Shown: positions 1-64,000 of the stretch, in pieces
How the letters are laid out: each line of letters opens with the position of its first letter
How positions within the stretch are numbered: position 1 is the stretch's first letter
Assembly: GCA_039680605.1 (NCBI GenBank)
Contig: JBDKTA010000022.1
Location: 1-64,000, forward strand
Source: Planctomycetaceae bacterium
GTDB lineage: Bacteria; Planctomycetota; Phycisphaerae; SM23-33
DNA length: 64,000 nt
Direction: 5' to 3'
Notes under the pieces: generated by a model
Seen by the model: the letters and a program-made list of their open reading frames with translations, nothing else
The model's database searches: none
Told to the model about the DNA's origin: nothing
Translations under genes and position numbers: made by a program

Positions 1-116
1 CCGGGCGTACGTTGGAGGAACTCATTGGTGTGATCGGCCAAGCTCTCAGGGCCGTGAGCGCGGAGGAGTGCCAAGGCTACTTCCGTAGCTGCGGATACGC
101 TACAGATGATCGCTAG
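1..116 (+). CDS. IS630-type transposase, C-terminal end only
   Basis: The reading frame from base 3 to the TAG at 114-116 encodes about 37 residues. They include the run SAEECQGYFRSCGYA, which resembles the extreme C-terminus of IS630/Tc1-family transposases. The gene enters from the left edge, so completeness cannot be judged. No terminal inverted repeat is obvious downstream before the hairpin repeats at 161. The family call rests only on this short tail. Confidence 0.6.
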   Translation, partial: GRTLEELIGVIGQALRAVSAEECQGYFRSCGYATDDR

Positions 117-160
117 ATGCTCTAAGAGGATTAAAAACAAGGACAGGGACTGGCAGTGTC

Positions 161-253
161 GCGGGCGTCTCGCCCGCGCGTTGCGAGGGCATCTTGCCCT
201 CGCCGCTTCTCCGCGGGCGAGACGCCCGCGGTACTCGCGGACGAGACGTCCGC
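161..253. repeat. Array of four 3-nt-loop hairpins
   Basis: Four consecutive hairpins lie at 161-177, 184-202, 213-229 and 237-253. The first two have loop TCT and the last two have loop AGA. The stems differ (GCGGGCG, CGAGGGCA, GCGGGCG, GCGGACG) but each pairs perfectly with its own partner arm. Related hairpins recur near 13975-14010, 30690-30892 and 50074. The rest of 117-346 holds a GTCCTC-rich low-complexity stretch (about 270-295) and no gene. Confidence 0.85.
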
Positions 254-346
254 GACACGAAAACTTTCGTCCTCGTCTCGTCCTCGTCCTCGTCGTTGGT
301 TGTTTCTTCAGAGGCCAGGGACGGGAAGTGCGGCATATCACGAGGG

Positions 347-934
347 TCAATCAATAGCCAAATCGTGCAGCAGTCCGTCGCGGATGTCGTACACCCAGCC
401 ATGCACGCGCACGGTCTGGCCGCGCCGGCGGGCGTCTTGCACTACCGTGGTGCGGCAGACGTTGCGCACCTGGTGGGCGATGTTCAGCTCGCAGAAGCGG
501 CGGTTGCGCTGCACCGGGTCGGCGATAGCTGACAGCGCCGCCTCGTGCTGCTCGTAAAGGTCGCGGATGTGCCCCAGCCAGTTGTCGATGAGGCCGTGCG
601 ACTTCGCCGACAGCGCCGCCTCCAGACCGCCGCAGTGGTAATGCCCGCAGACGATCACATGCCCCACGCGCAGCACGTCCACGGCATACTGCAGAACCGA
701 CAGGCAGTTCAGGTCCGTGTGGATCACCAGATTGGCCACGTTGCGATGCACGAACAACTCGCCCGAACGCAGACCCACGATCTCGTTGGCTGGTACGCGG
801 CTGTCGCTGCAGCCGATCCACAGGTACTGGGGCTTCTGCTGGGCCGCCAGCTGGGCGAAAAATCCCGGTTCGCGCGACTCCATGTCGGCCGCCCAGCGGC
901 GGTTGTTGGCGAACAGGTGGTCCAGCGTCGGCAT
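347..934 (-). CDS. can: Beta-class carbonic anhydrase
   Basis: A 195-residue cytoplasmic enzyme that interconverts CO2 and bicarbonate. The zinc-binding signatures are clear: CSDSR after about 40 residues (Cys ligand plus the Asp/Arg dyad) and GHYHCGG further on (His and Cys ligands). Length fits compact bacterial beta carbonic anhydrases. The ATG at 934 lies 4 nt after the aroC stop, so the two are very likely co-transcribed. It may supply bicarbonate for carboxylations or buffer internal pH; nothing in the sequence separates these roles. Confidence 0.93.
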   Translation of the reverse strand: MPTLDHLFANNRRWAADMESREPGFFAQLAAQQKPQYLWIGCSDSRVPANEIVGLRSGELFVHRNVANLVIHTDLNCLSVLQYAVDVLRVGHVIVCGHYHCGGLEAALSAKSHGLIDNWLGHIRDLYEQHEAALSAIADPVQRNRRFCELNIAHQVRNVCRTTVVQDARRRGQTVRVHGWVYDIRDGLLHDLAID

Positions 935-938
935 GGGA

Positions 939-2279
939 TTACCGCCCGCCGGCGGCGATGCGCTCTTTGGCCGCCTGGTACCCCAGGTGCATCAGCAGGT
1001 GGTCCAGCAGCACGATGGCCGTGTAGCTCTCGGCCACCGGCCAGATGCGCCCGACGATGGTGGGGTCGCGGCGCGTGATGGCCGCGAGCTGCTTGTTCTC
1101 CAGCGTGTACTTGTCGACGGTGTGCTGGGGCTTGTCGATGGTGGGCGTGGGCTTGACCGCCAATCGCACGACGATCGGCTGGCCGCTGGCCAGGCCGCCG
1201 GTGATGCCGCCGGCCTGGTTGGTGTCGAACTCGACCCGCCCGTCGCGGCTTTGCATCGCGTCGTTAGACTGGATTCCGGTCATGTCCTTGACGGCAAAAC
1301 CGGCGCCGACCTCGACGCCCTTGACGGCGCCCAGACCCAGCAAGCGTCCCAGTTCGGCGTCGAGCTTGTTGAAGACCGGCTCGCCCAGGCCCGTCGGCAC
1401 GCCGGTGGCGACGACCTCGACGACGCCGCCGGAGGAATCGCCCGTGGCGGTGATTTTATTGGCCGCGTCGAGCATGGCCTGTGCGGCCGCGACGTCGGGG
1501 CAGTTGACCACGGCGTGGACGCCGTACTTGTCCAGGACGGCCTTGGGGGAGACGTTGGGCGTCTTGGCGCGGATGGCGTCGATCTCGTTTTCGATCTGCG
1601 CGAAGACGGCGGCCTTTTCGAGGAACCGCATGTCCGGGCGGATGCGCCCCTTGACGTAGACTTCCTGATAGAACGGGTCGGTGTCGTGGCGCATCGTCTT
1701 GTAGCGATTGACGCTGTCGAGGGCGGCGGCGTGGTCGGGCTGGTCGCAGCGGACGCCGGCCATCTCGCGAATGTACGAGAACACCTCGATGCCGAATGCC
1801 TTGAGCACCTGTCGGGCGACGTGCCCGGCGGCCACGATCGTGCAGGTGTATCGCCCGCTGAAGATGCCCGCGCCGATGGCGTCGTCGTCGGGACCGTACT
1901 TGGCGAAGGAGGCGTAGGAGGCGTGGCCGGGTCGCGGGGTGCGGTTGGTGTCCTGGTACTGCTTGACGTGGATGAAGTGGCGATCGAGATTGGGGATCAG
2001 GATCGTCAGCGGCGTGCCGTTGGTGTGATTGGCATTTCCGGCGCCTTCAATGGTGTCGGCGGCGTTAACGCCCGTGTAGAGGATCGGCAGGTCCGGCTCC
2101 TTGCGCGGCGAGGAGAGCTCGTCGGCGCCGGGCTTGCGCAGCAGCAGGTCGCCGTAAATGTCCTGCTCGGTCAGCAGCATCCCCGGGGGCACGCCCTGCA
2201 GGACAGCCATGAGGCCTTCCTGGTATGATCCGCCCGCGACAGTCACTTGAAACAACCGGCCTACGTGACATCCGTACAT
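939..2279 (-). CDS. aroC: Chorismate synthase, divergent form
   Basis: A 446-residue homologue of the last shikimate-pathway enzyme, which makes chorismate from 5-enolpyruvylshikimate-3-phosphate using reduced FMN. Support comes from the N-terminal GRLFQVTV and QGVPPG runs, the RPGHA block, a FSGRYTCTIV stretch matching the second family signature, and the C-terminal VVEVVATGVPTGLGEP block. The start at 2279 is chosen because GGAG sits 6 nt upstream and the protein then begins like AroC (MYGCHVGRLF). Two oddities: it is some 60-90 residues longer than typical AroC, and the usual GESHG motif reads GGSYQ, so the N-terminal catalytic His is replaced by Tyr19. The RPGHA His is kept. First gene of a pair with the carbonic anhydrase. 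Confidence 0.85.
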   Translation of the reverse strand: MYGCHVGRLFQVTVAGGSYQEGLMAVLQGVPPGMLLTEQDIYGDLLLRKPGADELSSPRKEPDLPILYTGVNAADTIEGAGNANHTNGTPLTILIPNLDRHFIHVKQYQDTNRTPRPGHASYASFAKYGPDDDAIGAGIFSGRYTCTIVAAGHVARQVLKAFGIEVFSYIREMAGVRCDQPDHAAALDSVNRYKTMRHDTDPFYQEVYVKGRIRPDMRFLEKAAVFAQIENEIDAIRAKTPNVSPKAVLDKYGVHAVVNCPDVAAAQAMLDAANKITATGDSSGGVVEVVATGVPTGLGEPVFNKLDAELGRLLGLGAVKGVEVGAGFAVKDMTGIQSNDAMQSRDGRVEFDTNQAGGITGGLASGQPIVVRLAVKPTPTIDKPQHTVDKYTLENKQLAAITRRDPTIVGRIWPVAESYTAIVLLDHLLMHLGYQAAKERIAAGGR

Positions 2280-2378
2280 GTTGGCTCCATTCCTGTTTTG
2301 GGGCAAAAATAATCGCACAAAAGAGGCCTCCCGTCAAGGCTTCGCTGCAGAAAGCGACAGCCCCAATTGCCCTTCGCC

Positions 2379-2543
2379 ATGGCCGGACGGAAATCGCGAA
2401 AGTTTCCCTTGCCTGGCGCCAATATCGCCGGCAATAAGTACCGTCTGATAACGGCGATTCATTACAACCGGCAACTGGCGTTCACGCTGATGGTCCTTAC
2501 GCACGCGGAGTACGCCAAAGGGAAGTGGAAGGACGTGCTATGA
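2379..2543 (+). pseudogene. HigB-type toxin remnant (C-terminal part)
   Basis: The frame ending at TGA 2541-2543 encodes NIAGNKYRLITAIHYNRQ followed by LTHAEYAKGKWKDVL. This matches the last ~45 residues of HigB/RelE-fold mRNA interferase toxins. Upstream the frame stays open to a TAA near 2310 but no longer resembles a HigB N-terminus, and no convincing start is present. Full HigB is about 95-100 residues. The TGA overlaps the ATG of the antitoxin gene (ATGA), the usual toxin-antitoxin arrangement, so a once intact higBA operon has probably lost its toxin 5' half. Confidence 0.65.
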
Positions 2544-2962
2544 GCAACACCGCGACAAAGAGCGACTTCCGGCGGCTGCCCAAAACCTACGATGCGCTGG
2601 TGACCATGCTGCCCCCGCGCCCGATCCATGATGACGTTGACCTCGCCAACGTCACGGAAATGATTGACCGCCTGGCGGGCTTCGACCTCAATCAAGACCA
2701 GGAAGATTATCTTGAGGCGTTGTCGACCTTCGTGGAAGCGTACGAGGCCGCGCGATTCCCGATTGACGATTCGCAGATCAGCCCCCTCGACGCGCTCAAG
2801 GCTCTGCTGGAAGACCACGGGATGACCGCCTCGGACCTGGGCCGGCTCCTGGGCAACCGGACCCTGGGCCCGGCCATCCTGTCCGGCCGGCGAAATCTGA
2901 GCAAAGCAGCCATCAAGACGCTAGCCCAACACTTCAAGGTGGAACCGGGCCTGTTCCTGTAA
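2540..2962 (+). CDS. HigA-like XRE-family antitoxin
   Basis: A 140-residue protein with a C-terminal helix-turn-helix at about residues 88-135 (LLEDHGMTASDLGRLLGNR then SGRRNLSKAAIKTLAQHF). The preceding part is acidic and helical (DQEDYLEALSTFVEAYE), as in HigA-type antitoxins that bind their toxin and repress their own operon. Start 2540 overlaps the upstream toxin stop by ATGA and has GGAAGG in front; the longer alternative at 2525 ignores both. With the toxin apparently broken it may be an orphan. It is a clear paralogue of the gene at 8462-8878. Confidence 0.82.
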   Translation: MSNTATKSDFRRLPKTYDALVTMLPPRPIHDDVDLANVTEMIDRLAGFDLNQDQEDYLEALSTFVEAYEAARFPIDDSQISPLDALKALLEDHGMTASDLGRLLGNRTLGPAILSGRRNLSKAAIKTLAQHFKVEPGLFL

Positions 2963-3031
2963 TCGGAACCCCCAAAGCGGACAACAGCGACGACGGAGGC
3001 TTGCGGCGACGAAAAGCGGCCGCCGATCGCC

Positions 3032-3050
3032 GACTGGTCGAAGGCTGGTG
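3032..3050 (+). repeat. 19-bp direct repeat, left copy, flanking the ATPase gene
   Basis: The sequence GACTGGTCGAAGGCTGGTG occurs here and identically at 4276-4294 on the other side of the DUF4143 ATPase gene. An AAAGCGG run also precedes both copies, at slightly different spacing. Flanking direct repeats of this kind are expected for a cassette insertion or a recombination scar. Confidence 0.85.
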
Positions 3051-3078
3051 GACTGAAGGGTGCCGCGCACAAAAAGTC

Positions 3079-3106
3079 TTGCAATATCGGAATGGATTCC
3101 TAAAAT
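3079..3106 (+). promoter_or_regulatory. Candidate sigma70 promoter of the ATPase gene
   Basis: TTGCAA at 3079-3084 and TAAAAT at 3101-3106 are separated by 16 bp. Transcription would start near 3112-3114, on or next to the ATG at 3113, so the message would be leaderless. No ribosome binding site is visible before this ATG, which agrees with that reading. Confidence 0.45.
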
Positions 3107-3112
3107 GCAAGA

Positions 3113-4255
3113 ATGATCCAGCGAGAACATACGAATCTGATCCGCCAGAGGTTGAAGAAGTTCCCGGCGGTCGCCATCCTCGGGCCGCGCCAGTGCGGCA
3201 AGACCACGCTGGCCCGGCAGATCGGCGGAGCGTATTTTGACCTGGAACAGGAAGGCTCCAGAGCCCGGTTGGATGCACAGTGGAACACGCTGATGGCCGG
3301 GCGCGAGTTGATCATCCTGGACGAGGCGCAATCTGCCCCGGCGGTTTTCTCCCGGCTGCGCGGCGCGATAGACGAGCATCGCAAGCATCACGGGCGGTTT
3401 CTGCTTCTGGGCTCGGTATCCCCCACGCTGATGAAGAACGTCTCCGAATCGCTGGCTGGCCGATTGGCCGTGGTTGAGCTTTCTCCCTTCATCCTGCCCG
3501 AGCTGCCCGCCAGTCGTATGGACGATCTATGGCTCTACGGGGGATACCCCCAGGGCGGCATTCTGGACAAGGCCATGTTCGGACCATGGCAGGACTCCTA
3601 CATGAAGGTGCTGATCCAGCGGGACCTGCCCGCCTGGGGCCTGCCCGCCAAGGTCAAGACCACCGAACGTCTGGTGCGCATGCTCGCGGCGCTGCATGGC
3701 CAGATCCTCAACGCCTCCCAGCTTGGCTCGGCGTTGGCGCTGGACAGCAAGACCGTCGCCGGCTACTGCGACTACCTGGAAGGCGCGTTCCTCATCCGCC
3801 GCCTCCAGCCGTACTTTGCCAACATCCCCAAGCGGCTGGTCAAGTCGGCCAAAGTCTTCTGGCGGGACTCCGGGCTGATGCATTCTTTATCCGGCATCGG
3901 CGACATCGAGCAGCTTTTCTCTCAACCGTGGGTCGGCCATAGCTGGGAAGGATTCATCATCGAGCAGACGCTGGAGACCCTCGCCGCCGTCGGAAAGCGG
4001 GCACAGGCTTTCTTCTTCCGCACTTCCGACGGATACGAACTGGACCTCGTGCTGGATTGGGGAACCGCGCGATGGGCCGTCGAGATCAAACTGACCTCCA
4101 ACCCTTCGCCCGACATGATCGCCCGGCTCAACAAGACCGCCGACATGATCGGCGCGGCCCGGCGCATCCTCATTTGCCGCACCGCGCAACCCATCGAGAC
4201 CGACACCCTGCTCGTCGCCAACCCGGCCGATTGGCTGAAGAAGATCGTTGCGTGA
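3113..4255 (+). CDS. AAA-type ATP-binding protein, DUF4143 family
   Basis: A 380-residue P-loop protein. Walker A is GPRQCGKTT near residue 25; Walker B is ELIILDEAQ near residue 65. A Ser-Leu-Ala-Gly-Arg stretch follows (SESLAGRLAVVELSPF), then the DUF4143 C-terminal half ending in a PD-(D/E)xK-like core (DGYELDLVLDW ... WAVEIKLTS). This family is widespread, patchily distributed, often found alone, and of unsettled function; links to toxin-antitoxin or mobile cassettes have been suggested. Here it stands alone between 19-bp direct repeats in a region of decayed toxin-antitoxin genes, which supports recent acquisition. The frame is intact. Confidence 0.88.
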   Translation: MIQREHTNLIRQRLKKFPAVAILGPRQCGKTTLARQIGGAYFDLEQEGSRARLDAQWNTLMAGRELIILDEAQSAPAVFSRLRGAIDEHRKHHGRFLLLGSVSPTLMKNVSESLAGRLAVVELSPFILPELPASRMDDLWLYGGYPQGGILDKAMFGPWQDSYMKVLIQRDLPAWGLPAKVKTTERLVRMLAALHGQILNASQLGSALALDSKTVAGYCDYLEGAFLIRRLQPYFANIPKRLVKSAKVFWRDSGLMHSLSGIGDIEQLFSQPWVGHSWEGFIIEQTLETLAAVGKRAQAFFFRTSDGYELDLVLDWGTARWAVEIKLTSNPSPDMIARLNKTADMIGAARRILICRTAQPIETDTLLVANPADWLKKIVA

Positions 4256-4275
4256 TGGGGCCGCCCCGGAAAGCG

Positions 4276-4294
4276 GACTGGTCGAAGGCTGGTG
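4276..4294 (+). repeat. 19-bp direct repeat, right copy, flanking the ATPase gene
   Basis: Identical to 3032-3050. Together the two copies bracket about 1.24 kb that contains only the ATPase gene and its putative promoter. Confidence 0.85.
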
Positions 4295-4384
4295 ATCTGA
4301 GATATCCAATTTCCAATTGAAGAACACCAGCGATCACAGCGGCACGGAGTCCCCTCAGATTTAGCAGGACTCTAATTTGTTCGC

Positions 4385-4415
4385 GTTAGCGGCGGAGCTT
4401 GCTCCGCGCGGTTGT
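4385..4415. repeat. GTTAGCGG hairpin repeat, copy 1
   Basis: GTTAGCGG and CGCGGTTGT flank a hairpin with stem CGGAGC / GCTCCG and loop TT. The same framed hairpin, with different stem bases, occurs at 4488-4519, 14130-14161, 26045-26077 and 27848-27878. The surrounding 4256-4511 holds no gene. Confidence 0.8.
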
Positions 4416-4487
4416 TTCCCGGCGCCGCTGGCGGAACGGGGAGTGCGGGATTACGCGGATTAAAGGCATTAAGAGGATTGGGAAAAA

Positions 4488-4519
4488 GTTAGCGGTCGAG
4501 CTTGCTCGACGCGGTTGTT
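4488..4519. repeat. GTTAGCGG hairpin repeat, copy 2
   Basis: Same frame as copy 1, but the stem is TCGAGC / GCTCGA. It abuts the Fic remnant, so it may mark the breakpoint that removed the rest of that gene. Confidence 0.8.
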
Positions 4520-4652
4520 GCACGCCGCGGTCGAGGCCCTGAAGAAGATGAAGATCGTCCACGAGATCACCGGCAAACGCCGTGACCGCCTGTACGCCTA
4601 CCAACAATACATGAAGGCCCTCGACGAAGGCACAGAGCCGCTGCCGCATTGA
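4512..4652 (+). pseudogene. Fic-family protein, C-terminal remnant
   Basis: The frame ending at TGA 4650-4652 encodes AVEALKKMKIVHEITGKRRD then RLYAYQQYMKALDEGTEPLP. This is the winged-helix tail seen at the C-terminus of many Fic/DOC AMP-transferases. The catalytic Fic domain (HxFx[DE]GNGR) is absent, and the frame runs directly into a GTTAGCGG hairpin. A broken accessory gene. Between it and the next gene, 4717-4779 holds short GTCCCCGGATTC-type repeats. Confidence 0.6.
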
Positions 4653-4779
4653 CTCACCTGCCATTTGATCCCGTGTTTGGGCAGAGCCCGGGATATGGGT
4701 ACAAAAGCTATAAGGCATCCCCGGATTCAGCCCGTCCCCGGTCAGCCAGGCGTCCCCGGATTCCGCCCGGATTCCGAGG

Positions 4780-5691
4780 TTATTTCCTCATTTTCCTGGC
4801 AAGTATCCCCAACCCGACCACCAGCAACCCCATCGTGCTGGGCTCAGGGATGGAAGCAACGCGAAAACCAGTGCCACGGAATTCACTTCCTGATCCAACA
4901 TCGCCGCGGTTTGCGAGCGAAAGGAATGACTGGTCGTTTTGATATGACCCACCTCTCGTCATATGAAGAATGTATTCTATGTAATCGTTAGCGTACCAAG
5001 AGCTCTCAGTCCACTCGAAGACGTTGCCCATCATGTCATATGTTCCATTAAGTTCCCGACTGCCGCTTCCGACGTTCCATGGGCCATGAGAATCCGTGGC
5101 ATAAGCACCTGACCAAGACATATAGTTCCACCCCGTTCCGTCTAGTCCGTTGCCTTGAGTGACGCTCTCCCCAGGACGGGTCGCATAGTCCTGCATGGTC
5201 GTTCCGTTCCAGTAAGCAGCCTTCACCCACTCATCCTCTGTAGGAAGAAAATAGTAGGCGTCTTTGTGACGGCGGAGATTAACCCCACCGGCCGCCTCGG
5301 CTGCCGTCCAATTTGCATATGTGTAATCATCCTGACCTTGAGTGCCAGTGAATTTGTAGGCCGCGTGGTGTCCTGTAGAGATGTTCAACCAGTTGACGAA
5401 CTGTGCCGCCTCATACCAACTCACCATGTTTGTCGGGCAGTCATCACCTCCCCAAACCAAGGAGGTTCCATCATAAGCGCCCGTGGGATAACCTTTAACT
5501 GGACCGTACTCGGCCTTAAACTTGTTCCACTGTCCATTGGTGATCTCAAAGACACTTGTTCGGTAATCAGTCAGAACAATGCCTCGCCCACTGACAGGAT
5601 TAGTGGCATTCGATATTACAACAAAGTCAATCGTGAACTGGTTAGCTCCTGTACCAAAGACATCCGCCTGCGCTCCGGAACCGGTGGCCAA
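4780..5691 (-). CDS. PEP-CTERM protein with a sulfatase-modifying-factor (FGE-like) fold; out of frame with its likely start
   Basis: About 303 residues from a TTG at 5691. The body shows the FGE/SUMF1 layout: EITNGQWNKF, PTNMVSWYEAAQFVNWLN, FLPTEDEWVKAAYWNG, GNVFEWTESSW, TRGGSYQND, RGTGFRVAS. The tail is a PEP-CTERM sorting signal (IPEPSTMGLLVVGLGILARK), a target for exosortase and envelope anchoring. The active-site cysteines of true formylglycine-generating enzymes are missing near FRGTGFRVAS, so it is probably a structural or binding use of the fold. Residues before DVFGTG (LATGSGAQA) look like the end of a signal peptide whose core is encoded by a (TA)n tract. The matching GTG start at 5753 is out of frame at the present tract length. 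Confidence 0.75.
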   Translation of the reverse strand: MATGSGAQADVFGTGANQFTIDFVVISNATNPVSGRGIVLTDYRTSVFEITNGQWNKFKAEYGPVKGYPTGAYDGTSLVWGGDDCPTNMVSWYEAAQFVNWLNISTGHHAAYKFTGTQGQDDYTYANWTAAEAAGGVNLRRHKDAYYFLPTEDEWVKAAYWNGTTMQDYATRPGESVTQGNGLDGTGWNYMSWSGAYATDSHGPWNVGSGSRELNGTYDMMGNVFEWTESSWYANDYIEYILHMTRGGSYQNDQSFLSLANRGDVGSGSEFRGTGFRVASIPEPSTMGLLVVGLGILARKMRK

Positions 5692-5698
5692 TACAACG

Positions 5699-5727
5699 AT
5701 TATATATATATATATATATATATATAT
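5699..5727. repeat. (TA)13 dinucleotide tract inside a presumed signal-peptide region
   Basis: From 5701 to 5727 the sequence is an uninterrupted alternation of T and A (27 nt). Read on the minus strand in the frame of the PEP-CTERM gene it encodes alternating Ile and Tyr. A change of one or two TA units shifts the frame between the GTG at 5753 and the downstream gene. Tracts like this mutate readily by slipped-strand mispairing. Confidence 0.9.
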
Positions 5728-5750
5728 CCAAAATGGAAACTGGGTTTTCC

Positions 5751-5763
5751 CACTTTTTGCTCC
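5751..5763 (-). promoter_or_regulatory. Shine-Dalgarno and GTG start for the in-phase PEP-CTERM gene
   Basis: On the minus strand GGAG is followed by CAAAAA and then GTG (5753-5751), an ideal spacing of 6 nt. Translation would begin M-G-K-P-S-F-H-F-G and enter the TA tract. At the present tract length this frame misses the gene by 2 nt. Loss of one TA, or gain of two, would join it to the body. Confidence 0.5.
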
Positions 5764-6053
5764 TTATTCGAAATTCCTCAACGGACCTATCTATCCTGAG
5801 AGGCAAAAGCGTCTTCTTCAACTTAATGTACCAACTTCCGGTGCATTGTCAACAACTTTCCTTTGTGCGTGCTGATGTGCTGATGTGTCCGACCAAGAAC
5901 AGAGCGTTGGAGGAATGAAACCGAGCGATGCTGAGAAGGGCCGGTCTGCATGAATCACCAAGGGCACGCACAACTCCGTTGTGCGTGCCGCGCGAGCGGT
6001 CCGCGCCGGTTATCCTGGCGCTGGAAGACGGAGGATTCCCCGCGCGCTCGCCC

Positions 6054-6127
6054 CTACAGCAAAGCGGCGGGATTGAGGCTGAAGTGCTCGGCCAGGATGC
6101 GGATGTGCGCCTTGCTCAGGCCGGGGA
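6054..6127 (-). pseudogene. Fragment of a HigA-like antitoxin (last ~24 residues)
   Basis: Minus-strand reading to the TAG at 6056-6054 gives GLSKAHIRILAEHFSLNPAALL, nearly identical to the C-terminus of the antitoxin encoded at 8462-8878. Upstream similarity stops abruptly. It looks like a partial duplication or recombination scar. The rest of 5767-6280 shows no gene. Confidence 0.7.
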
Positions 6128-6280
6128 CCGGTTAAAAGCGTCGTCGGCAACATCGAGTTTGGTTGCGGCCAAAGGCCGTGCCGGGTGCTCTGTGGCAAAG
6201 TTGTTTACACCGCCTGATGCCGCCCGTGACAGGACTGACGATTTGCCGGGCGATGCCTGACGGCCGGAATCGCGGCGGGC

Positions 6281-7435
6281 TCAGGGGTTCCAGCGGGCCG
6301 GGTATAGTCGGGGGCTGATCTCCAGCGGCGAGGCGGTCTTGACGGTTCCGTCGGTCTTGAGGTAGTTGACCTTGCCGAGGTGGCGGGCGCTTTTGAGAAG
6401 GATCGTTTCGGCAGTGACGGCGCTATCCAGATCGACGACGGTGGTGTCCTTGTAATCGACCAGCACGATGGGCGGGTCGTTGAAGGCGAAGCGGTTAATG
6501 CGGGAGTTGATGGCGTAGTTGGTGGAGATCAGGACCACGCCCGGGCCCGGAACGGCACTGGCGCCGGCCGGCGCCCCCCAGCCCTCGATCTTCGTGTACT
6601 GCCCGCGGCGATAGCGGATGACCGGGTCGGTGCCGAAGGCAGGCTTCCCGTCATAGTACAGGTCGTTCATGTTTCCGCACGTGTTGAGATGGGTGGCGGG
6701 ATTCCATCCGGTGGTGCAGGTCACGCCTTTGTAGATCGAGGGAATAATGGCGGTATAGTTTTCCGGATCGTAATGAGATGTCGCCCAGGGCACGTAAGCG
6801 GTCCCGTCGGTGTAAACGCGGATCATCCCGTCGCTGTCGAGATTGCCGGTATGGAAGCCCAGGCTGGTCTGGTCGATGTGCCTGAGCGTCGGGTCGTCCT
6901 GGAAGTGGAAGTCGACGAAGCTGCCTCGCGAGTTGGTTCCCTGGATGGAGGTGTAGAGGGTCATGATCGGAAACGACGGATCGACCGACGCCACCAGCAT
7001 CGCCTCCGGCGGGAAGTACGCCACCTCCGGGCTGGCAAAGACGGTATCCGCCGGCCAGCGCCCGATCCCGCAGTCGTACTCGAGTTTCTTGAGCTTGCTC
7101 TTGAGGGGCTGTTCCCTGACCTTGTCGGCCGGGGCCTGGGGCGTTCCGTAGGCGATGTCCTCGGGGCAGAGATAAATCGCCTGCGTCGAGACGGCGTTAG
7201 CGGGCACGCCCGGCCAGTTCGAGGCCTCGGGATAGTTGGCCTTGCCGCTGGGCCCGCCGGGGGTGTCCTTGGCCAGGACGAAGGCCTCTCCGAGCCGGCT
7301 GAGATTGTTGGCGCAGATGGTCATGCGCGTCCGGGCCACGATGGTGCCCGCTGTCGGGAGCACGAGCACGATCAGCAAGGCGATGACCAGCATCACCACC
7401 AGCAGTTCGACAAGCGTAAAAGCAAGCCGCTTCAT
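6281..7435 (-). CDS. Prepilin-type N-terminal cleavage/methylation protein
   Basis: A 384-residue protein starting MKRLAFTLVELLVVMLVIAL, the type IV pilin-like leader and hydrophobic helix cut by a prepilin peptidase. Residue -1 is Ala where Gly is usual. The C-terminal half contains SARHLGKVNYLKTDGTVK, resembling the H-x9-DG motif of the very numerous planctomycete pseudopilin-like proteins. Start 7435 is chosen over the ATG at 7441 because AAGGAG lies 6 nt before it. It follows the HEAT-repeat gene by 18 bp and is probably its operon partner. Likely exported and assembled at or across the inner membrane; the substrate is unknown. Confidence 0.85.
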   Translation of the reverse strand: MKRLAFTLVELLVVMLVIALLIVLVLPTAGTIVARTRMTICANNLSRLGEAFVLAKDTPGGPSGKANYPEASNWPGVPANAVSTQAIYLCPEDIAYGTPQAPADKVREQPLKSKLKKLEYDCGIGRWPADTVFASPEVAYFPPEAMLVASVDPSFPIMTLYTSIQGTNSRGSFVDFHFQDDPTLRHIDQTSLGFHTGNLDSDGMIRVYTDGTAYVPWATSHYDPENYTAIIPSIYKGVTCTTGWNPATHLNTCGNMNDLYYDGKPAFGTDPVIRYRRGQYTKIEGWGAPAGASAVPGPGVVLISTNYAINSRINRFAFNDPPIVLVDYKDTTVVDLDSAVTAETILLKSARHLGKVNYLKTDGTVKTASPLEISPRLYPARWNP

Positions 7436-7453
7436 GAGCATCTCCTTGAGCCT

Positions 7454-8227
7454 TTATCGCGATCCTTCGTGACGGCCGTGCGGACACGCGGCGCCGGGCG
7501 GTCCGCAATGACGCTGGCAGGGCCGGTTGGCGACAACATCCTGCGGACGCAAATCCGGCGTGACGCCCGCAGCCGCGTAGACGGGCTTGAGCATCTCTTT
7601 CCATCGCTGCACGATCTCACGCCATCGGGCCGTGTTGGCGGGCGTGAGGCCGTAGGAGATCTTGCCGTGGGTCTTGGCCAACAGGGTCTCCAGGCCGGCC
7701 ATCTTCACGTCGGCCACCGCGTCGGTGTCGGCCGCCTCCAGCAGCGCCACCGTCGCCCGCGGACTGCGGCAGCATCCCAGACTCTTGAGGGCGCCGATGC
7801 GTACCTGCGGGTCGGCGTCTTGAACGGAGAGCCTCACGAGGTCATCGACCGCCGCGTCGTCGTCGAACTGCGCCAAGGTCTGCGCCGCGACGATCCGCAC
7901 TCGCGGATCGGCATCGTCCAGGCCGCTGCGGACGGTGGGGCGGTGGAGGTCGGGCAAGTGGCTCATGGCGGCCATCGCCACGGCGCGCACTTGCGGCGAA
8001 GGATCATTTCCCGCGGCATACGCCAGGGCGCGCAGCGTGCCGATGGGGCGTTCCACGACCAAGGATTCAATCTGGGCGATGCGTTCCTCCGGCCGATCGC
8101 CGCGGATCAAGGGCTCTGCCAGCAATGAACTGCAGACGGCCGCTGCCGCGACCAACCCCGCACCGGCCAGAATCACCAAAATCGCCCGACGTGAAATGCC
8201 CTGTAACATATCGCCCACATCCTTCAT
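7454..8227 (-). CDS. HEAT-repeat protein with N-terminal membrane anchor
   Basis: About 257 residues. After a basic start comes one hydrophobic segment (AILVILAGAGLVAAAAVCSS) acting as signal peptide or anchor. Then there are several ~31-residue helical repeats of HEAT type (SPQVRAVAMAAMSHLP, DPRVRIVAAQTLAQF, DPQVRIGALKSLGCC, VADVKMAGLETLLAK). These form solenoid scaffolds for protein binding, here predicted outside the cytoplasm. The start is uncertain: ATG 8227 or 8209 both fit, and neither has a strong ribosome site. It lies upstream of the prepilin-like gene in the same direction. The gap to the next gene (8279-8461) shows nothing recognisable. Confidence 0.72.
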   Translation of the reverse strand: MKDVGDMLQGISRRAILVILAGAGLVAAAAVCSSLLAEPLIRGDRPEERIAQIESLVVERPIGTLRALAYAAGNDPSPQVRAVAMAAMSHLPDLHRPTVRSGLDDADPRVRIVAAQTLAQFDDDAAVDDLVRLSVQDADPQVRIGALKSLGCCRSPRATVALLEAADTDAVADVKMAGLETLLAKTHGKISYGLTPANTARWREIVQRWKEMLKPVYAAAGVTPDLRPQDVVANRPCQRHCGPPGAACPHGRHEGSR

Positions 8228-8461
8228 TGGACCGAAAATGTCGCTGAAACCCAGTACAGAATGGAAGTCATGCCGCACCCGAAAGGCTTGTGCGGCGGCT
8301 ATCCCAATCGGACGCGGGTATTCTACCTGCGCACTTTCCGTAGCGCCAAGGACTATTCCGCAATTGTCGATGGTCTTTTTCGAGCAATGGGTAAGGGACT
8401 ATCCAACACCCAACAGACGCCGGAGACCCTCGATAAAGGACCTGCTATCGCCGTAACGTCC

Positions 8462-8878
8462 TTACAGCAGCGCGGCGGGATTGAGGCTGAAGTGCTCGGC
8501 CAGGATGCGAATGTGCGCTTTGCTCAACTCGCGCTGGCCGGTCAATATTCGGTGTCCGAGGCTGCAGTCGCCGAGAAGCCTGCCGAGATCCGATTCGGTC
8601 ATTTCGTGCTCGGCTAGAAGACTGCGCAGCAGTTCTACCGGGGTCATCGTCTCCTGACCAACGGCGTGATGCTCCGCTTCATATTTCTCCACAAAGGTGG
8701 CGATGGCGTCAAAATAATCCTCCTGGTCTGCATTCATATCGAAGCCGGCCATCGCGTCCAATACGGCCAGCGCGTTGCGGTAGTCCACGTCGTCGTGAAG
8801 GGGGCGCGGCATGAACAGCCCCACAAGCTCGGCATAGGTTTCCGGAATGTCGTCGTGCGTCAGTGTCCTGGTTTTCAT
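8462..8878 (-). CDS. HigA-like XRE-family antitoxin, apparently orphan
   Basis: A 138-residue paralogue of the 2540-2962 protein. The N-terminal part is acidic and helical (DQEDYFDAIATFVEKYEAEH) and the C-terminal part is a helix-turn-helix (LLAEHEMTESDLGRLLGDC, TGQRELSKAHIRILAEHF). Start 8878 is set by GGGAG 6 nt upstream of the ATG. No toxin gene is visible on either side, so it may be solitary, or serve as a trans-acting regulator or antidote. Its last 24 codons are also found as an isolated fragment at 6054-6127. Confidence 0.8.
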   Translation of the reverse strand: MKTRTLTHDDIPETYAELVGLFMPRPLHDDVDYRNALAVLDAMAGFDMNADQEDYFDAIATFVEKYEAEHHAVGQETMTPVELLRSLLAEHEMTESDLGRLLGDCSLGHRILTGQRELSKAHIRILAEHFSLNPAALL

Positions 8879-8980
8879 AACTGCTCCCTCCAGGCGTTTC
8901 ATTCAAGATTGTCGCGTGGTGACGCTCCACAGACAAGATGATTTGCCCGCGTCGGGGGCATGCGGAGGGGGGTTACACTT

Positions 8981-11900
8981 ATGATGGTGCCAAAGCGTCT
9001 GCTCATTGCGCGTCTGATCGCCGCTGCGCGGGGAATGCCCCGGCCTGGCACGGCCGGGGCTTTATGGGCGCTGACACTGGCGATTCTTTCCGCCGCCCTG
9101 GCCAGCGCGCAGGACCTCCCGCCGCCGCGGGCGATGGACATGATCCCGCCCGCCCAACTCCAGCGCGAGATCGCCTGGAAGCCGACCTGGGACGAAACGC
9201 TCAAGGCCAATCTCCAACCCGGCTGGGACCAGCCCGCCCCGCCGGGCGACTACCCCGTGCCGGCAAAGAGCGTGATCGCCAGCCTGCAGAACGTCGCGCT
9301 GCTGTCGGCCATGATCGCCCGCTTCCCCGCCGAAAAGGACAAGCACGCCCTGGCGTACGGCCAGATGGCCGACATCTATCACCGCATGGGCAGCGCCTGG
9401 TGGCGGAACTACTACCTGGGCAAGCTCATCGTCGAGTTCCCCGCCCGCGGCGACGTGGTCGCCCCGGCCTGCCAGAACCTCTCGATGGCCAGCCCGCGCG
9501 GGCGGTTCGAGTCGTCGGCCGTCTTCGAACCGGTCGCGCGCCAGGCCGTCGCCCTGATCGAACGCGGCGCCATCCCCGCAGACCACGCCGGCGCTGCCGC
9601 CGCCTGCAACATGCTCGGCGAGATCCTGCTGACCGACATGCGCTACGACGCGCTGGACCCGTTCCTCAAGCAAATGCAGCGGCTGGGACCCAAGTGCCCC
9701 GGCGCCGCCGCCGCGGCGGCCAAACTGCTAGCATCGGTCGGTCATGCCAAACTCGCCGCCGACCTTCAGCCGCAGGCGCCGGCCAACGCGTGGGACCCCG
9801 AGGCCCCTCAGCCTCGCACGCGCAGCGCCCTGCCCCCCCTGCCGCGCGACACGCCCCTGCACATGCGATGGCAGTCGCTGCGAAACATCAGCGTCAAGGA
9901 ACCGCTCAAAGACTCCGACATCGAACTCATCCAGGACCTCCTCGACACCGCCGCACGCGGCGACGAACTCATCCCGGCAGATAAGAACACCTTCACCGCC
10001 TGCTCGGCGGCCGCCGACGAGTTCCTCACGCGCCTCGAGGACTCGGCGTTGGCGACGCTGGCGCAGTCCCAGCAGCGCAGCGCCGCCAACTTCGCCCGCA
10101 GCCTCATGCTCACGCGCGACCGCGACGAGATGGTCCGCCTGGGGCGGCGGTTCCCCTGGGCGCCGGTCGTACACGAAACGCTCCTGGATTTCGCCGAAGA
10201 GGCCCTGCGCGACGGGCACCGCCAGTGGGCGATGGCCGCCTACGCTGACGTGCTCGCGCACAGCCGCGACAGGCGCCTGCGCGTGCAGGCCCAGGCGGGG
10301 GCTTGGTTGACGCAGTCGCAGGAAGCGTGTACTCCCGCGACGGCCGCGGCTGTGCCCGACGAGGCCCAACTCACCTGGCGCGGCGCCGCTGCAACGTTGG
10401 GCGACGTGAAGAAAGCCATCTTCGGTCCTGGTGGCACAGGCTTTCCAGCCTGTGATGCACAGCCTGGAAAGGCTGTGCCGCCAGTTCGTCTGGCGCTGCC
10501 GGCGGCGTGGATGGCGGCCGAGGCCCCTCAGGAGGGTCCGCCGCCGATGCACGTTCCCTGGCCGGTCGCTCAGGTTCACGTCGGGCGGCAGTACGTCATC
10601 GCCGCGACGCACAATCGCGCGACGGGGTTCGCCTCCGGCGGCGACCAGCCGCTATGGGTCGTATCGCCCCTTGCGCCGTGGCAATTTCCTGAGCGGACCG
10701 CTGCCAAGCCGCAAGCGGCTGTTGCCCCGCCGCCGCCATCGCCGCCGGTGCCCGACGGTCCGGTTTCGCTGTTGCGAAAGGGCGACAACTGGTGGATCGA
10801 GTTTCAATGCCAACCCATCGCGATCGCCGCCGGCGCCGCGCCGAGCCCGGCCATCGGGCTGTTCCGGCACAAGGGCGCCGATGTGCTGGCGGCCGTCGAG
10901 CCGCGCAGCGGCAAGGTGATCTGGTCCAGCGCCGCCCTGGAGGGGTGGAACGCCCTGCGGCCGATCAGTCAGCCGACTCTGGCCGAGGGTCGGGGGTATC
11001 TTCTGGCGGCCGGGCCGGACGGCGAGCAGGTGCGGCTGCTGCTGACGTGCTTCGAGCCCGGCAGCGGCAGCATCGTCTGGCAGCGTCTGCTGGGCACGAC
11101 GTCGGCGGACCTGCTGGACAGCGCCGTCGGCGCCGGCCCGGGCGTCTTCCAGGGGCGCGTGTATTGCTGCACGAACCTGGGGATCGTCGCCTGCTGCGAC
11201 GCCCGCGACGGGGCGGTGCAGTGGCTCTGTGCGTACGACTCGGCCTGGCAGGACGTTCGCCCGCCGCGGCAAGCCGTACAGATTACCCGCCAGGGCCCCG
11301 CGCCGATCATCGCCGGTAGCGCGGTCGTGATGGCCCCGCGAGACCATACCGGTCTGCTGGCGTTCAACCGCCTCAGCGGGCAGATGCTCTGGCAGTCGCC
11401 GCTGGTGCCGTCCGACGGGATCATCGGCGCCGTCGGCGGCAGGGTGCTGGCGATCAACAACCACTGGCTGGCGGCGGTGGAAGCGGCCACCGGGCGGCTG
11501 CTCTGGTGCCGGCGATTTGACGAGGGCACCGGTTCGGCGGGGACGATCGTCCGCGACGCGGCGGTGATTATTTCCGCCCGGCGCCTGCTGCGCATCGAAC
11601 CTGCCGGCGGCAAGACGATTGACGCCGCTGAATTGCCCGATGACGCAACCCAGGCGGTGGTGCTTGGCGACGGATCGGTGCTGGAGATCGCCCCGCCGGT
11701 GATCGCCGCCCCGCCGCCGGCGGCGTGGACGCCCGCGACGGCCGCAGCGCCCGGCGGCGTCGAGATCAAGAAGCTCTGGTCGCTGCCGCTGGGCAGATCG
11801 CGGCTGTTGCTCGCCGACGACGAGACGGCGCCGCAACGTTTCGGCGTGCAGAGCGGGCGATGGCTGGGCGGCGTGGAGATTGCCCCGGCGGCAAAGCTCG

Positions 11901-12979
11901 CCTGGCAGCGCACGCTGGATCGCCTTCCGTCGGGCGTCGAGAGCATCGGCGGGCGGCTGATTGCCCGCACCGGCGCCGAGGTCGCCGCCTTCGATGCGGC
12001 CAGCGGCCGGCGGCAATGGACCACACGACTGTCGTTTCCGCCGTACTTCCTGGCCGGGCAGGGCGACGTGCTGGTAGCCGATTCAGCCCCTGGGCGGTGG
12101 GAGCTCAATGCCGCCGCGATCGACGCCCGCTCGGGCAAGCTGCTCTGGACGCGCAGCTTCGACGACGCGCTGCGGCTGTTCCGGAGCTGGAACTCGCAAG
12201 GCCTGGCCGTTCGCCGCGGGGCCGACGGGGCGCCGGCTGTCAGCTTGTACATGCTGGCGGGCATGCTCGATGAGAACCCCAACGGCTTCCTGCTGGGCGA
12301 GGTGCGCGTGGGCGCCGCCGACGGGGCGATCCAGGAAATCTCCGCCGCTCTGCCCGGCGAGCGCGAGGCGCCGGCGTGGACGGCTTTTCGAGGCAGCGCC
12401 ATCGGGTATCTCATCGGCGGCCGCGAGGCGAGCATGGCGGTGATCGGCCCGGACGGGCTGGCCCGAAAAGCCCAGTGGAACCTCCGGACCGACATCGGCA
12501 CCGCCCAGGCGTACCCGTGGTTCCTTCGCATGCAGGCCGACGCGTCCTGGGCGTGCTTCAGCGAGTTCGGCAAGCTGGCGCTGATCGACGTGGCCACGGG
12601 CAAGTCCGCCGCGTATGAGGTGCCCGCCGGACCGGCCGGATCGCTCACGAGCGTGTACGCCACCCGCGTGATCGGCGACGTGCTGGTGGTCGTCGCCGGG
12701 CATAAGGCCCAGTTCATCTATCGCAAACAGCGAAAGACGCCCGACGAGCGATGGCAGCCCATCGAGCCCAAGGTCTTCGTACACCTCTTCAACCGCACCA
12801 CCCGCGAATGTTTCATCAGCCGCGAGGTGGCCGGCGTCGAGTGCGGCAGATCGTGGGAAGTCGACTGGGACATGCAGGCCAGGATCCTGGATAATGCCCT
12901 TGTCGTGGCCGACTGCAACGGCGTGCATCTGTTCGCCGCCGCCTGGCCGCAAGTGCCGCCGCCGGCGGCCCCAAAGTGA
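8981..12979 (+). CDS. Very large secreted PQQ/WD-like beta-propeller protein
   Basis: About 1332 residues starting at ATG 8981, which has AGGGGGG upstream. A signal peptide ends near LASAQ. The first ~450 residues are helical and TPR-like. The rest carries many PQQ-like blades with AxDaxSGrxlW-type strands (AVEPRSGKVIWSSAAL, FEPGSGSIVWQRLL, AFNRLSGQMLWQSPL, AVEAATGRLLWCRRF, AFDAASGRRQWTTRL, AIDARSGKLLWTRSF). Planctomycetes carry many such proteins, generally viewed as envelope or extracellular scaffolds; no cofactor-binding enzyme signature is clear. A palindromic repeat (10430-10482) is read in frame between the helical part and the propeller. It stands alone. Confidence 0.8.
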   Translation: MMVPKRLLIARLIAAARGMPRPGTAGALWALTLAILSAALASAQDLPPPRAMDMIPPAQLQREIAWKPTWDETLKANLQPGWDQPAPPGDYPVPAKSVIASLQNVALLSAMIARFPAEKDKHALAYGQMADIYHRMGSAWWRNYYLGKLIVEFPARGDVVAPACQNLSMASPRGRFESSAVFEPVARQAVALIERGAIPADHAGAAAACNMLGEILLTDMRYDALDPFLKQMQRLGPKCPGAAAAAAKLLASVGHAKLAADLQPQAPANAWDPEAPQPRTRSALPPLPRDTPLHMRWQSLRNISVKEPLKDSDIELIQDLLDTAARGDELIPADKNTFTACSAAADEFLTRLEDSALATLAQSQQRSAANFARSLMLTRDRDEMVRLGRRFPWAPVVHETLLDFAEEALRDGHRQWAMAAYADVLAHSRDRRLRVQAQAGAWLTQSQEACTPATAAAVPDEAQLTWRGAAATLGDVKKAIFGPGGTGFPACDAQPGKAVPPVRLALPAAWMAAEAPQEGPPPMHVPWPVAQVHVGRQYVIAATHNRATGFASGGDQPLWVVSPLAPWQFPERTAAKPQAAVAPPPPSPPVPDGPVSLLRKGDNWWIEFQCQPIAIAAGAAPSPAIGLFRHKGADVLAAVEPRSGKVIWSSAALEGWNALRPISQPTLAEGRGYLLAAGPDGEQVRLLLTCFEPGSGSIVWQRLLGTTSADLLDSAVGAGPGVFQGRVYCCTNLGIVACCDARDGAVQWLCAYDSAWQDVRPPRQAVQITRQGPAPIIAGSAVVMAPRDHTGLLAFNRLSGQMLWQSPLVPSDGIIGAVGGRVLAINNHWLAAVEAATGRLLWCRRFDEGTGSAGTIVRDAAVIISARRLLRIEPAGGKTIDAAELPDDATQAVVLGDGSVLEIAPPVIAAPPPAAWTPATAAAPGGVEIKKLWSLPLGRSRLLLADDETAPQRFGVQSGRWLGGVEIAPAAKLAWQRTLDRLPSGVESIGGRLIARTGAEVAAFDAASGRRQWTTRLSFPPYFLAGQGDVLVADSAPGRWELNAAAIDARSGKLLWTRSFDDALRLFRSWNSQGLAVRRGADGAPAVSLYMLAGMLDENPNGFLLGEVRVGAADGAIQEISAALPGEREAPAWTAFRGSAIGYLIGGREASMAVIGPDGLARKAQWNLRTDIGTAQAYPWFLRMQADASWACFSEFGKLALIDVATGKSAAYEVPAGPAGSLTSVYATRVIGDVLVVVAGHKAQFIYRKQRKTPDERWQPIEPKVFVHLFNRTTRECFISREVAGVECGRSWEVDWDMQARILDNALVVADCNGVHLFAAAWPQVPPPAAPK
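10430..10482. repeat. In-frame palindromic repeat inside the PQQ protein gene
   Basis: GTGGCACAGGCTTTCCAGCC and its near-perfect inverted partner are joined by a few bases. The unit is read in frame, giving GGTGFPACDAQPGKAVPP. The same palindrome occurs at 12984-13046 and 44962-45016. Confidence 0.9.
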
Positions 12980-12983
12980 CTCG

Positions 12984-13046
12984 GGTGGCACAGCCTTTCC
13001 AGGCTGTGTTAGAACTCCAGACACAGGCTGGAAAGCCTGTGCCACC
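12984..13046. repeat. GGTGGCACAGG palindromic repeat between genes
   Basis: Two inverted ~25-bp arms, each starting GGTGGCACAG, are separated by about 13 bp. It sits directly after the PQQ protein stop, where it could form a strong hairpin in the transcript. Confidence 0.88.
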
Positions 13047-13101
13047 TGAGCAAGCATGGCGGCTGGACAACGGCCGCCATGGCACCCAAGAGGAGTCAGA
13101 G

Positions 13102-13791
13102 ATGAGCTTCACTGGATTTTCGCCCGAGACGGTCGCGTTCCTGGCCGAGTTGGCCGGGCATAACAACCGCGACTGGTTTGCCGCCAACAAGCCCCGCTAC
13201 GAGCAGCACGTCCGACGACCGGCGCTGGCGTTCATCGAGGCCGTCGCCGCCCCGCTGGAAAAGGCCTGCCCGTGCATCTTCGCCGACCCCACGCCCGTCG
13301 GCGGCTCCCTGATGCGAATCTACCGCGACACGCGGTTCGGCGGCGACAAGACGCCGTACAAGACGAACATCGGGATCCACTTCCGCCACGAGCGCGGCGA
13401 CGACATCCACGCCCCGGGCTTCTACTTTCACCTCGACCCCAAGGAGTTCTTCCTGGCCTGCGGTATCTGGCGCCCCGAGGCCAAGCCGCTAGCCGCCATC
13501 CGCACGCGAATCGCCGAATACGGCGACGAGTGGATGAGCATCCGCAAGGACAAGAAGTTCGCCAAAGACTGGGGCAGCATCACCGGCGAGCGTCTCAAGC
13601 GCCCCCCGCGCGGCTTCGACGCCGAGCACCCCTGCATCGAAGACATCAAGCTCAAGGAGTTCCTGGGCGTCTGCGACCTGCCGCGCGAGACGATGTTCTC
13701 CCGCAAGCTTGTGGACGCAGTGGTGAAAGTCAGCGCCACCGCCCAGCCGCTGATGAAGTTCCTCTGCGACGCGATGGCGATCCCGTACTAA
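13102..13791 (+). CDS. DUF2461 domain protein
   Basis: A 229-residue cytoplasmic protein of the DUF2461 family, with FLAELAGHNNRDWFAANKPRY near the N-terminus, then RIYRDTRFGGDKTPYKTNIG, HAPGFYFHLDP and the C-terminal PRGFDAEHP blocks. These are the conserved landmarks of the family, whose biochemical role is not established. Start 13102 has GAGGAG upstream; the longer open frame would run through a palindromic repeat. Single gene with no operon partner. Confidence 0.88.
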   Translation: MSFTGFSPETVAFLAELAGHNNRDWFAANKPRYEQHVRRPALAFIEAVAAPLEKACPCIFADPTPVGGSLMRIYRDTRFGGDKTPYKTNIGIHFRHERGDDIHAPGFYFHLDPKEFFLACGIWRPEAKPLAAIRTRIAEYGDEWMSIRKDKKFAKDWGSITGERLKRPPRGFDAEHPCIEDIKLKEFLGVCDLPRETMFSRKLVDAVVKVSATAQPLMKFLCDAMAIPY

Positions 13792-14389
13792 ACCGGATAT
13801 TCATCGGCGGAGATCTTGACGCGGCCTCGCTCGGCCGCAACCGTTGTTGTTTCATGCCATCCCGTGTTGTGGCTCATCGCTCATGCAACAAATCTTCGTG
13901 GGAAGAAAAGAAATGGGATGTGATCGTGATGAACTGGCACGGCCACAAGATGCCATATCTTTTCATGGCCGGGACGCCCGTGCGACTCACGGGCGAGACG
14001 CCCGTGCTACTGCAATCTTCCAAAACCTTTGTGGTCTTTGTGCCCTCTGTGGCAAGGTTGTTTCCTGGTTTGGGGTGACCGAAGGTTCATGTGTTCGACT
14101 GTGGAACATGTCCGTGGCACGTCGCGCGGCAACACGCGCGGGGCAAGCCCCGCCGCTAACGACAGAGCGCAACAGTCATCTGGAATCTGACGTTACTTTA
14201 TTGCGTGGGAGGCTGCTGCCCTACTGGTAAGTACTGATCGCTGCACAGCATGGCAATAGTAATAGCTTACCTTCCCCGCAAGTAGCTGTGAAAAGTACAA
14301 CAAAGTGCAAGGAAGTGCAGTGCCGGTTCTGTCAGAAGAAACGATCCGAAATCCGCAATCAAAAATCCGCAATGGCTTTCTTGGCTTGC
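13792..14389. other. Gene-free stretch with dispersed hairpin repeats
   Basis: No supportable gene. It contains a CACGGGCG-AGA-CGCCCGTG hairpin (about 13992-14010), a GTTAGCGG-family hairpin read on the minus strand (14130-14161, stem GGGGC / GCCCC), and AATCCGCAATC-type short repeats near 14342-14372. Open frames here are biased by the repeats. Confidence 0.75.
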
Positions 14390-15025
14390 TTACTTGAGCA
14401 TGTCTGACAGGATGGCCACCACTTCGCCCGCCCGCGGGGCCACCAGGGTGACCGGGATCACCAGCATGGTCGCCGCGGCAAGCAGCAGGGCCGCCATGGC
14501 CGGGCTGTGCCTCGCATGCGAATGCGACATGGCTCGCGACAGCTCGGCCTCGAACTCCGTCGCCTGCGCCTCGGTGGCGCCGGTCATCTGGATCGTGATG
14601 TTGCGCAGCAGCGGGAAGGCGCCCAGGCGAATCATCCCGCCGGCGCCAAGGCGGAAGCTCTGGCCGCTATGGTCGAACTGCCAGCCCAGCCGTACCAGCA
14701 CGCCGCTGATCATCGCTTGAGCGCAAGGGAGCGAGAGATTGTAGACCACCCATCGCGGACCACGCGGAACCAGCAGCAGCCCGCCGGCGGCAACGAGCCC
14801 GCCCGCGCCGAGCATGGCCCAGAAGGATTGCCCCAGCAGCATGACAGCCGGGATCAGCAGCAGCGGGCTCAGCGCCCCGGCCAGCAGAGCGTAGTCGCGC
14901 CGGGCGGTCAGCAGTTGCGGATGCTGTCGGGTGTTGAGCAGGCCCAGGATGAGGAAGTACAGCCCCACCGGCACCATGACGGAGGTGACGCGCATCGAGA
15001 ACACCAGATGTCCCAATGCCAGCAT
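14390..15025 (-). CDS. Small integral membrane protein, function unknown
   Basis: A 211-residue protein with about four hydrophobic segments: near residues 12-30 (VTSVMVPVGLYFLILGLL), 45-65 (LLAGALSPLLLIPAVMLL), 67-88, and 175-200 at the C-terminus. Between segments three and four lies a soluble stretch of about 75 residues with no recognised domain (GGMIRLGAFPLLRNITIQ). It ends 14 bp before the next gene's start region, so it is probably co-transcribed with the DRR-repeat protein upstream. I do not recognise a family. Confidence 0.6.
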   Translation of the reverse strand: MLALGHLVFSMRVTSVMVPVGLYFLILGLLNTRQHPQLLTARRDYALLAGALSPLLLIPAVMLLGQSFWAMLGAGGLVAAGGLLLVPRGPRWVVYNLSLPCAQAMISGVLVRLGWQFDHSGQSFRLGAGGMIRLGAFPLLRNITIQMTGATEAQATEFEAELSRAMSHSHARHSPAMAALLLAAATMLVIPVTLVAPRAGEVVAILSDMLK

Positions 15026-15039
15026 AGTTCCTGTCCGTT

Positions 15040-15468
15040 CTAAACGTCGCTGATGTCGCTCGGCTGGGCCACCTTACGATACCCCAGCGCCTTGATCAGG
15101 TCCAGCACTTCCGTCCAGGTCGGGAAGGGCTTCTTGTTGACCTGCTTATATTCAGTTATAGCCTGGATGAACTCAAACTGTTCGGGAGACATTTCACCTT
15201 CTTCCGCGCTGCGGCGGCTTTCGGTTCTCCGGCGTCCGGGCCCGCGACGGCGGTCGAGCTCGCTGCGGCGGTCGCCCTCGGCGCCTCGGCGCTGACCGCG
15301 GCGCCGGTCGACGCCGGCGTACTCGACCTGCGCGACGCGCCGCTCGCCGACGAGGCGGCGATCGACGACGCTGCGCCGGTCCGGGCCGCGGCGGTCGCTG
15401 CCTTTGCGCTGATCGCTATCCTGTGGTATCGGCGTCGCGTCCGCCGGCGGCTGCTGTTGGGGATCCAT
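15040..15468 (-). CDS. Arg-rich DRR-repeat protein with a conserved C-terminal domain
   Basis: A 142-residue protein. Residues ~20-90 are a low-complexity basic stretch with repeated Asp-Arg-Arg units (GPDRRSVVDRR, ELDRRRGPGRRR). The last ~50 residues are ordinary sequence (MSPEQFEFIQAITEYKQVNK, then PFPTWTEVLDLIKALGYRKV), which looks like a small helical domain. From memory, similar architectures occur in planctomycetes without an assigned role. The basic repeats could bind nucleic acid or acidic polymers; this is inference. It lies just upstream of the small membrane protein gene. Confidence 0.68.
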   Translation of the reverse strand: MDPQQQPPADATPIPQDSDQRKGSDRRGPDRRSVVDRRLVGERRVAQVEYAGVDRRRGQRRGAEGDRRSELDRRRGPGRRRTESRRSAEEGEMSPEQFEFIQAITEYKQVNKKPFPTWTEVLDLIKALGYRKVAQPSDISDV

Positions 15469-15720
15469 GATTTTCCTCGACCCTGCCCCCCCGGGGATAA
15501 AACGTCCGTCAGAATATTATCGGCCGATTTGCCTGCCCGCCTGAACATCGCACCTGAAAATGCGTGTACCGCAGAGATCGCAGAGTTCGCAGAGAGTTTT
15601 GGGGTAACAACCAGGTTCCGGCAGATTGCTTTTGCTCCATCATCCCGATCTGCCTCAATCTTCCGTTGTTGTTTTGCCGCATCTTCTTCCTCTGCGTTCT
15701 TTGCGACCTCTGCGGTGAGA

Positions 15721-16227
15721 TCAGTCCTCGTCATCGGCGGCGCCGCCCAGGCCGTCGTCTTCGTCGTCGTCGAAAAGCCCGCCGCCCAGCCCATCGCCGT
15801 CCTCGTCCTCTTCGTCTTCTTCGTCCTCTTCATCCTCATCGTCATCGTCGTCTTCGTCATCGTCTTCGCTGAGGACGGTGGGCGTGGCGTCTTCCTCTTC
15901 GTCCTCGTCGTCGAAGAGGTCTTCTTCGCCCTTGCGGAACTCATCGTCGTCCTGGCGGTCGGCGATGATCTCGCCGGCCTCGTCGAGCAGCACCTCGGGA
16001 ACCAGCACCGGGACGCCCTGGGTCATGCCGCCCTTTCGGGCGAGGCGATGCTGCTGGTCTTCGGTGGCGACGAGTTCGTCGTCGCTGCCGATGATGGCGG
16101 GAATGTCATGGTCGTCCAGCAGCGCCCGGTAGTCTTCGGCCTCCTCGACCGAGCGGGCGAAGACCGCCGGCACAAAATCCGACAGCCCCCCTTCAAACGA
16201 TCCTGACGGTTCTTTTCGTTTTGCCAC
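15721..16227 (-). CDS. DUF2007-like protein with a long acidic tail
   Basis: A 168-residue protein. Residues 1-90 resemble the DUF2007 'putative signal transducing' fold (FARSVEEAEDYRALLDDHDI then PAIIGSDDE, and GVPVLVPEVLLDEAGEII). Residues ~95-168 are almost entirely Asp/Glu with a few Gly, including a run of more than 20 acidic residues. The frame is supported by the ordinary N-terminal half and an ATG; the acidic tail is encoded by GAC/GAG/GAT triplets prone to slippage. Function unknown. The 252-bp gap to the DRR gene holds a CTTTGCGACCTCTGCGGTGA-type dispersed repeat at about 15699-15720. Confidence 0.66.
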   Translation of the reverse strand: MAKRKEPSGSFEGGLSDFVPAVFARSVEEAEDYRALLDDHDIPAIIGSDDELVATEDQQHRLARKGGMTQGVPVLVPEVLLDEAGEIIADRQDDDEFRKGEEDLFDDEDEEEDATPTVLSEDDDEDDDDDEDEEDEEDEEDEDGDGLGGGLFDDDEDDGLGGAADDED

Positions 16228-16502
16228 GCCGCACCTCGAGTAATTATCTGGCGTCCTGAGTCGAGGACGATCAAAATATCATTCGGCCAACCGCCTGCCG
16301 GAATCCAGCGAAAATCCCGCACGGCGGCACAACCATTCCGGAAATACTACGTCCGAAAATATCTTCCCGGCTGAAGCCCATCTTGTCGATGACAAAAGTG
16401 CTCCCCGTGCGTCAGAAATTGAGTTGCCATCAGCGGCGGCCGCGATAGACTGTCTGGTTCACCCCGGAGGCCGGTGCAACGACAAGCGCCTCCCGAACGC
16501 CC

Positions 16503-17381
16503 ATGAATAATCCCTCGACAACATTCCGCTCCCGCGGGCTCCTGGCCATCGTGTTGTTGGCCGTGGCCATGCTGGGCGGCTGCGGCGGCGCGACCGACTT
16601 TTCCACCGCCGGGCGGCTGGAGAACGGCCTGGTGCTGATCCTTCCGGGCATCGAGGGCGAGAGCGGGCTCAATCACGACATCCGCAACGGACTGGTCGCC
16701 GGCGGGGTCGACTGCGCGGTGTCGATCCGCTCGTGGGGGCGCATCCTTCCCCCGCCGTTCGGGATGCTGGCCTCGCAGGTGGACGTGATCGGAAACCGCC
16801 TGGTGGCCCGGAGCATCGCCAAAGACGTCGCCGAGTACCAGGACAAGCACCCCGGCAAGCCGGTGTACATCATCGGGCACAGCGGCGGCGGGGGCATCGC
16901 GGTCTTCGTGGCCGAGAACATGCCCGACGGGCACAAGGTCGACGGGCTGATCCTGCTGTCGGCGAGCATCTCGTCGGCGTACGACGTGACCAAGGCCCTG
17001 GAGAACACCCGCCGCGGAATCGTGAATCTGTACAACAAGGGCGACGGAATGCTGCTGGGCGTGGGAACGACGCTGTTCGGAAACGTCGACGGCATCCGCG
17101 GACCCTCGGCCGGACTGCTCAGCTTCGACGCCCCGCCCGAGAAGGCTTCGCCCTCGAAACACGAAGCGTACAAGCGCCTGTACCAGGTGCAGGTGACGCA
17201 GGAGATGAGCCTGGGCGGCAGCTCGCACACCTCCTCGACGGAACCGGGATTCGTCTCGCTCTATATCGCCCCGTGGCTGCTCTCGCCGCAATGGCCGCTG
17301 GACACCTCCGGCGGCGCCTGGAGCCTGGGCGTGCCGCCGCAGATTCCCGCGACGCTGACGCCTTCAGCCCGGCAGCGGTGA
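16503..17381 (+). CDS. Lipoprotein alpha/beta hydrolase
   Basis: A 292-residue protein with a hydrophobic leader ending in the lipobox LGGC near residue 27, so it should be a lipid-anchored envelope protein. The body has alpha/beta-hydrolase landmarks: strand LVLILPGIEG, the nucleophile elbow GHSGGG near residue 125, and GLILLSASIS after it. The nucleophile is therefore a Ser. A late Asp/His partner is not obvious apart from GSSHTSSTEPGF near the end, which supplies a candidate His. The substrate is unknown. Single gene; the ATG at 16503 is the first in frame that keeps a normal leader. Confidence 0.75.
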   Translation: MNNPSTTFRSRGLLAIVLLAVAMLGGCGGATDFSTAGRLENGLVLILPGIEGESGLNHDIRNGLVAGGVDCAVSIRSWGRILPPPFGMLASQVDVIGNRLVARSIAKDVAEYQDKHPGKPVYIIGHSGGGGIAVFVAENMPDGHKVDGLILLSASISSAYDVTKALENTRRGIVNLYNKGDGMLLGVGTTLFGNVDGIRGPSAGLLSFDAPPEKASPSKHEAYKRLYQVQVTQEMSLGGSSHTSSTEPGFVSLYIAPWLLSPQWPLDTSGGAWSLGVPPQIPATLTPSARQR

Positions 17382-17523
17382 GCCGGATATTTCACCGCTT
17401 TTTACCACTTATGTCTCGTTCGTGAATTCCTGTGACGATTTGATCCGGGGGTCAAATTAGCCGCTGAGGTCGCTGAGGTCGCAGAGGGAAGAAGTAGTTT
17501 TGTCTTTTACATCCTCAGCGTCC

Positions 17524-17667
17524 ACCGCCTCACAGAGGCGGAAGGTTTGTGACCCTCGACTGCCGCGGCGTCTGAAACCTGCCGCCTCTGCGAGGCGGGT
17601 GCTGATCAACCACCCACTTCCGGAGGCTCACGCCTCCAGCTAAATCCTGGCGTCCCTGCGGGACGCA
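17524..17667 (+). repeat. Four-hairpin repeat element, copy A
   Basis: Four hairpins follow each other: CCGCCTC-aca-GAGGCGG, CCGCCTC-tgc-GAGGCGG, GGAGGC-tcac-GCCTCC and GCGTCCC-tgc-GGGACGC. The spacer sequences between them are shared with an inverted copy at 27188-27331 and a partial copy at 27348-27398. The rest of 17382-17861 has no gene, only short repeats (CGCTGAGGTCGC, AATCCGCAATC). Confidence 0.85.
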
Positions 17668-17861
17668 GAACGCGCCTTTGGGGTGAACTGAAGGTTCATG
17701 ATCGACTGCGGTTCAACTTCTTTGGCAAGTAATCCGCAATCCGCAATCCGACATCCGTAATCCGAGATCCGCAATCGCGGCCTCGGGCGCATTTGCCTTT
17801 GACCGCCCCGCGTTTACACGCTACAGTAAGTAGCGCGACGGTCCGATATAGTCACAGCACC

Positions 17862-17933
17862 GCCGACGTAGCTCAACGGTCGAGCACGGCTTTCGTAAAG
17901 CCGGGGTTGTGGGTTCGAATCCCACCGTCGGCT
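17862..17933 (+). tRNA. tRNA-Thr (anticodon CGT)
   Basis: A full cloverleaf can be drawn. The acceptor stem is GCCGACG / CGTCGGC with discriminator T, the D arm is GCTC/GAGC, and the anticodon stem is CGGCT/AGCCG with loop TTCGTAA. The anticodon CGT at 17894-17896 reads ACG (Thr). The T arm is GTGGG-TTCGAAT-CCCAC. CCA is not encoded. Confidence 0.97.
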
Positions 17934-18005
17934 GTTCACGCCCATCCCCTTGTCTTCTCTTTGGCCCCTGTCGTGGTATAGTCTGTGCCACACAGGAGAG
18001 CCGAC

Positions 18006-18806
18006 ATGACCATCCCGATCTTCCACGTCGATGCCTTCAGCGCCGCGCCTTTCGCCGGCAACCCCGCGGCGGTCTGCCTGCTGGAGACCCCTGCCCAGGC
18101 GGCGTGGATGCAGCATGTGGCGGCAGAGATGAACCTGTCGGAGACGGCGTTCGTGGCCCCCGATGCGCAGGGCTATTCGCTGCGGTGGTTCACGCCGGCG
18201 TGCGAGGTGGACCTGTGCGGCCACGCGACGCTGGCGTCGGCCCACGTGCTGTACGAGCGCGGGGCGGCGCAGGCGGGCAAGGCGGTCGACTTTTACACCG
18301 CCAGCGGGACCTTGACGGCCCGGCGCAGCGGCGGGTGGATCGAGATGGATTTTCCCGCCGAGGCGGCGCGGCAGAGCGCGGCGTGCGAAGGATTGTTCGA
18401 GTCGCTGGGGATCGGGGAGGCTGCCGGCGCCGCGTTTGTGGGGCGCAACCGCTTCGATTACATCATCGAGCTTTCCAGCGAGGCGGCCTTGCGGGCGCTG
18501 TCGCCCGACTGGGCGAGGCTGCTGGCGGTGAAGACGCGCGGGGTGATCGTCACCAGCCCATCGAGCGACGATCGCTACGATTTTGTCTCGCGGTTCTTCT
18601 GCCCCGCCGTGGGCGTCAACGAGGACCCGGTGACCGGATCGGCCCACTGCTGCCTGGGGCCCTACTGGCAGGGGCGCCTGGGCAAGAGCGAACTGACGGG
18701 CTACCAGGCCTCGGCCCGCGGCGGCGTGGTGCGCGTGCGCGTCTGCGGGCCTCGCGTGATGCTGATCGGCCAGGCGGTGACGGTGACCGAAGGGGTCATT
18801 CTCTGA
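18006..18806 (+). CDS. PhzF-family isomerase-like protein
   Basis: A 266-residue member of the PhzF/diaminopimelate-epimerase fold family. Landmarks are FAGNPAAVCLLE near the N-terminus, MNLSETAFV carrying the family's catalytic Glu, VDLCGHATLASAHVL, and the C-terminal EDPVTGSAHCCLGPYW motif. PhzF itself isomerises a phenazine precursor, but most family members stand alone as here with unknown small-molecule substrates, so no pathway is claimed. Start 18006 is chosen for AGGAGA upstream; it begins MTIPIFHVDAFS as family members do. It lies 72 bp after the tRNA gene. Confidence 0.88.
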   Translation: MTIPIFHVDAFSAAPFAGNPAAVCLLETPAQAAWMQHVAAEMNLSETAFVAPDAQGYSLRWFTPACEVDLCGHATLASAHVLYERGAAQAGKAVDFYTASGTLTARRSGGWIEMDFPAEAARQSAACEGLFESLGIGEAAGAAFVGRNRFDYIIELSSEAALRALSPDWARLLAVKTRGVIVTSPSSDDRYDFVSRFFCPAVGVNEDPVTGSAHCCLGPYWQGRLGKSELTGYQASARGGVVRVRVCGPRVMLIGQAVTVTEGVIL

Positions 18807-19244
18807 CAGCCGATCCGGCGCTGGCAATCGGGGCGGCCGTCTCGCGCGACGCCGAAGGCGTTTTTGGCATTCGCGGGCAGGGCGGATGTTTCACCCCGAC
18901 GCCGCGCGAGACGGCCGCTCTGGCTCCGACGGCATGCTGCCGCTGAGCTCGGGAGTCTTGCGCGACGCCGAAGGCGTTTTCGGCATTCGCGGGCAGAGCG
19001 GATGGCCGCCCTCGACGCCGCGCAAGACCCCCGGAAGTCCTTTCTCAAAGCCGCGATCCATGGCGACCTGCCTGCCGGCAGGCAGGCCCGCAAGAAACAC
19101 AAACGCGTGTCGCCACGCCACCCCTGCCCATCATTCCATCATTCCATCATTCCATCATTCCATTCTTCCCTCCCCCTCTCCCCCGTCCTCTCCTACCCGT
19201 CCATTTCCTTCCTCTGCGACCTCTGCGACCTCTGCGGTGAATCC
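18807..19244. other. Gene-free stretch with a duplicated segment and a CATTC microsatellite
   Basis: Two ~44-bp direct copies beginning GCGCGACGCCGAAGGCGTTT lie at about 18844-18888 and 18960-19003, each with a GACGCC-gaa-GGCGTT hairpin. A CATCATTC tandem stretch lies at 19131-19165, and a TCTGCGACCTCTGCG-type repeat at 19213-19240. No gene is seen. Confidence 0.75.
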
Positions 19245-20255
19245 TCACCATCCGTAGCCGATGCTCACGCCGCCGTAGATCTCGTCGTTGAGATACCGGC
19301 GGGCGATGGCCTGGCTGTAGTTCAGGAACCCGTTGAGGTACAGCGATCCGCAGTACCGGTCGGGGATGTTCAAGGCGCTCTTGAGGTCGTAGCTGACCAG
19401 CAGACCGTAGGTGAGGTTGTTGACCCCGGCAATGTTGCCATCCTGCGGATTCTTCAGCGAGTACTTGTTGAGCCAGTTGTTGCTCCAGCCCATCTTCCAC
19501 GAGGGCGTGATGGTGATGTCCTTGAGAACGGGCGTCTCGCCCATGCCGCAGTCTTTCAGGGCGAAGGGGTGGCTGATCCCGAACTCGCCGTACGACCCGC
19601 TGGGCGCCAGGTCCATGTCGAAGGCGTACAGGATGTACGGATTGAGGATCGGCTCCTTGACGTCCTTGAAGCCCAGGCTGCGCCACCATAGCCCGTCGTC
19701 AAACGACAGCTTGGTGTAGAGCTCCTGCGTGCTCGAGGCATCCGTGTTGCCGCCGGCCGCGTGGCGGTACGGCGGCAGCGAATACCAGACGTAGCCCAGC
19801 TCGGCCTTGATGCCCAGCGGCTCGATGGTATAGCCGTAGTACACGGTGTAGTCGACTTCCTGCAGGTGGCTGTCGGTCCAGGTGGTGATCTGCGGTTGAC
19901 CGGCGAACCACTCGAACCAGACCGATCCGCCGATGCGCCCGTAGGCGCCCAGGTCGACCTCGGAGGCGACGGTCAACTGGTGGTTGAGCCTCTCGCCGCC
20001 CTCGCCGGCGTACTCGCTGAGGTTAATGCCGCGCCACACATAGTCGCTGGCGAGGGTGTAATCGATGGAGAAGCTGACGGGGATGGGCTTCTTCCATTCC
20101 TCGACGACCGGGGCGGTCAGCGCCGCCTTGGATGCAGCGGTCTCGGACTGCATCGCCGCCAGCCAGTTGGTTGAACCTTGTTCTTCTGCGGCGGCGGGTG
20201 CGGCCGCCATCGCGACGAAGATGGTCGAGACGATTGCACAGATTACGGACTTCAT
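19245..20255 (-). CDS. TorF-family putative porin
   Basis: A 336-residue protein with a signal peptide (MKSVICAIVSTIFVAMAAAP, cut near AAAEE). The rest is a series of amphipathic strands with alternating aromatics (VSFSIDYTLASDYVWRGINL, ELGYVWYSLP, YILYAFDMDL), ending in aromatic Trp (GYGW) as expected for an outer-membrane barrel. The DYTLASDYVWRG block is typical of the Gcw_chp/TorF proteins. It is the third gene after amtB and glnK, with a 46-bp gap, so it should be made under nitrogen limitation and may help ammonium or small nitrogen compounds cross the outer membrane. That role is inferred from context. Confidence 0.78.
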   Translation of the reverse strand: MKSVICAIVSTIFVAMAAAPAAAEEQGSTNWLAAMQSETAASKAALTAPVVEEWKKPIPVSFSIDYTLASDYVWRGINLSEYAGEGGERLNHQLTVASEVDLGAYGRIGGSVWFEWFAGQPQITTWTDSHLQEVDYTVYYGYTIEPLGIKAELGYVWYSLPPYRHAAGGNTDASSTQELYTKLSFDDGLWWRSLGFKDVKEPILNPYILYAFDMDLAPSGSYGEFGISHPFALKDCGMGETPVLKDITITPSWKMGWSNNWLNKYSLKNPQDGNIAGVNNLTYGLLVSYDLKSALNIPDRYCGSLYLNGFLNYSQAIARRYLNDEIYGGVSIGYGW

Positions 20256-20301
20256 GGTCTTCCTTTCGTTGGGCCCGGTTCCTTGGGTTCGATACGCGCC
20301 G

Positions 20302-20643
20302 TCAGCCTATGGCGTCCTTGCCATCTTCGCCAGTGCGAATACGAATGCAGTGGGCCAGGTCCAGAACGAATATCTTTCCATCACCAATGGTGCCCGTGCG
20401 GGCGCCTTGGATGATCGCGTCGATGGTGGGCTTGACGAACTCCTCGTTGACAGCGATCTCGATGCGAACCTTCTTGAGCAGGTTCACCTCGACGTCGGCG
20501 CCGCGATACGTTTCGTGGTAGCCCTTCTGCTGCCCGCAGCCCAGGGCGTTGATCACCGACATCTTGAAGATCTCGGCAGCGTACAGGGCCTGTTTCACGT
20601 CGGTCAGCTTTTCCGGCTGTATGTATGCGATGATGAGTTTCAT
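20302..20643 (-). CDS. glnK: PII nitrogen-regulatory protein (GlnK type)
   Basis: A 113-residue PII protein with the B-loop [11 protein letters not shown] and C-loop [16 protein letters not shown] trimers bind ATP/ADP and 2-oxoglutarate and plug AmtB. The T-loop reads [20 protein letters not shown]: Gln39 and Lys40 are kept, but position 51, the Tyr uridylylated in enterobacterial PII, is Val, and Arg38 is Gln. Control by uridylylation at that site is therefore impossible; ligand binding alone should drive it. It sits 43 bp downstream of the first amtB and upstream of the TorF-like porin gene. Confidence 0.95.
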
Positions 20644-20686
20644 GGCTTGCTTGCCTTTCGTCTGCTGTGTCTACTGGGTCACTGGG

Positions 20687-22105
20687 TCACTTGGTCAAGA
20701 ATCCCTGGAAGTCCGGGTAGGCTTCCATCCCGTGCTCGCCGACATCCAGGCCGCCGATCTCTTCGCCGCGGCTGACACGCAGGCCGATGGTCGCCTTGAT
20801 CAGGTACCAGGCCGCAAACGCGATCGCCAGCGTGAAGACGGCGACCGCTCCCACGCCCAGTGCCTGTCGGCCGAGCAGTGCAAACCCGCCGCCGTAGAAC
20901 AGACCGTTGCCGGTGGTATTGGGCATGATGCTGCCGTCGGCGAACAGACCCACCGCCAGCGTTCCAAACACGCCGTTGACCAGGTGGACCGACAGGGCGC
21001 CGACCGGATCGTCGATCTTGATCTTGTCGAAGAACAGAACCGCCAGCACCACCAGCGCTCCGGCGATCAGGCCGATGACCACCGAGGCGCCCACGCTGAC
21101 GAAGGCACACGGGGCGGTGATCGCCACCAGGCCCGCCAGGCACCCGTTGAGGATCATCGACAGGTCCGGTTTGCCCAGCAGCAGCCAGGCCATGGCCGTG
21201 GCGCTGAGGGTGGCCGCCGCAGCGGCCATGTTCGTCGTCACGGCGATGCGACCGATGTCGTTGAAGCTCGCGGCCATCGTCGAGCCGGGATTGAACCCGA
21301 ACCACCCGAACCACAGCACCAGCACGCCCAGGGCCGTCATGGACATGCTGTGCCCCAGGACCGGTTTGACCGTCCCGTCAGGGCGATACTTGCCCAGCCG
21401 CGGTCCCAGCAGGATGACGCCGGCCAGGGCCGCCCATCCGCCCACTGAGTGAACGACCGTCGACCCGGCAAAGTCCCACATCCCCAACTTTTGAAGCCAT
21501 CCGTTGCCCCAGATCCAGTGACCGGTGACGGGGTACATCACCGCCACGATCACGAACGAGAACACGATAAAGGACAGGAACTTGATCCGCTCGGCCACGG
21601 CCCCGGAGACGATAGTGGCCGCCGTTCCAGCGAAGACCAACTGGAAAAGGAACTTGGCCCAGAAGGGAACGCCTGTCCAGCTCAGCGCGCTGTAGACGCC
21701 CTTGTAAGCTTCGCCCATGGCGGGGCTGTTATCGGCCCCGGAGGCGAAGAATACGCCCTTGAGACCCAGGATCCCGTTGCCGTCGCCGAACATGAGGCCC
21801 CAGCCCAGGATCCAGAACGCCATCGATGAAATCGCAAAGACGATGAAGTTCTTGGCCAGGATATTCACCGCGTTCTTGGCACGGCAGAGGCCCGATTCCA
21901 CCATGCCGAATCCCAGGTTCATGAAGAACACCAGGAACGCCGCCAGCAGAACCCACACCGTATCCAGCGCGATCTTCAAATCGGCGTTGCTCGGTCCCGC
22001 CGCCGTGTCGCCCTCTGCCGCCGATACCACCGCCGGAAGCGCCAGAAGAACCAGCGCCGCCAACCTCAAAGGCCATCTCAATTTATCCGTTCTCACCATG
22101 CTCAT
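20687..22105 (-). CDS. amtB: Ammonium transporter Amt/MEP/Rh family
   Basis: About 472 residues: a signal peptide (LAALVLLALPAVVSAAEG) then the eleven-helix Amt core. Recognisable parts are DTVWVLLAAFLVFFMNLGF, FAGSTVVHSVGGWAALAG (with the conserved pore His region), LGVLVLWFGWFGFNPGSTMA and HLVNGVFGTLAVGLFADG (second pore His region). It carries ammonium/ammonia across the inner membrane. Start 22105 has AGGGAG 8 nt upstream; a longer frame exists without support. A sigma54-type promoter lies about 75 bp upstream. Operon amtB-glnK-porin. Confidence 0.94.
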   Translation of the reverse strand: MSMVRTDKLRWPLRLAALVLLALPAVVSAAEGDTAAGPSNADLKIALDTVWVLLAAFLVFFMNLGFGMVESGLCRAKNAVNILAKNFIVFAISSMAFWILGWGLMFGDGNGILGLKGVFFASGADNSPAMGEAYKGVYSALSWTGVPFWAKFLFQLVFAGTAATIVSGAVAERIKFLSFIVFSFVIVAVMYPVTGHWIWGNGWLQKLGMWDFAGSTVVHSVGGWAALAGVILLGPRLGKYRPDGTVKPVLGHSMSMTALGVLVLWFGWFGFNPGSTMAASFNDIGRIAVTTNMAAAAATLSATAMAWLLLGKPDLSMILNGCLAGLVAITAPCAFVSVGASVVIGLIAGALVVLAVLFFDKIKIDDPVGALSVHLVNGVFGTLAVGLFADGSIMPNTTGNGLFYGGGFALLGRQALGVGAVAVFTLAIAFAAWYLIKATIGLRVSRGEEIGGLDVGEHGMEAYPDFQGFLTK

Positions 22106-22181
22106 TAGCGAACTCCCTGGGCCGCATCGCAGCCACTTTGTCGTTTCAACACTGCTTCCACGGGCATGCCGCAGGGAGATA

Positions 22182-22198
22182 AGCATCTTCAGTGCCAA
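22182..22198 (-). promoter_or_regulatory. Sigma54 (-24/-12) promoter of the first amtB operon
   Basis: On the minus strand TGGCACTGAAGATGCTT fits the YTGGCACG-N4-TTGCW consensus with the required GG-N10-GC spacing. It lies 75-95 bp before the amtB start at 22105. Activation is presumably by the NifA-like protein encoded at 24413. Confidence 0.75.
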
Positions 22199-22335
22199 AG
22201 CAAGGTATTGGAATGTTATGGCATGATAAACAACATGTTACGTTGATGTCGCTAGAGTTCACGCGTGGCGGGAAAGATACATAAATGTTCCATAGCATAC
22301 GCCTAGCTACAATCTTGTTGCGACTCGACGACATG

Positions 22336-22677
22336 CTAGCCTATGGCCTCGGGCCCTTCGTCGCCAGTGCGGATCCGCACACAGCGATCCAGGTCGATGA
22401 CGAAGATCTTACCGTCGCCGATGGCGCCGGTTCTGCCGCCTTCGGTGATCGCGTCGATGGTCGCCTGGACGAATGCGTCGTTGACGGCGATCTCGAGCTT
22501 GGTCTTTCGCAGCAGCCCGCCGGCCTCTTTGTGGCTGCGGTAGACCTCCGCGATGCCCTTCTGCCGCCCACGCCCCACGACGCTGGTGACGGTGACGAGA
22601 TGAATCTCTTTCTCCTCGAGCCGGCGCAGCACTTCGTCGAGCCGGTCGGGCTGGATGATTGCGATAACGTACTTCAT
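22336..22677 (-). CDS. glnK: PII nitrogen-regulatory protein, second copy
   Basis: A 113-residue PII paralogue with [14 protein letters not shown] and RIRTGDEGPEAIG. The T-loop is GRGRQKGIAEVYRSHKEAGG: Gln39, Lys40 and Tyr46 are kept, while position 51 is Glu instead of Tyr, so the classical uridylylation site is missing here too. It differs clearly from the other copy in the T-loop, so each probably pairs with its own transporter. It follows the second amtB by 34 bp. The 138-bp gap before the first amtB promoter shows no gene. Confidence 0.95.
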   Translation of the reverse strand: MKYVIAIIQPDRLDEVLRRLEEKEIHLVTVTSVVGRGRQKGIAEVYRSHKEAGGLLRKTKLEIAVNDAFVQATIDAITEGGRTGAIGDGKIFVIDLDRCVRIRTGDEGPEAIG

Positions 22678-22711
22678 GGAAAGTTTCCTTTGGAACCGGC
22701 CCAGGCCGGAA

Positions 22712-24088
22712 CTAGTCGATCACCGTGTATCCCACTTCCCTGTGCTGCGTCAGGTCCAGACCCACGCGCTCCTCGTGCTCGTTGACGCGAAGACCGATCA
22801 CCAGGTCCACGACCTTCAAGATGATCAGCCCCATCACGAACGACCAGACGATCACGATGGCGACGGTCTTGAGCTGAACGATCAACTGCTCGGCCCCGCC
22901 GGCACCATAGAACAGGCCGTTGCGGTTGACCGCCGGGTTGGCGGCCGCCGATGCGACCAGGCCCGTGGCCACCGTGCCCCAGATGCCGCCCAGCCCATGG
23001 ACGCCGAAGGCGTCGAGCGAGTCGTCATATCCGAGCTTGTTCTTGAGGAACGTCACGGCCAGCCACGGCAGTATGCCGGCGCCGACGCCGATGAAGATCG
23101 CGCCCATCGGCGTGATGAACCCCGCCGCCGGCGTCACCGATGCCAGCCCGCCCACCGCACCGGTGATCATGCCCAGCGTCGTGGGCTTCTTGTAGCAGAC
23201 CCAGTCCATCGCCGCCCACGTCAGCCCGGCGACGGCGCCGGCGATATGAGTGGCCACAAACGCCCCCGCCGCCACGCCGTCGGCGTGCAGCGAGCTGCCG
23301 GCGTTGAACCCGAACCATCCGAACCACAGCAGACCCGCGCCCAGCACGCCCAGGGGCAGGCTGTGCGGCGGGCTGATCGATGACGGATACCCCTGGCGCT
23401 TGCCCATGACGATCACGGCCGCCAGGGCGGTCATCCCCGCGCTGATGTGTACGACCGTGCCGCCGGCGAAGTCCAGGACGCCCCATCCGCCGTTGAGCCC
23501 CAGGAACCCGCCGGCGCCCCAGACCCAATGCGCCAGCGGATCGTACACCAGCGTCGACCACAACAGCGTGAAGACGCAGAACGCCGAGAACTTCATCCGC
23601 TCGGCGCAGGCGCCGATGATCAGCGCCGGCGTGATCACCGCGAACATCATCTGGTAGATCATGAACGCGCTGTGCGGGACGGTATCGACATACGGCGCCT
23701 GCGGGGCCACGCCGACGCCCGAGAGCCCCATCCACTCCAGCCCGCCGATGAGCCCGCCCCACTTGTCCGGGCCGAACGACAGGCTGTAGCCAAACAGCAC
23801 CCACTGGACGCTCACGATGCAGATGGCCATCATGCACTGCATCAGCACCGACAGGACGTTCTTCTTGCGGACCAGCCCGCCGTAGAAGAACGCCAGGCCC
23901 GGCGTCATCAGCATCACCAGCGCCGCGCTGATCAGGATCCACGCCGTGTCGCCGGAATTGATCGCCGGCGCCGCCGGCGCAGCAGAAGGCACTGCCGGAT
24001 CGGCCAAAGCCGGCGCAGCACAGACCATGACCGCCAAGGCGATCAATACACCCGCCCCTACGCTTTTCGACGCTCTGTGCAAACGCAT
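22712..24088 (-). CDS. amtB: Ammonium transporter Amt/MEP/Rh family, second copy
   Basis: About 458 residues: signal peptide (SVGAGVLIALAVMVCAAPAL), a short Ala/Pro linker, then the Amt core (DTAWILISAALVMLMTPGLA, FFYGGLVRKKNVLSVLMQ, FAGGTVVHISAGMTALAA, LLWFGWFGFNAGSSLHADG, FGVHGLGGIWGTVATGL). The two pore-His regions (VVHIS, FGVHG) are intact, and the FYGGLVRKKN signature is closer to canonical AmtB than in the other copy. Start 24088 has AAAGGG upstream; the longer frame would run past a sigma54 promoter at 24145-24162. First gene of the amtB-glnK pair. Confidence 0.94.
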   Translation of the reverse strand: MRLHRASKSVGAGVLIALAVMVCAAPALADPAVPSAAPAAPAINSGDTAWILISAALVMLMTPGLAFFYGGLVRKKNVLSVLMQCMMAICIVSVQWVLFGYSLSFGPDKWGGLIGGLEWMGLSGVGVAPQAPYVDTVPHSAFMIYQMMFAVITPALIIGACAERMKFSAFCVFTLLWSTLVYDPLAHWVWGAGGFLGLNGGWGVLDFAGGTVVHISAGMTALAAVIVMGKRQGYPSSISPPHSLPLGVLGAGLLWFGWFGFNAGSSLHADGVAAGAFVATHIAGAVAGLTWAAMDWVCYKKPTTLGMITGAVGGLASVTPAAGFITPMGAIFIGVGAGILPWLAVTFLKNKLGYDDSLDAFGVHGLGGIWGTVATGLVASAAANPAVNRNGLFYGAGGAEQLIVQLKTVAIVIVWSFVMGLIILKVVDLVIGLRVNEHEERVGLDLTQHREVGYTVID

Positions 24089-24144
24089 CCGCTCTGCCCT
24101 TTCATCCGTCAGACGTTCGTCAATGAATCCCGATGCCGCAAGCA

Positions 24145-24162
24145 TTGCACCCGACGTGCCAA
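24145..24162 (-). promoter_or_regulatory. Sigma54 (-24/-12) promoter of the second amtB operon
   Basis: On the minus strand TTGGCACGTCGGGTGCAA matches the consensus almost perfectly (TGGCACG-N4-TTGCA, GG-N10-GC). The predicted transcript start is about 45 nt before ATG 24088, which supports that start codon. Confidence 0.85.
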
Positions 24163-24304
24163 ATGGAGGCATGAAGCGCAACCTGTTGCTATCGCTTTTT
24201 TTTCGTGAAGATTGCACTTTCAACGACATGGCATTTTTGTTACAAGTTTGTAGTATCGATCCAATAAACGCCTAAATCTGTCGCGCGGATCGATGCAAAG
24301 ACTG

Positions 24305-24388
24305 AGCCGCTGAGGTCGCAGAGGACGCTGAGGATATGAAGAGATAAAACAATCTCCTTCCTCTGCGACCTCTGCGACCTCAGCGGCT
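24305..24388. repeat. 18-bp perfect inverted repeat in the leader of the activator gene
   Basis: AGCCGCTGAGGTCGCAGA at 24305-24322 pairs exactly with TCTGCGACCTCAGCGGCT at 24371-24388, with 48 bp between. The arms belong to the dispersed GCTGAGGTCGCAGAGG repeats also seen at 15700, 17461 and 19213. No U-run follows, so it is not a standard terminator. Confidence 0.75.
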
Positions 24389-24412
24389 AATTTGATCCTG
24401 AACGGTTGAGAA

Positions 24413-25987
<1,575 letters not shown>

Positions 25988-26044
25988 GGCGATTGCGGAT
26001 TTTTGATTTCGGATTGCGGATTGGAACCAAACGTCCTGCGCCAC

Positions 26045-26077
26045 GTTAGCGGTCGGGCTTGCCCGACGTGTTACAAC
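26045..26077. repeat. GTTAGCGG hairpin repeat
   Basis: GTTAGCGG is followed by the hairpin TCGGGC-TT-GCCCGA and ends near ACAAC. It lies in the 116-bp gap between the activator and the oxidoreductase gene, next to GGATTGCGGATT short repeats. Confidence 0.8.
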
Positions 26078-26103
26078 CGTGGCTACCTTAACTTGGTGAA
26101 CAA

Positions 26104-27102
26104 ATGAAAAAGAAGATCCGTCTGGCCATCATCGGGTGCGGGGGATTTGTGCGGTATCACGTGGCGGGCATACGCGAGAGTGTGCCCGAGGCCGACATCG
26201 TCGGGCTTTGCGACATCATCCCTGAGCGGGCTGAGAAACTCGCCCAGGAGATCGGCGAGGGGCATCGGCCGCAGTGCTTCAAGCACTACGCGGACATGCT
26301 GGCGGCAGTGCCGGTTGACGGGGTGCTGGTCTCGACGCCGCACACGCTGCACTTCGAGCACGCCTACGCCGTTCTGGCGGCCGGGGCGAATGTGATGGTC
26401 GACAAGCCGATGGTGACGGACCCGGCCGACGCCCGGCGGCTGGTCGCGCAGGCCAAGCGCAAGAAGCTCCTGTTGAGCGTGGCGATGCAGGGCGTGCATA
26501 CGGCGCAGTTCGCGTATGCGCGGCACCTGATCGACTCGGGCGCGCTGGGCGAGCCGCAACTCGTCACCGGAGTGCTGGCGCAGGACTGGAAGGATTTGAC
26601 GCGCGGCTGGTGGCGGCAGAAGCCGGCGCTGTCGGGCGGCGGGCAATTGTACGACAGTTGCTGCCATCTGCTGTCGGCGATGATGGTCCTGGTACACTCG
26701 CCGGCGCGGGAGGTGTTCTGCTTCGCCGACAACAAGGGCACGCGCGTGGACATCAATGCCGTCGGCGGCATCCGCTTCGCCAACGGCTGCATCGGCTCGA
26801 TCACCAGCGGCGGCAACTGCGGGGCCTGGAAGAGTCAGTTGATCTTCCAGGGCAAGGAGGGCTGTTTCGAGATCGGCGCCCACGGCGGCGGCCTGAACGT
26901 TTACGGCAAGGCCTTCCCCCAGACCGTGACGGAGCCGCCTGGGAGTTGGAAGGTCAAGACCGTCGTGCCGGTGCGGAACTTCGTCGACGCGATCAAGGGC
27001 AAAGCCCCCCTCCGCTGCGACGGGCGAGTCGGCATCCTGATGGCCGACCTGATGAAAGCAATGTACCAATCCGCCAAAACCGCCCGCGTGGTGAGAGTCT
27101 AG
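26104..27102 (+). CDS. Gfo/Idh/MocA-family oxidoreductase
   Basis: A 332-residue NAD(P)-dependent dehydrogenase-like protein. The N-terminal Rossmann fold starts LAIIGCGGFVRYHVAGI. The family's EKP motif reads DKP here (GANVMVDKPMV, about residue 98). The C-terminal half carries a catalytic-type SGGGQLYDSCCHLL region, where a His sits in the D-x3-H spacing usual for these enzymes. They oxidise or epimerise sugars and inositols, and planctomycetes encode many. No signal peptide is visible, so it is cytoplasmic. The substrate cannot be told; it stands alone. Confidence 0.88.
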   Translation: MKKKIRLAIIGCGGFVRYHVAGIRESVPEADIVGLCDIIPERAEKLAQEIGEGHRPQCFKHYADMLAAVPVDGVLVSTPHTLHFEHAYAVLAAGANVMVDKPMVTDPADARRLVAQAKRKKLLLSVAMQGVHTAQFAYARHLIDSGALGEPQLVTGVLAQDWKDLTRGWWRQKPALSGGGQLYDSCCHLLSAMMVLVHSPAREVFCFADNKGTRVDINAVGGIRFANGCIGSITSGGNCGAWKSQLIFQGKEGCFEIGAHGGGLNVYGKAFPQTVTEPPGSWKVKTVVPVRNFVDAIKGKAPLRCDGRVGILMADLMKAMYQSAKTARVVRV

Positions 27103-27187
27103 CCGGATATTTCAACGCAGACGAACATGAACCTTCGGTTCATCCGAAACGATGAAACTGGGGTCTGCCGCGTGGCAGGGTTACTCT

Positions 27188-27331
27188 GCGTCCCGCAGGG
27201 ACGCCAGGACTTAGCTGGAGGCGTGAGCCTCCGGAAGTCGGCGGTTGTTTAGCACCGCCTCGCAGAGGCGGCAGGTTCCAGACGCCACCGGCGGTTGAGG
27301 GTCAAAACACCTTCCGCTTCTGCGAGGCGGG
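27188..27331 (-). repeat. Four-hairpin repeat element, copy B (inverted)
   Basis: Reading the minus strand gives the same order of hairpins and spacers as 17524-17667: CCGCCTC-gca-GAGGCGG-like, CCGCCTC-tgc-GAGGCGG, GGAGGC-tcac-GCCTCC, GCGTCCC-tgc-GGGACGC. The first hairpin has an altered arm. Confidence 0.82.
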
Positions 27332-27347
27332 AAGATATGGAAAACGT

Positions 27348-27398
27348 CTTCCGGAGGCTTACGCCTCCGGCTAAATCTTGGAGCCTCTTCGAGGCTCA
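27348..27398 (+). repeat. Four-hairpin repeat element, partial copy C
   Basis: Only the last two hairpins and their spacer are present: GGAGGC-ttac-GCCTCC, then GGCTAAATCTTG, then GAGCCTC-ttc-GAGGCTC. Compared with copies A and B the last stem has different bases but still pairs fully. Confidence 0.8.
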
Positions 27399-27979
27399 TT
27401 TTCAGAGCAGAGATCGCAGAGACCCTGACGCGGCCTTCGGCCGCAACCAAAGTTTCCGCCGCCGACGCCATTACTCAATTTCGCCGGCCGCCGTCGCCGT
27501 GGGACCCCAGGCCCCAATCCGGCCCCCCGTGAGCCTCCGTTTGGGGCCTGCCCACGACGGCCGGCGGCCTTGCCGTGCTGCATCCACGCGCCGGAGCCCA
27601 TCTGCCCGAAGCTCAAAAGCGATAAACTCCCGGGGTCTGGGGCGGAGCCCCAGTTTCTTGCCAGAAAAACAAGATGTTACACCTTTGCTATGCAGAGGCG
27701 TTTTGAACCCAAGATTTACAGACAGTTACGAAATTAACTGCTGTTCGGGCAGCCCCAACCAAACCGGGAAGAGACTCTTCACGGAGGATGAATCTCGCCA
27801 AAGGGAATAGCTCGTCCTCGTCCTCGTCGTCGGTTTCTGCTTCCGAACAACCGCGCGGGGCAAGCCCCGCCGCTAACGAAACAGGTTCCATCCATCTCCC
27901 CATCCATTCATCCATCCATCCATCCATCCATTCATCCACCCACCCATTCATCCACCCACCCATTCATCCACCCGTCCCT

Positions 27980-29971
27980 TCATCCCCCCATCCCTTTGCC
28001 GAGGATCTCCGCCGTCTGCACTTGGGCGAACTGCATGGTGTAGAGGCGATAGTATCGGCCGCGGCGGGAGATCAAGTCTGCGTGCGTGCCTTGTTCGACG
28101 ATGCGGCCGCGGTCGATCACGGCGATCAAATCCGCCCGGCGGATGGTCGAGAGGCGATGGGCGATGACGAAGCTGATGCGGCCGGCCAGGACGGTGTGCA
28201 TGGCGTCCTGGATGGCCTTTTCGGTGGCGGTGTCGACGGAGCTGGTGGCTTCGTCCATGATGAAGATCTGCGGGTCGGCCAACACCGCGCGGGCCAGGGC
28301 GACGAGCTGGCGCTGGCCCAGCGAGAGTCGTTCGCCGCGGTGGCCCACTTCGGCGTCGTATCCGCCCTCGCCGGCGGCGATGAACTCGTGGGCGTGTACG
28401 AGCCGGGCGGCGGATTCGACCTCGGCGTCGGTGGCGTCCAGGCGGCCGTAGCGGATGTTCTCGCGAACCGTTCCGGTGAACAGGTGCGGTTCCTGCAGGA
28501 CGATGCCCAGGCTGGACTGCAGCCAGTGCAGGCTGCGGGTGCGGTAGTCGCGGCCGTCGAGGAGAATGCTGCCGGCGGTGGGCTCGTAGAATCGGCACAG
28601 CAGCGAGACGATGGTGGTTTTTCCGCCGCCGGTGGGGCCGACCAGTGCGACGGTCTGTCCGCGGCGGGCGGTGAGGTTGAAATCTTCCAGCACCGGCTGA
28701 CCGGGCTTGTAGGCGAAGCTGACGTGCTCGAAACGCACCTCGTCGATGCGGGCCGGCAGGCCGTCCTCGGCGAGTTCGAAGTTCGAAGTTCGAAGTTCGA
28801 AGTCAGAAGATGAACGTAGCAGCGGACCGGGGCGCTGCGGCGGAAGGTCTGGGCCTTGCTCTTGCTCCTGCAACGGCACCGCACCTGTGTCACTACTTCG
28901 ATCTTCGAACTTCGCCCTTCGAACTTCTTCCGAATCGACGATCTCGGGCCTGGTGTTGATCAGGCCCAGGAGTCGTTCGGCGGCGGCCTGGCTGGTCTGG
29001 AGTTCGGCGAAGACGCGGGACATGTCCAGGATCGGGAAGACGAACTCGCGGGCGACGAACAGGAAGAAGATCAGCGTTTCGATCTCGATGGCGCCGCGAA
29101 GCACCGACGCGCCGCCGGCCCACAGCGCCAGGCCCGTCACGATCGTGCCGATGGTGAAGACGATCGGGTAGTACGTGTTCGACAGCACCGCGTTGCGGAC
29201 GGCGGCGGCGTACATCGAGCCGCTCTGCTCCTGAAACGCCGCGAGGTTCGCCTCCTCGCGCGTCAGGCTCTTGGTGGTGCGGATCGCCGCCAGGCACTCG
29301 GCGTACGAGGCCGTCATCACCGAATTGGTCTTGCGCACGTTGCGCGAGGTGCGGAGGATCCGCTTCTGGAAGAGGAAGCTGACGGCCGCCAGCACGGGCA
29401 GGCAGGCGACGATCACCAGGGCCAGCGTCGCGTTGATGTAGAACATCGCCGCGGCCATGCCCGTCAGCAGGGCGGTGCCCCAGACGATGTCGAGGAAATC
29501 CCAGGAGACTGCGTGGGAGAGTTTGTCGCAGTCGCTGGTGAGTCGGGCGACGAGCCATCCGGCGGCGTGGCGGTCGTAGAACGAGAACGACAGATCCTGC
29601 AGGTGGTCGAACGCGCGGCGGCGGATGTCGTGGGCGAAGTTGGTCGACAGCCGCCCGGCGGCGCGGATGAACAGCCCCACCGCCAGGCTCCAGGCCGCCG
29701 CGACGGTGAAGTAGATCGCCCCCATCTCCAGCAGGCTGAACCGGTGGCCCAGAAGGGTCCATCGCTCGGGGCGCTCGCCGCGGACGATAGAGAGGATAAT
29801 CCACGTCAGGATGGGAAACGCCACGTCGCACGCGGCCATCACCACCCCCAGCGCCGCCAGCCTGATCAACAGCCTGCGGTAGACAGCCACGAAGCTGAAA
29901 ACGCCCCGCCACACCGCCAGGTTGAACCGGCCGGTGTACTCGTGCTCCTGCATGGCGTCGAGGTCGGTCAT
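27980..29971 (-). CDS. ABC exporter subunit (membrane plus ATPase domains), second gene
   Basis: About 663 residues: six-helix ABC membrane domain (about 25-330), then an ATPase domain with Walker A GPTGGGKTT, signature LSLGQRQLVALARAVL, Walker B IFIMDEATSS and the H-loop AHRLS. All key residues look intact. The linker between domains is swollen by ~45 residues of low-complexity sequence encoded by TTCGAAC-type repeats. Start 29971 overlaps the upstream stop by ATGA and has GAGGAG before it, so the two exporter genes are translationally coupled and likely form a heterodimer of the MdlA/MdlB type. The substrate (lipid, peptide or drug) is not evident. Confidence 0.88.
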   Translation of the reverse strand: MTDLDAMQEHEYTGRFNLAVWRGVFSFVAVYRRLLIRLAALGVVMAACDVAFPILTWIILSIVRGERPERWTLLGHRFSLLEMGAIYFTVAAAWSLAVGLFIRAAGRLSTNFAHDIRRRAFDHLQDLSFSFYDRHAAGWLVARLTSDCDKLSHAVSWDFLDIVWGTALLTGMAAAMFYINATLALVIVACLPVLAAVSFLFQKRILRTSRNVRKTNSVMTASYAECLAAIRTTKSLTREEANLAAFQEQSGSMYAAAVRNAVLSNTYYPIVFTIGTIVTGLALWAGGASVLRGAIEIETLIFFLFVAREFVFPILDMSRVFAELQTSQAAAERLLGLINTRPEIVDSEEVRRAKFEDRSSDTGAVPLQEQEQGPDLPPQRPGPLLRSSSDFELRTSNFELAEDGLPARIDEVRFEHVSFAYKPGQPVLEDFNLTARRGQTVALVGPTGGGKTTIVSLLCRFYEPTAGSILLDGRDYRTRSLHWLQSSLGIVLQEPHLFTGTVRENIRYGRLDATDAEVESAARLVHAHEFIAAGEGGYDAEVGHRGERLSLGQRQLVALARAVLADPQIFIMDEATSSVDTATEKAIQDAMHTVLAGRISFVIAHRLSTIRRADLIAVIDRGRIVEQGTHADLISRRGRYYRLYTMQFAQVQTAEILGKGMGG
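28774..28803. repeat. 7-bp tandem repeat (GTTCGAA x4) in an ABC exporter linker
   Basis: Four perfect head-to-tail copies of GTTCGAA. Related degenerate units continue near 28891-28926. Read on the minus strand they encode alternating FEL/NFEL-like peptide in the linker between membrane and ATPase domains. Confidence 0.88.
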
Positions 29972-31911
29972 GCGGTCTCCTCGGCCGTCGCCAGGTCTTC
30001 GTCGAGGCGGTTCTGGATCTCCCACAGGCGGCGGTAGAGACCGTCCTGCTGGAGCAGTTCGGCGTGCGTGCCGTTCTGGACGACGCGTCCGCGGTCGAGC
30101 ACGACGATGCGGTCGGCGCGCATCAGCGTCGCCAGGCGATGGGCGATCACGATCGTCGTGCGCCGCCCGCGACGCTGCTCGAGGGCGGCCAGGATAGCCG
30201 CCTCGGTCTGCGTGTCGACCGACGACAGCGCGTCGTCGAGGATCAGCACCGGCGGGTCCTTGAGCAGCGCCCGGGCGATAGCCACGCGCTGGCGCTGCCC
30301 GCCCGAGAGCGTCACCCCGCGCTCGCCCACCAGCGTGTCGTACCCGCGCTCGAACTGCACGATGGCCTCATGCACCCCCGCGGCCGACGCGGCGGCGATC
30401 ATCTCCTCGTCGGCGGCGCGCGTGCGGCCGTGCTTGATGTTCTCGCGCAGCGTGCGCGAGTAGAGGAACGGTTCCTGCAGCACCACGCCGATGCGGGAGC
30501 GCACTTCGTGGCGGCTCAGGCTCGAGAGTTCCACACCGTCGAGGGTGATCGAGCCTTCCGTGTAGTCGTAGAACCGCAGCAGCAGGCTGACCAGCGTGCT
30601 CTTGCCTGAGCCGCTGGGCCCCATGATCGCCAGCGTCTGCCCCGGCTCGACCGAAAGCGACACGCCCTCCAGCACCATAGCCTGCGCATCCGCCGTGGCA
30701 TGGGCGTCCCGCCCATGCTCTTGCCGTGTGGCATGGGCGTCTCGCCCGTGCTCTTGCTTTTGCACGGGCAAAACGGAGGCGTGCGAGAAATAGAGGTCCC
30801 GCACGACAATGCGCCCGACAGCCGTAGCACGGGCATCCTGCCCGTTGTCCTGGCTCGGGGAATGCATGGGCGGGACGCCCGTGCTACTGTCTTCCTCCAC
30901 CGGCGCGTCGAGGATCTCGTTCACGCGGCCGATCGAGACCAGGGCCTTGCCCAGGTCCATGAGCATGCGTCCGAGCATGCGGATCGGCCAGAGCATCATG
31001 CCGACATACGCCAGATACGCGTACAGCGTGCCGATGCTGATGCGGCCCCTTGCCATGAAATACCCACCGACGACGAGCACGAGCCCCTGCTGGCCCATGG
31101 TGAGCATGTTCGAGATCGGCCAGTACCAGCTCATCAGCTCGATCATGCGGTACCACAGGTCGCGGTAGGTGCGGTTGCCGGCGCCGAACTTGGCCCGCTC
31201 GTGCTCCTGCCGCGCGAACGCCCGCACCACGCGAATGCCCCAGAGATTCTCCTGCAGAATCGCCGTCATGCGGCCTTCCGCTTCGTCCATCTCCTTGAAC
31301 GAGTACTGCACGCGGGCGAAGAACACCGCCGAGAAGACGAACAGGACCGGCAGCGTCGCCAGCGAGACCGCGGCCATCGTCAGGTCCATCGACAGCAGCA
31401 GCGGCACGGCGACGGCCAGCATGATGACCCCGCGCCAGAGGTCGACGACGTGGTCGGCCAGGAAGATGCGGATGGTCTCGACGTCGCTGGTGCAGCGCTG
31501 CACCAGGTCGCCGCTCTCGCGGCGGTCCAGTTCGCCCACGCGCAGGCGCTGCAGGTGGTCGTACAGGCGGTTACGCAGCCGCCGGGCGATGTCCTCGCTG
31601 GCCTGCGCCGACCACCGCCCGCGAAGGTACGCGAACGCCCCGCTGACGATCGACACCGCCGCCATCGCCGCCGCGGCCGTCCACAAGTTCCGCGCCAGCA
31701 CGGACCGCCCGCCGAGAGCCTCAATGGCGTCGCGCACAAACTGCGGGGCGTCCAGCGGACGATTCTCGAGCACGTAGTCGATCACCGCGCGGCCGACCAT
31801 CGGCACGAAGTACATCGCTCCGGTCGAGATGCCCAGGGCCGCCAGGGCCAGCACATACCGCGCCCGCTGCCCGCGCATGAGCCGCCACAGGATGTTGAAC
31901 TTGGACCACAT
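29968..31911 (-). CDS. ABC exporter subunit (membrane plus ATPase domains), first gene
   Basis: A 647-residue half-transporter: membrane domain about 15-330 (ALAALGISTGAMYFVPMVGR ... YAYLAYVGMMLWPIRMLGR), ATPase domain with Walker A GPSGSGKST, signature LSGGQRQRVAIARALL, Walker B VLILDDALSS and AHRLAT. The residue after Walker B is Asp rather than Glu (LDDA), so this site may be the degenerate, non-hydrolysing one of a heterodimer, while the partner keeps Glu (MDEA). Two hairpin repeats are read in frame between the membrane domain and the Walker A, giving GQDARAT and two GRDAHAT units. The ATPase fold itself appears uninterrupted. Confidence 0.9.
   Translation of the reverse strand: MWSKFNILWRLMRGQRARYVLALAALGISTGAMYFVPMVGRAVIDYVLENRPLDAPQFVRDAIEALGGRSVLARNLWTAAAAMAAVSIVSGAFAYLRGRWSAQASEDIARRLRNRLYDHLQRLRVGELDRRESGDLVQRCTSDVETIRIFLADHVVDLWRGVIMLAVAVPLLLSMDLTMAAVSLATLPVLFVFSAVFFARVQYSFKEMDEAEGRMTAILQENLWGIRVVRAFARQEHERAKFGAGNRTYRDLWYRMIELMSWYWPISNMLTMGQQGLVLVVGGYFMARGRISIGTLYAYLAYVGMMLWPIRMLGRMLMDLGKALVSIGRVNEILDAPVEEDSSTGVPPMHSPSQDNGQDARATAVGRIVVRDLYFSHASVLPVQKQEHGRDAHATRQEHGRDAHATADAQAMVLEGVSLSVEPGQTLAIMGPSGSGKSTLVSLLLRFYDYTEGSITLDGVELSSLSRHEVRSRIGVVLQEPFLYSRTLRENIKHGRTRAADEEMIAAASAAGVHEAIVQFERGYDTLVGERGVTLSGGQRQRVAIARALLKDPPVLILDDALSSVDTQTEAAILAALEQRRGRRTTIVIAHRLATLMRADRIVVLDRGRVVQNGTHAELLQQDGLYRRLWEIQNRLDEDLATAEETA
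30690..30892. repeat. Cluster of in-frame GGGCG hairpins in an ABC exporter gene
   Basis: At least four hairpins of the 3-nt-loop family lie at about 30703-30723, 30734-30754, 30827-30847 and 30864-30886 (loops TCC, TCT, TCC, GGA; stems GCATGGGCG, GCACGGGCA and variants). They encode the GRDAHAT and GQDARAT peptides of the exporter protein. Confidence 0.88.
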
Positions 31912-31982
31912 AATGGATGGGTAATGCTACCCGCCAATGAGGTATAACGTAAGCCTGCACAATGATGAAAAGTGATGCATCC

Positions 31983-32135
31983 GGGAAAGTCGCGGCGGAG
32001 GCACTAAATGAAGAAGTAATTCGGTTTCTTGAATTACTTCTTCATTTGGCGCCGATTTCCCCTGGCATGGCAAGTATTCATCAAAGCCAAACAACGGCTT
32101 TGATAAATACTTGGTGCCTCCGCCGCGACTTTCCC
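31983..32135 (+). repeat. 153-bp element with inverted ends and two hairpins, copy 1 (leader of the fucosidase gene)
   Basis: The ends are a 22-bp perfect inverted repeat (GGGAAAGTCGCGGCGGAGGC...). Inside are a 17-bp perfect hairpin (arms 32006-32022 and 32031-32047, loop GGTTTCTT) and a second hairpin (AAGTATTCATCAAAGCC with GGCTTTGATAAATACTT, one mismatch). The right end stops 18 bp before ATG 32154, just before its AAGGAG. A second copy with the same order lies at 39005-39161 on the other strand. Either a small non-autonomous mobile element or a structured leader RNA. Confidence 0.9.
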
Positions 32136-32153
32136 TCCAAAAGGAGATCTGAA

Positions 32154-33158
32154 ATGAGCAAAGGCGTTGCGGTTGTGCTGCTGATCACGGCGATGGTTGT
32201 TTCGCTTTGCCTGGCCGGCGGGGCGGCTATCGAGACCACGAAGATCGACGACGCCCAGCGGGCCGCACAGATCCGCGACATGCGGTTCGGCATGTTCATC
32301 TGCTGGTCGTTCAGCACGTTTTCGGGCAAGGAGTGGACCCGCGGCGTCAAGGATGTCAGCTTCTTCCGCGCCAAGAGCGTCGACACCGACCAGTGGTGCC
32401 AGGCCGCCAAGGACGCGGGGATGACGTACATCCTGTTCCTGGCCAAGCATCATGACGGCTTTTGCCTCTGGGACACCAAGACGACGGACTGGAAGGTCAC
32501 CAAGGCGCCGCTGGGCGTCGACGTGCTGGCCAAGCTGCGGGCCTCGTGCGACAAGCACGGGCTGAAGCTGGCGCTGTACTTCTCCGAGGGCGACTGGACG
32601 TGGGCGGGCAAGAAGAACGCCGATCTCAAGAAGGCCCAGCTCCAGGAGCTCTGCACGCAGTACGGCCCCATCGAGTTCTTCTGGATGGACCACGCCCAGA
32701 CCGACGGCGGGCTCGACCACCAGGCCACCGTCGAATGGGTACACAAGTTCCAGCCGAATTGCTTTGTGGGCTTCAACACCGGTCAGCCCGCCGGGCGGCT
32801 GTGCCTGCGCGAGCTGGGGCGCCCGGGACGACTGGGCGACGCCAACGCCTCCGAGGTCAACAAACAGGCCGAGGCCACGCACAAGGGCTACCTGGTAGCG
32901 GAGTTCACGTACCCGATCCTGCCGCCCCACCGCGGCGGGGCCATGTGGTTCTACTCGCTGCCCCGGCACGACCGGCTGTGCCACTCGGCCGACAAGATCT
33001 ACAAGGACTACCTCGGGGCGGTCGAGCACGGCAACATCTTCTCGCTGAACATCGGCCCCAACTACGAAGGCCGCCTGCGGGACATCGACGTCAAGACGCT
33101 CAAACAAGTCGGCGAAATGATCCGCGCCGCAGCAGCAACCACCCGCCCGGCGCCGTGA
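32154..33158 (+). CDS. GH29-like alpha-L-fucosidase, short form
   Basis: A 334-residue secreted protein. A signal peptide (VAVVLLITAMVVSLCLAGGA) precedes the GH29 barrel: FGMFICWSFSTF, TYILFLAKHHDGFCLWDTKT, LGVDVLAKLRASCDKHGLKL, and EFFWMDHAQTDGG, where the Asp after Trp-Met fits the catalytic nucleophile of GH29 enzymes. These release fucose from glycans. It is shorter than the usual 430-500 residues; the C-terminal beta-sandwich domain is absent. Start 32154 is fixed by AAGGAG 8 nt upstream and the signal peptide; the longer frame would read through the repeat element. It has no same-strand operon partner. Confidence 0.8.
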   Translation: MSKGVAVVLLITAMVVSLCLAGGAAIETTKIDDAQRAAQIRDMRFGMFICWSFSTFSGKEWTRGVKDVSFFRAKSVDTDQWCQAAKDAGMTYILFLAKHHDGFCLWDTKTTDWKVTKAPLGVDVLAKLRASCDKHGLKLALYFSEGDWTWAGKKNADLKKAQLQELCTQYGPIEFFWMDHAQTDGGLDHQATVEWVHKFQPNCFVGFNTGQPAGRLCLRELGRPGRLGDANASEVNKQAEATHKGYLVAEFTYPILPPHRGGAMWFYSLPRHDRLCHSADKIYKDYLGAVEHGNIFSLNIGPNYEGRLRDIDVKTLKQVGEMIRAAAATTRPAP

Positions 33159-33339
33159 TTAACTCACGGGACGTCTGATCCTGGAACTGGGCTTCGTGGG
33201 GCGTCCCTCTCGGCTCGGATAGTAAAGTTGCCGCTGCAGGCGCCGTATGCAAGCAGCCTGCGCCACTGCGGCCGCAGTCTCTTTGTCAAAAATAACCGCA
33301 ACTCGCTATGGCGATGGGACGATATAGTTTACCATGTGT

Positions 33340-33356
33340 GTTCCAACAACTGGAAC
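33340..33356. promoter_or_regulatory. Palindrome GTTCCA-N5-TGGAAC (possible operator)
   Basis: A perfect 6-bp inverted repeat with a 5-bp spacer. The same half-sites recur in the larger palindrome at 33397-33422, as expected for a repressor with two binding sites. Confidence 0.6.
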
Positions 33357-33396
33357 GGACTCATCAATAATAACATAAGTCTCTATACCAAAGGGC

Positions 33397-33422
33397 TGTT
33401 CCAGTTTCTGGAAACTGGAACA
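33397..33422. promoter_or_regulatory. 11-bp-arm palindrome next to the -35 box (likely operator)
   Basis: TGTTCCAGTTT and AAACTGGAACA are perfect inverted arms around CTGG. It ends 6 bp before the -35 hexamer at 33429. It contains the GTTCCA/TGGAA half-sites of the palindrome at 33340. Confidence 0.7.
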
Positions 33423-33428
33423 CATGGG

Positions 33429-33457
33429 TTGACAGCCGCTGTAGAATGGTCTATGTT
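33429..33457 (+). promoter_or_regulatory. Sigma70 promoter of the winged-helix / nucleotidyltransferase pair
   Basis: TTGACA at 33429-33434, a 17-bp spacer, and TATGTT at 33452-33457. Transcription would start near 33464, so the ATG at 33453 and everything upstream cannot be the start. The rest of 33159-33428 shows no gene. Confidence 0.7.
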
Positions 33458-33482
33458 CCTGACTCTGATGGAAGCGAAGAAC

Positions 33483-34001
33483 ATGAAAGCCCAGGACATC
33501 TTGATTGCACTTAAGATCCAAAGCCTCTGCGACCAATGTCGTGAGGTGACGGTGCGCGGGTTGGCCAACGAAACGGGCCTCAGCCTCTCGCAAGCCAGCC
33601 GTTCATGTCACGAACTGGAAAATGTTGGCTTATTGGCTCCGGGGGGGCGCAGAACCATTGGTGTGGCCTTGTTTGAGTTCCTGGCACATGGACTGAAATA
33701 TATTTTCCCTCTGCGAGAGGAAGGCATATCTCGCGGCATGCCTACCGGTTATGCAGCAGACCCTCTTCGAGAACTGTTCTTTTCTTCTGAAGACGACTTG
33801 GTCCCGGTTTGGCCGGACCCTGAAGGTGCGGTCCGAGGAAAGCTCATTCAGCCGCTGTACAAGTCAGTTCCAATGGCGGCCAAAAGGGATCACAGGCTCT
33901 ACCAGTACTTAGCATTGGTTGATGCCATTCGAGGTGGCCGTGCGCGCGAGAAGAATAAGGCCATGGAAATCCTTTCACAATGGCTGGGGAATAGCAGGTG
34001 A
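33483..34001 (+). CDS. Winged-helix transcriptional regulator, likely antitoxin-like partner
   Basis: A 172-residue protein with an N-terminal winged helix-turn-helix (ILIALKIQSLCDQCREVTVR, GLANETGLSLSQASRSCHEL, ENVGLLAPGGR) and a C-terminal half with no family I recognise (KYIFPLREEGISRGMPTGYA). Start 33483 agrees with the promoter at 33429-33457 and has GGAAG upstream. Its TGA overlaps the GTG of the nucleotidyltransferase gene (GTGA), so the two are coupled. Two GTTCCA/TGGAAC palindromes sit upstream of the promoter, so autorepression is likely. The locus is visibly less GC-rich than its neighbours, which suggests transfer. Confidence 0.65.
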   Translation: MKAQDILIALKIQSLCDQCREVTVRGLANETGLSLSQASRSCHELENVGLLAPGGRRTIGVALFEFLAHGLKYIFPLREEGISRGMPTGYAADPLRELFFSSEDDLVPVWPDPEGAVRGKLIQPLYKSVPMAAKRDHRLYQYLALVDAIRGGRAREKNKAMEILSQWLGNSR

Positions 34002-34735
34002 CTAGATCGATAGAGATGCTGGAGAAGGTTGCCGAAGCTCTTGGACCACTCTTGGACGAGGTCGTCATTGTTGGAGGAACCGTCCCCGCACTCTTGGTCA
34101 CAGACCCCGCCGCCCCTCCGGCCAGACCTACCAAGGATGTTGACCTCGTTGTGGATACCAGGACCTACGCCCAGCACGCAAGTTTTGAGGAAAGGCTGCG
34201 AAGGCAAGGCTTTCAGATAGCCTCGCCGCCGATCAGTCGATATGAATACCATGGCGTATTGGTGGACGTAATGACCACCAGCAAGACAATGGGCTTTTCA
34301 GACGAATGGTATCCAGAAGCCTTTGCAACAGCCGAATCAATGACGCTGCCGAGCGGTCGAATAGTCAAAATCGTCCGTTCGCCACTCTTTCTGGCGACGA
34401 AGATTAACGCGTGGCGGGAACGCGGCAAGGACGATTATCTTGCCCAAGATATAGAAGATATCATTGCCATCATTGATGGCAGACCCGAACTGATTGATGA
34501 CATTAAGCAGGCTAACCCAAAGTTGCGGGCCTTCCTGGCAGAAGCGTTTAAACTGCTACTCACGGATCAAAGGTTCCTGGATGTCCTCCCCGGTCACATA
34601 GGAGGCGGAACCGTCGTCGCCACTGCCCGAGCAGATAGAGCAATTGACCTTATGAAAAGCATCACGACTCTGGGGGCGAATCACCATTTCAATCCAAGCC
34701 AATCACGAATTGGTGGCGGCGGTGCCATTGTCTAG
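33998..34735 (+). CDS. Nucleotidyltransferase, AbiEii/AbiGii toxin-like
   Basis: A 245-residue protein with a DNA-polymerase-beta-type nucleotidyltransferase core: VVIVGGTVPALL, then RPTKDVDLVVDTRTYAQHA (the GG and D-x-D metal-binding pattern), and a third acidic strand near YHGVLVDVMTT. The central SPLFLATKINAWRERGKDDY block is common in AbiEii-type toxins, which in type IV systems modify tRNA or other RNA. The GTG at 33998 gives a GTGA overlap with the upstream gene; ATG 34016 is an alternative. The pairing with a DNA-binding protein is AbiE-like, but the partner is not a recognisable AbiEi. Confidence 0.75.
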   Translation: MTRSIEMLEKVAEALGPLLDEVVIVGGTVPALLVTDPAAPPARPTKDVDLVVDTRTYAQHASFEERLRRQGFQIASPPISRYEYHGVLVDVMTTSKTMGFSDEWYPEAFATAESMTLPSGRIVKIVRSPLFLATKINAWRERGKDDYLAQDIEDIIAIIDGRPELIDDIKQANPKLRAFLAEAFKLLLTDQRFLDVLPGHIGGGTVVATARADRAIDLMKSITTLGANHHFNPSQSRIGGGGAIV

Positions 34736-34933
34736 CTGGATGCCAGGCGGGCGACTATTCTACTGTAAGTGATTGTATATTAAGCACTTATGTCGATACC
34801 GGGATCCTTGATCGTTTGAAAACAGACAAGAATAGACAAGGCACGGACAATTGTGGGATGACTGGTGCAGGTTTAAGGCACGCGTGGAGGACTTCCCAAA
34901 AACAAGTACTCTCCTGGCCTTCGATATCGGCAC

Positions 34934-36283
34934 TTACTCTTTCACCCCGCCGAGCATGATGCCTTTGACGAAGTACTTCTGCAGGAACGGGTAGACCAGC
35001 AGCACCGGCAGGATGGTCACGATGACGGTGGCGGCCTTGATCGTGTCGGGGGCGAAACTCAACTGGTCCGGATTGATCAGTCCCTTCTCGATCAACTGCG
35101 TGCTGTTCTCTATGACAATCCGCCGCAGAAGGATCTGCAGGATCTGGAGCTTGTTGGAGAAGACATAGAGCATCCCGTCGAACCAGGCGTTCCAGTGCCC
35201 CACGGCTGTCCACAGCGCGACGGTGGCCAGGACCGGCTTTGACAGGGGGATGTAGACCCGCATGAGGACCCCCAGTTCGCTGGCGCCGTCGATGCGGGCC
35301 GACTCGGCAAGGCTCTCGGGGATCGACTGGAAGAAGTTCTTGACGACGATGATGTTGAACGCCCCCAGCAGGCCCGGAATGATGTAGACCATGAAGTTGT
35401 CCATCAGGCCGACGCTCTTGATCAGCATGTACATCGGCACCAGGCCGCCCGAGAAGATCATCGTGAAGAGGATGAAGAACGTCAGGCTCTTGCGCCAGGG
35501 CATGTTCGAGCGGCTCAGCGGATAGGCCGCCAAGGCCGTCGCCAGCACCGTCAGCACCGTCCCGATCACCGTGCGGGCGATGGTGACAAGATATGCCCAG
35601 AGGATCTCGTTATTGCGGAAGACCATGATGTACGACGCCTTGGACAAACCACGGGCGTACTGCTGCCAGTACCGCCCGCGAAGGTGCGGGGCGATCAACT
35701 CGGGATAGGCCGCATTGAGCCGCTCACGATTGAGGAAGATCACGTCGTTGGCCGACTCGCCCTGGGCTGTTGCGGCCGACAGCATCGCCAGAGTTTTGGC
35801 GTCGACCCCCGAGGCCGACCAGGCGGCGGCGTCGAAGAAATCTGCCTGTTCGAGCATCGCGTTGATTTGGGCAACCAGTCCGCTGCGCAGCGATGCCCTG
35901 TCGACCTTCGTATCGCCAGCGGCGCTGCGGCGAATCGTGTCTTGCAGCGAGGTGGAGAACCCGCTCCACATGCGGCGGCTGACATTCGCTTTTTCAGCCT
36001 TAGGAGATTCGGCCAGTGCCTTAGTGAATCGCGGCAGGTCGAGGATATCCTCGTCTCTAAGTTTTGATCCGGCACCCAAGCCGACCAGGTCGGCCATCCC
36101 GCGTGCCAGTAAAGACAAGTCGCCGGGCACAACGTGCAGGCCGGCCCGTTGCGACTCGGCGCTGCTCGAGACGGAGATGGCAAAGGTGTACAGGAAAGGA
36201 TACAGCGACACAAAGGCAAACGCCGCCAGGATGACGACGTTAAACGCGCCGAAGATCTTCTCGCCTGTGGTCCTTGCTATCAC
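34934..36283 (-). CDS. Sugar ABC transporter permease, LplC/MalG type, with a ~150-residue insertion
   Basis: A 449-residue membrane protein. Helix 1 (FNVVILAAFAFVSLYPFLYT) and the core with the EAA loop (ESARIDGASELGVLMRVYIP) are typical of the CUT1 inner permease that moves oligosaccharides. Between helix 1 and the rest (about residues 45-205) lies an extra hydrophilic, mostly helical segment without known domain, presumably on the outside. Family members are usually about 290-300 residues. The start is GTG 36283, 1 nt after the partner permease stop. Third gene of the binding protein-LplB-LplC operon. The ATPase must be encoded elsewhere. The 195 bp downstream hold no gene. Confidence 0.88.
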   Translation of the reverse strand: MIARTTGEKIFGAFNVVILAAFAFVSLYPFLYTFAISVSSSAESQRAGLHVVPGDLSLLARGMADLVGLGAGSKLRDEDILDLPRFTKALAESPKAEKANVSRRMWSGFSTSLQDTIRRSAAGDTKVDRASLRSGLVAQINAMLEQADFFDAAAWSASGVDAKTLAMLSAATAQGESANDVIFLNRERLNAAYPELIAPHLRGRYWQQYARGLSKASYIMVFRNNEILWAYLVTIARTVIGTVLTVLATALAAYPLSRSNMPWRKSLTFFILFTMIFSGGLVPMYMLIKSVGLMDNFMVYIIPGLLGAFNIIVVKNFFQSIPESLAESARIDGASELGVLMRVYIPLSKPVLATVALWTAVGHWNAWFDGMLYVFSNKLQILQILLRRIVIENSTQLIEKGLINPDQLSFAPDTIKAATVIVTILPVLLVYPFLQKYFVKGIMLGGVKE

Positions 36284-36284
36284 T

Positions 36285-37220
36285 TCACCAGATTCCTTGT
36301 TCGCCTTTGCTGATCTTCTTGGTGACCGAGTTCACCAGGACGATCAGAACGAGGCTGACGACAGACTTGAACATTCCGGCGGCCGCTCCGCCGGCGAAGT
36401 CCATCTGTTCCTGCATCAGCCGGATCACGTAGGTGTCGAGCACGTCACCCCACTCGTACACGTTGGGGTTGTACATGTTGTAGATCTGGTCGAAGCCGAC
36501 GTTCAGGATGCCGCCCAGCGACAGTATGAACAGCGTCACCATCGTCGGCACCAGCGCGGGCAGCGTGATGTGCAGCGTCTGCTTCCATCGCCCCGCGCCG
36601 TCGACGACGGCGGCTTCGTACAGCGTCGGGCTGATGCCCGACAGCGCCGCGAGGTAGATCACCGCTCCGTATCCCAGTCCCTGCCAGACAGCCGTGATGA
36701 TGATGACGGCGATGAACCAGGCGTTGCTGGTCAGGAAGGGCACGGCCGCCTCGGGTCCGGCGATCGAGCAGATGACGCTGTTGATCGCGCCGTCGCGCGC
36801 CAGCAGCATGCGGAAGATGCCCGCCAGCAGCACCCACGAGAAGAAGTACGGCAGATACGTCAGCGTCTGCACCGTGCGCTTGTACCACCCCAGGCGAACC
36901 TCGTTGATCAGCAGCGCCAGCACGATGGGCCCGGCGAAGCCGAACACCAGCCGCAGCAGGCTGATCACCAGCGTGTTGCGGATGACCTGCGGGAACTCGT
37001 CGCCGCCGAAGAGCGTGGCGAAGTTCTCCAGACCGATCCAACGCCCGCCGAGAATGCCCTCGGAAATGCTGAAATCCTTGAACGCGATCACCAGCCCGTA
37101 CATCGGGATGTAGCTGAAGACGATGAAGAACGCCACCACCGGCAGCGCCATCAGCACCAGGCCGCGGTGCTTTCGCAGCGTCGCCAGCGTGCCGAGTTTT
37201 CGGGCCACGACGCGGCTCAT
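36285..37220 (-). CDS. Sugar ABC transporter permease, LplB type
   Basis: A 311-residue inner-membrane permease of the CUT1 family (GLVLMALPVVAFFIVFSYIP at the first helix, MYGLVIAFKDFSISEGILGG as in LplB, EAA-loop LYEAAVVDGAGRWKQTLHIT). It forms the channel with the LplC-type partner. Start 37220 overlaps the binding-protein stop by ATGA; the longer frame would run into that gene. The LplB/LplC class takes up large or unusual oligosaccharides in other bacteria; the substrate here is unknown. Confidence 0.92.
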   Translation of the reverse strand: MSRVVARKLGTLATLRKHRGLVLMALPVVAFFIVFSYIPMYGLVIAFKDFSISEGILGGRWIGLENFATLFGGDEFPQVIRNTLVISLLRLVFGFAGPIVLALLINEVRLGWYKRTVQTLTYLPYFFSWVLLAGIFRMLLARDGAINSVICSIAGPEAAVPFLTSNAWFIAVIIITAVWQGLGYGAVIYLAALSGISPTLYEAAVVDGAGRWKQTLHITLPALVPTMVTLFILSLGGILNVGFDQIYNMYNPNVYEWGDVLDTYVIRLMQEQMDFAGGAAAGMFKSVVSLVLIVLVNSVTKKISKGEQGIW

Positions 37221-38950
37221 GGGCGCGCCCCCACAATGCCGTAGACGCGGTTCATGTCCTGAAAGAGCGCGTTGGCCTCGTCGGTCATCTGCCGCCCGCC
37301 GCGGCGGTGCCACTCCTGGGCGAACTCGTCGAAGGCCGTGATCTTAAGGTCGCCCTTGATGATCTGCGTGTAGACCGACATCTGCTTTTCGCGCAGTTTC
37401 TTGAGATACTTGGCGGCCGAGGGCACCACGTCGGGCTTGAGGAACACATCGGCGGCCCCCCACTGCCGCTTGCGATAGGCGTCGTTGAAGGCCACTTCCT
37501 CGCGGCTGCGAAACGCCGCCGTCAGTTCGACCGATGCGCCGCAGGGGCTGAAGAACGTGCCCCCCGCCAGGCCCAGGCCCACGGTGGCGGCCGATCGCTT
37601 GTTGGCGTCGGCGTACTCGGGGGTGGTCTTGAGCCCGCTGCCGGGCGTTTTGCCATCGCGGTACTCATAGTGAAGCCCGCGCTGGCCGCACTTGCTGACG
37701 AGCATGACGTTGGTCTCGTCGGGGTTCTTGTCGAAGCACGCCGCGGCCATCTCGTCCCACATCTTGAGCATGCGGATGACGAGTTGAGGTTTCTTCGCCA
37801 CGCCGGCGCCGAAGACCATGGTGTTGCCCCCGCCGCCCCAGATGCGGATTCCGCGATGGCCGTTGGGCCCCTGCGGCGGCGGGCCCATTACCATGGCCGC
37901 TCGCGGGTTGTTCGCCGCCAGGTCCTTGGCCATCGAGCGGTCCAGTTCCGGATCGACCGCCCACCACACGCCGCCGTGGCTGAGATAGCCCACCTTGCCG
38001 TTGAGGAACTTGCGGTCGTTGTCCTCGCCGCGGTCAAGCTGGAAGTCCGGATGGATCAGCCCTTCCTTATACCACGCCGCCAGCAGCTCCAGCGCCTGCC
38101 GCGCCTCGGGCATCACGCCGCCGTAGACGATCTTGCCGTCGCGCTCGATCCAGTCAAACGGCAGCAGTCCCTGCTTGTCGTTAGGGGCGCCGAAGGCTGC
38201 AAAGACATCGTCGAGGTAGCGGTACCACGCGTCCGAGCTGGCCGACATACCGTAGGTGTCCTGCACGCCGTTGCCGTCGGGGTCCTCGTCGCGGAACCGC
38301 TTCAGGGCCTCGTGCATCTCCTCGAGCGTCCGGGGCACCTTCTTGATGCCGACCTTCTCGAGCCAGTCCTTGCGCCACGCGGGCGACTCGGGATACACGC
38401 CGTCGGACCAGATCGTCGGCACGCCGAGGTTGCGCCCGACCGCCTCGCCGCCGCGGCGATAGTACGAGTACATCCATGCCTGCGGGGCGGTCTCGTTGAT
38501 CAACCGCACGTACGACGGAGCGTGCTTGAGGATCAGCTCGTACGGGATGGGAATGATGAAGCCGTTCCTGGCGTCCATCTGGACATTGATCGGGTCGGCC
38601 TCCCACGCCACGTCGGGCACGAAGACGCCCCCTGCCGACATCATCGGCTTCTTCCACTCGTAGTCCGGCCCGCCCAGGAAGATCGGCTTGATCTTGAGAT
38701 GATAACGTTTTTCGAGATACGTCTGCAGCCAGCCGCCCTCCGTGGCATTGACGCTGTACGGCGGGCCCATCCAGGAAACGGTCAAGACCTCGTTGGGATC
38801 GTAGGCGGCCTCGACGGCCTTCCAGTCGATCTGCGGATCGGTGCTGGCCGTGCGCCGCGGGCCGTTGGCCAGGACGGTAAAAACCGTCAGTGTCGCGGCC
38901 AGGAGGGCAAACCCGGTTATCGTTTTCCAACTCATCGCTGCCGCCAGCAT
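37217..38950 (-). CDS. Extracellular solute-binding protein for the LplB/LplC-type sugar importer
   Basis: About 577 residues (or 572 from ATG 38935). An N-terminal hydrophobic export segment (TITGFALLAATLTVFTVLAN) lacks a lipobox Cys, so it is secreted or anchored by that helix. The body is a family 1-like binding protein of the long LplA/LipO kind (TLEEMHEALKRFRDEDPDGN and GVQDTYGMSASSDAWYRYLD, the usual 'DPDGNG..DTYG' block). First gene of the importer operon. ATG 38950 has CAGGG nearby; ATG 38935 is the alternative. The structured element at 39005-39161 lies 54 bp upstream. Confidence 0.85.
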   Translation of the reverse strand: MLAAAMSWKTITGFALLAATLTVFTVLANGPRRTASTDPQIDWKAVEAAYDPNEVLTVSWMGPPYSVNATEGGWLQTYLEKRYHLKIKPIFLGGPDYEWKKPMMSAGGVFVPDVAWEADPINVQMDARNGFIIPIPYELILKHAPSYVRLINETAPQAWMYSYYRRGGEAVGRNLGVPTIWSDGVYPESPAWRKDWLEKVGIKKVPRTLEEMHEALKRFRDEDPDGNGVQDTYGMSASSDAWYRYLDDVFAAFGAPNDKQGLLPFDWIERDGKIVYGGVMPEARQALELLAAWYKEGLIHPDFQLDRGEDNDRKFLNGKVGYLSHGGVWWAVDPELDRSMAKDLAANNPRAAMVMGPPPQGPNGHRGIRIWGGGGNTMVFGAGVAKKPQLVIRMLKMWDEMAAACFDKNPDETNVMLVSKCGQRGLHYEYRDGKTPGSGLKTTPEYADANKRSAATVGLGLAGGTFFSPCGASVELTAAFRSREEVAFNDAYRKRQWGAADVFLKPDVVPSAAKYLKKLREKQMSVYTQIIKGDLKITAFDEFAQEWHRRGGRQMTDEANALFQDMNRVYGIVGARP

Positions 38951-39004
38951 ACCCTGCCGCCCCGGCAGCACACAACAGGCCTTTGGCGGCGGGGGGAAAG
39001 GCAG

Positions 39005-39161
39005 GGGGGAAAGTCGCGGCGGAGGCACCAAGTATTCATAATAGTTTTTGTTTGGCTTTGATGAGTACTTGCCTTGACCAACGGGAAGCGGCCATGAATG
39101 AAGAAGTAATTCACACAACGAATTACTTCTTCATTTAGTGCCTCCGCCGCGACTTTCCCCC
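39005..39161 (-). repeat. 157-bp element with inverted ends and two hairpins, copy 2 (leader of the sugar-importer operon)
   Basis: Read on the minus strand it repeats the plan of 31983-32135: the same end sequence, hairpin AATGAAGAAGTAATTC with its perfect partner (loop differs from copy 1), a ~25-bp spacer, a second imperfect hairpin (arms CAAGTACTCATCAAAG / complement with wobble), and the inverted end. It begins 1 nt after the stop of the metallo-beta-lactamase-fold gene and ends 54 bp before the binding-protein ATG. Confidence 0.9.
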
Positions 39162-39162
39162 G

Positions 39163-39990
39163 TCACGGCACGGCAATTATGCTCCCCGCGGAGCATGGCA
39201 TGACGCCGGACCCCAGCTCGCGCTGCAGGCGATCGACAGCCGCCGCGCCAGTGCAGTGACAGGGCAGCAGACGCCGCACGCCCAGGGCGCGCAGCTCGGT
39301 GATCGTCGCGTCCATCCGGCCCGGCGAGGCGCTGTGCAGGTGCATCCCGCCGATCAGCGTGTGGATCGGGCGGTGGTTCGTCAGCGCCTGCACGTACCAC
39401 AGCGTGTTGATCACGCCCGCATGAGCGCAGCCGAGAACCACGACCGTGCCGGCCGGCGTCTCGATGTACGCCGCCTGGTCATCCGGCAGGGCGTCGCGCT
39501 GCGTGCAGGCCTGGTCGCTGAAGAACGCTCCGCCGGTGTCCTCGAAATCGGTCAGGCGCGGGATCGGACCGGTCAGGCGCATCGAGTCCCAGACCGTGAC
39601 GGGCCCGGTGATCCATCGGACCCCGGAGCCCGCCAGCGCCTCGCGGGCAGCCGCGGGCGCGGCGACATCGCGCGGCGCTCGCCCCGGCCGGGCCGACCAT
39701 TTGGGCCCGATCGCCGCCGGATGAACGTACACCTCTGCCACGGAGTTCCGCAGCGCCTCGACCAGACCCCCGGTGTGGTCGTAGTGCCCGTGACTGAGGA
39801 CCACCGCCTCGGCGCGGTCGAGCCGTACGCCCAACTGCGGGGCGTTGGCCGCCAACGCCGGGCCTTGACCGGTATCAAAGAGCGCGGCGCGGCCGCCAAG
39901 CTCGATCCACATCGCCAACCCGTGCTCGGCGACCAAGCCGTCGCGGCAGGCGGCGTTGTCGGCCAATACCGTGATTTGAACGTCAGCCAT
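39163..39990 (-). CDS. Metallo-beta-lactamase-fold hydrolase
   Basis: A 275-residue cytoplasmic protein with the zinc motif SHGHYDHTGGL near residue 60, a further ligand region at VVLGCAHAGVINTL, and LIGGMHLHSAS near the end. This arrangement resembles proteins annotated as 7,8-dihydropterin-6-methyl phosphate synthase-like MBL enzymes; the substrate is unknown. Start 39990 overlaps the stop of the preceding ATPase gene by 8 nt (ATGGCTGA), so it is the last gene of the orp-like operon. A longer frame that begins inside that ATPase gene is rejected. Confidence 0.85.
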   Translation of the reverse strand: MADVQITVLADNAACRDGLVAEHGLAMWIELGGRAALFDTGQGPALAANAPQLGVRLDRAEAVVLSHGHYDHTGGLVEALRNSVAEVYVHPAAIGPKWSARPGRAPRDVAAPAAAREALAGSGVRWITGPVTVWDSMRLTGPIPRLTDFEDTGGAFFSDQACTQRDALPDDQAAYIETPAGTVVVLGCAHAGVINTLWYVQALTNHRPIHTLIGGMHLHSASPGRMDATITELRALGVRRLLPCHCTGAAAVDRLQRELGSGVMPCSAGSIIAVP

Positions 39991-41017
39991 CGCGCGCCCT
40001 TTGGACCGATCTTTCCGAGGCCAGATTCTCCAACGCCGTATATGTGGCGCCCCAGACGCGGCGGATGTCGTCGGCGCAGCGGCCGGGGCCTGCGTCGACC
40101 ACGGCGCGGCCCTGGATTTGTGCCCGCGTGACGATCGGGTCGTAGCAGACTCGCCCGGCGTTGCGGATTCCGCGTTGCTGGGCCAGCGCCTCGATGTCAT
40201 CGGCCACCTGCGGGTTCAGGTCCCACTTGTTGACGCAGATCATCGCCGGGATCTTGAAATGCCTCGCCAGGTCCGCCGCACGCTGCATGTCGTGGCGTCC
40301 GCTGAGCGTCGGTTCGGTCACGATCATCGCCAGCGTCGCGCCGGTCATCGACGCGATCACCGGGCAGCCCACCCCCGGCGGGCCGTCGATGATCACCAGC
40401 TCGCACCCGTCCCGGCGCGCCAGCTCGCGGGCCTGCTGGCGAACGGTGCTGACGAGCTTTCCGGAGTTCTCCGCCGCCGGCGCCAGGCGCGCGTGAACCA
40501 GGCTGCCGACTCGCGTCTGCGAGATCATCCACTGCCCGCACAGGCGAGGGCGCAGCGTGATCGCCTCTGCCGGACAGAACCGCGCGCACACGCCGCAGCC
40601 CTGGCACGCCAGGGGGTCGATCTCGATCGCCAGCGCGGCGGCCGTGCCGGACGCTTCCATCATCGCGGCGATCTGATCGTTGGCTCGCTGGGAGCAGGAG
40701 CGGCTGCAGAAGTCACAGTCCTTGCACGCCGCGGCCGCACCCGGGCGGGCGGCCGCGCCGCGCTGAACGGCTGCAAACCGGCAGTACGCCTCGCACGCGC
40801 CGCAGTTGGTGCAGCGTTGCGGGTCGATGACAGCCTGCTGACCACTGTAGAAATCGTGGCGCTGCGTGTTCCGCGGCGCCAGGATCAGGTGCAGGTCCGC
40901 CGCGTCGACGTCGCAGTCGGCCAGCACCGCGTGGGCGCCGGCCAGTGAGGCCATCGAGGCGACGATGGACGTCTTGCCCGTGCCGCCCTTGCCGCTGATG
41001 ACGACCAGTTCCTTCAT
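39983..41017 (-). CDS. MinD/Mrp-type ATPase with inserted ferredoxin domain and an extra Cys cluster
   Basis: A 344-residue P-loop protein: deviant Walker A KGGTGKTS at the N-terminus, then an insertion with [4Fe-4S] motifs CTNCGACEAYC and CQGCGVCARFC, then the rest of the MinD fold (IIDGPPGVGCPVIASMTG). Between the two ferredoxin motifs is a further Cys-rich stretch, CKDCDFCSRSC, which adds ~60 residues over the usual ~285 and may bind another cluster or metal. Its ATG overlaps the stop of the preceding paralogue (ATGA). In Desulfovibrio the equivalent ATPases associate with ORP and affect septum placement; the same role is only an inference here. Confidence 0.9.
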   Translation of the reverse strand: MKELVVISGKGGTGKTSIVASMASLAGAHAVLADCDVDAADLHLILAPRNTQRHDFYSGQQAVIDPQRCTNCGACEAYCRFAAVQRGAAARPGAAAACKDCDFCSRSCSQRANDQIAAMMEASGTAAALAIEIDPLACQGCGVCARFCPAEAITLRPRLCGQWMISQTRVGSLVHARLAPAAENSGKLVSTVRQQARELARRDGCELVIIDGPPGVGCPVIASMTGATLAMIVTEPTLSGRHDMQRAADLARHFKIPAMICVNKWDLNPQVADDIEALAQQRGIRNAGRVCYDPIVTRAQIQGRAVVDAGPGRCADDIRRVWGATYTALENLASERSVQRARDG

Positions 41018-41862
41018 CGCCCGACCTCCCGCCGCAGCGCCTCGATGAGCCGCTCGAAGCCCTGGCGGTAGTGCCCGGACAGTTCCGCCGCCAGCATACC
41101 GCGGGAATACGCCTCGGCGACCGCCCGCACGTCGGGAATCTCCGCCAGGACGGCGATGGCGTTGTCGTCGCAGTACTGCCGCAGGCGCGCGTCGCCGCTG
41201 TCGCAGCGGTTGATCACGACGCCCAAGGGAATCCCCAACTCCCGAACGGTCTCAATCGCCAGCGACAGGTCGTGCAGACCAAAAGGCGTGGGCTCGCTCA
41301 CCAGCAGCACGTAGCAACTGCCGCGCACCGCCTCGATCACTGGGCAAGACGTGCCCGGCGGACAATCGATAATCGTCAGGTCCGCCTGCGGGGCGGCCGT
41401 CTTCACCGCGCGGATCAGTGGCGAGCTCATCGCCTGACCGATGTTCAGCAGCCCCTGGAGAAACCGCACCTGCCCCGCCGCGCCGGTCTGCACGCGCCCG
41501 ATCTCCTGCTGGTCTTCGCGGATAGCCCCGGCCGGGCACGCCAGCCAACATCCGGCGCAGCCGTGGCAGAGTTCCGGAAAGGTCAGCACGGTCTTGTTCA
41601 TCGACACGATGGCGCTGAACTGGCAGACCTCGCCGCACAGTCCGCAGCCGGTACACTTGTCGAGATCCACCTTGGGCACCGACGTAGTGACCGGATTGTC
41701 TTCGCCGATCTTCGGCTTGAGGAAGATGGCCCCGTTGGGCGCTTCGACGTCGCAGTCGAGATACGCCACGCTGCCTCCGGCCAAGGCGGCGACGTATGCC
41801 AGATTCGTGGCGATGGTCGTCTTGCCGGTGCCCCCCTTGCCGCTGGCAACCGCTATTCGCAT
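41014..41862 (-). CDS. MinD/Mrp-type ATPase with inserted ferredoxin domain
   Basis: A 282-residue paralogue of the next gene, of standard length. Deviant Walker A KGGTGKTT, the two [4Fe-4S] motifs CTGCGLCGEVC and CHGCAGCWLAC, then IIDCPPGTSCPVIEAVRGSC and SEPTPFGLHDLSLAI. Such proteins are thought to carry or sense Fe-S clusters and act as dimers, probably with the partner encoded directly downstream with ATGA overlap. Third gene of the operon that starts with the NifX/ORP-like gene. Confidence 0.92.
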   Translation of the reverse strand: MRIAVASGKGGTGKTTIATNLAYVAALAGGSVAYLDCDVEAPNGAIFLKPKIGEDNPVTTSVPKVDLDKCTGCGLCGEVCQFSAIVSMNKTVLTFPELCHGCAGCWLACPAGAIREDQQEIGRVQTGAAGQVRFLQGLLNIGQAMSSPLIRAVKTAAPQADLTIIDCPPGTSCPVIEAVRGSCYVLLVSEPTPFGLHDLSLAIETVRELGIPLGVVINRCDSGDARLRQYCDDNAIAVLAEIPDVRAVAEAYSRGMLAAELSGHYRQGFERLIEALRREVGR

Positions 41863-41909
41863 ACATTGCCCTTTCAGGCCCAGGACAGCACGCCTGCAGG
41901 CCCGCCCGG

Positions 41910-42236
41910 TCAGCCCTTCTTCGTTTCCAGTTCCTCGATCCTGCGGCGAACGTCGTTGAGGGCTTCCTCAAGGTATGCCGCCTGCCCTTTCAGGGCCTCG
42001 ACCTTGTTCGGCGCCTCCGGTGCGGGTTGCGTCATCGTAGCACGCTGCCAACCGAGAAGACCGGTCGCGTAAAACTGGTTCCGGCAACGCCGGCCGAAAC
42101 CGCCGCCCGCTCCCCGTCCCACGCCGGCGAAACCGCCCGTCGCAAAGCCTGGCGTGGCAAAGCCCGCGCAAAAACCCGCCGCTCGTCCTGTCATCGGTCC
42201 CATCCCCATCGGTCCTGTTCCGTTTCCTCGTGGCAT
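41910..42236 (-). CDS. DUF5320-like small protein
   Basis: A 108-residue protein starting MPRGNGTGPMGMGPMTGRAA, the signature of DUF5320 proteins, followed by a Gly-rich stretch and a C-terminal coiled coil (LKGQAAYLEEALNDVRRRIE). Start 42236 has AAGGAG upstream. The family regularly accompanies NifX/ORP-like proteins and Mrp ATPases, as here; its role is unknown. Confidence 0.85.
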   Translation of the reverse strand: MPRGNGTGPMGMGPMTGRAAGFCAGFATPGFATGGFAGVGRGAGGGFGRRCRNQFYATGLLGWQRATMTQPAPEAPNKVEALKGQAAYLEEALNDVRRRIEELETKKG

Positions 42237-42247
42237 TGCATTGCTCC

Positions 42248-42676
42248 TTACAGGTTGTGAGGCTCTGCGCCTCGGTCGCCGCTGCACGGGCGCGGGCGAC
42301 AGCGACCGCCGCGGCGGCCTGCCTGCCATCGCCTGCCTCGCCCGCAACAGCCCGGCATCAGAAATTTGTCCCGCGTCAACTGTCCGGCGATGAAGGCCTC
42401 CAGCACCTGCTCGATCTCGCCGCAGGTCTGTGAGACCACCTCGACGCCGTGTGCGGCCAAGGCCATTTCCAGCGGGCGCGAGATGGCGCCGCAGATCAGG
42501 ACCTTCGCGCCGGAGGCGGCCAACTCCGCCGCCCGCCCCTGCGGCTGCGCCGACTCCATCGCCACCGTCCGCCGCGCCTGCTCCTTGCCGGCGGCTATCT
42601 CCACAAGCAGGACGTTGGCGGCCACGTCGAAGACGGGGCTGACGCGGCCTTGCCAGAATGGAATGGCGACGTTCAT
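42248..42676 (-). CDS. NifX/ORP-like dinitrogenase-cofactor fold protein
   Basis: A 142-residue protein of the NifX/NifB-C/NafY fold: MNVAIPFWQGRVSPVFDVAA at the start, then AAELAASGAKVLICGAISRP and the C-terminal helix ending EAFIAGQLTRDKFLMPGC. A Cys/Arg-rich tail follows (CCGRGRR ...). Orange protein (ORP) of Desulfovibrio, which holds a Mo-Cu cluster, belongs to this fold. First gene of the operon; divergent from the sigma54 activator. Start 42676 gives the family's normal N-terminus, but no good ribosome site is seen. Confidence 0.85.
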   Translation of the reverse strand: MNVAIPFWQGRVSPVFDVAANVLLVEIAAGKEQARRTVAMESAQPQGRAAELAASGAKVLICGAISRPLEMALAAHGVEVVSQTCGEIEQVLEAFIAGQLTRDKFLMPGCCGRGRRWQAGRRGGRCRPRPCSGDRGAEPHNL

Positions 42677-42776
42677 CGTTGCACTGTTATTCAAATCGCA
42701 TGCCAACGAACAGAGTATGGCCAATCGACCGTTTTCAGGGGCAAAACGTTAGGCATGCGGTGCGGGCATGATCGGG

Positions 42777-42832
42777 CAATCGTGCATTTTGATATCGTTT
42801 CCCGGGGCGTCAGTAGATATAATGCACGATTG
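42777..42832. promoter_or_regulatory. 12-bp inverted half-sites between the orp-like operon and its activator
   Basis: CAATCGTGCATT (42777-42788) and AATGCACGATTG (42821-42832) are perfect inverted copies 32 bp apart. The right copy overlaps a TATAAT -10 box (42818-42823) that could serve the activator gene on the plus strand. This fits enhancer sites for the divergent operon combined with autorepression. Confidence 0.6.
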
Positions 42833-42855
42833 AAATACAGGACAAACCCACCGCC

Positions 42856-44226
42856 ATGAGCGCTAATCCCTCCGCCGATCAACGCGAAGTCGCTATCCTG
42901 GACTCGATCAACGAGGGCGTGTTCACCGTCGACCTGGACTGGCGCATCACGGCATTCAATCGTGCCGCCGAGCGGATCACCGGCGTGTCGGCCCGCCAGG
43001 CCATCGGAAGCGCCTGCTGCGACGTCTTCCGCGCCAGCATCTGCGAGACGTCGTGCGCCCTTCGCCGCACGATGACCAGCGGCAAGCCGGTCCTCAACGC
43101 CACGGCCCACATCATCAACCAGCACGGTCAGCGCGTACCCATCCGCATCTCGACGGCGCTTCTGCGCGATGGCGAGGGCACGATCGTCGGCGGCGTCGAG
43201 ACGTTTTCCGATCTGCGGCAGGTCGAGCAGCTCCAGAAGGAGCTCCAGTCGCGCTACACCTTCGAGGACATCGTCGGTCGCAGCACGGCTATGACGCGCC
43301 TGTTCGAGATCCTTCCCCAGATCGCCGCCAGCAGCTCGACCGTGCTGATCGAAGGGCCCAGCGGAACCGGCAAGGAACTGTTTGCCCGGGCGATCCACAG
43401 CCTCTCGCCGCGGAAGCGCAAACCCCTGGTGGCCGTCAATTGCGCCGCCCTGCCCGACACGCTGCTCGAGAGCGAGCTGTTCGGTCACAAGGCCGGCGCC
43501 TTCACCGACGCCAAGTGCGATAAACCAGGGCGTTTTCTGCTGGCGCAGGGCGGGACGATCTTTCTCGACGAGATCGGGGACATCTCGCCGGCCATGCAGG
43601 TGCGCCTGCTGCGGGTGCTTCAGGAGCGCGTGGTCGAACCGTTGGGCGGCGTCAAGCCCGTTCCCGTGGATGTGCGGGTGATTGCGGCTACCAACAGAGA
43701 TCTGTCCCGCCTGGTGCGTTCGGGCAAGTTTCGCCAGGACCTGTACTACCGCATCCGCGTGATCCACCTGAACCTGCCCAGCCTCGCGCAGCGTCGGGAG
43801 GACATCCCGTTGCTGGTCGATCACCTGATCGCCAAGTTCAGCCGCCTGCAGGGAAAGGACATCGCCGGCGTGTCCGGCCAGGTGCTCGCCAGGCTCATGG
43901 AGCACGACTATCCCGGCAACGTCCGCGAGCTCGAAAACATCATCGAGCAGGCCTTCGTCCTTTGCAGCGGTGCAATGATCGAGATGAACCACCTGCCCCC
44001 GGAACTGCGCCCCGCCTCCTGCACCCATGCCATCGCCGACGGACAACCGATGAGCCTCGAATCCGTCGAGAAGGTGTTTATTACCGAAGCGCTGGCCCGG
44101 CGAAACGGAAACCGCCACCAGGCGGCCGCCGATCTGGGCATCAACGTCAGCACCCTCTACCGCAAGATCCGCGACATGGGCGTCGAGATGCCCCAAAGCG
44201 ACGGACGCGGGCGGCGGCGATCCTAA
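42856..44226 (+). CDS. Sigma54-dependent activator (PAS-AAA-Fis) of the orp-like operon
   Basis: A 456-residue enhancer-binding protein: an N-terminal PAS domain (residues ~8-125, LDSINEGVFTVDLDWRITAF) with several Cys (ACCDVF, CETSCALRR) that could sense redox, then AAA+ (GPSGTGKE, GGTIFLDEIGD) and a Fis-type helix-turn-helix (GNRHQAAADLGINVSTLYRK). The sigma54 contact loop reads GAFTDA rather than GAFTGA, a variant seen in some PAS-type activators. Divergent from the NifX-like gene; in Desulfovibrio vulgaris a comparable activator controls the orp operons. Confidence 0.9.
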   Translation: MSANPSADQREVAILDSINEGVFTVDLDWRITAFNRAAERITGVSARQAIGSACCDVFRASICETSCALRRTMTSGKPVLNATAHIINQHGQRVPIRISTALLRDGEGTIVGGVETFSDLRQVEQLQKELQSRYTFEDIVGRSTAMTRLFEILPQIAASSSTVLIEGPSGTGKELFARAIHSLSPRKRKPLVAVNCAALPDTLLESELFGHKAGAFTDAKCDKPGRFLLAQGGTIFLDEIGDISPAMQVRLLRVLQERVVEPLGGVKPVPVDVRVIAATNRDLSRLVRSGKFRQDLYYRIRVIHLNLPSLAQRREDIPLLVDHLIAKFSRLQGKDIAGVSGQVLARLMEHDYPGNVRELENIIEQAFVLCSGAMIEMNHLPPELRPASCTHAIADGQPMSLESVEKVFITEALARRNGNRHQAAADLGINVSTLYRKIRDMGVEMPQSDGRGRRRS

Positions 44227-44303
44227 CCGCGCAGTATGCACGACTAACATAACGGCCGCCGGGGCTTACGCCGCGACTCTTCCCTGTGACGGAAGCGATG
44301 CGA

Positions 44304-45791
44304 TCATGGCAGGCGACCGATCAGCGCCAGCAGCGGTTGGGGATAAACCCCGATGCCCACCAGTGCGGCCGAGAGCAGGCACAGAGCCGCCGCGGTAGGC
44401 CACGGCGTGGATCGGGACTGGACCGACGACGCCTCGGACGCGACGTCCGCATCCTCGGCCGGACGGAACATCTCCGAGATCACGCGCAGATAATAGAACA
44501 GCCCCACGGCGCTGTTGAGGATGAGGATGACCGCCAGCGCCCACAGCCCGCCGCCCGCGCCGGCGGCCAACACGTAGAACTTGCCGACAAACCCCGCCGT
44601 CAGGGGCAGCCCCGCCAGCGACAGGAGCATCGCCGTCATCACCGCCGCCAACCACGGGCGCCGCCACGCCAGGCCCCGGTAGTCGCCCACGACGTCCACC
44701 GCCTCGCCGCGCGGACCGGTCAAAGCCGCCACCACCCCAAAGGCCCCGATCTTGGCGACGAAGTACGCCGCCAGGTAGACCCCCACCGCCACAGCCGCCA
44801 ACTCACCCGCGGCCAGGAACGCCACGAGCAGGTATCCCATGTGGGCGATCGACGAGTACGCCAGGATGCGCTTGATGTTGCTCTGCCTCAGAGCCAGCAA
44901 GTTGCCGGTGATCATCGAGGCCACGGCGATAGCTGCGAAGGTCCAGAACACCGCCCCGGCCGTGGCACAGGCTTTCCAGCCTGTGGCATGGTCACAGCCT
45001 GGAAAGGCTGTGCCACTGTTCATCCGCCAGAAGTACCGCACGAGCAGGGCGAAGATCGCACCCTTGGAAACCGTCGAGATGAACGCCGCCACCGGGGCGG
45101 GGCTTCCCTGGTACACGTCGGGCGTCCAGAATTGAAACGGCGCCACGGCCAGTTTGAAACCGATCCCCACGGTCATGATCGCCATCCCCGCCGCCGGCAG
45201 CATTCCCCCGCCGCTTCCGCCGGCCAGTTCGCCCAGATTCATCGTGCCCCGCCCAGCGTAGACCAGCGCCATGCCAAAGACCAGCAAAGCCGACGACAGC
45301 CCCGCCAGCACCAGGTACTTGATGCCCGCCTCGAGCGACGCCGCCTGCTCGCGCCGGTACGCGATCATCGCAAAGAGGCTGACGCTGAGAATCTCCAGAC
45401 CCAGCAGAAACGAGGCGAAGTGGCTGCTGGCTGGAAGAACGCTCGCCCCGAGCGTTGCCAGCAGCACCAGCATGTAATACTCCTCCGCCATCACGCCGGG
45501 CTTGCAATGCGCCAGATACGGCTGCGAAATCATCACCACCGCCAGGGCGGCCGACAGGATCAGCCCCATGTAGTACAGCGCGAAATGGTCGATGGTCAGC
45601 ATCGCGCCGATCTGGCGCGGGGCCCCAGCCGCCGCGACCGGCAACAGCGCCAGCGCCGCCGCCAGGCCCAGCGCCGCCAGCAGCGCGCAGGCGCGGTGGC
45701 TGCGGCGGATCGAGATCGCCAGCATCACCGCCACCGCCGCGGCGCCCAGTGCAACCAGCGGCAACATCGCCTGGAAATCGCCAACGCTCAT
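44304..45791 (-). CDS. nuoN: NADH-quinone oxidoreductase subunit N
   Basis: A 495-residue antiporter-like membrane subunit of complex I, with the conserved Lys/His helices (LEAGIKYLVLAGLSSALLVF, GFKLAVAPFQFWTPDVYQGS and IKRILAYSSIAHMGYLLVAF). It forms part of the proton-pumping arm. Start 45791 overlaps the nuoM stop by ATGA; the much longer open frame extending over nuoM is an artefact of GC-rich sequence. A palindromic repeat (44962-45016) is read in frame (GTAFPGCDHATGWKACAT) in a loop after the central helices. Last gene of the nuo operon. Confidence 0.95.
   Translation of the reverse strand: MSVGDFQAMLPLVALGAAAVAVMLAISIRRSHRACALLAALGLAAALALLPVAAAGAPRQIGAMLTIDHFALYYMGLILSAALAVVMISQPYLAHCKPGVMAEEYYMLVLLATLGASVLPASSHFASFLLGLEILSVSLFAMIAYRREQAASLEAGIKYLVLAGLSSALLVFGMALVYAGRGTMNLGELAGGSGGGMLPAAGMAIMTVGIGFKLAVAPFQFWTPDVYQGSPAPVAAFISTVSKGAIFALLVRYFWRMNSGTAFPGCDHATGWKACATAGAVFWTFAAIAVASMITGNLLALRQSNIKRILAYSSIAHMGYLLVAFLAAGELAAVAVGVYLAAYFVAKIGAFGVVAALTGPRGEAVDVVGDYRGLAWRRPWLAAVMTAMLLSLAGLPLTAGFVGKFYVLAAGAGGGLWALAVILILNSAVGLFYYLRVISEMFRPAEDADVASEASSVQSRSTPWPTAAALCLLSAALVGIGVYPQPLLALIGRLP
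44962..45016. repeat. In-frame palindromic repeat inside nuoN
   Basis: GTGGCACAGGCTTTCCAGCC and its perfect inverted copy around GCATGGT. It is the third copy of the palindrome also found at 10430 and 12984, and it preserves the nuoN frame. Confidence 0.92.
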
Positions 45792-47260
45792 GGGCGGCCC
45801 TCCCCCGGCGCCGCCGACCGCTGCATCTGCGTCACGGCCGGCCGGGACGTGTCGAGAAACCGCTGCGGCCACAGGCCCATCCAGAAGAGCCCCGCCAGCA
45901 TGGCAGCCATAGTGGCCCACTCTCGCGGGGTCAGATCGGGCAAAGTGCGCTGGTCGAGGCGCGGTCCGTGAAACGTCTCCTGCATGATCCGCAGGGAGTA
46001 GGCGGCCGAAAGCACCAGCCCCCCTGCCGCCACTGCCGCCAGCGGCGCCGAAACCTTGAACGTCCCCAGCAGCACCAGCAGCTCGCCGACGAACCCGGCC
46101 AGGCCCGGCAGGCCAAGCGACGCCGTCACCAGCACCATCGCCACCCCGCCAAGGCGCGGCGTGGCTGCCCACAGACCGCCCAGCCTGCCCAGGTCGCGCG
46201 TGTGCAGGCGCTCGTCTACCATGCCCACCAGGATGAACATCGCGCCGGTCGAGAGGCCGTGGGCAAGCATGACGATGACCGCCCCCTGCAGCGACAACTC
46301 GTTCCAGGCGAAGATGCCCAGCATCACGAAGCCCATGTGGCTGACGCTGCTGTAGGCCACCAGGCGCTTCAAGTCGCTCTGCCCCAGCGCCAGTACGGCG
46401 CCGTAGATGATCCCGATCGCGCCCAAGATCATCGCCACCGGCGCCACGTGCGGCGCCGCGGCCGGAAACAGCGGCACCGCCAGGCGCAGCATTCCGTACC
46501 CGCCGGCCTTGAGCACCAGGCCCGCCAGCAGCACGCTGCCTGCCGTCGGGGCCTCGGTGTGCGCCTCGGGCAGCCACGTGTGGACGGGCACCGCCGGCAG
46601 CTTGACGGCGAAGGAGATCAGGAACGCGACCATCAGCAGCACCGCCCAGGGCAGCGGCATGTGCGAGTGCAGCAGGCGGAGGTAGTCGAAGGTCCTCTCG
46701 CCGGTCTGGCCGGCGTGAACGATGTGCAGACCCAGGATGCCCAGCAGCAGGAACAGCCCGCCGGCCTGGGTGAAGATGAAGAACTTCAGCGACGCGTACA
46801 GCCGCCGCTGGTGCCCCCAGACGCGGATGAGGAAATACAGCGGGATCAGCATCATCTCCCAGAACACGTAGAACAGGAACAGGTCGCGGGCGAGGAACAC
46901 GCCGGTCACGCCGGCAAGGGTCCAGAGCATGTTGAAGTGGAAGAAGCCCACGCGCTGCCGGATCGACCGCCACGACGCCAGCACGCACTGCACGCCCAGA
47001 AGGCCAGTCAACATCACCAGCAGCAGGCTCAGGCCGTCCACGAACAGCGAAAAGCGGATCCCCAGGTTCGGGACCCACGCCCAGTCGACGTTCAGCGCCA
47101 GGTCGGCGCCGCTGTCGGCCCAGACCGCACAGGCCAGCGCGAACTGCCCTGCGGTAGCGGCCAGGGCAATGATGCGCGCAGCGGTGGCGCTCCAGCGCGC
47201 CGCCGCCCAGGCAGCCGCGCCGCCGGCCATCGGAAGAAGGATCAGCCACAGCAGCATCAT
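45788..47260 (-). CDS. nuoM: NADH-quinone oxidoreductase subunit M
   Basis: A 490-residue antiporter-like membrane subunit, with the characteristic FFHFNMLWTLAGVTGVFLAR, DLFLFYVFWEMMLIPLYFLI, FISFAVKLPAVPVHTWLPEA-type region (SFAVKLPAVPVHTWLPEAHT) and DLKRLVAYSSVSHMGFVMLG. The conserved Glu in FWEMMLIP and Lys in AVKLP are present. Start 47260 overlaps the nuoL stop (ATGA); the open frame upstream belongs to another frame of nuoL. Confidence 0.96.
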   Translation of the reverse strand: MMLLWLILLPMAGGAAAWAAARWSATAARIIALAATAGQFALACAVWADSGADLALNVDWAWVPNLGIRFSLFVDGLSLLLVMLTGLLGVQCVLASWRSIRQRVGFFHFNMLWTLAGVTGVFLARDLFLFYVFWEMMLIPLYFLIRVWGHQRRLYASLKFFIFTQAGGLFLLLGILGLHIVHAGQTGERTFDYLRLLHSHMPLPWAVLLMVAFLISFAVKLPAVPVHTWLPEAHTEAPTAGSVLLAGLVLKAGGYGMLRLAVPLFPAAAPHVAPVAMILGAIGIIYGAVLALGQSDLKRLVAYSSVSHMGFVMLGIFAWNELSLQGAVIVMLAHGLSTGAMFILVGMVDERLHTRDLGRLGGLWAATPRLGGVAMVLVTASLGLPGLAGFVGELLVLLGTFKVSAPLAAVAAGGLVLSAAYSLRIMQETFHGPRLDQRTLPDLTPREWATMAAMLAGLFWMGLWPQRFLDTSRPAVTQMQRSAAPGEGRP

Positions 47261-49134
47261 GCCAGCACCGTCATAATCGTAAGAACGGCTACCGTTCCGG
47301 CGGCGATGGCCAGAGCGTACCAGGCGATCTGCCCGGTCTGCAGGCGGGCCATCCCGCGATGCCCCGCCGCCGCAGCGTGCTCCAGGGCGATGTACAGGCG
47401 ATCCACCACGTCGTGGCGGTCGAGGCGGACCAGCCACAGCAGCGGGGCGATGATGGCTTTGTTGTAAAGCCAGTCAAACCCCCACCCCGCCTGCCAGAAC
47501 CGCCGCAGTGCCTCAGCGCGGGCCCCCGCCGCCTGGCGCGCCGGTCGCGTGATGAACCACGCCGCCGCGATGCCCGCCAGCGAGGCGGCCACGCCCGCGG
47601 CCTGGATCAGCGGCACGGTCCACTGCCCCACCGGCAGGGACGTCGCCGGCGGCAGCGCCCGCTCCAGGAAGTCGAAAAAGAACGCCCGTCCGCCCAGGTC
47701 GTGCGGCCACTCCAGGACTGCCGTGCCCAGGACACCGGCCGCCAGAGCGACCAGCGGCCAGAGCATCGACGGCGGCGACTTGTGCAGGTGAACGCGGTGC
47801 GGCGGGCCCAGGAACGCCAGGAACACCATGCGGAACGTGTACAGGCCCGTCAGGAACACGCCCGCAAGCGCCGCAGCGAACAGCGCCCAGTGCGACTGCG
47901 GCGAGCCATACGAAAAGTAGACGATTGCTTCCTTGCTGGCGAACCCGCCGGTCGGCGGCAGGCCCGCCAGAGCGGCTGCCGCGATCAGAAACATCCAGAA
48001 CGTCAGCGGCAAAGCCCGTCGCAGGCCGCCCATCTGGAACAGGTCCTGCTCACCCGAGAGGGCGTGGATGATCACGCCGGCGCCCAGGAACAGCAGCGAC
48101 TTGAAGAACGCGTGCGTGACGATATGGAAGACGCCCGCCGCCCAGGCCCCGATGCCCAGAGCCAGGAACATGTACCCGATCTGGCTGATCGTCGAGTAGG
48201 CGATGACGCGCTTGATGTCGCGCTGTGTGGCGGCGCTGACGCCGGCAATCAGGAGCGTGGCGGCCCCGATCATCGCCACCAGGAGCATCACCGGCGGGGC
48301 CAGTTTGAACAGGACGTGCATGCGGGCGATGAGGTACACGCCGGCGGTGACCATCGTGGCCGCGTGGATCAGCGCGCTGACGGGCGTGGGACCGGCCATC
48401 GCGTCGGGCAGCCAGACCTGCAGCGGCAACTGGGCGCTCTTGCCCACCGCCCCGGCCAGCAGCAGCGCCGCAACCGCGACAGCCAGCGTGCTGCCGGCGG
48501 GCCACTGCGCCGCCGCCTGCGCCAGCACCTGCTGGATGTTCAGCGTGCCCAGCTTGTCAAAGATCAGCAGCAGGCCGACGATCAATCCAATGTCGCCCAG
48601 GCGTGTGACGATGAACGCCTTGCGGGCGGCGCGGCCGTTGGCCTTGTCGCGATACCAGAAGCCGATCAGCAGATAGCTGCACAACCCCACGCCTTCCCAG
48701 CCCAGGTACACGGCCACCAGGTTGTCCGCCAGCACCAGCAGCAGCATCAGGGCGACGAAAAGGTTCATGTACGCAAAGAAGCGGCTGTAGCCTTCGTCGC
48801 CGGACATGTAGCCGATCGAGTACACGACAATGAGGAAGCCCACCACCGTCACCACCAGCATCATCACCAGCGACAACTCGTCCAGCCGCAGCGAGATCGC
48901 CACGTCCAGACCGCCCACGCGCATCCATTGCCACAGCGGTTGCGTGAACGCCCCCGCCGCCGGCGTCTGAGCGATAAACTGCCACGCCGCCGCCACCGCG
49001 ACGATCATCGCCCCGCCGGCGGCGCCTGTGCCCAGTGCCGCCGCAACGCGACGCGGCAGCAGCGGGCCCAGTAACGCCAGGGCCGCAAAGCCTGCCAGCG
49101 GCAGGGCCGGAACTATCCATAGCCACTCGAGCAT
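47257..49134 (-). CDS. nuoL: NADH-quinone oxidoreductase subunit L
   Basis: A 625-residue antiporter-like subunit that ends with the long lateral helix region. Marks are YLGWEGVGLCSYLLIGFWYR, KAFIVTRLGDIGLIVGLLLI, SAQLPLQVWLPDAMAGPTPV, SALIHAATMVTAGVYLIARM and DIKRVIAYSTISQIGYMFLA. All conserved ionisable residues of the core are visible. ATG 49134 lies 1 nt after the nuoK stop. Confidence 0.97.
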   Translation of the reverse strand: MLEWLWIVPALPLAGFAALALLGPLLPRRVAAALGTGAAGGAMIVAVAAAWQFIAQTPAAGAFTQPLWQWMRVGGLDVAISLRLDELSLVMMLVVTVVGFLIVVYSIGYMSGDEGYSRFFAYMNLFVALMLLLVLADNLVAVYLGWEGVGLCSYLLIGFWYRDKANGRAARKAFIVTRLGDIGLIVGLLLIFDKLGTLNIQQVLAQAAAQWPAGSTLAVAVAALLLAGAVGKSAQLPLQVWLPDAMAGPTPVSALIHAATMVTAGVYLIARMHVLFKLAPPVMLLVAMIGAATLLIAGVSAATQRDIKRVIAYSTISQIGYMFLALGIGAWAAGVFHIVTHAFFKSLLFLGAGVIIHALSGEQDLFQMGGLRRALPLTFWMFLIAAAALAGLPPTGGFASKEAIVYFSYGSPQSHWALFAAALAGVFLTGLYTFRMVFLAFLGPPHRVHLHKSPPSMLWPLVALAAGVLGTAVLEWPHDLGGRAFFFDFLERALPPATSLPVGQWTVPLIQAAGVAASLAGIAAAWFITRPARQAAGARAEALRRFWQAGWGFDWLYNKAIIAPLLWLVRLDRHDVVDRLYIALEHAAAAGHRGMARLQTGQIAWYALAIAAGTVAVLTIMTVLA

Positions 49135-49135
49135 A

Positions 49136-49447
49136 TCAGCCTTTCATCGTCGCCGCGGCGCCGCTGTCGAGCGTGCCCAACCGCCTGCGGAACTGCAGCA
49201 GCAGTGCCAGGCCCACCGCCACCTCGGAAGCCGCCACCGCCAGAATGAAGATGAACATGATCTCGCCGTCGACCTGGCGCCAGCCCGCCCCGGCGGCCAC
49301 CAGCGCCACGCCCGCGGCGTTGAGCATGATCTCGATCGACAGCAGCATGAACAGGAGGTTTCGCCGCACCAGGACGCCGATCAGCCCCACCGCCAGCAGC
49401 GCCGCGCCCAGCAACAGAGCGTGTTCCATCGGCACCACGGCGGTCAT
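49136..49447 (-). CDS. nuoK: NADH-quinone oxidoreductase subunit K
   Basis: A 103-residue three-helix membrane subunit. The conserved Glu residues appear in LLFMLLSIEIMLNAAGVALV and AVAASEVAVGLALLLQFRR. Normal length. The start at 49447 overlaps the nuoJ stop (ATGA). Confidence 0.95.
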   Translation of the reverse strand: MTAVVPMEHALLLGAALLAVGLIGVLVRRNLLFMLLSIEIMLNAAGVALVAAGAGWRQVDGEIMFIFILAVAASEVAVGLALLLQFRRRLGTLDSGAAATMKG

Positions 49448-49965
49448 GGGTTGCCTCCCGCGTCATGGTGACGGGTGAGATTCTCCTGCGGCCGTGCCAG
49501 GTGATACGCCCCCACCAGCGCCGCCAGCAGCAGCAGGCTCATCAGCTCCACGCCCAGCGCATACGTGCCGTACAGCGCCGCGCCCACCTCCTGGGGCGAC
49601 TGGCTGGCCGCGGTGTCCTGCACCAGACCGCTGCGGGCGTAAACCCAGACCAGCTCGCCCAGCAACACCGCCGCCAGCGCCGCTGGGCCGATCCAGGTCC
49701 GCAACGCGAACATCCCGCTGGGCGGCTCGGCGCGGCGAAGGTCCAGCATCATGATGACGAACACGAACAGCACCATGACCGCCCCGGCGTAGATGATGAC
49801 CTCCAGCGCAGCGACGAACGGCGACCCCAGCGCAAAGAACACCAGCGCCACCGCAAGCAGCGAAACAATCAGGTACAGCAGCGCGTGAATGGGGTTCGAC
49901 CGCGTGACGACCATGATGGTCGCCGCAATGGCAACGGCGGCCGAGATGTAGAAGAGGAAGTCCAT
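49444..49965 (-). CDS. nuoJ: NADH-quinone oxidoreductase subunit J
   Basis: A 173-residue five-helix membrane subunit with the helix 3 pattern ALEVIIYAGAVMVLFVFVIM, including the Tyr/Gly region that forms the pi-bulge in complex I, and NPIHALLYLIVSLLAVALVF. Start ATG 49965 has GTAGG upstream; a TTG at 49968 is the alternative. It is separated from nuoI by 126 bp of repeats. Confidence 0.94.
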   Translation of the reverse strand: MDFLFYISAAVAIAATIMVVTRSNPIHALLYLIVSLLAVALVFFALGSPFVAALEVIIYAGAVMVLFVFVIMMLDLRRAEPPSGMFALRTWIGPAALAAVLLGELVWVYARSGLVQDTAASQSPQEVGAALYGTYALGVELMSLLLLAALVGAYHLARPQENLTRHHDAGGNP

Positions 49966-49968
49966 CAA

Positions 49969-50091
49969 CCTACCGCTCCAACAACAAAGAACAACCGACG
50001 ACGAGCACGATCATCCACCCATCCATCCATTCATCCATGATTCCATGATTCCATCATCCCACTCTTCCGGAGTATGGGCGAGACGCCCGTG
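49969..50091. repeat. Repeat-filled gap inside the nuo operon
   Basis: Between nuoJ and nuoI lie CATCCATC/CATGATTC tandem repeats (about 50010-50058) and a TGGGCG-AGA-CGCCCG hairpin (about 50073-50092) that touches the end of nuoI. Elsewhere the nuo genes overlap or nearly touch, so this is a later insertion. Confidence 0.8.
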
Positions 50092-50607
50092 CTACGGCAT
50101 CAGGCCCATCACGTCGACGGGCGGGCGTTCGTTTTCGGATTCCCCTTTGTCCTTGTCCTCGATGGCCACGCCGGCCACTCGGTAGAAATTGTATTCGTGG
50201 TACTTGCCCGGCCCGTCGATCAGCAGGTCTTCTTTCTCATAGACCATGTTCTGGCGGTCATACTCGCTCATCTCGGCGTCGGGGGTGAGCTGTATCGCAT
50301 ACGTCGGGCAGGCTTCCTCGCACAGACCGCAGAAGATGCACCGCGAAAAGTTGATCCGGAAGAATTCCGGGTACCGCCGGCCGTGCTTGTCCTGAGTGGC
50401 CTGCAGGGCGATGCAGTCGACCGGGCATGCCGCGGCGCAGAGATAGCAGGCGACGCACCGCTCGCCGCCATCGGGGTCTCGCGAGAGGATGATGCGTCCG
50501 CGCCATCGCGGCGGGTACGGGCGCCGCCGATCGGGGTACGGCACCGTCGCGCGGCGGCGGAAGGCGTGCTTGAACACCAGCGCCAGGCTTCGAACGATAC
50601 TGAACAT
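50092..50607 (-). CDS. nuoI: NADH-quinone oxidoreductase subunit I
   Basis: A 171-residue peripheral ferredoxin-like subunit with two [4Fe-4S] motifs, [12 protein letters not shown] and [12 protein letters not shown], that hand electrons to the quinone site. The C-terminal extension after [10 protein letters not shown] is typical for the family. Gap of 3 nt to nuoH. Confidence 0.96.
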
Positions 50608-50610
50608 CTT

Positions 50611-51564
50611 TCACCTCCCCCGCGCCAGCACGATCGCCCCGGTAACCAGCAGATTCGCCAGCGCCAGCGGAAACATCACCTTCCAGCCCAAGGCCATCAA
50701 CTGGTCGTACCGAAACCGCGGCAGCGACCCGCGCACCAGGATGAACAGCGAGATCAAGAGCAGCGTCTTGATCAGGAACCATGCCGCCGGCGGCAGAACA
50801 GGCCCGGCCCATCCGCCGAAGAACACCGTCACCACCAACGCCGCGATCAACGTGATGCCCACGTACTCGCCCACGAAGAACACGGCGAACTTCATGCCCG
50901 AGTATTCGCTGTGAAACCCGGCCACCAGTTCGGTCTCTCCCTCGGGCAGGTCGAAGGGCAACCGCCGCGTCTCGGCCAGGCCCGCGATCAGGAACACCAC
51001 CAGAGCCGCGAACTGCGGAACGCAGAACCACAGGCCCGCCTGGGCGTTGACGATGTCGACGAGACTGAACGAACCGGCCTGCACCACCACGCCCATCAGC
51101 GAGAGCCCCATGAACACTTCGTAGCTGACCATCTGCCCCACCGCCCGCAGCGCCCCCAGAAGCGGGTACTTGCTGTTGGACGCCCACCCGCCCAGCACGA
51201 CGCTGTAGACCGCCATCGACGACATCGCCAGGAAGAACAACAGCCCGATGTTCAAGTCCACCACGTGCAGTCCCGGAGCCACAGGAACCACCGCAAACGA
51301 CAGCAGCGCCGCGATGAGAACGATGGCCGGGGCCGCCACAAACACCGCCCGGTCCGCAAACGGCGGGGTCCAGTCTTCCTTCCAGAACAGCTTGATCATG
51401 TCGGCGGGCAACTGCAGCAGTCCCCAGGGCCCCACCCGGTTGGGCCCGTAGCGGTCCTGCCACAGCGCCAGCAGCCTGCGTTCGACCATGATCAGCCCCG
51501 GCGCGATGACCATCACCCCGGCCAGCACGACGACAACGTTCAGCAGCAATCGCCAGGTGTTCAT
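50611..51564 (-). CDS. nuoH: NADH-quinone oxidoreductase subunit H
   Basis: A 317-residue membrane subunit that forms the quinone chamber: [20 protein letters not shown] near the start, then [40 protein letters not shown] and [20 protein letters not shown] with the conserved Glu pairs. Start 51564 overlaps the nuoG stop (ATGA); the longer open frame over nuoG is not real. Confidence 0.96.
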
Positions 51565-54287
51565 TGCAGCCCCCCCTGCCCCGAGGCCGCCTGAATGACC
51601 CCCCAGTCCGGCAGCGACAGGCCCGGAAGGGCGGGCAGGCCCTTGGGCAGCGCCGCCACGCCCCGCGGCAGCGACGGGCGCAGCCGCACCTGGAGCTTGA
51701 TGGCCACGCCCTGCACCAGCAGCACGACGCGCCCGCCTTCGTCCACGCGAAGATCTCCGGCGTCGTCGGGATTGATCGCCAGATGCGGCGGCGGCGCCAG
51801 TTGCGCCACGCCCGGCGCCAGATTGCTCAACTCGTCTGAGCCAAACGCCAAGTACGCCGGAATCACCAGCCACTGCCCGACGCGGCGCTCGAACGGCGGG
51901 GGGATGTCGCCATAGTACGCGCGGCGGTTGTCGGCGGCGGTCGTGATGACTACCCGCCCGGGGTCGCCGCCGATGAGAGGCCCGGCGACCTCGATCTGGA
52001 ACTTGTTGAACGCCTGGGCGGAGTTCCAACCCGGCGCCCACGCGCGGGCGATGAGTTCCGGCGGCGGCTGCGTCTGCACACCCTCCATCGAGAACGCCAG
52101 CGGCGTGTCGACGTCCTGCGGCGGCTGGGGCTCGACCACGCCCGCGGCGGCGTGCATGGCCGTGCGCCCGCTGTAGCGGTGCGGCTGGCGAGCGACGCGC
52201 AGGCTGTCGATCCGCAGCGACGGCGACGGCGGCATGTCGGCCGCGCCCGCCAGCACAGGAACGTCCCGCGCCATTTCCTCCAGCACCTCCTGCCACCGCT
52301 GCCATGGCGCCAGCTCGAACTGCCCGGCGGCGTGAGCCAACCGCCCCAGCCACTTCCAGCTCTCAAGCACGTCGCCGCCGGGTACGAAGACCTGGAAGAA
52401 GCGCTGGGCACGCGTCTCGTTGTTGACGAGCGTGCCGTCGCCTTCGGCGAAGGTGGCCGCCGGCAGGACCACTTCGGCGCGCTGCGTCGTGGCATGGGTC
52501 ACGCAGTCGATGGCGATGACGTGCCTGGCCCGGTGCAGCAGTTCGTCAATGACCTCCTTGGACGCGTGGCCGTAGAGGTTGCTCTCGACCACCAGCAGCG
52601 ACTCGGCCCGGCCTTCGCGGAAGGCAGGCAAGGCGGCTTCGATATTGTCTGCCGGGATCATCGCCAGGCCCATGCTGTTGCACGCCGGAAGGGTGAACGA
52701 CAGTCGCGTCTCGGGGCGTTTCCTGCGCAGGGCCCAGGCGACATTGGCCGCGGCGTAGAGAACCGAGTCGCTGCCGCAGGCGATTCCGGAGACTACCAGC
52801 GGGCGCTGCCCTTCCAGAAGCGCCTGGGCGATCCGGGCGGCCAGGTCGATCATTTCCGGCGGCAGATGCTCCACGTCGGGGGCGTCGGGGTCGATGCGGT
52901 GGGCGACGGCGAACCCGAGGCGGGCGACGTCCTGCGGGGCGGCGCGGCAGGTGGCGGTGGCGATGTCGTCCAGTTCCGTCCAGTCCGGCGAGACGATGAA
53001 GAACGGCCCGCGCTGGATCTGGATCGCCTCGCGAATGGCGACGTCTTCCCAATCCGGCAGATTGTGATGCGCCCGCGCCTCGGCGATGGGCTTCTCCAGC
53101 ACCGCCTGGCGCAGCGCCAGGGCGAGCATCGGGGCGGTGTTGTACACGTCCTCGCCCAGCACCAGCACCGCGTCGGACGAGTCCGCCTCGCGCAGCGAGG
53201 CCGCCGGACAGGGCCCGTCGCGCAGGATTTCCTGGATCAGCCCCGCCAGGCGATAGTGCTCGTGCGTCATCCCGTGGAGGAAGCGGTTGGCCCCAACCAG
53301 CCGCCGCAGGGCGACGTTGGTCTCCAGCGACGCCCGCGGCGAGCCCACCCCCAGCACCTTGCCCCCGCGCAGGATCTCCGCCGCCCGCGCCAGCGCCTCG
53401 CCCGGCGAGGCCTCCTGCAGCCGCCCGTCGCGACGCACCATCGGCGTGCGGATGCGGCGCGGCGAGTTGACGAACTCGTAGCCGAAACGCCCGCGGTCGC
53501 ACAGGAAGTATCCGTTGACGTCGGAGTGGTATCGCGACAGTATGCGCCGCAGCGTACCGTACCGCTCGCCGGGGATGGTGTTGCACCCGACGGCGCAGTG
53601 AACGCAGATCGACGGCGCCGTCTGAAGATCCCACTTGCGCGTGTAGTGGCGGGCCAGCGTCTTGTCGGTGAACACCCCCGTCGGGCAGACCTCCACCAGG
53701 TTGCCCGCAAAGACGCTCTGCAGCGCGCCGTCGCTGGTGCGGCCGAAGTACACGTGGTCGTGCCAGCCCATGGCCGTCAGGTCGCGCCCGCCGGCGAAGT
53801 TGCGGTAGAACCGCACGCAGCGGTAGCACTGGATGCAGCGATTCATCTCGTGCGTCAGCAGCGGACCGAGATCCTGGTTGCGGAACGTGCGCTTGGCAAA
53901 GCGCGTGCGGCGGTAGACGTGGCCGGTCATCACGGTCATGTCCTGCAGGTGGCATTCGCCGCCTTCGTCGCAGACGGGGCAGTCGTGGGGGTGGTTGAGC
54001 ATCAGCCACTCGATGACCTTGCGGCGGAACGCGACGGCCTCGGCGTCGCTGATCGAGACTCGCATGCCGTCGGCGGGAGCGGTCATGCAGGCCATGACGA
54101 TCCTGCCGGGGTCGTCGTCGCGGCGAAAGACTTTCACCGCGCACTGGCGGCACGCCCCGACGGAGTGAAACGCCGGATGCCAGCAGAAATACGGCACGTC
54201 AAACCCCAGCGACAGGCAGGTGTGCAGCAGGTTCTTCCGCAGGTCGGCGAAGTCGAAGGCCTTATTTTCGATGTAGATCCGGGGCAT
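51561..54287 (-). CDS. nuoG: NADH-quinone oxidoreductase subunit G
   Basis: A 908-residue subunit. The N-terminal [2Fe-2S] domain has CRQC and the [16 protein letters not shown] motif (His-ligated N5-type plus N1b clusters). It is followed by [10 protein letters not shown], and then CVHCAVGCN, which fits the extra N7-type cluster found in some bacteria. The large C-terminal part is a molybdopterin-oxidoreductase-like domain without cofactor. Start 54287 (GGAG upstream) gives [13 protein letters not shown]; the longer frame covers nuoF on the same strand and is an artefact. Confidence 0.94.
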
Positions 54288-54289
54288 GC

Positions 54290-55573
54290 CTATCTCCACG
54301 GACAGCGATGCTCGCTCAGGTGCCGCTCGATGTCGCCGCGGAAGTATTGCAGGGCGCTGCCCAGGGGCATCATCGCCCCCGGCGCCAGGGCGCAGAACGT
54401 GTTGCCCGGGCCCAGCAGGCGCGCGTGCTCCTCGAGCACCTGCAGGTCCTCGTCGCAGCCGCGACCGGCTTCGATCTCCAGCAGCGACTTGAGCACCCAG
54501 GGCAGACCCTCGCGGCAGGGCGTACACCAGCCGCACGACTCGCGGGCAAAGAACTGCTCCAGGCTGATGAGCATGCTGACCGGGCAGGTCCGGTCGTCGA
54601 GCACGATCATGGTGCCGGTGCCCAGGTTGCTGCCGGCGGTGCTCACCGAGGCGAAGTCCATCCGCACGTTGACGTGCTTTTCCGTCAGAAACGCCGTCGA
54701 ACCGCCGCCGGGCAGCAGGCCCCGCAGCGCGTACCCGCTCGCCATGCCGCCGGCGTGCTCGTGAAGAATCTCCCCCACCGTCGTGCCCATGGGCAGCTCC
54801 CACAGCCCCGGCCGCGCCACGCGACCGGAAGCGCCGTAGATCTTCGTGCCGCCCTCGCTGGTATGCGAAAGGTCGAGGAACCACTGCGGGCCGTGCGCCA
54901 GGATGTGCGGGACGCAACTGAGCGTCTCGACGTTGTTGACCGCGGTGGGCTTGCCCCACAGTCCGCTGGTGGCGGCGTAGGGCGGCTTGGAGCGCGGGAC
55001 GGCGCGCTGGCCTTCGAGGGCGTTAAGCATGCCCTCCTCCTCCCCGCACATGTACCGCCCCGCGCTGACGTGCAGATGCACGTCCAGATCGAAGGACGAG
55101 CCCAGGATGTTGCGCCCCAGCAATCTGCCCCCGTACGCCTCGGCGATGGCTCGAAGCATCGCCGCCTGCGCCTTCTTGTATCCCCAGCGCAGGAAGATGT
55201 ATGCGGCCTTGGCCTCGATCGCGTAGGCGGCGATGGTGGCTCCCTCGATCACCTGGAGCGGGTTGCCCTCGAGCAGCCAGCGGTCTTTCATGGTGCCCGG
55301 TTCCATTTCGTCGGCGTTGCAGACGACGTACTTGGGCCCCAGTTCCGGCTGACCCATTGGCACGAAGCCCCACTTCTTGCCCGTGAAAAAGCCCGCCCCG
55401 CCGCGCCCGCGCAGGTTCGACTTCTCCACCTGGTGCTGCACCTGCCCCGGCTCGAGCTTCAGCGCCGCCCGCAGACCGGCGTATCCACCGCCGGCTTGGT
55501 ACTCCTCGAGCGTCAGCGCGCGGCGGTCGGGGCGGATGAGCCCTGTCAGCGGTTTGGCGTCAGGGTCAGGCAT
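54290..55573 (-). CDS. nuoF: NADH-quinone oxidoreductase subunit F
   Basis: A 427-residue NADH- and FMN-binding subunit. The glycine-rich NADH site is RGRGGAGFFTGKKWGF, the FMN region is YVVCNADEMEPGTMKDR, and the N3 [4Fe-4S] motif is ESCGWCTPCREG with a distant Cys in NTFCALAPGA. The canonical ADESEPGT reads ADEMEPGT. ATG 55573 overlaps the nuoE stop by 8 nt. Confidence 0.96.
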   Translation of the reverse strand: MPDPDAKPLTGLIRPDRRALTLEEYQAGGGYAGLRAALKLEPGQVQHQVEKSNLRGRGGAGFFTGKKWGFVPMGQPELGPKYVVCNADEMEPGTMKDRWLLEGNPLQVIEGATIAAYAIEAKAAYIFLRWGYKKAQAAMLRAIAEAYGGRLLGRNILGSSFDLDVHLHVSAGRYMCGEEEGMLNALEGQRAVPRSKPPYAATSGLWGKPTAVNNVETLSCVPHILAHGPQWFLDLSHTSEGGTKIYGASGRVARPGLWELPMGTTVGEILHEHAGGMASGYALRGLLPGGGSTAFLTEKHVNVRMDFASVSTAGSNLGTGTMIVLDDRTCPVSMLISLEQFFARESCGWCTPCREGLPWVLKSLLEIEAGRGCDEDLQVLEEHARLLGPGNTFCALAPGAMMPLGSALQYFRGDIERHLSEHRCPWR

Positions 55574-56030
55574 AACGCTCCAGGATCTCGTCGACCGTGT
55601 CGGCGGTCAGGTCGTGGTGCAGGTCCTCGTCGATCATCATCGCCGGCGCGTGGTCGCAGTCGCCCAGGCATGCCGAGGGCAGCAGCGTGAACCGCCCGTC
55701 GGTGGTCGTCTGCCCCAGGTCGATGCCCAGCCGCGTCTTGAGGTGCTCTCGCAGCGGCTGATATCCCATAATCCAGCAGCTCACCGAATCACAGATCAGG
55801 ATCACGTGCCTGCCCACCGGGCGGCGGAAGATCAGGCTGTAGAAGGTGGCGATGCGGTCGACCTCCTCGGCCGTGACGTTAATGATGCCGGCGATGTCAT
55901 GGACGGCCTCGGTGGAGACCCACCCGCGGCTGCGCTGGACGATCATCAGCGCCTCGGGCAGGGCGGCGCGGCGCCGCTCGTAGTGCGACAGGCACACCTG
56001 GATCTCCCTGATTTCCTCGTCTCGCAGCAC
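55566..56030 (-). CDS. nuoE: NADH-quinone oxidoreductase subunit E
   Basis: A 154-residue thioredoxin-like subunit with the N1a [2Fe-2S] ligands in CDSVSC and, 40 residues later, CLGDC. The N-terminal half has the usual helical VSTEAVHDIAGIINVTAEEV. Start is a GTG at 56030 with GAGG 7 nt upstream; this choice removes a long artefactual extension over nuoCD. Confidence 0.93.
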   Translation of the reverse strand: MLRDEEIREIQVCLSHYERRRAALPEALMIVQRSRGWVSTEAVHDIAGIINVTAEEVDRIATFYSLIFRRPVGRHVILICDSVSCWIMGYQPLREHLKTRLGIDLGQTTTDGRFTLLPSACLGDCDHAPAMMIDEDLHHDLTADTVDEILERYA

Positions 56031-56038
56031 GGTTTTCC

Positions 56039-57814
56039 TCAGCGATCTACGTCGGCCAGCACAAAGTCTATGCTCCCCAGCAGGGCGACCAGGTCCGGGA
56101 TCAGTCCCCCCCGCGCCATCATCGGCACCATCTGGATGTGCGCGAACGACGGCGCGCGAATCCGCGTGCGGTACGACCAGTTCTGCCCGTCGCTGATGAG
56201 GTAATAGCTGCTCAGCCCCTTGGCGCCCTCGACAGTTGCACACGCCTCGCCGGGCCCGATGACCGGTCCCCAGCTCACAGCCAGGAAGTGCGTGATGAGC
56301 GTCTCGATGTCGTGCATGGTGCGGTCCTTGATGGGCGGCGTGGCCAGGGGGTGTCGGGCCTTGTAGTCGCCGGGGGGCATGTGGTCGAGGCACTGGCGGA
56401 TGATGCGCAGGCTCTGGCGCATCTCCTCGACATGTACGACAACGCGGTCGTAGCAGTCGCCGTCGCGCCCGGCGGGGATGTCGAACTCGAACTGCTCGTA
56501 ACCCCCGTACGGGGCGACCTTGCGAAGGTCCCAGGCCATTCCGGTGGCTCGGAGCATCGGCCCGGTGGCGCCCCACCGCAGGGCCTGGTCCGTCGACAGC
56601 GGCGCGACCCCGCGCGTGCGGGCCTTGAAGATGCGGTTCTTGAGCACCATCGCGTCGTACTCGTCCAGGCGGGCGGGCAGGTAGTCGAGAAAGCCCCTCA
56701 CCAGCCCCTGCCAACCGTCGGGCAGGTCCTGCGCCACCCCGCCGATGCGGAACCAGCCCGGATGCATCCGCGCGCCGGTGATCGCCTCGGCCACGTCCAG
56801 CGCCCGCTCTCGGTCGGTGAACATGTAGAACACCGGCGACATCATGCCCACGTCCTGCACCATCGTGCCGTAGAAGACCAGGTGGCTGATGATGCGGTAC
56901 AGTTCCGCCAGCATGATGCGGATGACCTTGGCACGGTCTGGCACGTCGATGCCCGCCAGCGTCTCCACGGCCATCACGTACGGAAAATTGTTCAGCACGC
57001 CGCTGAGATAGTCGACGCGGTCGGTGTAGGGGATGTAGGTGTGCCACGTCTGGCGCTCGCCCATCTTCTCGGCGCCGCGATGATGAAATCCTATGTCGCA
57101 GACGGCGTCGTCGATCTCCTGGCCGGACATTTTGGCCACGATCCGCAGCACGCCGTGGGTGCTGGGATGGTGCGGCCCGATGTTGAGGTACATGTGCTCG
57201 AACTGACCGCCGTCGCCGGCGGACATCCCCCACTGCTCGGGGCGGAACTGCATCATCTCCTCAAGGCTGGCGGCCTCGGCGTCGTCCATCTTGAACGGAC
57301 CCATCTCCGTCGCCCGCGCGACGTGGTCCTTGCGCAGCGGGTGCCCGGTCCACCAGGGGGGCATGAGCAGCCGCCGCAGTCGCGGGTGCCCCTGGAAGCG
57401 CACGCCGAACATGTCGAAAACCTCTCGCTCATACCAGTCGGCGCTGGGCCACAGGTCGGTCACCGTCGCGATGGCGGGCTCGTCGCCCTCGAGGGCGGCC
57501 TTGAGACGCACCTGGCGATTGTTCTTCAGCGAGCGCAGGTGGTAGAGCACGGTAAAGTCCGACGGGGGCTGCCCGGGTCGGTGGTGGCGCCGGCGCTCGT
57601 CGATGGCGGTCAGGTCATAGAGCATTTCGAGCCCCCCGCCGGCGTCGCTGCGCAGATACGCCAGCAGCTCCGGCGCCGCCTCGGCGGGTCCCCAATAGGT
57701 TGGCACGCCGTCGGTTGTGGGCTGCACCGAGACCGCCCCTTGCGGGCAGCAGGCCTGGAGCCCCTGCTGCATCGGGTCGGGCAGTTCGTGCGTGGGCGGC
57801 GCGGGCAGTTTCAT
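56039..57814 (-). CDS. nuoCD: NADH-quinone oxidoreductase fused subunits C and D
   Basis: A 591-residue fusion. The C part (about 1-180) has [20 protein letters not shown] and [10 protein letters not shown]. The D part begins near [20 protein letters not shown] and contains [16 protein letters not shown] and [12 protein letters not shown]; its C-terminus is complete ([12 protein letters not shown]). The D subunit lines the quinone-reduction site. Fused C-D genes are known from several phyla. Start 57814 overlaps the nuoB stop (ATGA). Confidence 0.95.
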
Positions 57815-58440
57815 AGCGCCTCCGGCGACGGCAGGGAGCCCATTCCGGCGCGGGCGTCTCGCTTGAGGTCGCGCTGGCAGGGCAGGGGTCCGCGCGTGAC
57901 GCCCTGCGGGCCGGCCAGCCAACTCAGCGGGCGGCGTTCGTTGCCGACAGCGTCTCGCAGCAGGAGCAGGCCGTTCATGAACGCTTCGGGGCTGGGGGGA
58001 CAGCCCTGGATGTACACGTCGACGGGCAGAAACGAGTCGACGCCCTGGACGACGCTGTAGATGTCGTACATGCCTCCGGAGTTGGCGCACGAGCCCATCG
58101 AGATGACCCATCGCGGTTCCATCATCTGCTGGTACAGCCGCACGATCACCGGGGCCATCTTCATGAAGACCGTTCCGGCGATGACCATCACGTCGGCCTC
58201 GCGGGGCGTGGAGCGGATGACCTCGGCCCCGAAGCGGGCGATGTCGTATCGACTGGTGAGGCTGGTGGCCATTTCGACATAGCAGCACGAGAGTCCGAAG
58301 TTGAACGGCCAGAGCGAGTTCTTGCGTCCCCAGGCGACCATCTTCTGAAGGCTGCCCAGGAGGACTCCGGCGCCGCCGGAACGTCCGTCAGGCGCCCCGG
58401 AAGCATGCCCCGCCGCTTGGTGCCCGCCGCCATGTTTCAC
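57811..58440 (-). CDS. nuoB: NADH-quinone oxidoreductase subunit B
   Basis: A 209-residue subunit holding cluster N2. The ligands appear as the tandem CC in [12 protein letters not shown] in [12 protein letters not shown], and C in [13 protein letters not shown]. The N-terminus carries ~30 extra Gly/Ala-rich residues and the C-terminus a short tail. ATG 58440 overlaps the nuoA stop (ATGA). Confidence 0.95.
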
Positions 58441-58880
58441 GATATACTCCCCTCATCGTCGGGCGATCGTGGATGGGTCGTGGCCGAGGCGCTCCAGTTC
58501 AGCGCGCCGACGCGCCACAGGTAAAACCAGGCCAGGATCAGCAGCGCCGAGACCATCGTAACCAGTATGAATCCGGGCCAGCCCGTCTGCCTCATGGCCA
58601 CCGCCCACGTGACGAACAGGACGATCTCCAGGTCGAAGATCACGAAAAAGATCGCCACCAGGTAGAAACGAGGCGCCAAGCGCAGGCGCGACCCGCCCGT
58701 CGGGACCATGCCCGATTCGTACTGCTCAGCCGTGGCACGCTGGCGGTGGCGCTGGCCCAGCACGTGCGCCAGACCCAGCATGCCCGCCACCATCGCCAGC
58801 ACCGCGGCGGCATAGACGGCCAGAGGCCACTGCGGTCCGCCGGCGTCCTGGACCGTTGCCAGAAGTAATGTCACATGCAC
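58437..58880 (-). CDS. nuoA: NADH-quinone oxidoreductase subunit A
   Basis: A 147-residue three-helix membrane subunit with YESGMVPTG (where many homologues have YECG), the [19 protein letters not shown] helix and a third helix [18 protein letters not shown]. It begins the operon nuoA-B-CD-E-F-G-H-I-J-K-L-M-N. No clear promoter is seen in the 208-bp gap upstream, which also serves the divergent 896-residue protein gene. Confidence 0.93.
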
Positions 58881-59074
58881 TCTCCACCGCCACAGGCAAA
58901 AGACACCAATTATATGCAGGACATCCGCCCTCCCTCGCCGCGGCCGCGATTACCACAAAGACCAAGAGAAGTGCCCTGAAAATCTTCTTCCCCCGGCCGC
59001 TGCGGCGGCGTACTACACTTCAGCAGCATCTAGGAATGACATCCGTTTAATTAGCCGATAACGGTAGGGACTGG

Positions 59075-59092
59075 ATGACGCCACAGCTATGA
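59075..59092 (+). CDS. Possible 5-codon leader ORF overlapping the next start
   Basis: ATG ACG CCA CAG CTA TGA encodes MTPQL. Its TGA overlaps the ATG of the 896-residue protein (ATGA), and GGGA lies before it. The main ATG has no ribosome site of its own, so coupling through this mini-ORF is possible, though chance cannot be excluded. Confidence 0.35.
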   Translation: MTPQL

Positions 59093-61779
59093 GCCGACAT
59101 TATTCTCAGCAGACCTGCCGCGAACTGGCTGCGGCTTTCGATCAGCAAAACCTGATCCGCCCGATGCGCGTCACGCGCTTCGAGAGCGGGCAGGTCCTCA
59201 CGTACGACGTGACGGGCGTCTGGCCGGCGCGCAAGGCACGCGTAGGTCTGGTCGTCGAGCGATTCGTCGGCGGCGGTTTTGCCGGGCAGGTATACCAGGT
59301 CACGGTCAACTCCATTGACGCCCCTGACGGCCCCGTCGCCGGCCTGAGCGTCGGCGCCAAGTGCGCCATGAAGATCCTGGTTCCTCCTTCCCGCGGTGCA
59401 GAGGCGTTTAGAAATGCCGTCTACTTCGCCGGCTTCCAGGCGCCGTTCGCCCTGCAGGTGAACCCCGCCGCCGCACGTGCCGGGGCGCTGTGGCAGAAAT
59501 TCATCCGCCGCGCCGCTGCCCTGAGACTGGGCAGCGAGCAGGCCGTCGTCGACATCTTCTGCACCTTCGTCGACCCCGCGCTGGGCAGTTGCGGCGAGTT
59601 AAGCGAGTGGATCAACGGCCGCACCTGGCGCTTCGAAGCCAACGACCACCTGGACCTGCTGGCGCTATGGCGACGCGGCAAATTGCAGGACGCCGCCGAG
59701 GCCGGTTCGGCAGAATACCGGGCCAAGCGGCAGTTCATGGCCGACTTCGTGACGCTGCTGCACGACATGGGCGCCCACGAGTTCGCCCGGCAGTACGAGT
59801 GGTCGACGTGCAAGAGCCAGCCCAACTGCCTCAAGCGCCTCGAGACTGAAGGCAGGCCGGCCGAGGGACTCACGGCTGTCGATTTCCGCGCCGGTCTGGC
59901 GCTGCTGGCGTGCCTGCCGATGAGCCCGGGCGACTTCAAGCTCATCGGCAAGGGGCTTGCACGAGGCCGCCTGGTCCAGTTCGACCGCGGCGACCTGCGC
60001 AAGCTCGACGCTTTCATCGTCCGCCATCGCGAACACTTCGCCGACATGCACGACGCCCTGGCCGAACTGCGGGCCGACGAGGAAATCTATCGCAACAGCC
60101 AGATCGACCTGGCCGGCAACCACGTTCGCCTGCTGCACAGCCGCCGCCTTTGGGCGGGCATCGCCGACGCGACGGTCAACGGCTGGCGAATCAGCAATGT
60201 CATCGATGACGCCTGCGCCGCCTCGTTGAAGCGCAGCCGCCTGCGCGTGGTGCTGTTCGCCCTGGCAGGTTGGCTGGGCGTTGCCGGTGTCGCCGCCGCG
60301 GCGGGTGCGGCAGTGTGGGCGCACATAGGCGGATTCCTCAATATCACGCTGGCGGCCGGGCTGGGCGTTGGCGCCGCGGCGTTGGTTTTCGCCGGCAGGG
60401 CCGTCCGCACGCTCTGGGGCCGCGGCGACTACCGCCGCCACTGGGGCAGAGTCCTGACGAGCTTCGACTACTTCACCCGCGCCATGCGCGGGCGCATGAT
60501 CGAACGGATGATCGAATGGGTCCGGGCTCTGCGCGTGGATTCACGCCACGCCCGCCAGTTTCTCCAGCAACCCTGGCGGCAGATCTATCACCTGCCACTG
60601 TCGGTAGCGCCGGTGTTTCTGCACCGCCTGTTAAGCGACGCCACGTATGCTGTGACGTTCATCAAGGGCATCGTGCTGCGCCCGGTGCAGTTGTACTTCA
60701 ACCCCTCGTTGCGCGAGCAGTGGATGCGCGACATGGTCGCCGACGGCCACGCCCATGGAATGCTCAGCGACGCCGACCGCGACGCCATTCTCTCGCGACT
60801 GGGCGAACCATACATCCAGAAGTATCTCAAGTGCCTGGCGGTACACGTCTGCACGCTGCCGATCACGCAGGTGGTCTCCCTCGCCATTGCCGTCTGGTAT
60901 GTGCTGAGCAATCCGCAGATGAAATGGGAGCAGGCCTGGGGCGTGGCGGTGGGCATCCTGGTGTTCTTCCAGGTCATCCCGGTCTCGCCGGGGTCCCTGG
61001 CGCGCGGGCTGTATGTGCTGTACATGGTCATCCGCGAGCGCAGCGTCAAGGACTACAACATCGCCCTGTTCCTGGGATTCTTCAAGTACATCGGGTACCT
61101 CGCCTTCCCCATCCAGATGGCGTACCGATACCCCGAGCTGTCGCGATTCATGGCCGGGCACTGGGCGACCGGGGCGGTGCATATCGTGCCGGTCTTCGGC
61201 GAGCGCGGGGCTCTGCTGGAATACGGCGCATTCAATCTTTTCTACAACCGCCCGCTGACGTTGCGGCGGAAGATGGGCGAGCGCGCGGCGCAGCGCCGCA
61301 GCCTGCCCGTACGCCTGTGGCACGTGGCGCCCGTCGCCGTGGCGACGACCGCTCTGCTGATCGGCGCCGATTTCGGCTTCCGCCGCCTCATGAACGATCT
61401 ACCCCACCTGCGCGAGATCGCGGTGTGGGTCATGTGGCCGGCGCTGGCGGTGGGAATGCTCGTGGCGGGGCTGGCGGGCAACATGTCGCCTCTGCGCCGC
61501 GTCGCCTGGGCGGCGATGACGGGTGTGATCATCGGACTGCTCTACACCTTGGCGCACTGGGGCCTGGAGCAGTGGCTCGAACCGCCGCGCCTGGGCGTGT
61601 GGGAAACCCTCTGGGAGATCACCGAGAGCTTCATGAAACGCGGGTTCTTCATCGGCGTTTTCGCAATGATCGGGGCCGTGCTGGAAGAACTGTTCGTCTT
61701 CAGGAAGACCCCGCACGCGACGGCAGCCGCCCTGCCCCTACAGGCACCCGCCCTGGCAGAAGGCGTAGCGGAGCAATAG
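59089..61779 (+). CDS. Large membrane protein with a kinase-like N-terminal domain
   Basis: An 896-residue protein I do not recognise as a named family. Residues ~45-300 look like a protein-kinase-like fold: VVERFVGGGFAGQVYQVTV resembles a glycine-rich loop, AKCAMKILVP an ATP-anchoring Lys strand, and LLHDMGAHEFARQYEW followed later by RLVQFDRGDLRKL may be catalytic/DFG-region equivalents, although a canonical HRD is not present. Residues ~390-440 hold a hydrophobic pair of helices, and ~590-880 several more (ITQVVSLAIAVWYVLSN, WGVAVGILVFFQVIPVSPGS, VLYMVIRERS..., VWVMWPALAVGMLVAGLAG). Its 3' end overlaps the convergent pgpA by 42 bp. Confidence 0.62.
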   Translation: MSRHYSQQTCRELAAAFDQQNLIRPMRVTRFESGQVLTYDVTGVWPARKARVGLVVERFVGGGFAGQVYQVTVNSIDAPDGPVAGLSVGAKCAMKILVPPSRGAEAFRNAVYFAGFQAPFALQVNPAAARAGALWQKFIRRAAALRLGSEQAVVDIFCTFVDPALGSCGELSEWINGRTWRFEANDHLDLLALWRRGKLQDAAEAGSAEYRAKRQFMADFVTLLHDMGAHEFARQYEWSTCKSQPNCLKRLETEGRPAEGLTAVDFRAGLALLACLPMSPGDFKLIGKGLARGRLVQFDRGDLRKLDAFIVRHREHFADMHDALAELRADEEIYRNSQIDLAGNHVRLLHSRRLWAGIADATVNGWRISNVIDDACAASLKRSRLRVVLFALAGWLGVAGVAAAAGAAVWAHIGGFLNITLAAGLGVGAAALVFAGRAVRTLWGRGDYRRHWGRVLTSFDYFTRAMRGRMIERMIEWVRALRVDSRHARQFLQQPWRQIYHLPLSVAPVFLHRLLSDATYAVTFIKGIVLRPVQLYFNPSLREQWMRDMVADGHAHGMLSDADRDAILSRLGEPYIQKYLKCLAVHVCTLPITQVVSLAIAVWYVLSNPQMKWEQAWGVAVGILVFFQVIPVSPGSLARGLYVLYMVIRERSVKDYNIALFLGFFKYIGYLAFPIQMAYRYPELSRFMAGHWATGAVHIVPVFGERGALLEYGAFNLFYNRPLTLRRKMGERAAQRRSLPVRLWHVAPVAVATTALLIGADFGFRRLMNDLPHLREIAVWVMWPALAVGMLVAGLAGNMSPLRRVAWAAMTGVIIGLLYTLAHWGLEQWLEPPRLGVWETLWEITESFMKRGFFIGVFAMIGAVLEELFVFRKTPHATAAALPLQAPALAEGVAEQ

Positions 61780-62235
61780 CTGCGAGGCGATATTGGCGTA
61801 AACGCCGGCGGCGATGTCGTCCAGCAGCACACCCCACCCGCGCGGAAGACGTTCACACTGCCGCGCCGGCGGAGGCTTGAGCACGTCGAAGACGCGAAAA
61901 GCCGCAAACGCCACCGCGGCCGCCATCAGCCAACCGCGCCAACCCTCGCCCAGCGGCAGCAGGAGCAGCGCCAGCGATTGGCCGGCCCATTCGTCGATCG
62001 TACACTGGCTGGGATCTTTGCTGCCGAAGCATTCTTCGCAGTGCCGCCCCCAGGCCACGCACGCCGCCGACGCCAGCGCCGCAATGACGATCAGCGTGCC
62101 GTTGACGCAGACGCCCCGCCCGCCGCTGCCCCAGGCCACGGCCAGAAAAACGACGCACACTGCTGCCGAGCCCCACGTGCCCGGCGCGATCGGCAGATAA
62201 CCCGTCCCCAGCCCGCTGAGGATGAACTTGCGCAT
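61738..62235 (-). CDS. pgpA: Phosphatidylglycerophosphatase A-type protein
   Basis: A 165-residue membrane protein with TGYLPIAPGTWGS at the N-terminus, then CTIDEWAGQSLALLLLP, FRVFDVLKPPPARQ and GWGVLLDDIAAGVYAN, the conserved acidic blocks of PgpA. It dephosphorylates phosphatidylglycerol phosphate, the step after PgsA, whose gene precedes it by 1 nt. Its last 42 bp overlap the convergent 896-residue protein gene. Confidence 0.92.
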   Translation of the reverse strand: MRKFILSGLGTGYLPIAPGTWGSAAVCVVFLAVAWGSGGRGVCVNGTLIVIAALASAACVAWGRHCEECFGSKDPSQCTIDEWAGQSLALLLLPLGEGWRGWLMAAAVAFAAFRVFDVLKPPPARQCERLPRGWGVLLDDIAAGVYANIASQLLLRYAFCQGGCL

Positions 62236-62236
62236 C

Positions 62237-62968
62237 TCAGGCCCCGTCCATCAGCAGTTTGCGAGCCTTGCCCACGTAAGCAAAGCCGCTGATCACCGTG
62301 ACGACGACCGCCAGCCAGATGCAGGCGGTCTTGAGCCAGAACGCCCACGCGATGTCGCGGAAGTCGGCCAGTTGGATCAGCACCACGCAGATCGCCACCG
62401 ACTGCACGAGCATCTTGATCTTGCCGGCGTAGGTGGCGGGGAACTTGACGCCGCACGATTCGCTGTAGCCCCGTACCGCCGAGACGATGAACTCGCGGGC
62501 CAGGATCACCACCACCATCCAGGCCTGGACGCCGCTGGCCATGCCTCCGTGAAGCCAGCGCGGCATGTCGGCTTCGCGAAACGCCGTGGCCCCGTAGCTG
62601 GAGAACTGCACCTTCATCACGCCGGCGATGTCCAGCGCGGCGCTGCTGGGAATTGCCGCGTACAGGTCAGGGCGCATCGCGTAGTTCGAGCCCGCCAGCA
62701 TCGCGAAGGCCCCCACCACCAGCACCTTGTCCACGAACGGGTCGGCGATGCGACCGAACGCGCTGGTCAGGTTCATCCGGCGGGCGAGGTACCCATCCAG
62801 CACGTCGGTAATGCCCGCCACGATGTACAGCACGAACGCCGCCCGCAGCAACGCCGGGCCCGGGCTCCAACCCTGCTCGTATATCCCCAGCAGCACAAAG
62901 AAAACGCCCGCCAGCACGATGCGGCCGAGCGTCAGTTGGTTGGGAAGCTTCCAGTTCATTCGGGCCAT
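62237..62968 (-). CDS. pgsA: CDP-diacylglycerol-glycerol-3-phosphate 3-phosphatidyltransferase
   Basis: A 243-residue inner-membrane enzyme that makes phosphatidylglycerol phosphate. The CDP-alcohol phosphotransferase motif D-x2-DG-x2-AR-x8-G-x3-D-x3-D is complete (DVLDGYLARR ... FGRIADPFVD). A ~55-residue loop after the motif (NYAMRPDLYAAIPSSAALDI...) is longer than usual. ATG 62968 is preferred; a GTG at 62977 would overlap the rimO stop (GTGA) and is a fair alternative. Middle gene of rimO-pgsA-pgpA. Confidence 0.93.
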   Translation of the reverse strand: MARMNWKLPNQLTLGRIVLAGVFFVLLGIYEQGWSPGPALLRAAFVLYIVAGITDVLDGYLARRMNLTSAFGRIADPFVDKVLVVGAFAMLAGSNYAMRPDLYAAIPSSAALDIAGVMKVQFSSYGATAFREADMPRWLHGGMASGVQAWMVVVILAREFIVSAVRGYSESCGVKFPATYAGKIKMLVQSVAICVVLIQLADFRDIAWAFWLKTACIWLAVVVTVISGFAYVGKARKLLMDGA

Positions 62969-62973
62969 GCATT

Positions 62974-64000
62974 TCACCGCGGTTCAACAACCAGATCGTA
63001 TCCGTCGCACCCTGTGACCGTGCCGGTAACAAAACTGCCGGCCTCGCGAGGCTGCGCCAGGTAGCACACGCTGTCGATGTCGGGCGCCTGGCCGCGATGG
63101 CGGGCGACGCAGCGCCCCCTCCCGTCCCGGCCGTCAACGAGGCATTCTAAACTCGCGCCCACCGCTTTGCCATTGGCGGCGAAGGCGATTTTCTGCTGGG
63201 CGGCCATGACTGCCCGCGCCCGGCGACGTTTGACCGCCGCGGGAACCTGACCGCTCATGTCAGCCGCCGCCGTGCCCGGCTCGCGCGAGTACTCGAACAC
63301 GCCCAGGGCGTCGAAGCGGAAATCCTTCACGAAACTCAGCAACTCCTCGAACTGCTCGTCCGTCTCGCCGGGAAAGCCGACAATGAACGTCGTGCGGATC
63401 GTGATGCCCTTCACGTGCCGCCGCAGCTTTTCCAGCAACCGCTCGATGGCCGACCGCGTCACGCCCCGACGCATCGCCTTGAGGATCGCATCATTAACAT
63501 GCTGCAGCGGAATGTCCACGTACGGCACGATGTGGTCCGCCGCGGCCATGCAGTCGATCATCGCGTCGTCGAACCGGTTGGGATACGCGTACAACAGCCG
63601 AAGCCACCGCACGCCCCTGAGCCGATCCAACTTCCACATCAGCTCTGCCAGGTGCCCTTTGGAGTGCGGCGGCATCGACGCCGCTATAGATGTTGTTTTT
63701 CCGGCCGTCCGCTCGCGCCAATCCCACCCATAGCTCGTCGTGTCCTGTCCAATAATGTTCAGTTCGACCGCTCCGCTGGCGATCAACTCGCGCGCCTCGC
63801 GCAGCACCGCCGCCACCGGCTTGGACCTGAACGGCCCGCGGATCGCCGGGATCGTGCAGAAACTGCACCGTCGGCTGCACCCCTCGCTGATGCGCAAGTA
63901 AGCCGTGTGCGGGGCCGTCAGGCGGAACCGCCCCGCGTCGCTGACCGCCGCCGTGGCGTCGCGCGTCAACAGCGACTGTCGCTCGTTGCCGCCCATGACG
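62974..64000 (-). CDS. rimO: Ribosomal protein uS12 methylthiotransferase, cut by the window end
   Basis: The C-terminal ~340 residues of RimO, a radical-SAM enzyme that adds a methylthio group to Asp of ribosomal protein uS12. The radical-SAM Cys motif is CSRRCSFC (YLRISEGCSRRCSFCTIPAI). Then come ELNIIGQDTTSYGWD, YVDIPLQHVNDAILKAMRRG and RTTFIVGFPGETDEQFEELL, and a C-terminal TRAM domain. The N-terminal cluster-binding domain lies beyond base 64000. A 20-residue stretch after YGWDWRERT is not conserved in the family as I know it. Confidence 0.92.
   Translation of the reverse strand, partial: VMGGNERQSLLTRDATAAVSDAGRFRLTAPHTAYLRISEGCSRRCSFCTIPAIRGPFRSKPVAAVLREARELIASGAVELNIIGQDTTSYGWDWRERTAGKTTSIAASMPPHSKGHLAELMWKLDRLRGVRWLRLLYAYPNRFDDAMIDCMAAADHIVPYVDIPLQHVNDAILKAMRRGVTRSAIERLLEKLRRHVKGITIRTTFIVGFPGETDEQFEELLSFVKDFRFDALGVFEYSREPGTAAADMSGQVPAAVKRRRARAVMAAQQKIAFAANGKAVGASLECLVDGRDGRGRCVARHRGQAPDIDSVCYLAQPREAGSFVTGTVTGCDGYDLVVEPR

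Follow-up and report, generated by a model that had tools for sequence, protein, structure and literature searches.

The two repeats of about 155 bp in the window, the 64,000-nucleotide stretch analyzed here (contig JBDKTA010000022.1, assembly GCA_039680605.1), are very likely copies of a non-autonomous IS66-type mobile element (MITE). The family is a known kind of element; its unusual point is the conservation of a core with three-way-junction architecture. We propose an element that is about 195 bp long, carries no gene, and would be moved in trans by an IS66-family (ISBst12-group-like) DDE transposase. The substrate of this enzyme would be the outermost 5'-GTAA/GTAT...CTCAG ends, where it would make 8-bp target duplications; the nested-palindrome core inside these ends would, in single-stranded DNA or RNA, adopt a three-way-junction fold. 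The original prediction had offered either a small non-autonomous mobile element or a cis-acting RNA controlling carbohydrate genes, and it is the former that agrees with about 40 intergenic copies, 8-bp target duplications, and IS66-type ends.

Results

Each window copy consists of an outer stem enclosing two hairpins, an architecture that forms a three-way junction when folded as single-stranded DNA or RNA (Table 1). All parts predicted for copy 1 were confirmed: the 22-bp perfect arms (GGGAAAGTCGCGGCGGAGGCAC), the 17-bp perfect hairpin, and the second hairpin with one mismatch. Copy 2 contains the same parts, likewise ordered, as proposed, and its hairpin 2 is more decayed than had been implied. 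The distances to the downstream genes also hold, with 18 bp to the ATG of a fucosidase (PF01120) and 54 bp to the in-frame ATG, at 38950, of a solute-binding protein (PF01547). Folding is much more stable than chance would give (z about -14.5). For copy 1 the minimum free energy is -99.4 kcal/mol when computed for RNA (z -14.5) and -62 for single-stranded DNA (z -14.7), and none of 200 shuffled sequences reached these values. A promoter scan of the surroundings of copy 1 found nothing. Elsewhere in the window, matches to the Acido-Lenti-1 RNA lie at 17620-17665 (+) and 27189-27234 (-), scoring 39 bits against an Rfam gathering cut-off of 37.

Table 1. Parts of the two element copies in the window
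Feature	Position	Strand	Remarks
Copy 1 core (outer stem, hairpin 1, linker, hairpin 2, outer stem)	31983..32135	+	terminal IS66-like ends not recognizable
Copy 1 outer stem, left arm	31983..32004	+	22 bp, perfect with 32114-32135
Copy 1 hairpin 1	32006..32047	+	17-bp perfect stem (32006-32022 / 32031-32047), 8-nt loop
Copy 1 variable linker between hairpins	32048..32070	+	about 43% mean difference among copies
Copy 1 hairpin 2	32071..32113	+	18-bp stem (32071-32088 / 32096-32113), one mismatch, 7-nt loop
Copy 1 outer stem, right arm	32114..32135	+	
Copy 2	39005..39161	-	core 39007-39159; outer arms reach 39005 and 39161
Copy 2 hairpin 1	39096..39136	-	
Copy 2 hairpin 2	39029..39071	-	decayed stem, 5 positions unpaired

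The repeat had been taken to be present twice, which is wrong for the source genome (G000; 5.23 Mb, 72 contigs, 95% complete). The genome search suggested with the original prediction showed that further copies exist: the inner stem arm, at up to 3 mismatches, occurs at 78 places (4 for a reversed control pattern), and 33 near-complete core copies and about 7 partial ones were identified on both strands. In the partial copies, deletion has removed a hairpin or one half of the element. Four loci (L097, L098, L099, and L100) are half-elements, in which a single outer arm runs into unrelated sequence. All copies are intergenic, with none inside genes as called by our own codon-usage caller rather than taken from a curated annotation. 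The element is thus short (core of 153 bp), multicopy, and devoid of a transposase gene, as MITEs are.

The size of about 155 bp fits the window copies but not the whole element: in siblings that are better preserved, roughly 20 bp more lie on each side of the core, out to GTATCCCCTCAGTTACGGG and GTAATGCCTCAGTCATGGG, and this outer extension ends in 5'-GTAA/GTAT...CTCAG; the element ends in the source genome are GTAATGCCTCAGTCA and GTATCCCCTCAGTTA. Direct repeats of 8 bp, counted when the 8-mers abutting the GTAA/GTAT ends were at least 7/8 identical, flank 5 of the 17 copies in which the two ends could be placed; reshuffled partners give a mean of 0.28 (maximum of 4 in 2000 shuffles). Four are exact (gtcagggg, cgtttggc, gcgtctgc, and gccacggg) and one matches at 7/8 (tccggcgc/tgcggcgc). 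By the same threshold, duplications accompany 13 of 23 copies in a related genome, G023 (shuffle mean, 0.65). They adjoin the GTAA ends, not the core. The possibility that the outer ends are pre-existing target palindromes was considered, and no independent copies of them were found: in the source genome they recur only with the element, the exceptions being two truncated half-elements and one site with 3 mismatches.

Terminal inverted repeats together with a target-site duplication, as expected of a MITE, are therefore seen in the siblings and not in the window. Both features were looked for at copies 1 and 2, and neither recognizable GTAA/GTAT-type ends nor a target duplication was found, so that their assignment to the family rests on the siblings. 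They are best explained as old or end-less siblings that lie by chance ahead of sugar genes. Most copies in the source genome also have no duplication, which counts against the MITE reading.

Judged from sequence, the element would belong to the ISBst12 group of the IS66 family, which is characterized by 5'-GTAA ends and an 8-bp duplication. IS66 elements of Paracoccus make 8-bp repeats (PMC3281130), and the ends of Pseudomonas IS66 elements start with GTAAGCG or GTAACCG (PMC12888890). ISDge4, a member of the ISBst12 group with ends GTAACTGCTCAGCA / GTGACTACTCAGCA and an 8-bp repeat, shares the GTAA....CTCAG form of the ends and the 8-bp direct repeats with the element described here, which differs in having no transposase gene, a length of only about 195 bp, and a palindromic core (PMC12898284).

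Genes for IS66 transposases (PF03050) occur in 13 of 35 genomes of the same GTDB family, some of them bounded by GTAACTCTTCAGCCGTCTGCAA ends (22/22 at L183 and 21/22 at L181) that are close to the GTAAGAGTTCAGCCGTATGC of the G023 element. No PF03050 match was found in the source genome (95% complete) or in G023, and no autonomous partner with common ends was found in either. The parent is accordingly presumed to have been lost, to be unassembled, or to be external, and movement would have been by an IS66 transposase absent from the source assembly. Terminal inverted repeat ends were also sought at the IS66 locus of another relative, G005, and not found.

A covariance model built from the inner core and scanned over genomes of the class and phylum identified the architecture in two further genomes, G023 and G005, among 397 of the class, both from the same GTDB family; in a phylum-wide draw of 392 genomes only the source genome matched, in scans that evaluate only a few candidates from each genome and may overlook weak matches. 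The family thus spans three genera of one planctomycete-lineage family. G023 carries more than 20 full copies with the same two hairpins, a different outer-stem sequence (GAAAAGAGCAAGTCAGGCACAC), and element ends GTAACTATTCACCCAATTGC and GTAAGAGTTCAGCC. The G005 relatives combine a long outer stem with hairpin 1; neither hairpin 2 nor GTAA ends were seen in them, and the missing ends count against an IS66-type MITE. In a GTDB-based contig collection, the hairpin 1 pattern occurs in one genome only (Planctomycetales bacterium isolate CSMAG_1105, which appears to be G023) and the exact 22-mer has no match; viral contigs gave none either.

Several G023 copies have palindromes inserted in loops or linkers, which lengthen the hairpins and leave the fold unbroken. 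Palindromes such as ACCTGCCTGCCGGCAGGCAGGT lie in the apical loop of hairpin 1 at L216-L218, L220-L223, L225, and L228, and longer ones lie in the linker of L228-L230 and the loop of L224/L226. Contigs L217 and L220 each form an inverted repeat centered on the element; they are apparently the two fold-back halves into which one further insertion was assembled, with atttagcg as the 8-bp duplication on both sides.

Discussion

The distribution of variation within the element is a puzzling feature for an IS66-type MITE. Among the source-genome copies, the mean pairwise difference is 5-8% in the outer stem, 5-7% in hairpin 1, and 7% in hairpin 2; it is 25-28% in the loops, 43% in the linker, and about 61% in the flanking ends, the last value approaching that of random sequence since in many copies the end can no longer be recognized. 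Conservation is lowest in the ends to which the transposase is presumed to bind, whereas a typical MITE shows the opposite. We weighed the alternative, which we consider rather unlikely, that the core is a unit of its own, either mobile alone or kept in place for a host function (for example, as an intergenic RNA or DNA structure such as an RNase III substrate, an insulator, or a protein-binding cruciform), with the IS66-like ends as only one vehicle.

Several observations point in this direction. Arms differ by 3.4-7.2% whereas linker differences span 0 to more than 60%, and copies in which neither end is recognizable have arms that are almost equally intact (4.3% from consensus versus 2.6%). 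In G023, arms lie 1.0-2.6% and ends 10-11.5% from consensus, though most duplications are near-intact, and the fold there is the same with another outer-stem sequence; in G005 it recurs with one hairpin and without GTAA ends. Copies are also over-represented in divergent gaps (19 of 39, versus 26% of nearby intergenic bases), an excess that may reflect target choice or tolerance. The covariation check that had been suggested shows compensatory changes in the stems, with 17 two-sided cells at 5 pairs within the source genome (5.9 when shuffled) and 80 at 10 pairs across the source genome and G023 (34 when shuffled), although the latter represent essentially two lineages and few events. Loop-loop (kissing) pairing of GTTGTGT/ACACAAC is perfect over 7 nt in 7 of 33 copies, but no within-copy coupling beyond reshuffling was detected (p about 0.08), and this pairing was rejected.

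Against a separate core, the duplications abut the GTAA ends, and the copies have neither an orientation bias toward neighboring genes nor neighbors of common function. Template-switch correction of quasi-palindromes could also yield paired changes, and a single such event could suffice. By our reasoning template switching would not slow overall drift, from which we infer a degree of purifying selection, acting either on the source copies or at the sites of insertion; constraint acting in source copies would look identical to a retained host function. The arms seem to be constrained beyond what the ends need and were probably kept by selection on propagating lineages. It could further be speculated, although we regard this as unlikely, that the core with its three-way junction is a conserved DNA or RNA module that depends on structure and is retained by selection where it lies, at many sites between genes in this planctomycete lineage. 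It would have spread through IS66-type ends, since decayed, so that a former transposon would have become a standing intergenic structure.

The second possibility of the original prediction, a riboswitch-like leader RNA controlling carbohydrate genes, draws on the two window copies, which precede the fucosidase and the solute-binding protein in the same relative orientation, and is now highly improbable. When orientation and gene class were tabulated across the genome, as had been proposed, the 53 genes starting within 260 bp of an element divided into 28 co-oriented and 25 anti-oriented (9 versus 6 in tandem contexts), and the 30 adjacent genes scanned were of mixed function (ribosomal L21, MutL, ClpB, MsrA/B, 6PGD, radical SAM, TPR, MFS, and others). 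Chance therefore accounts for the sugar-related neighbors of the window copies and for their shared orientation. Searches of Rfam at gathering and relaxed thresholds returned no family match at the gathering score and only chance-level matches on the element. Neither the fixed orientation with coherent genes nor the match to a known RNA family that would characterize a riboswitch was thus found.

Equally little credence is given to a REP/BIME-type element whose movement depends on a Y1 (RAYT) transposase: 15 Y1_Tnp (PF01797) matches are present in the source genome and a C.A mismatch recurs in hairpin 2 (18 to 20 of 31-33 copies), but no element motif lies within 1.5 kb of any examined Y1 gene, as would be expected near a RAYT partner, and Y1 transposition leaves no target duplication, unlike the 8-bp duplications seen here. 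The 15 IS200/RAYT-type matches are at L148, L150, L153, L155, L157, L159, L161, and L163-L170. At L166 (contig C39, about 1249-2402), 23-nt hairpins (CACGCACA...TGTGCGTG) are repeated at regular spacing near the Y1 match and might be its REP array.

Several other described elements partly resemble the one reported here. Correia/NEMIS elements of Neisseria are also about 155 bp, intergenic, and bounded by terminal inverted repeats, with a long stable stem-loop in transcripts; they differ in their 5'-TA termini and transposase relation, and no two-hairpin three-way junction is described there (PMC2229807). The CIR repeats of Caulobacter and Brucella likewise join two inverted-repeat arms by a linker, but have no enclosing outer stem and no established target duplication, and carry a GANTC motif (PMC2229807). 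QMITE2 of Coxiella has a similar core size, direct repeats of 7-9 bp, and a strongly folding full transcript; its sequence and host lineage are different, and in the portion of the source considered here its arms are not reported to be more conserved than its ends (PMC10969869). Our literature searches found no IS66-derived MITE, no planctomycete element of such kind, and nothing that combines a three-way junction with a MITE. Together with the Rfam result, the earlier statement that no element with this sequence has been described stands as far as tested.

In conclusion, a lead that resembled a new riboswitch has been settled as an IS66-type MITE family in three genera. Its inverse pattern, in which the folded core is kept while the transposase ends drift, is testable and could reveal whether folding of the hairpins contributes to the spread of the element or serves the host.
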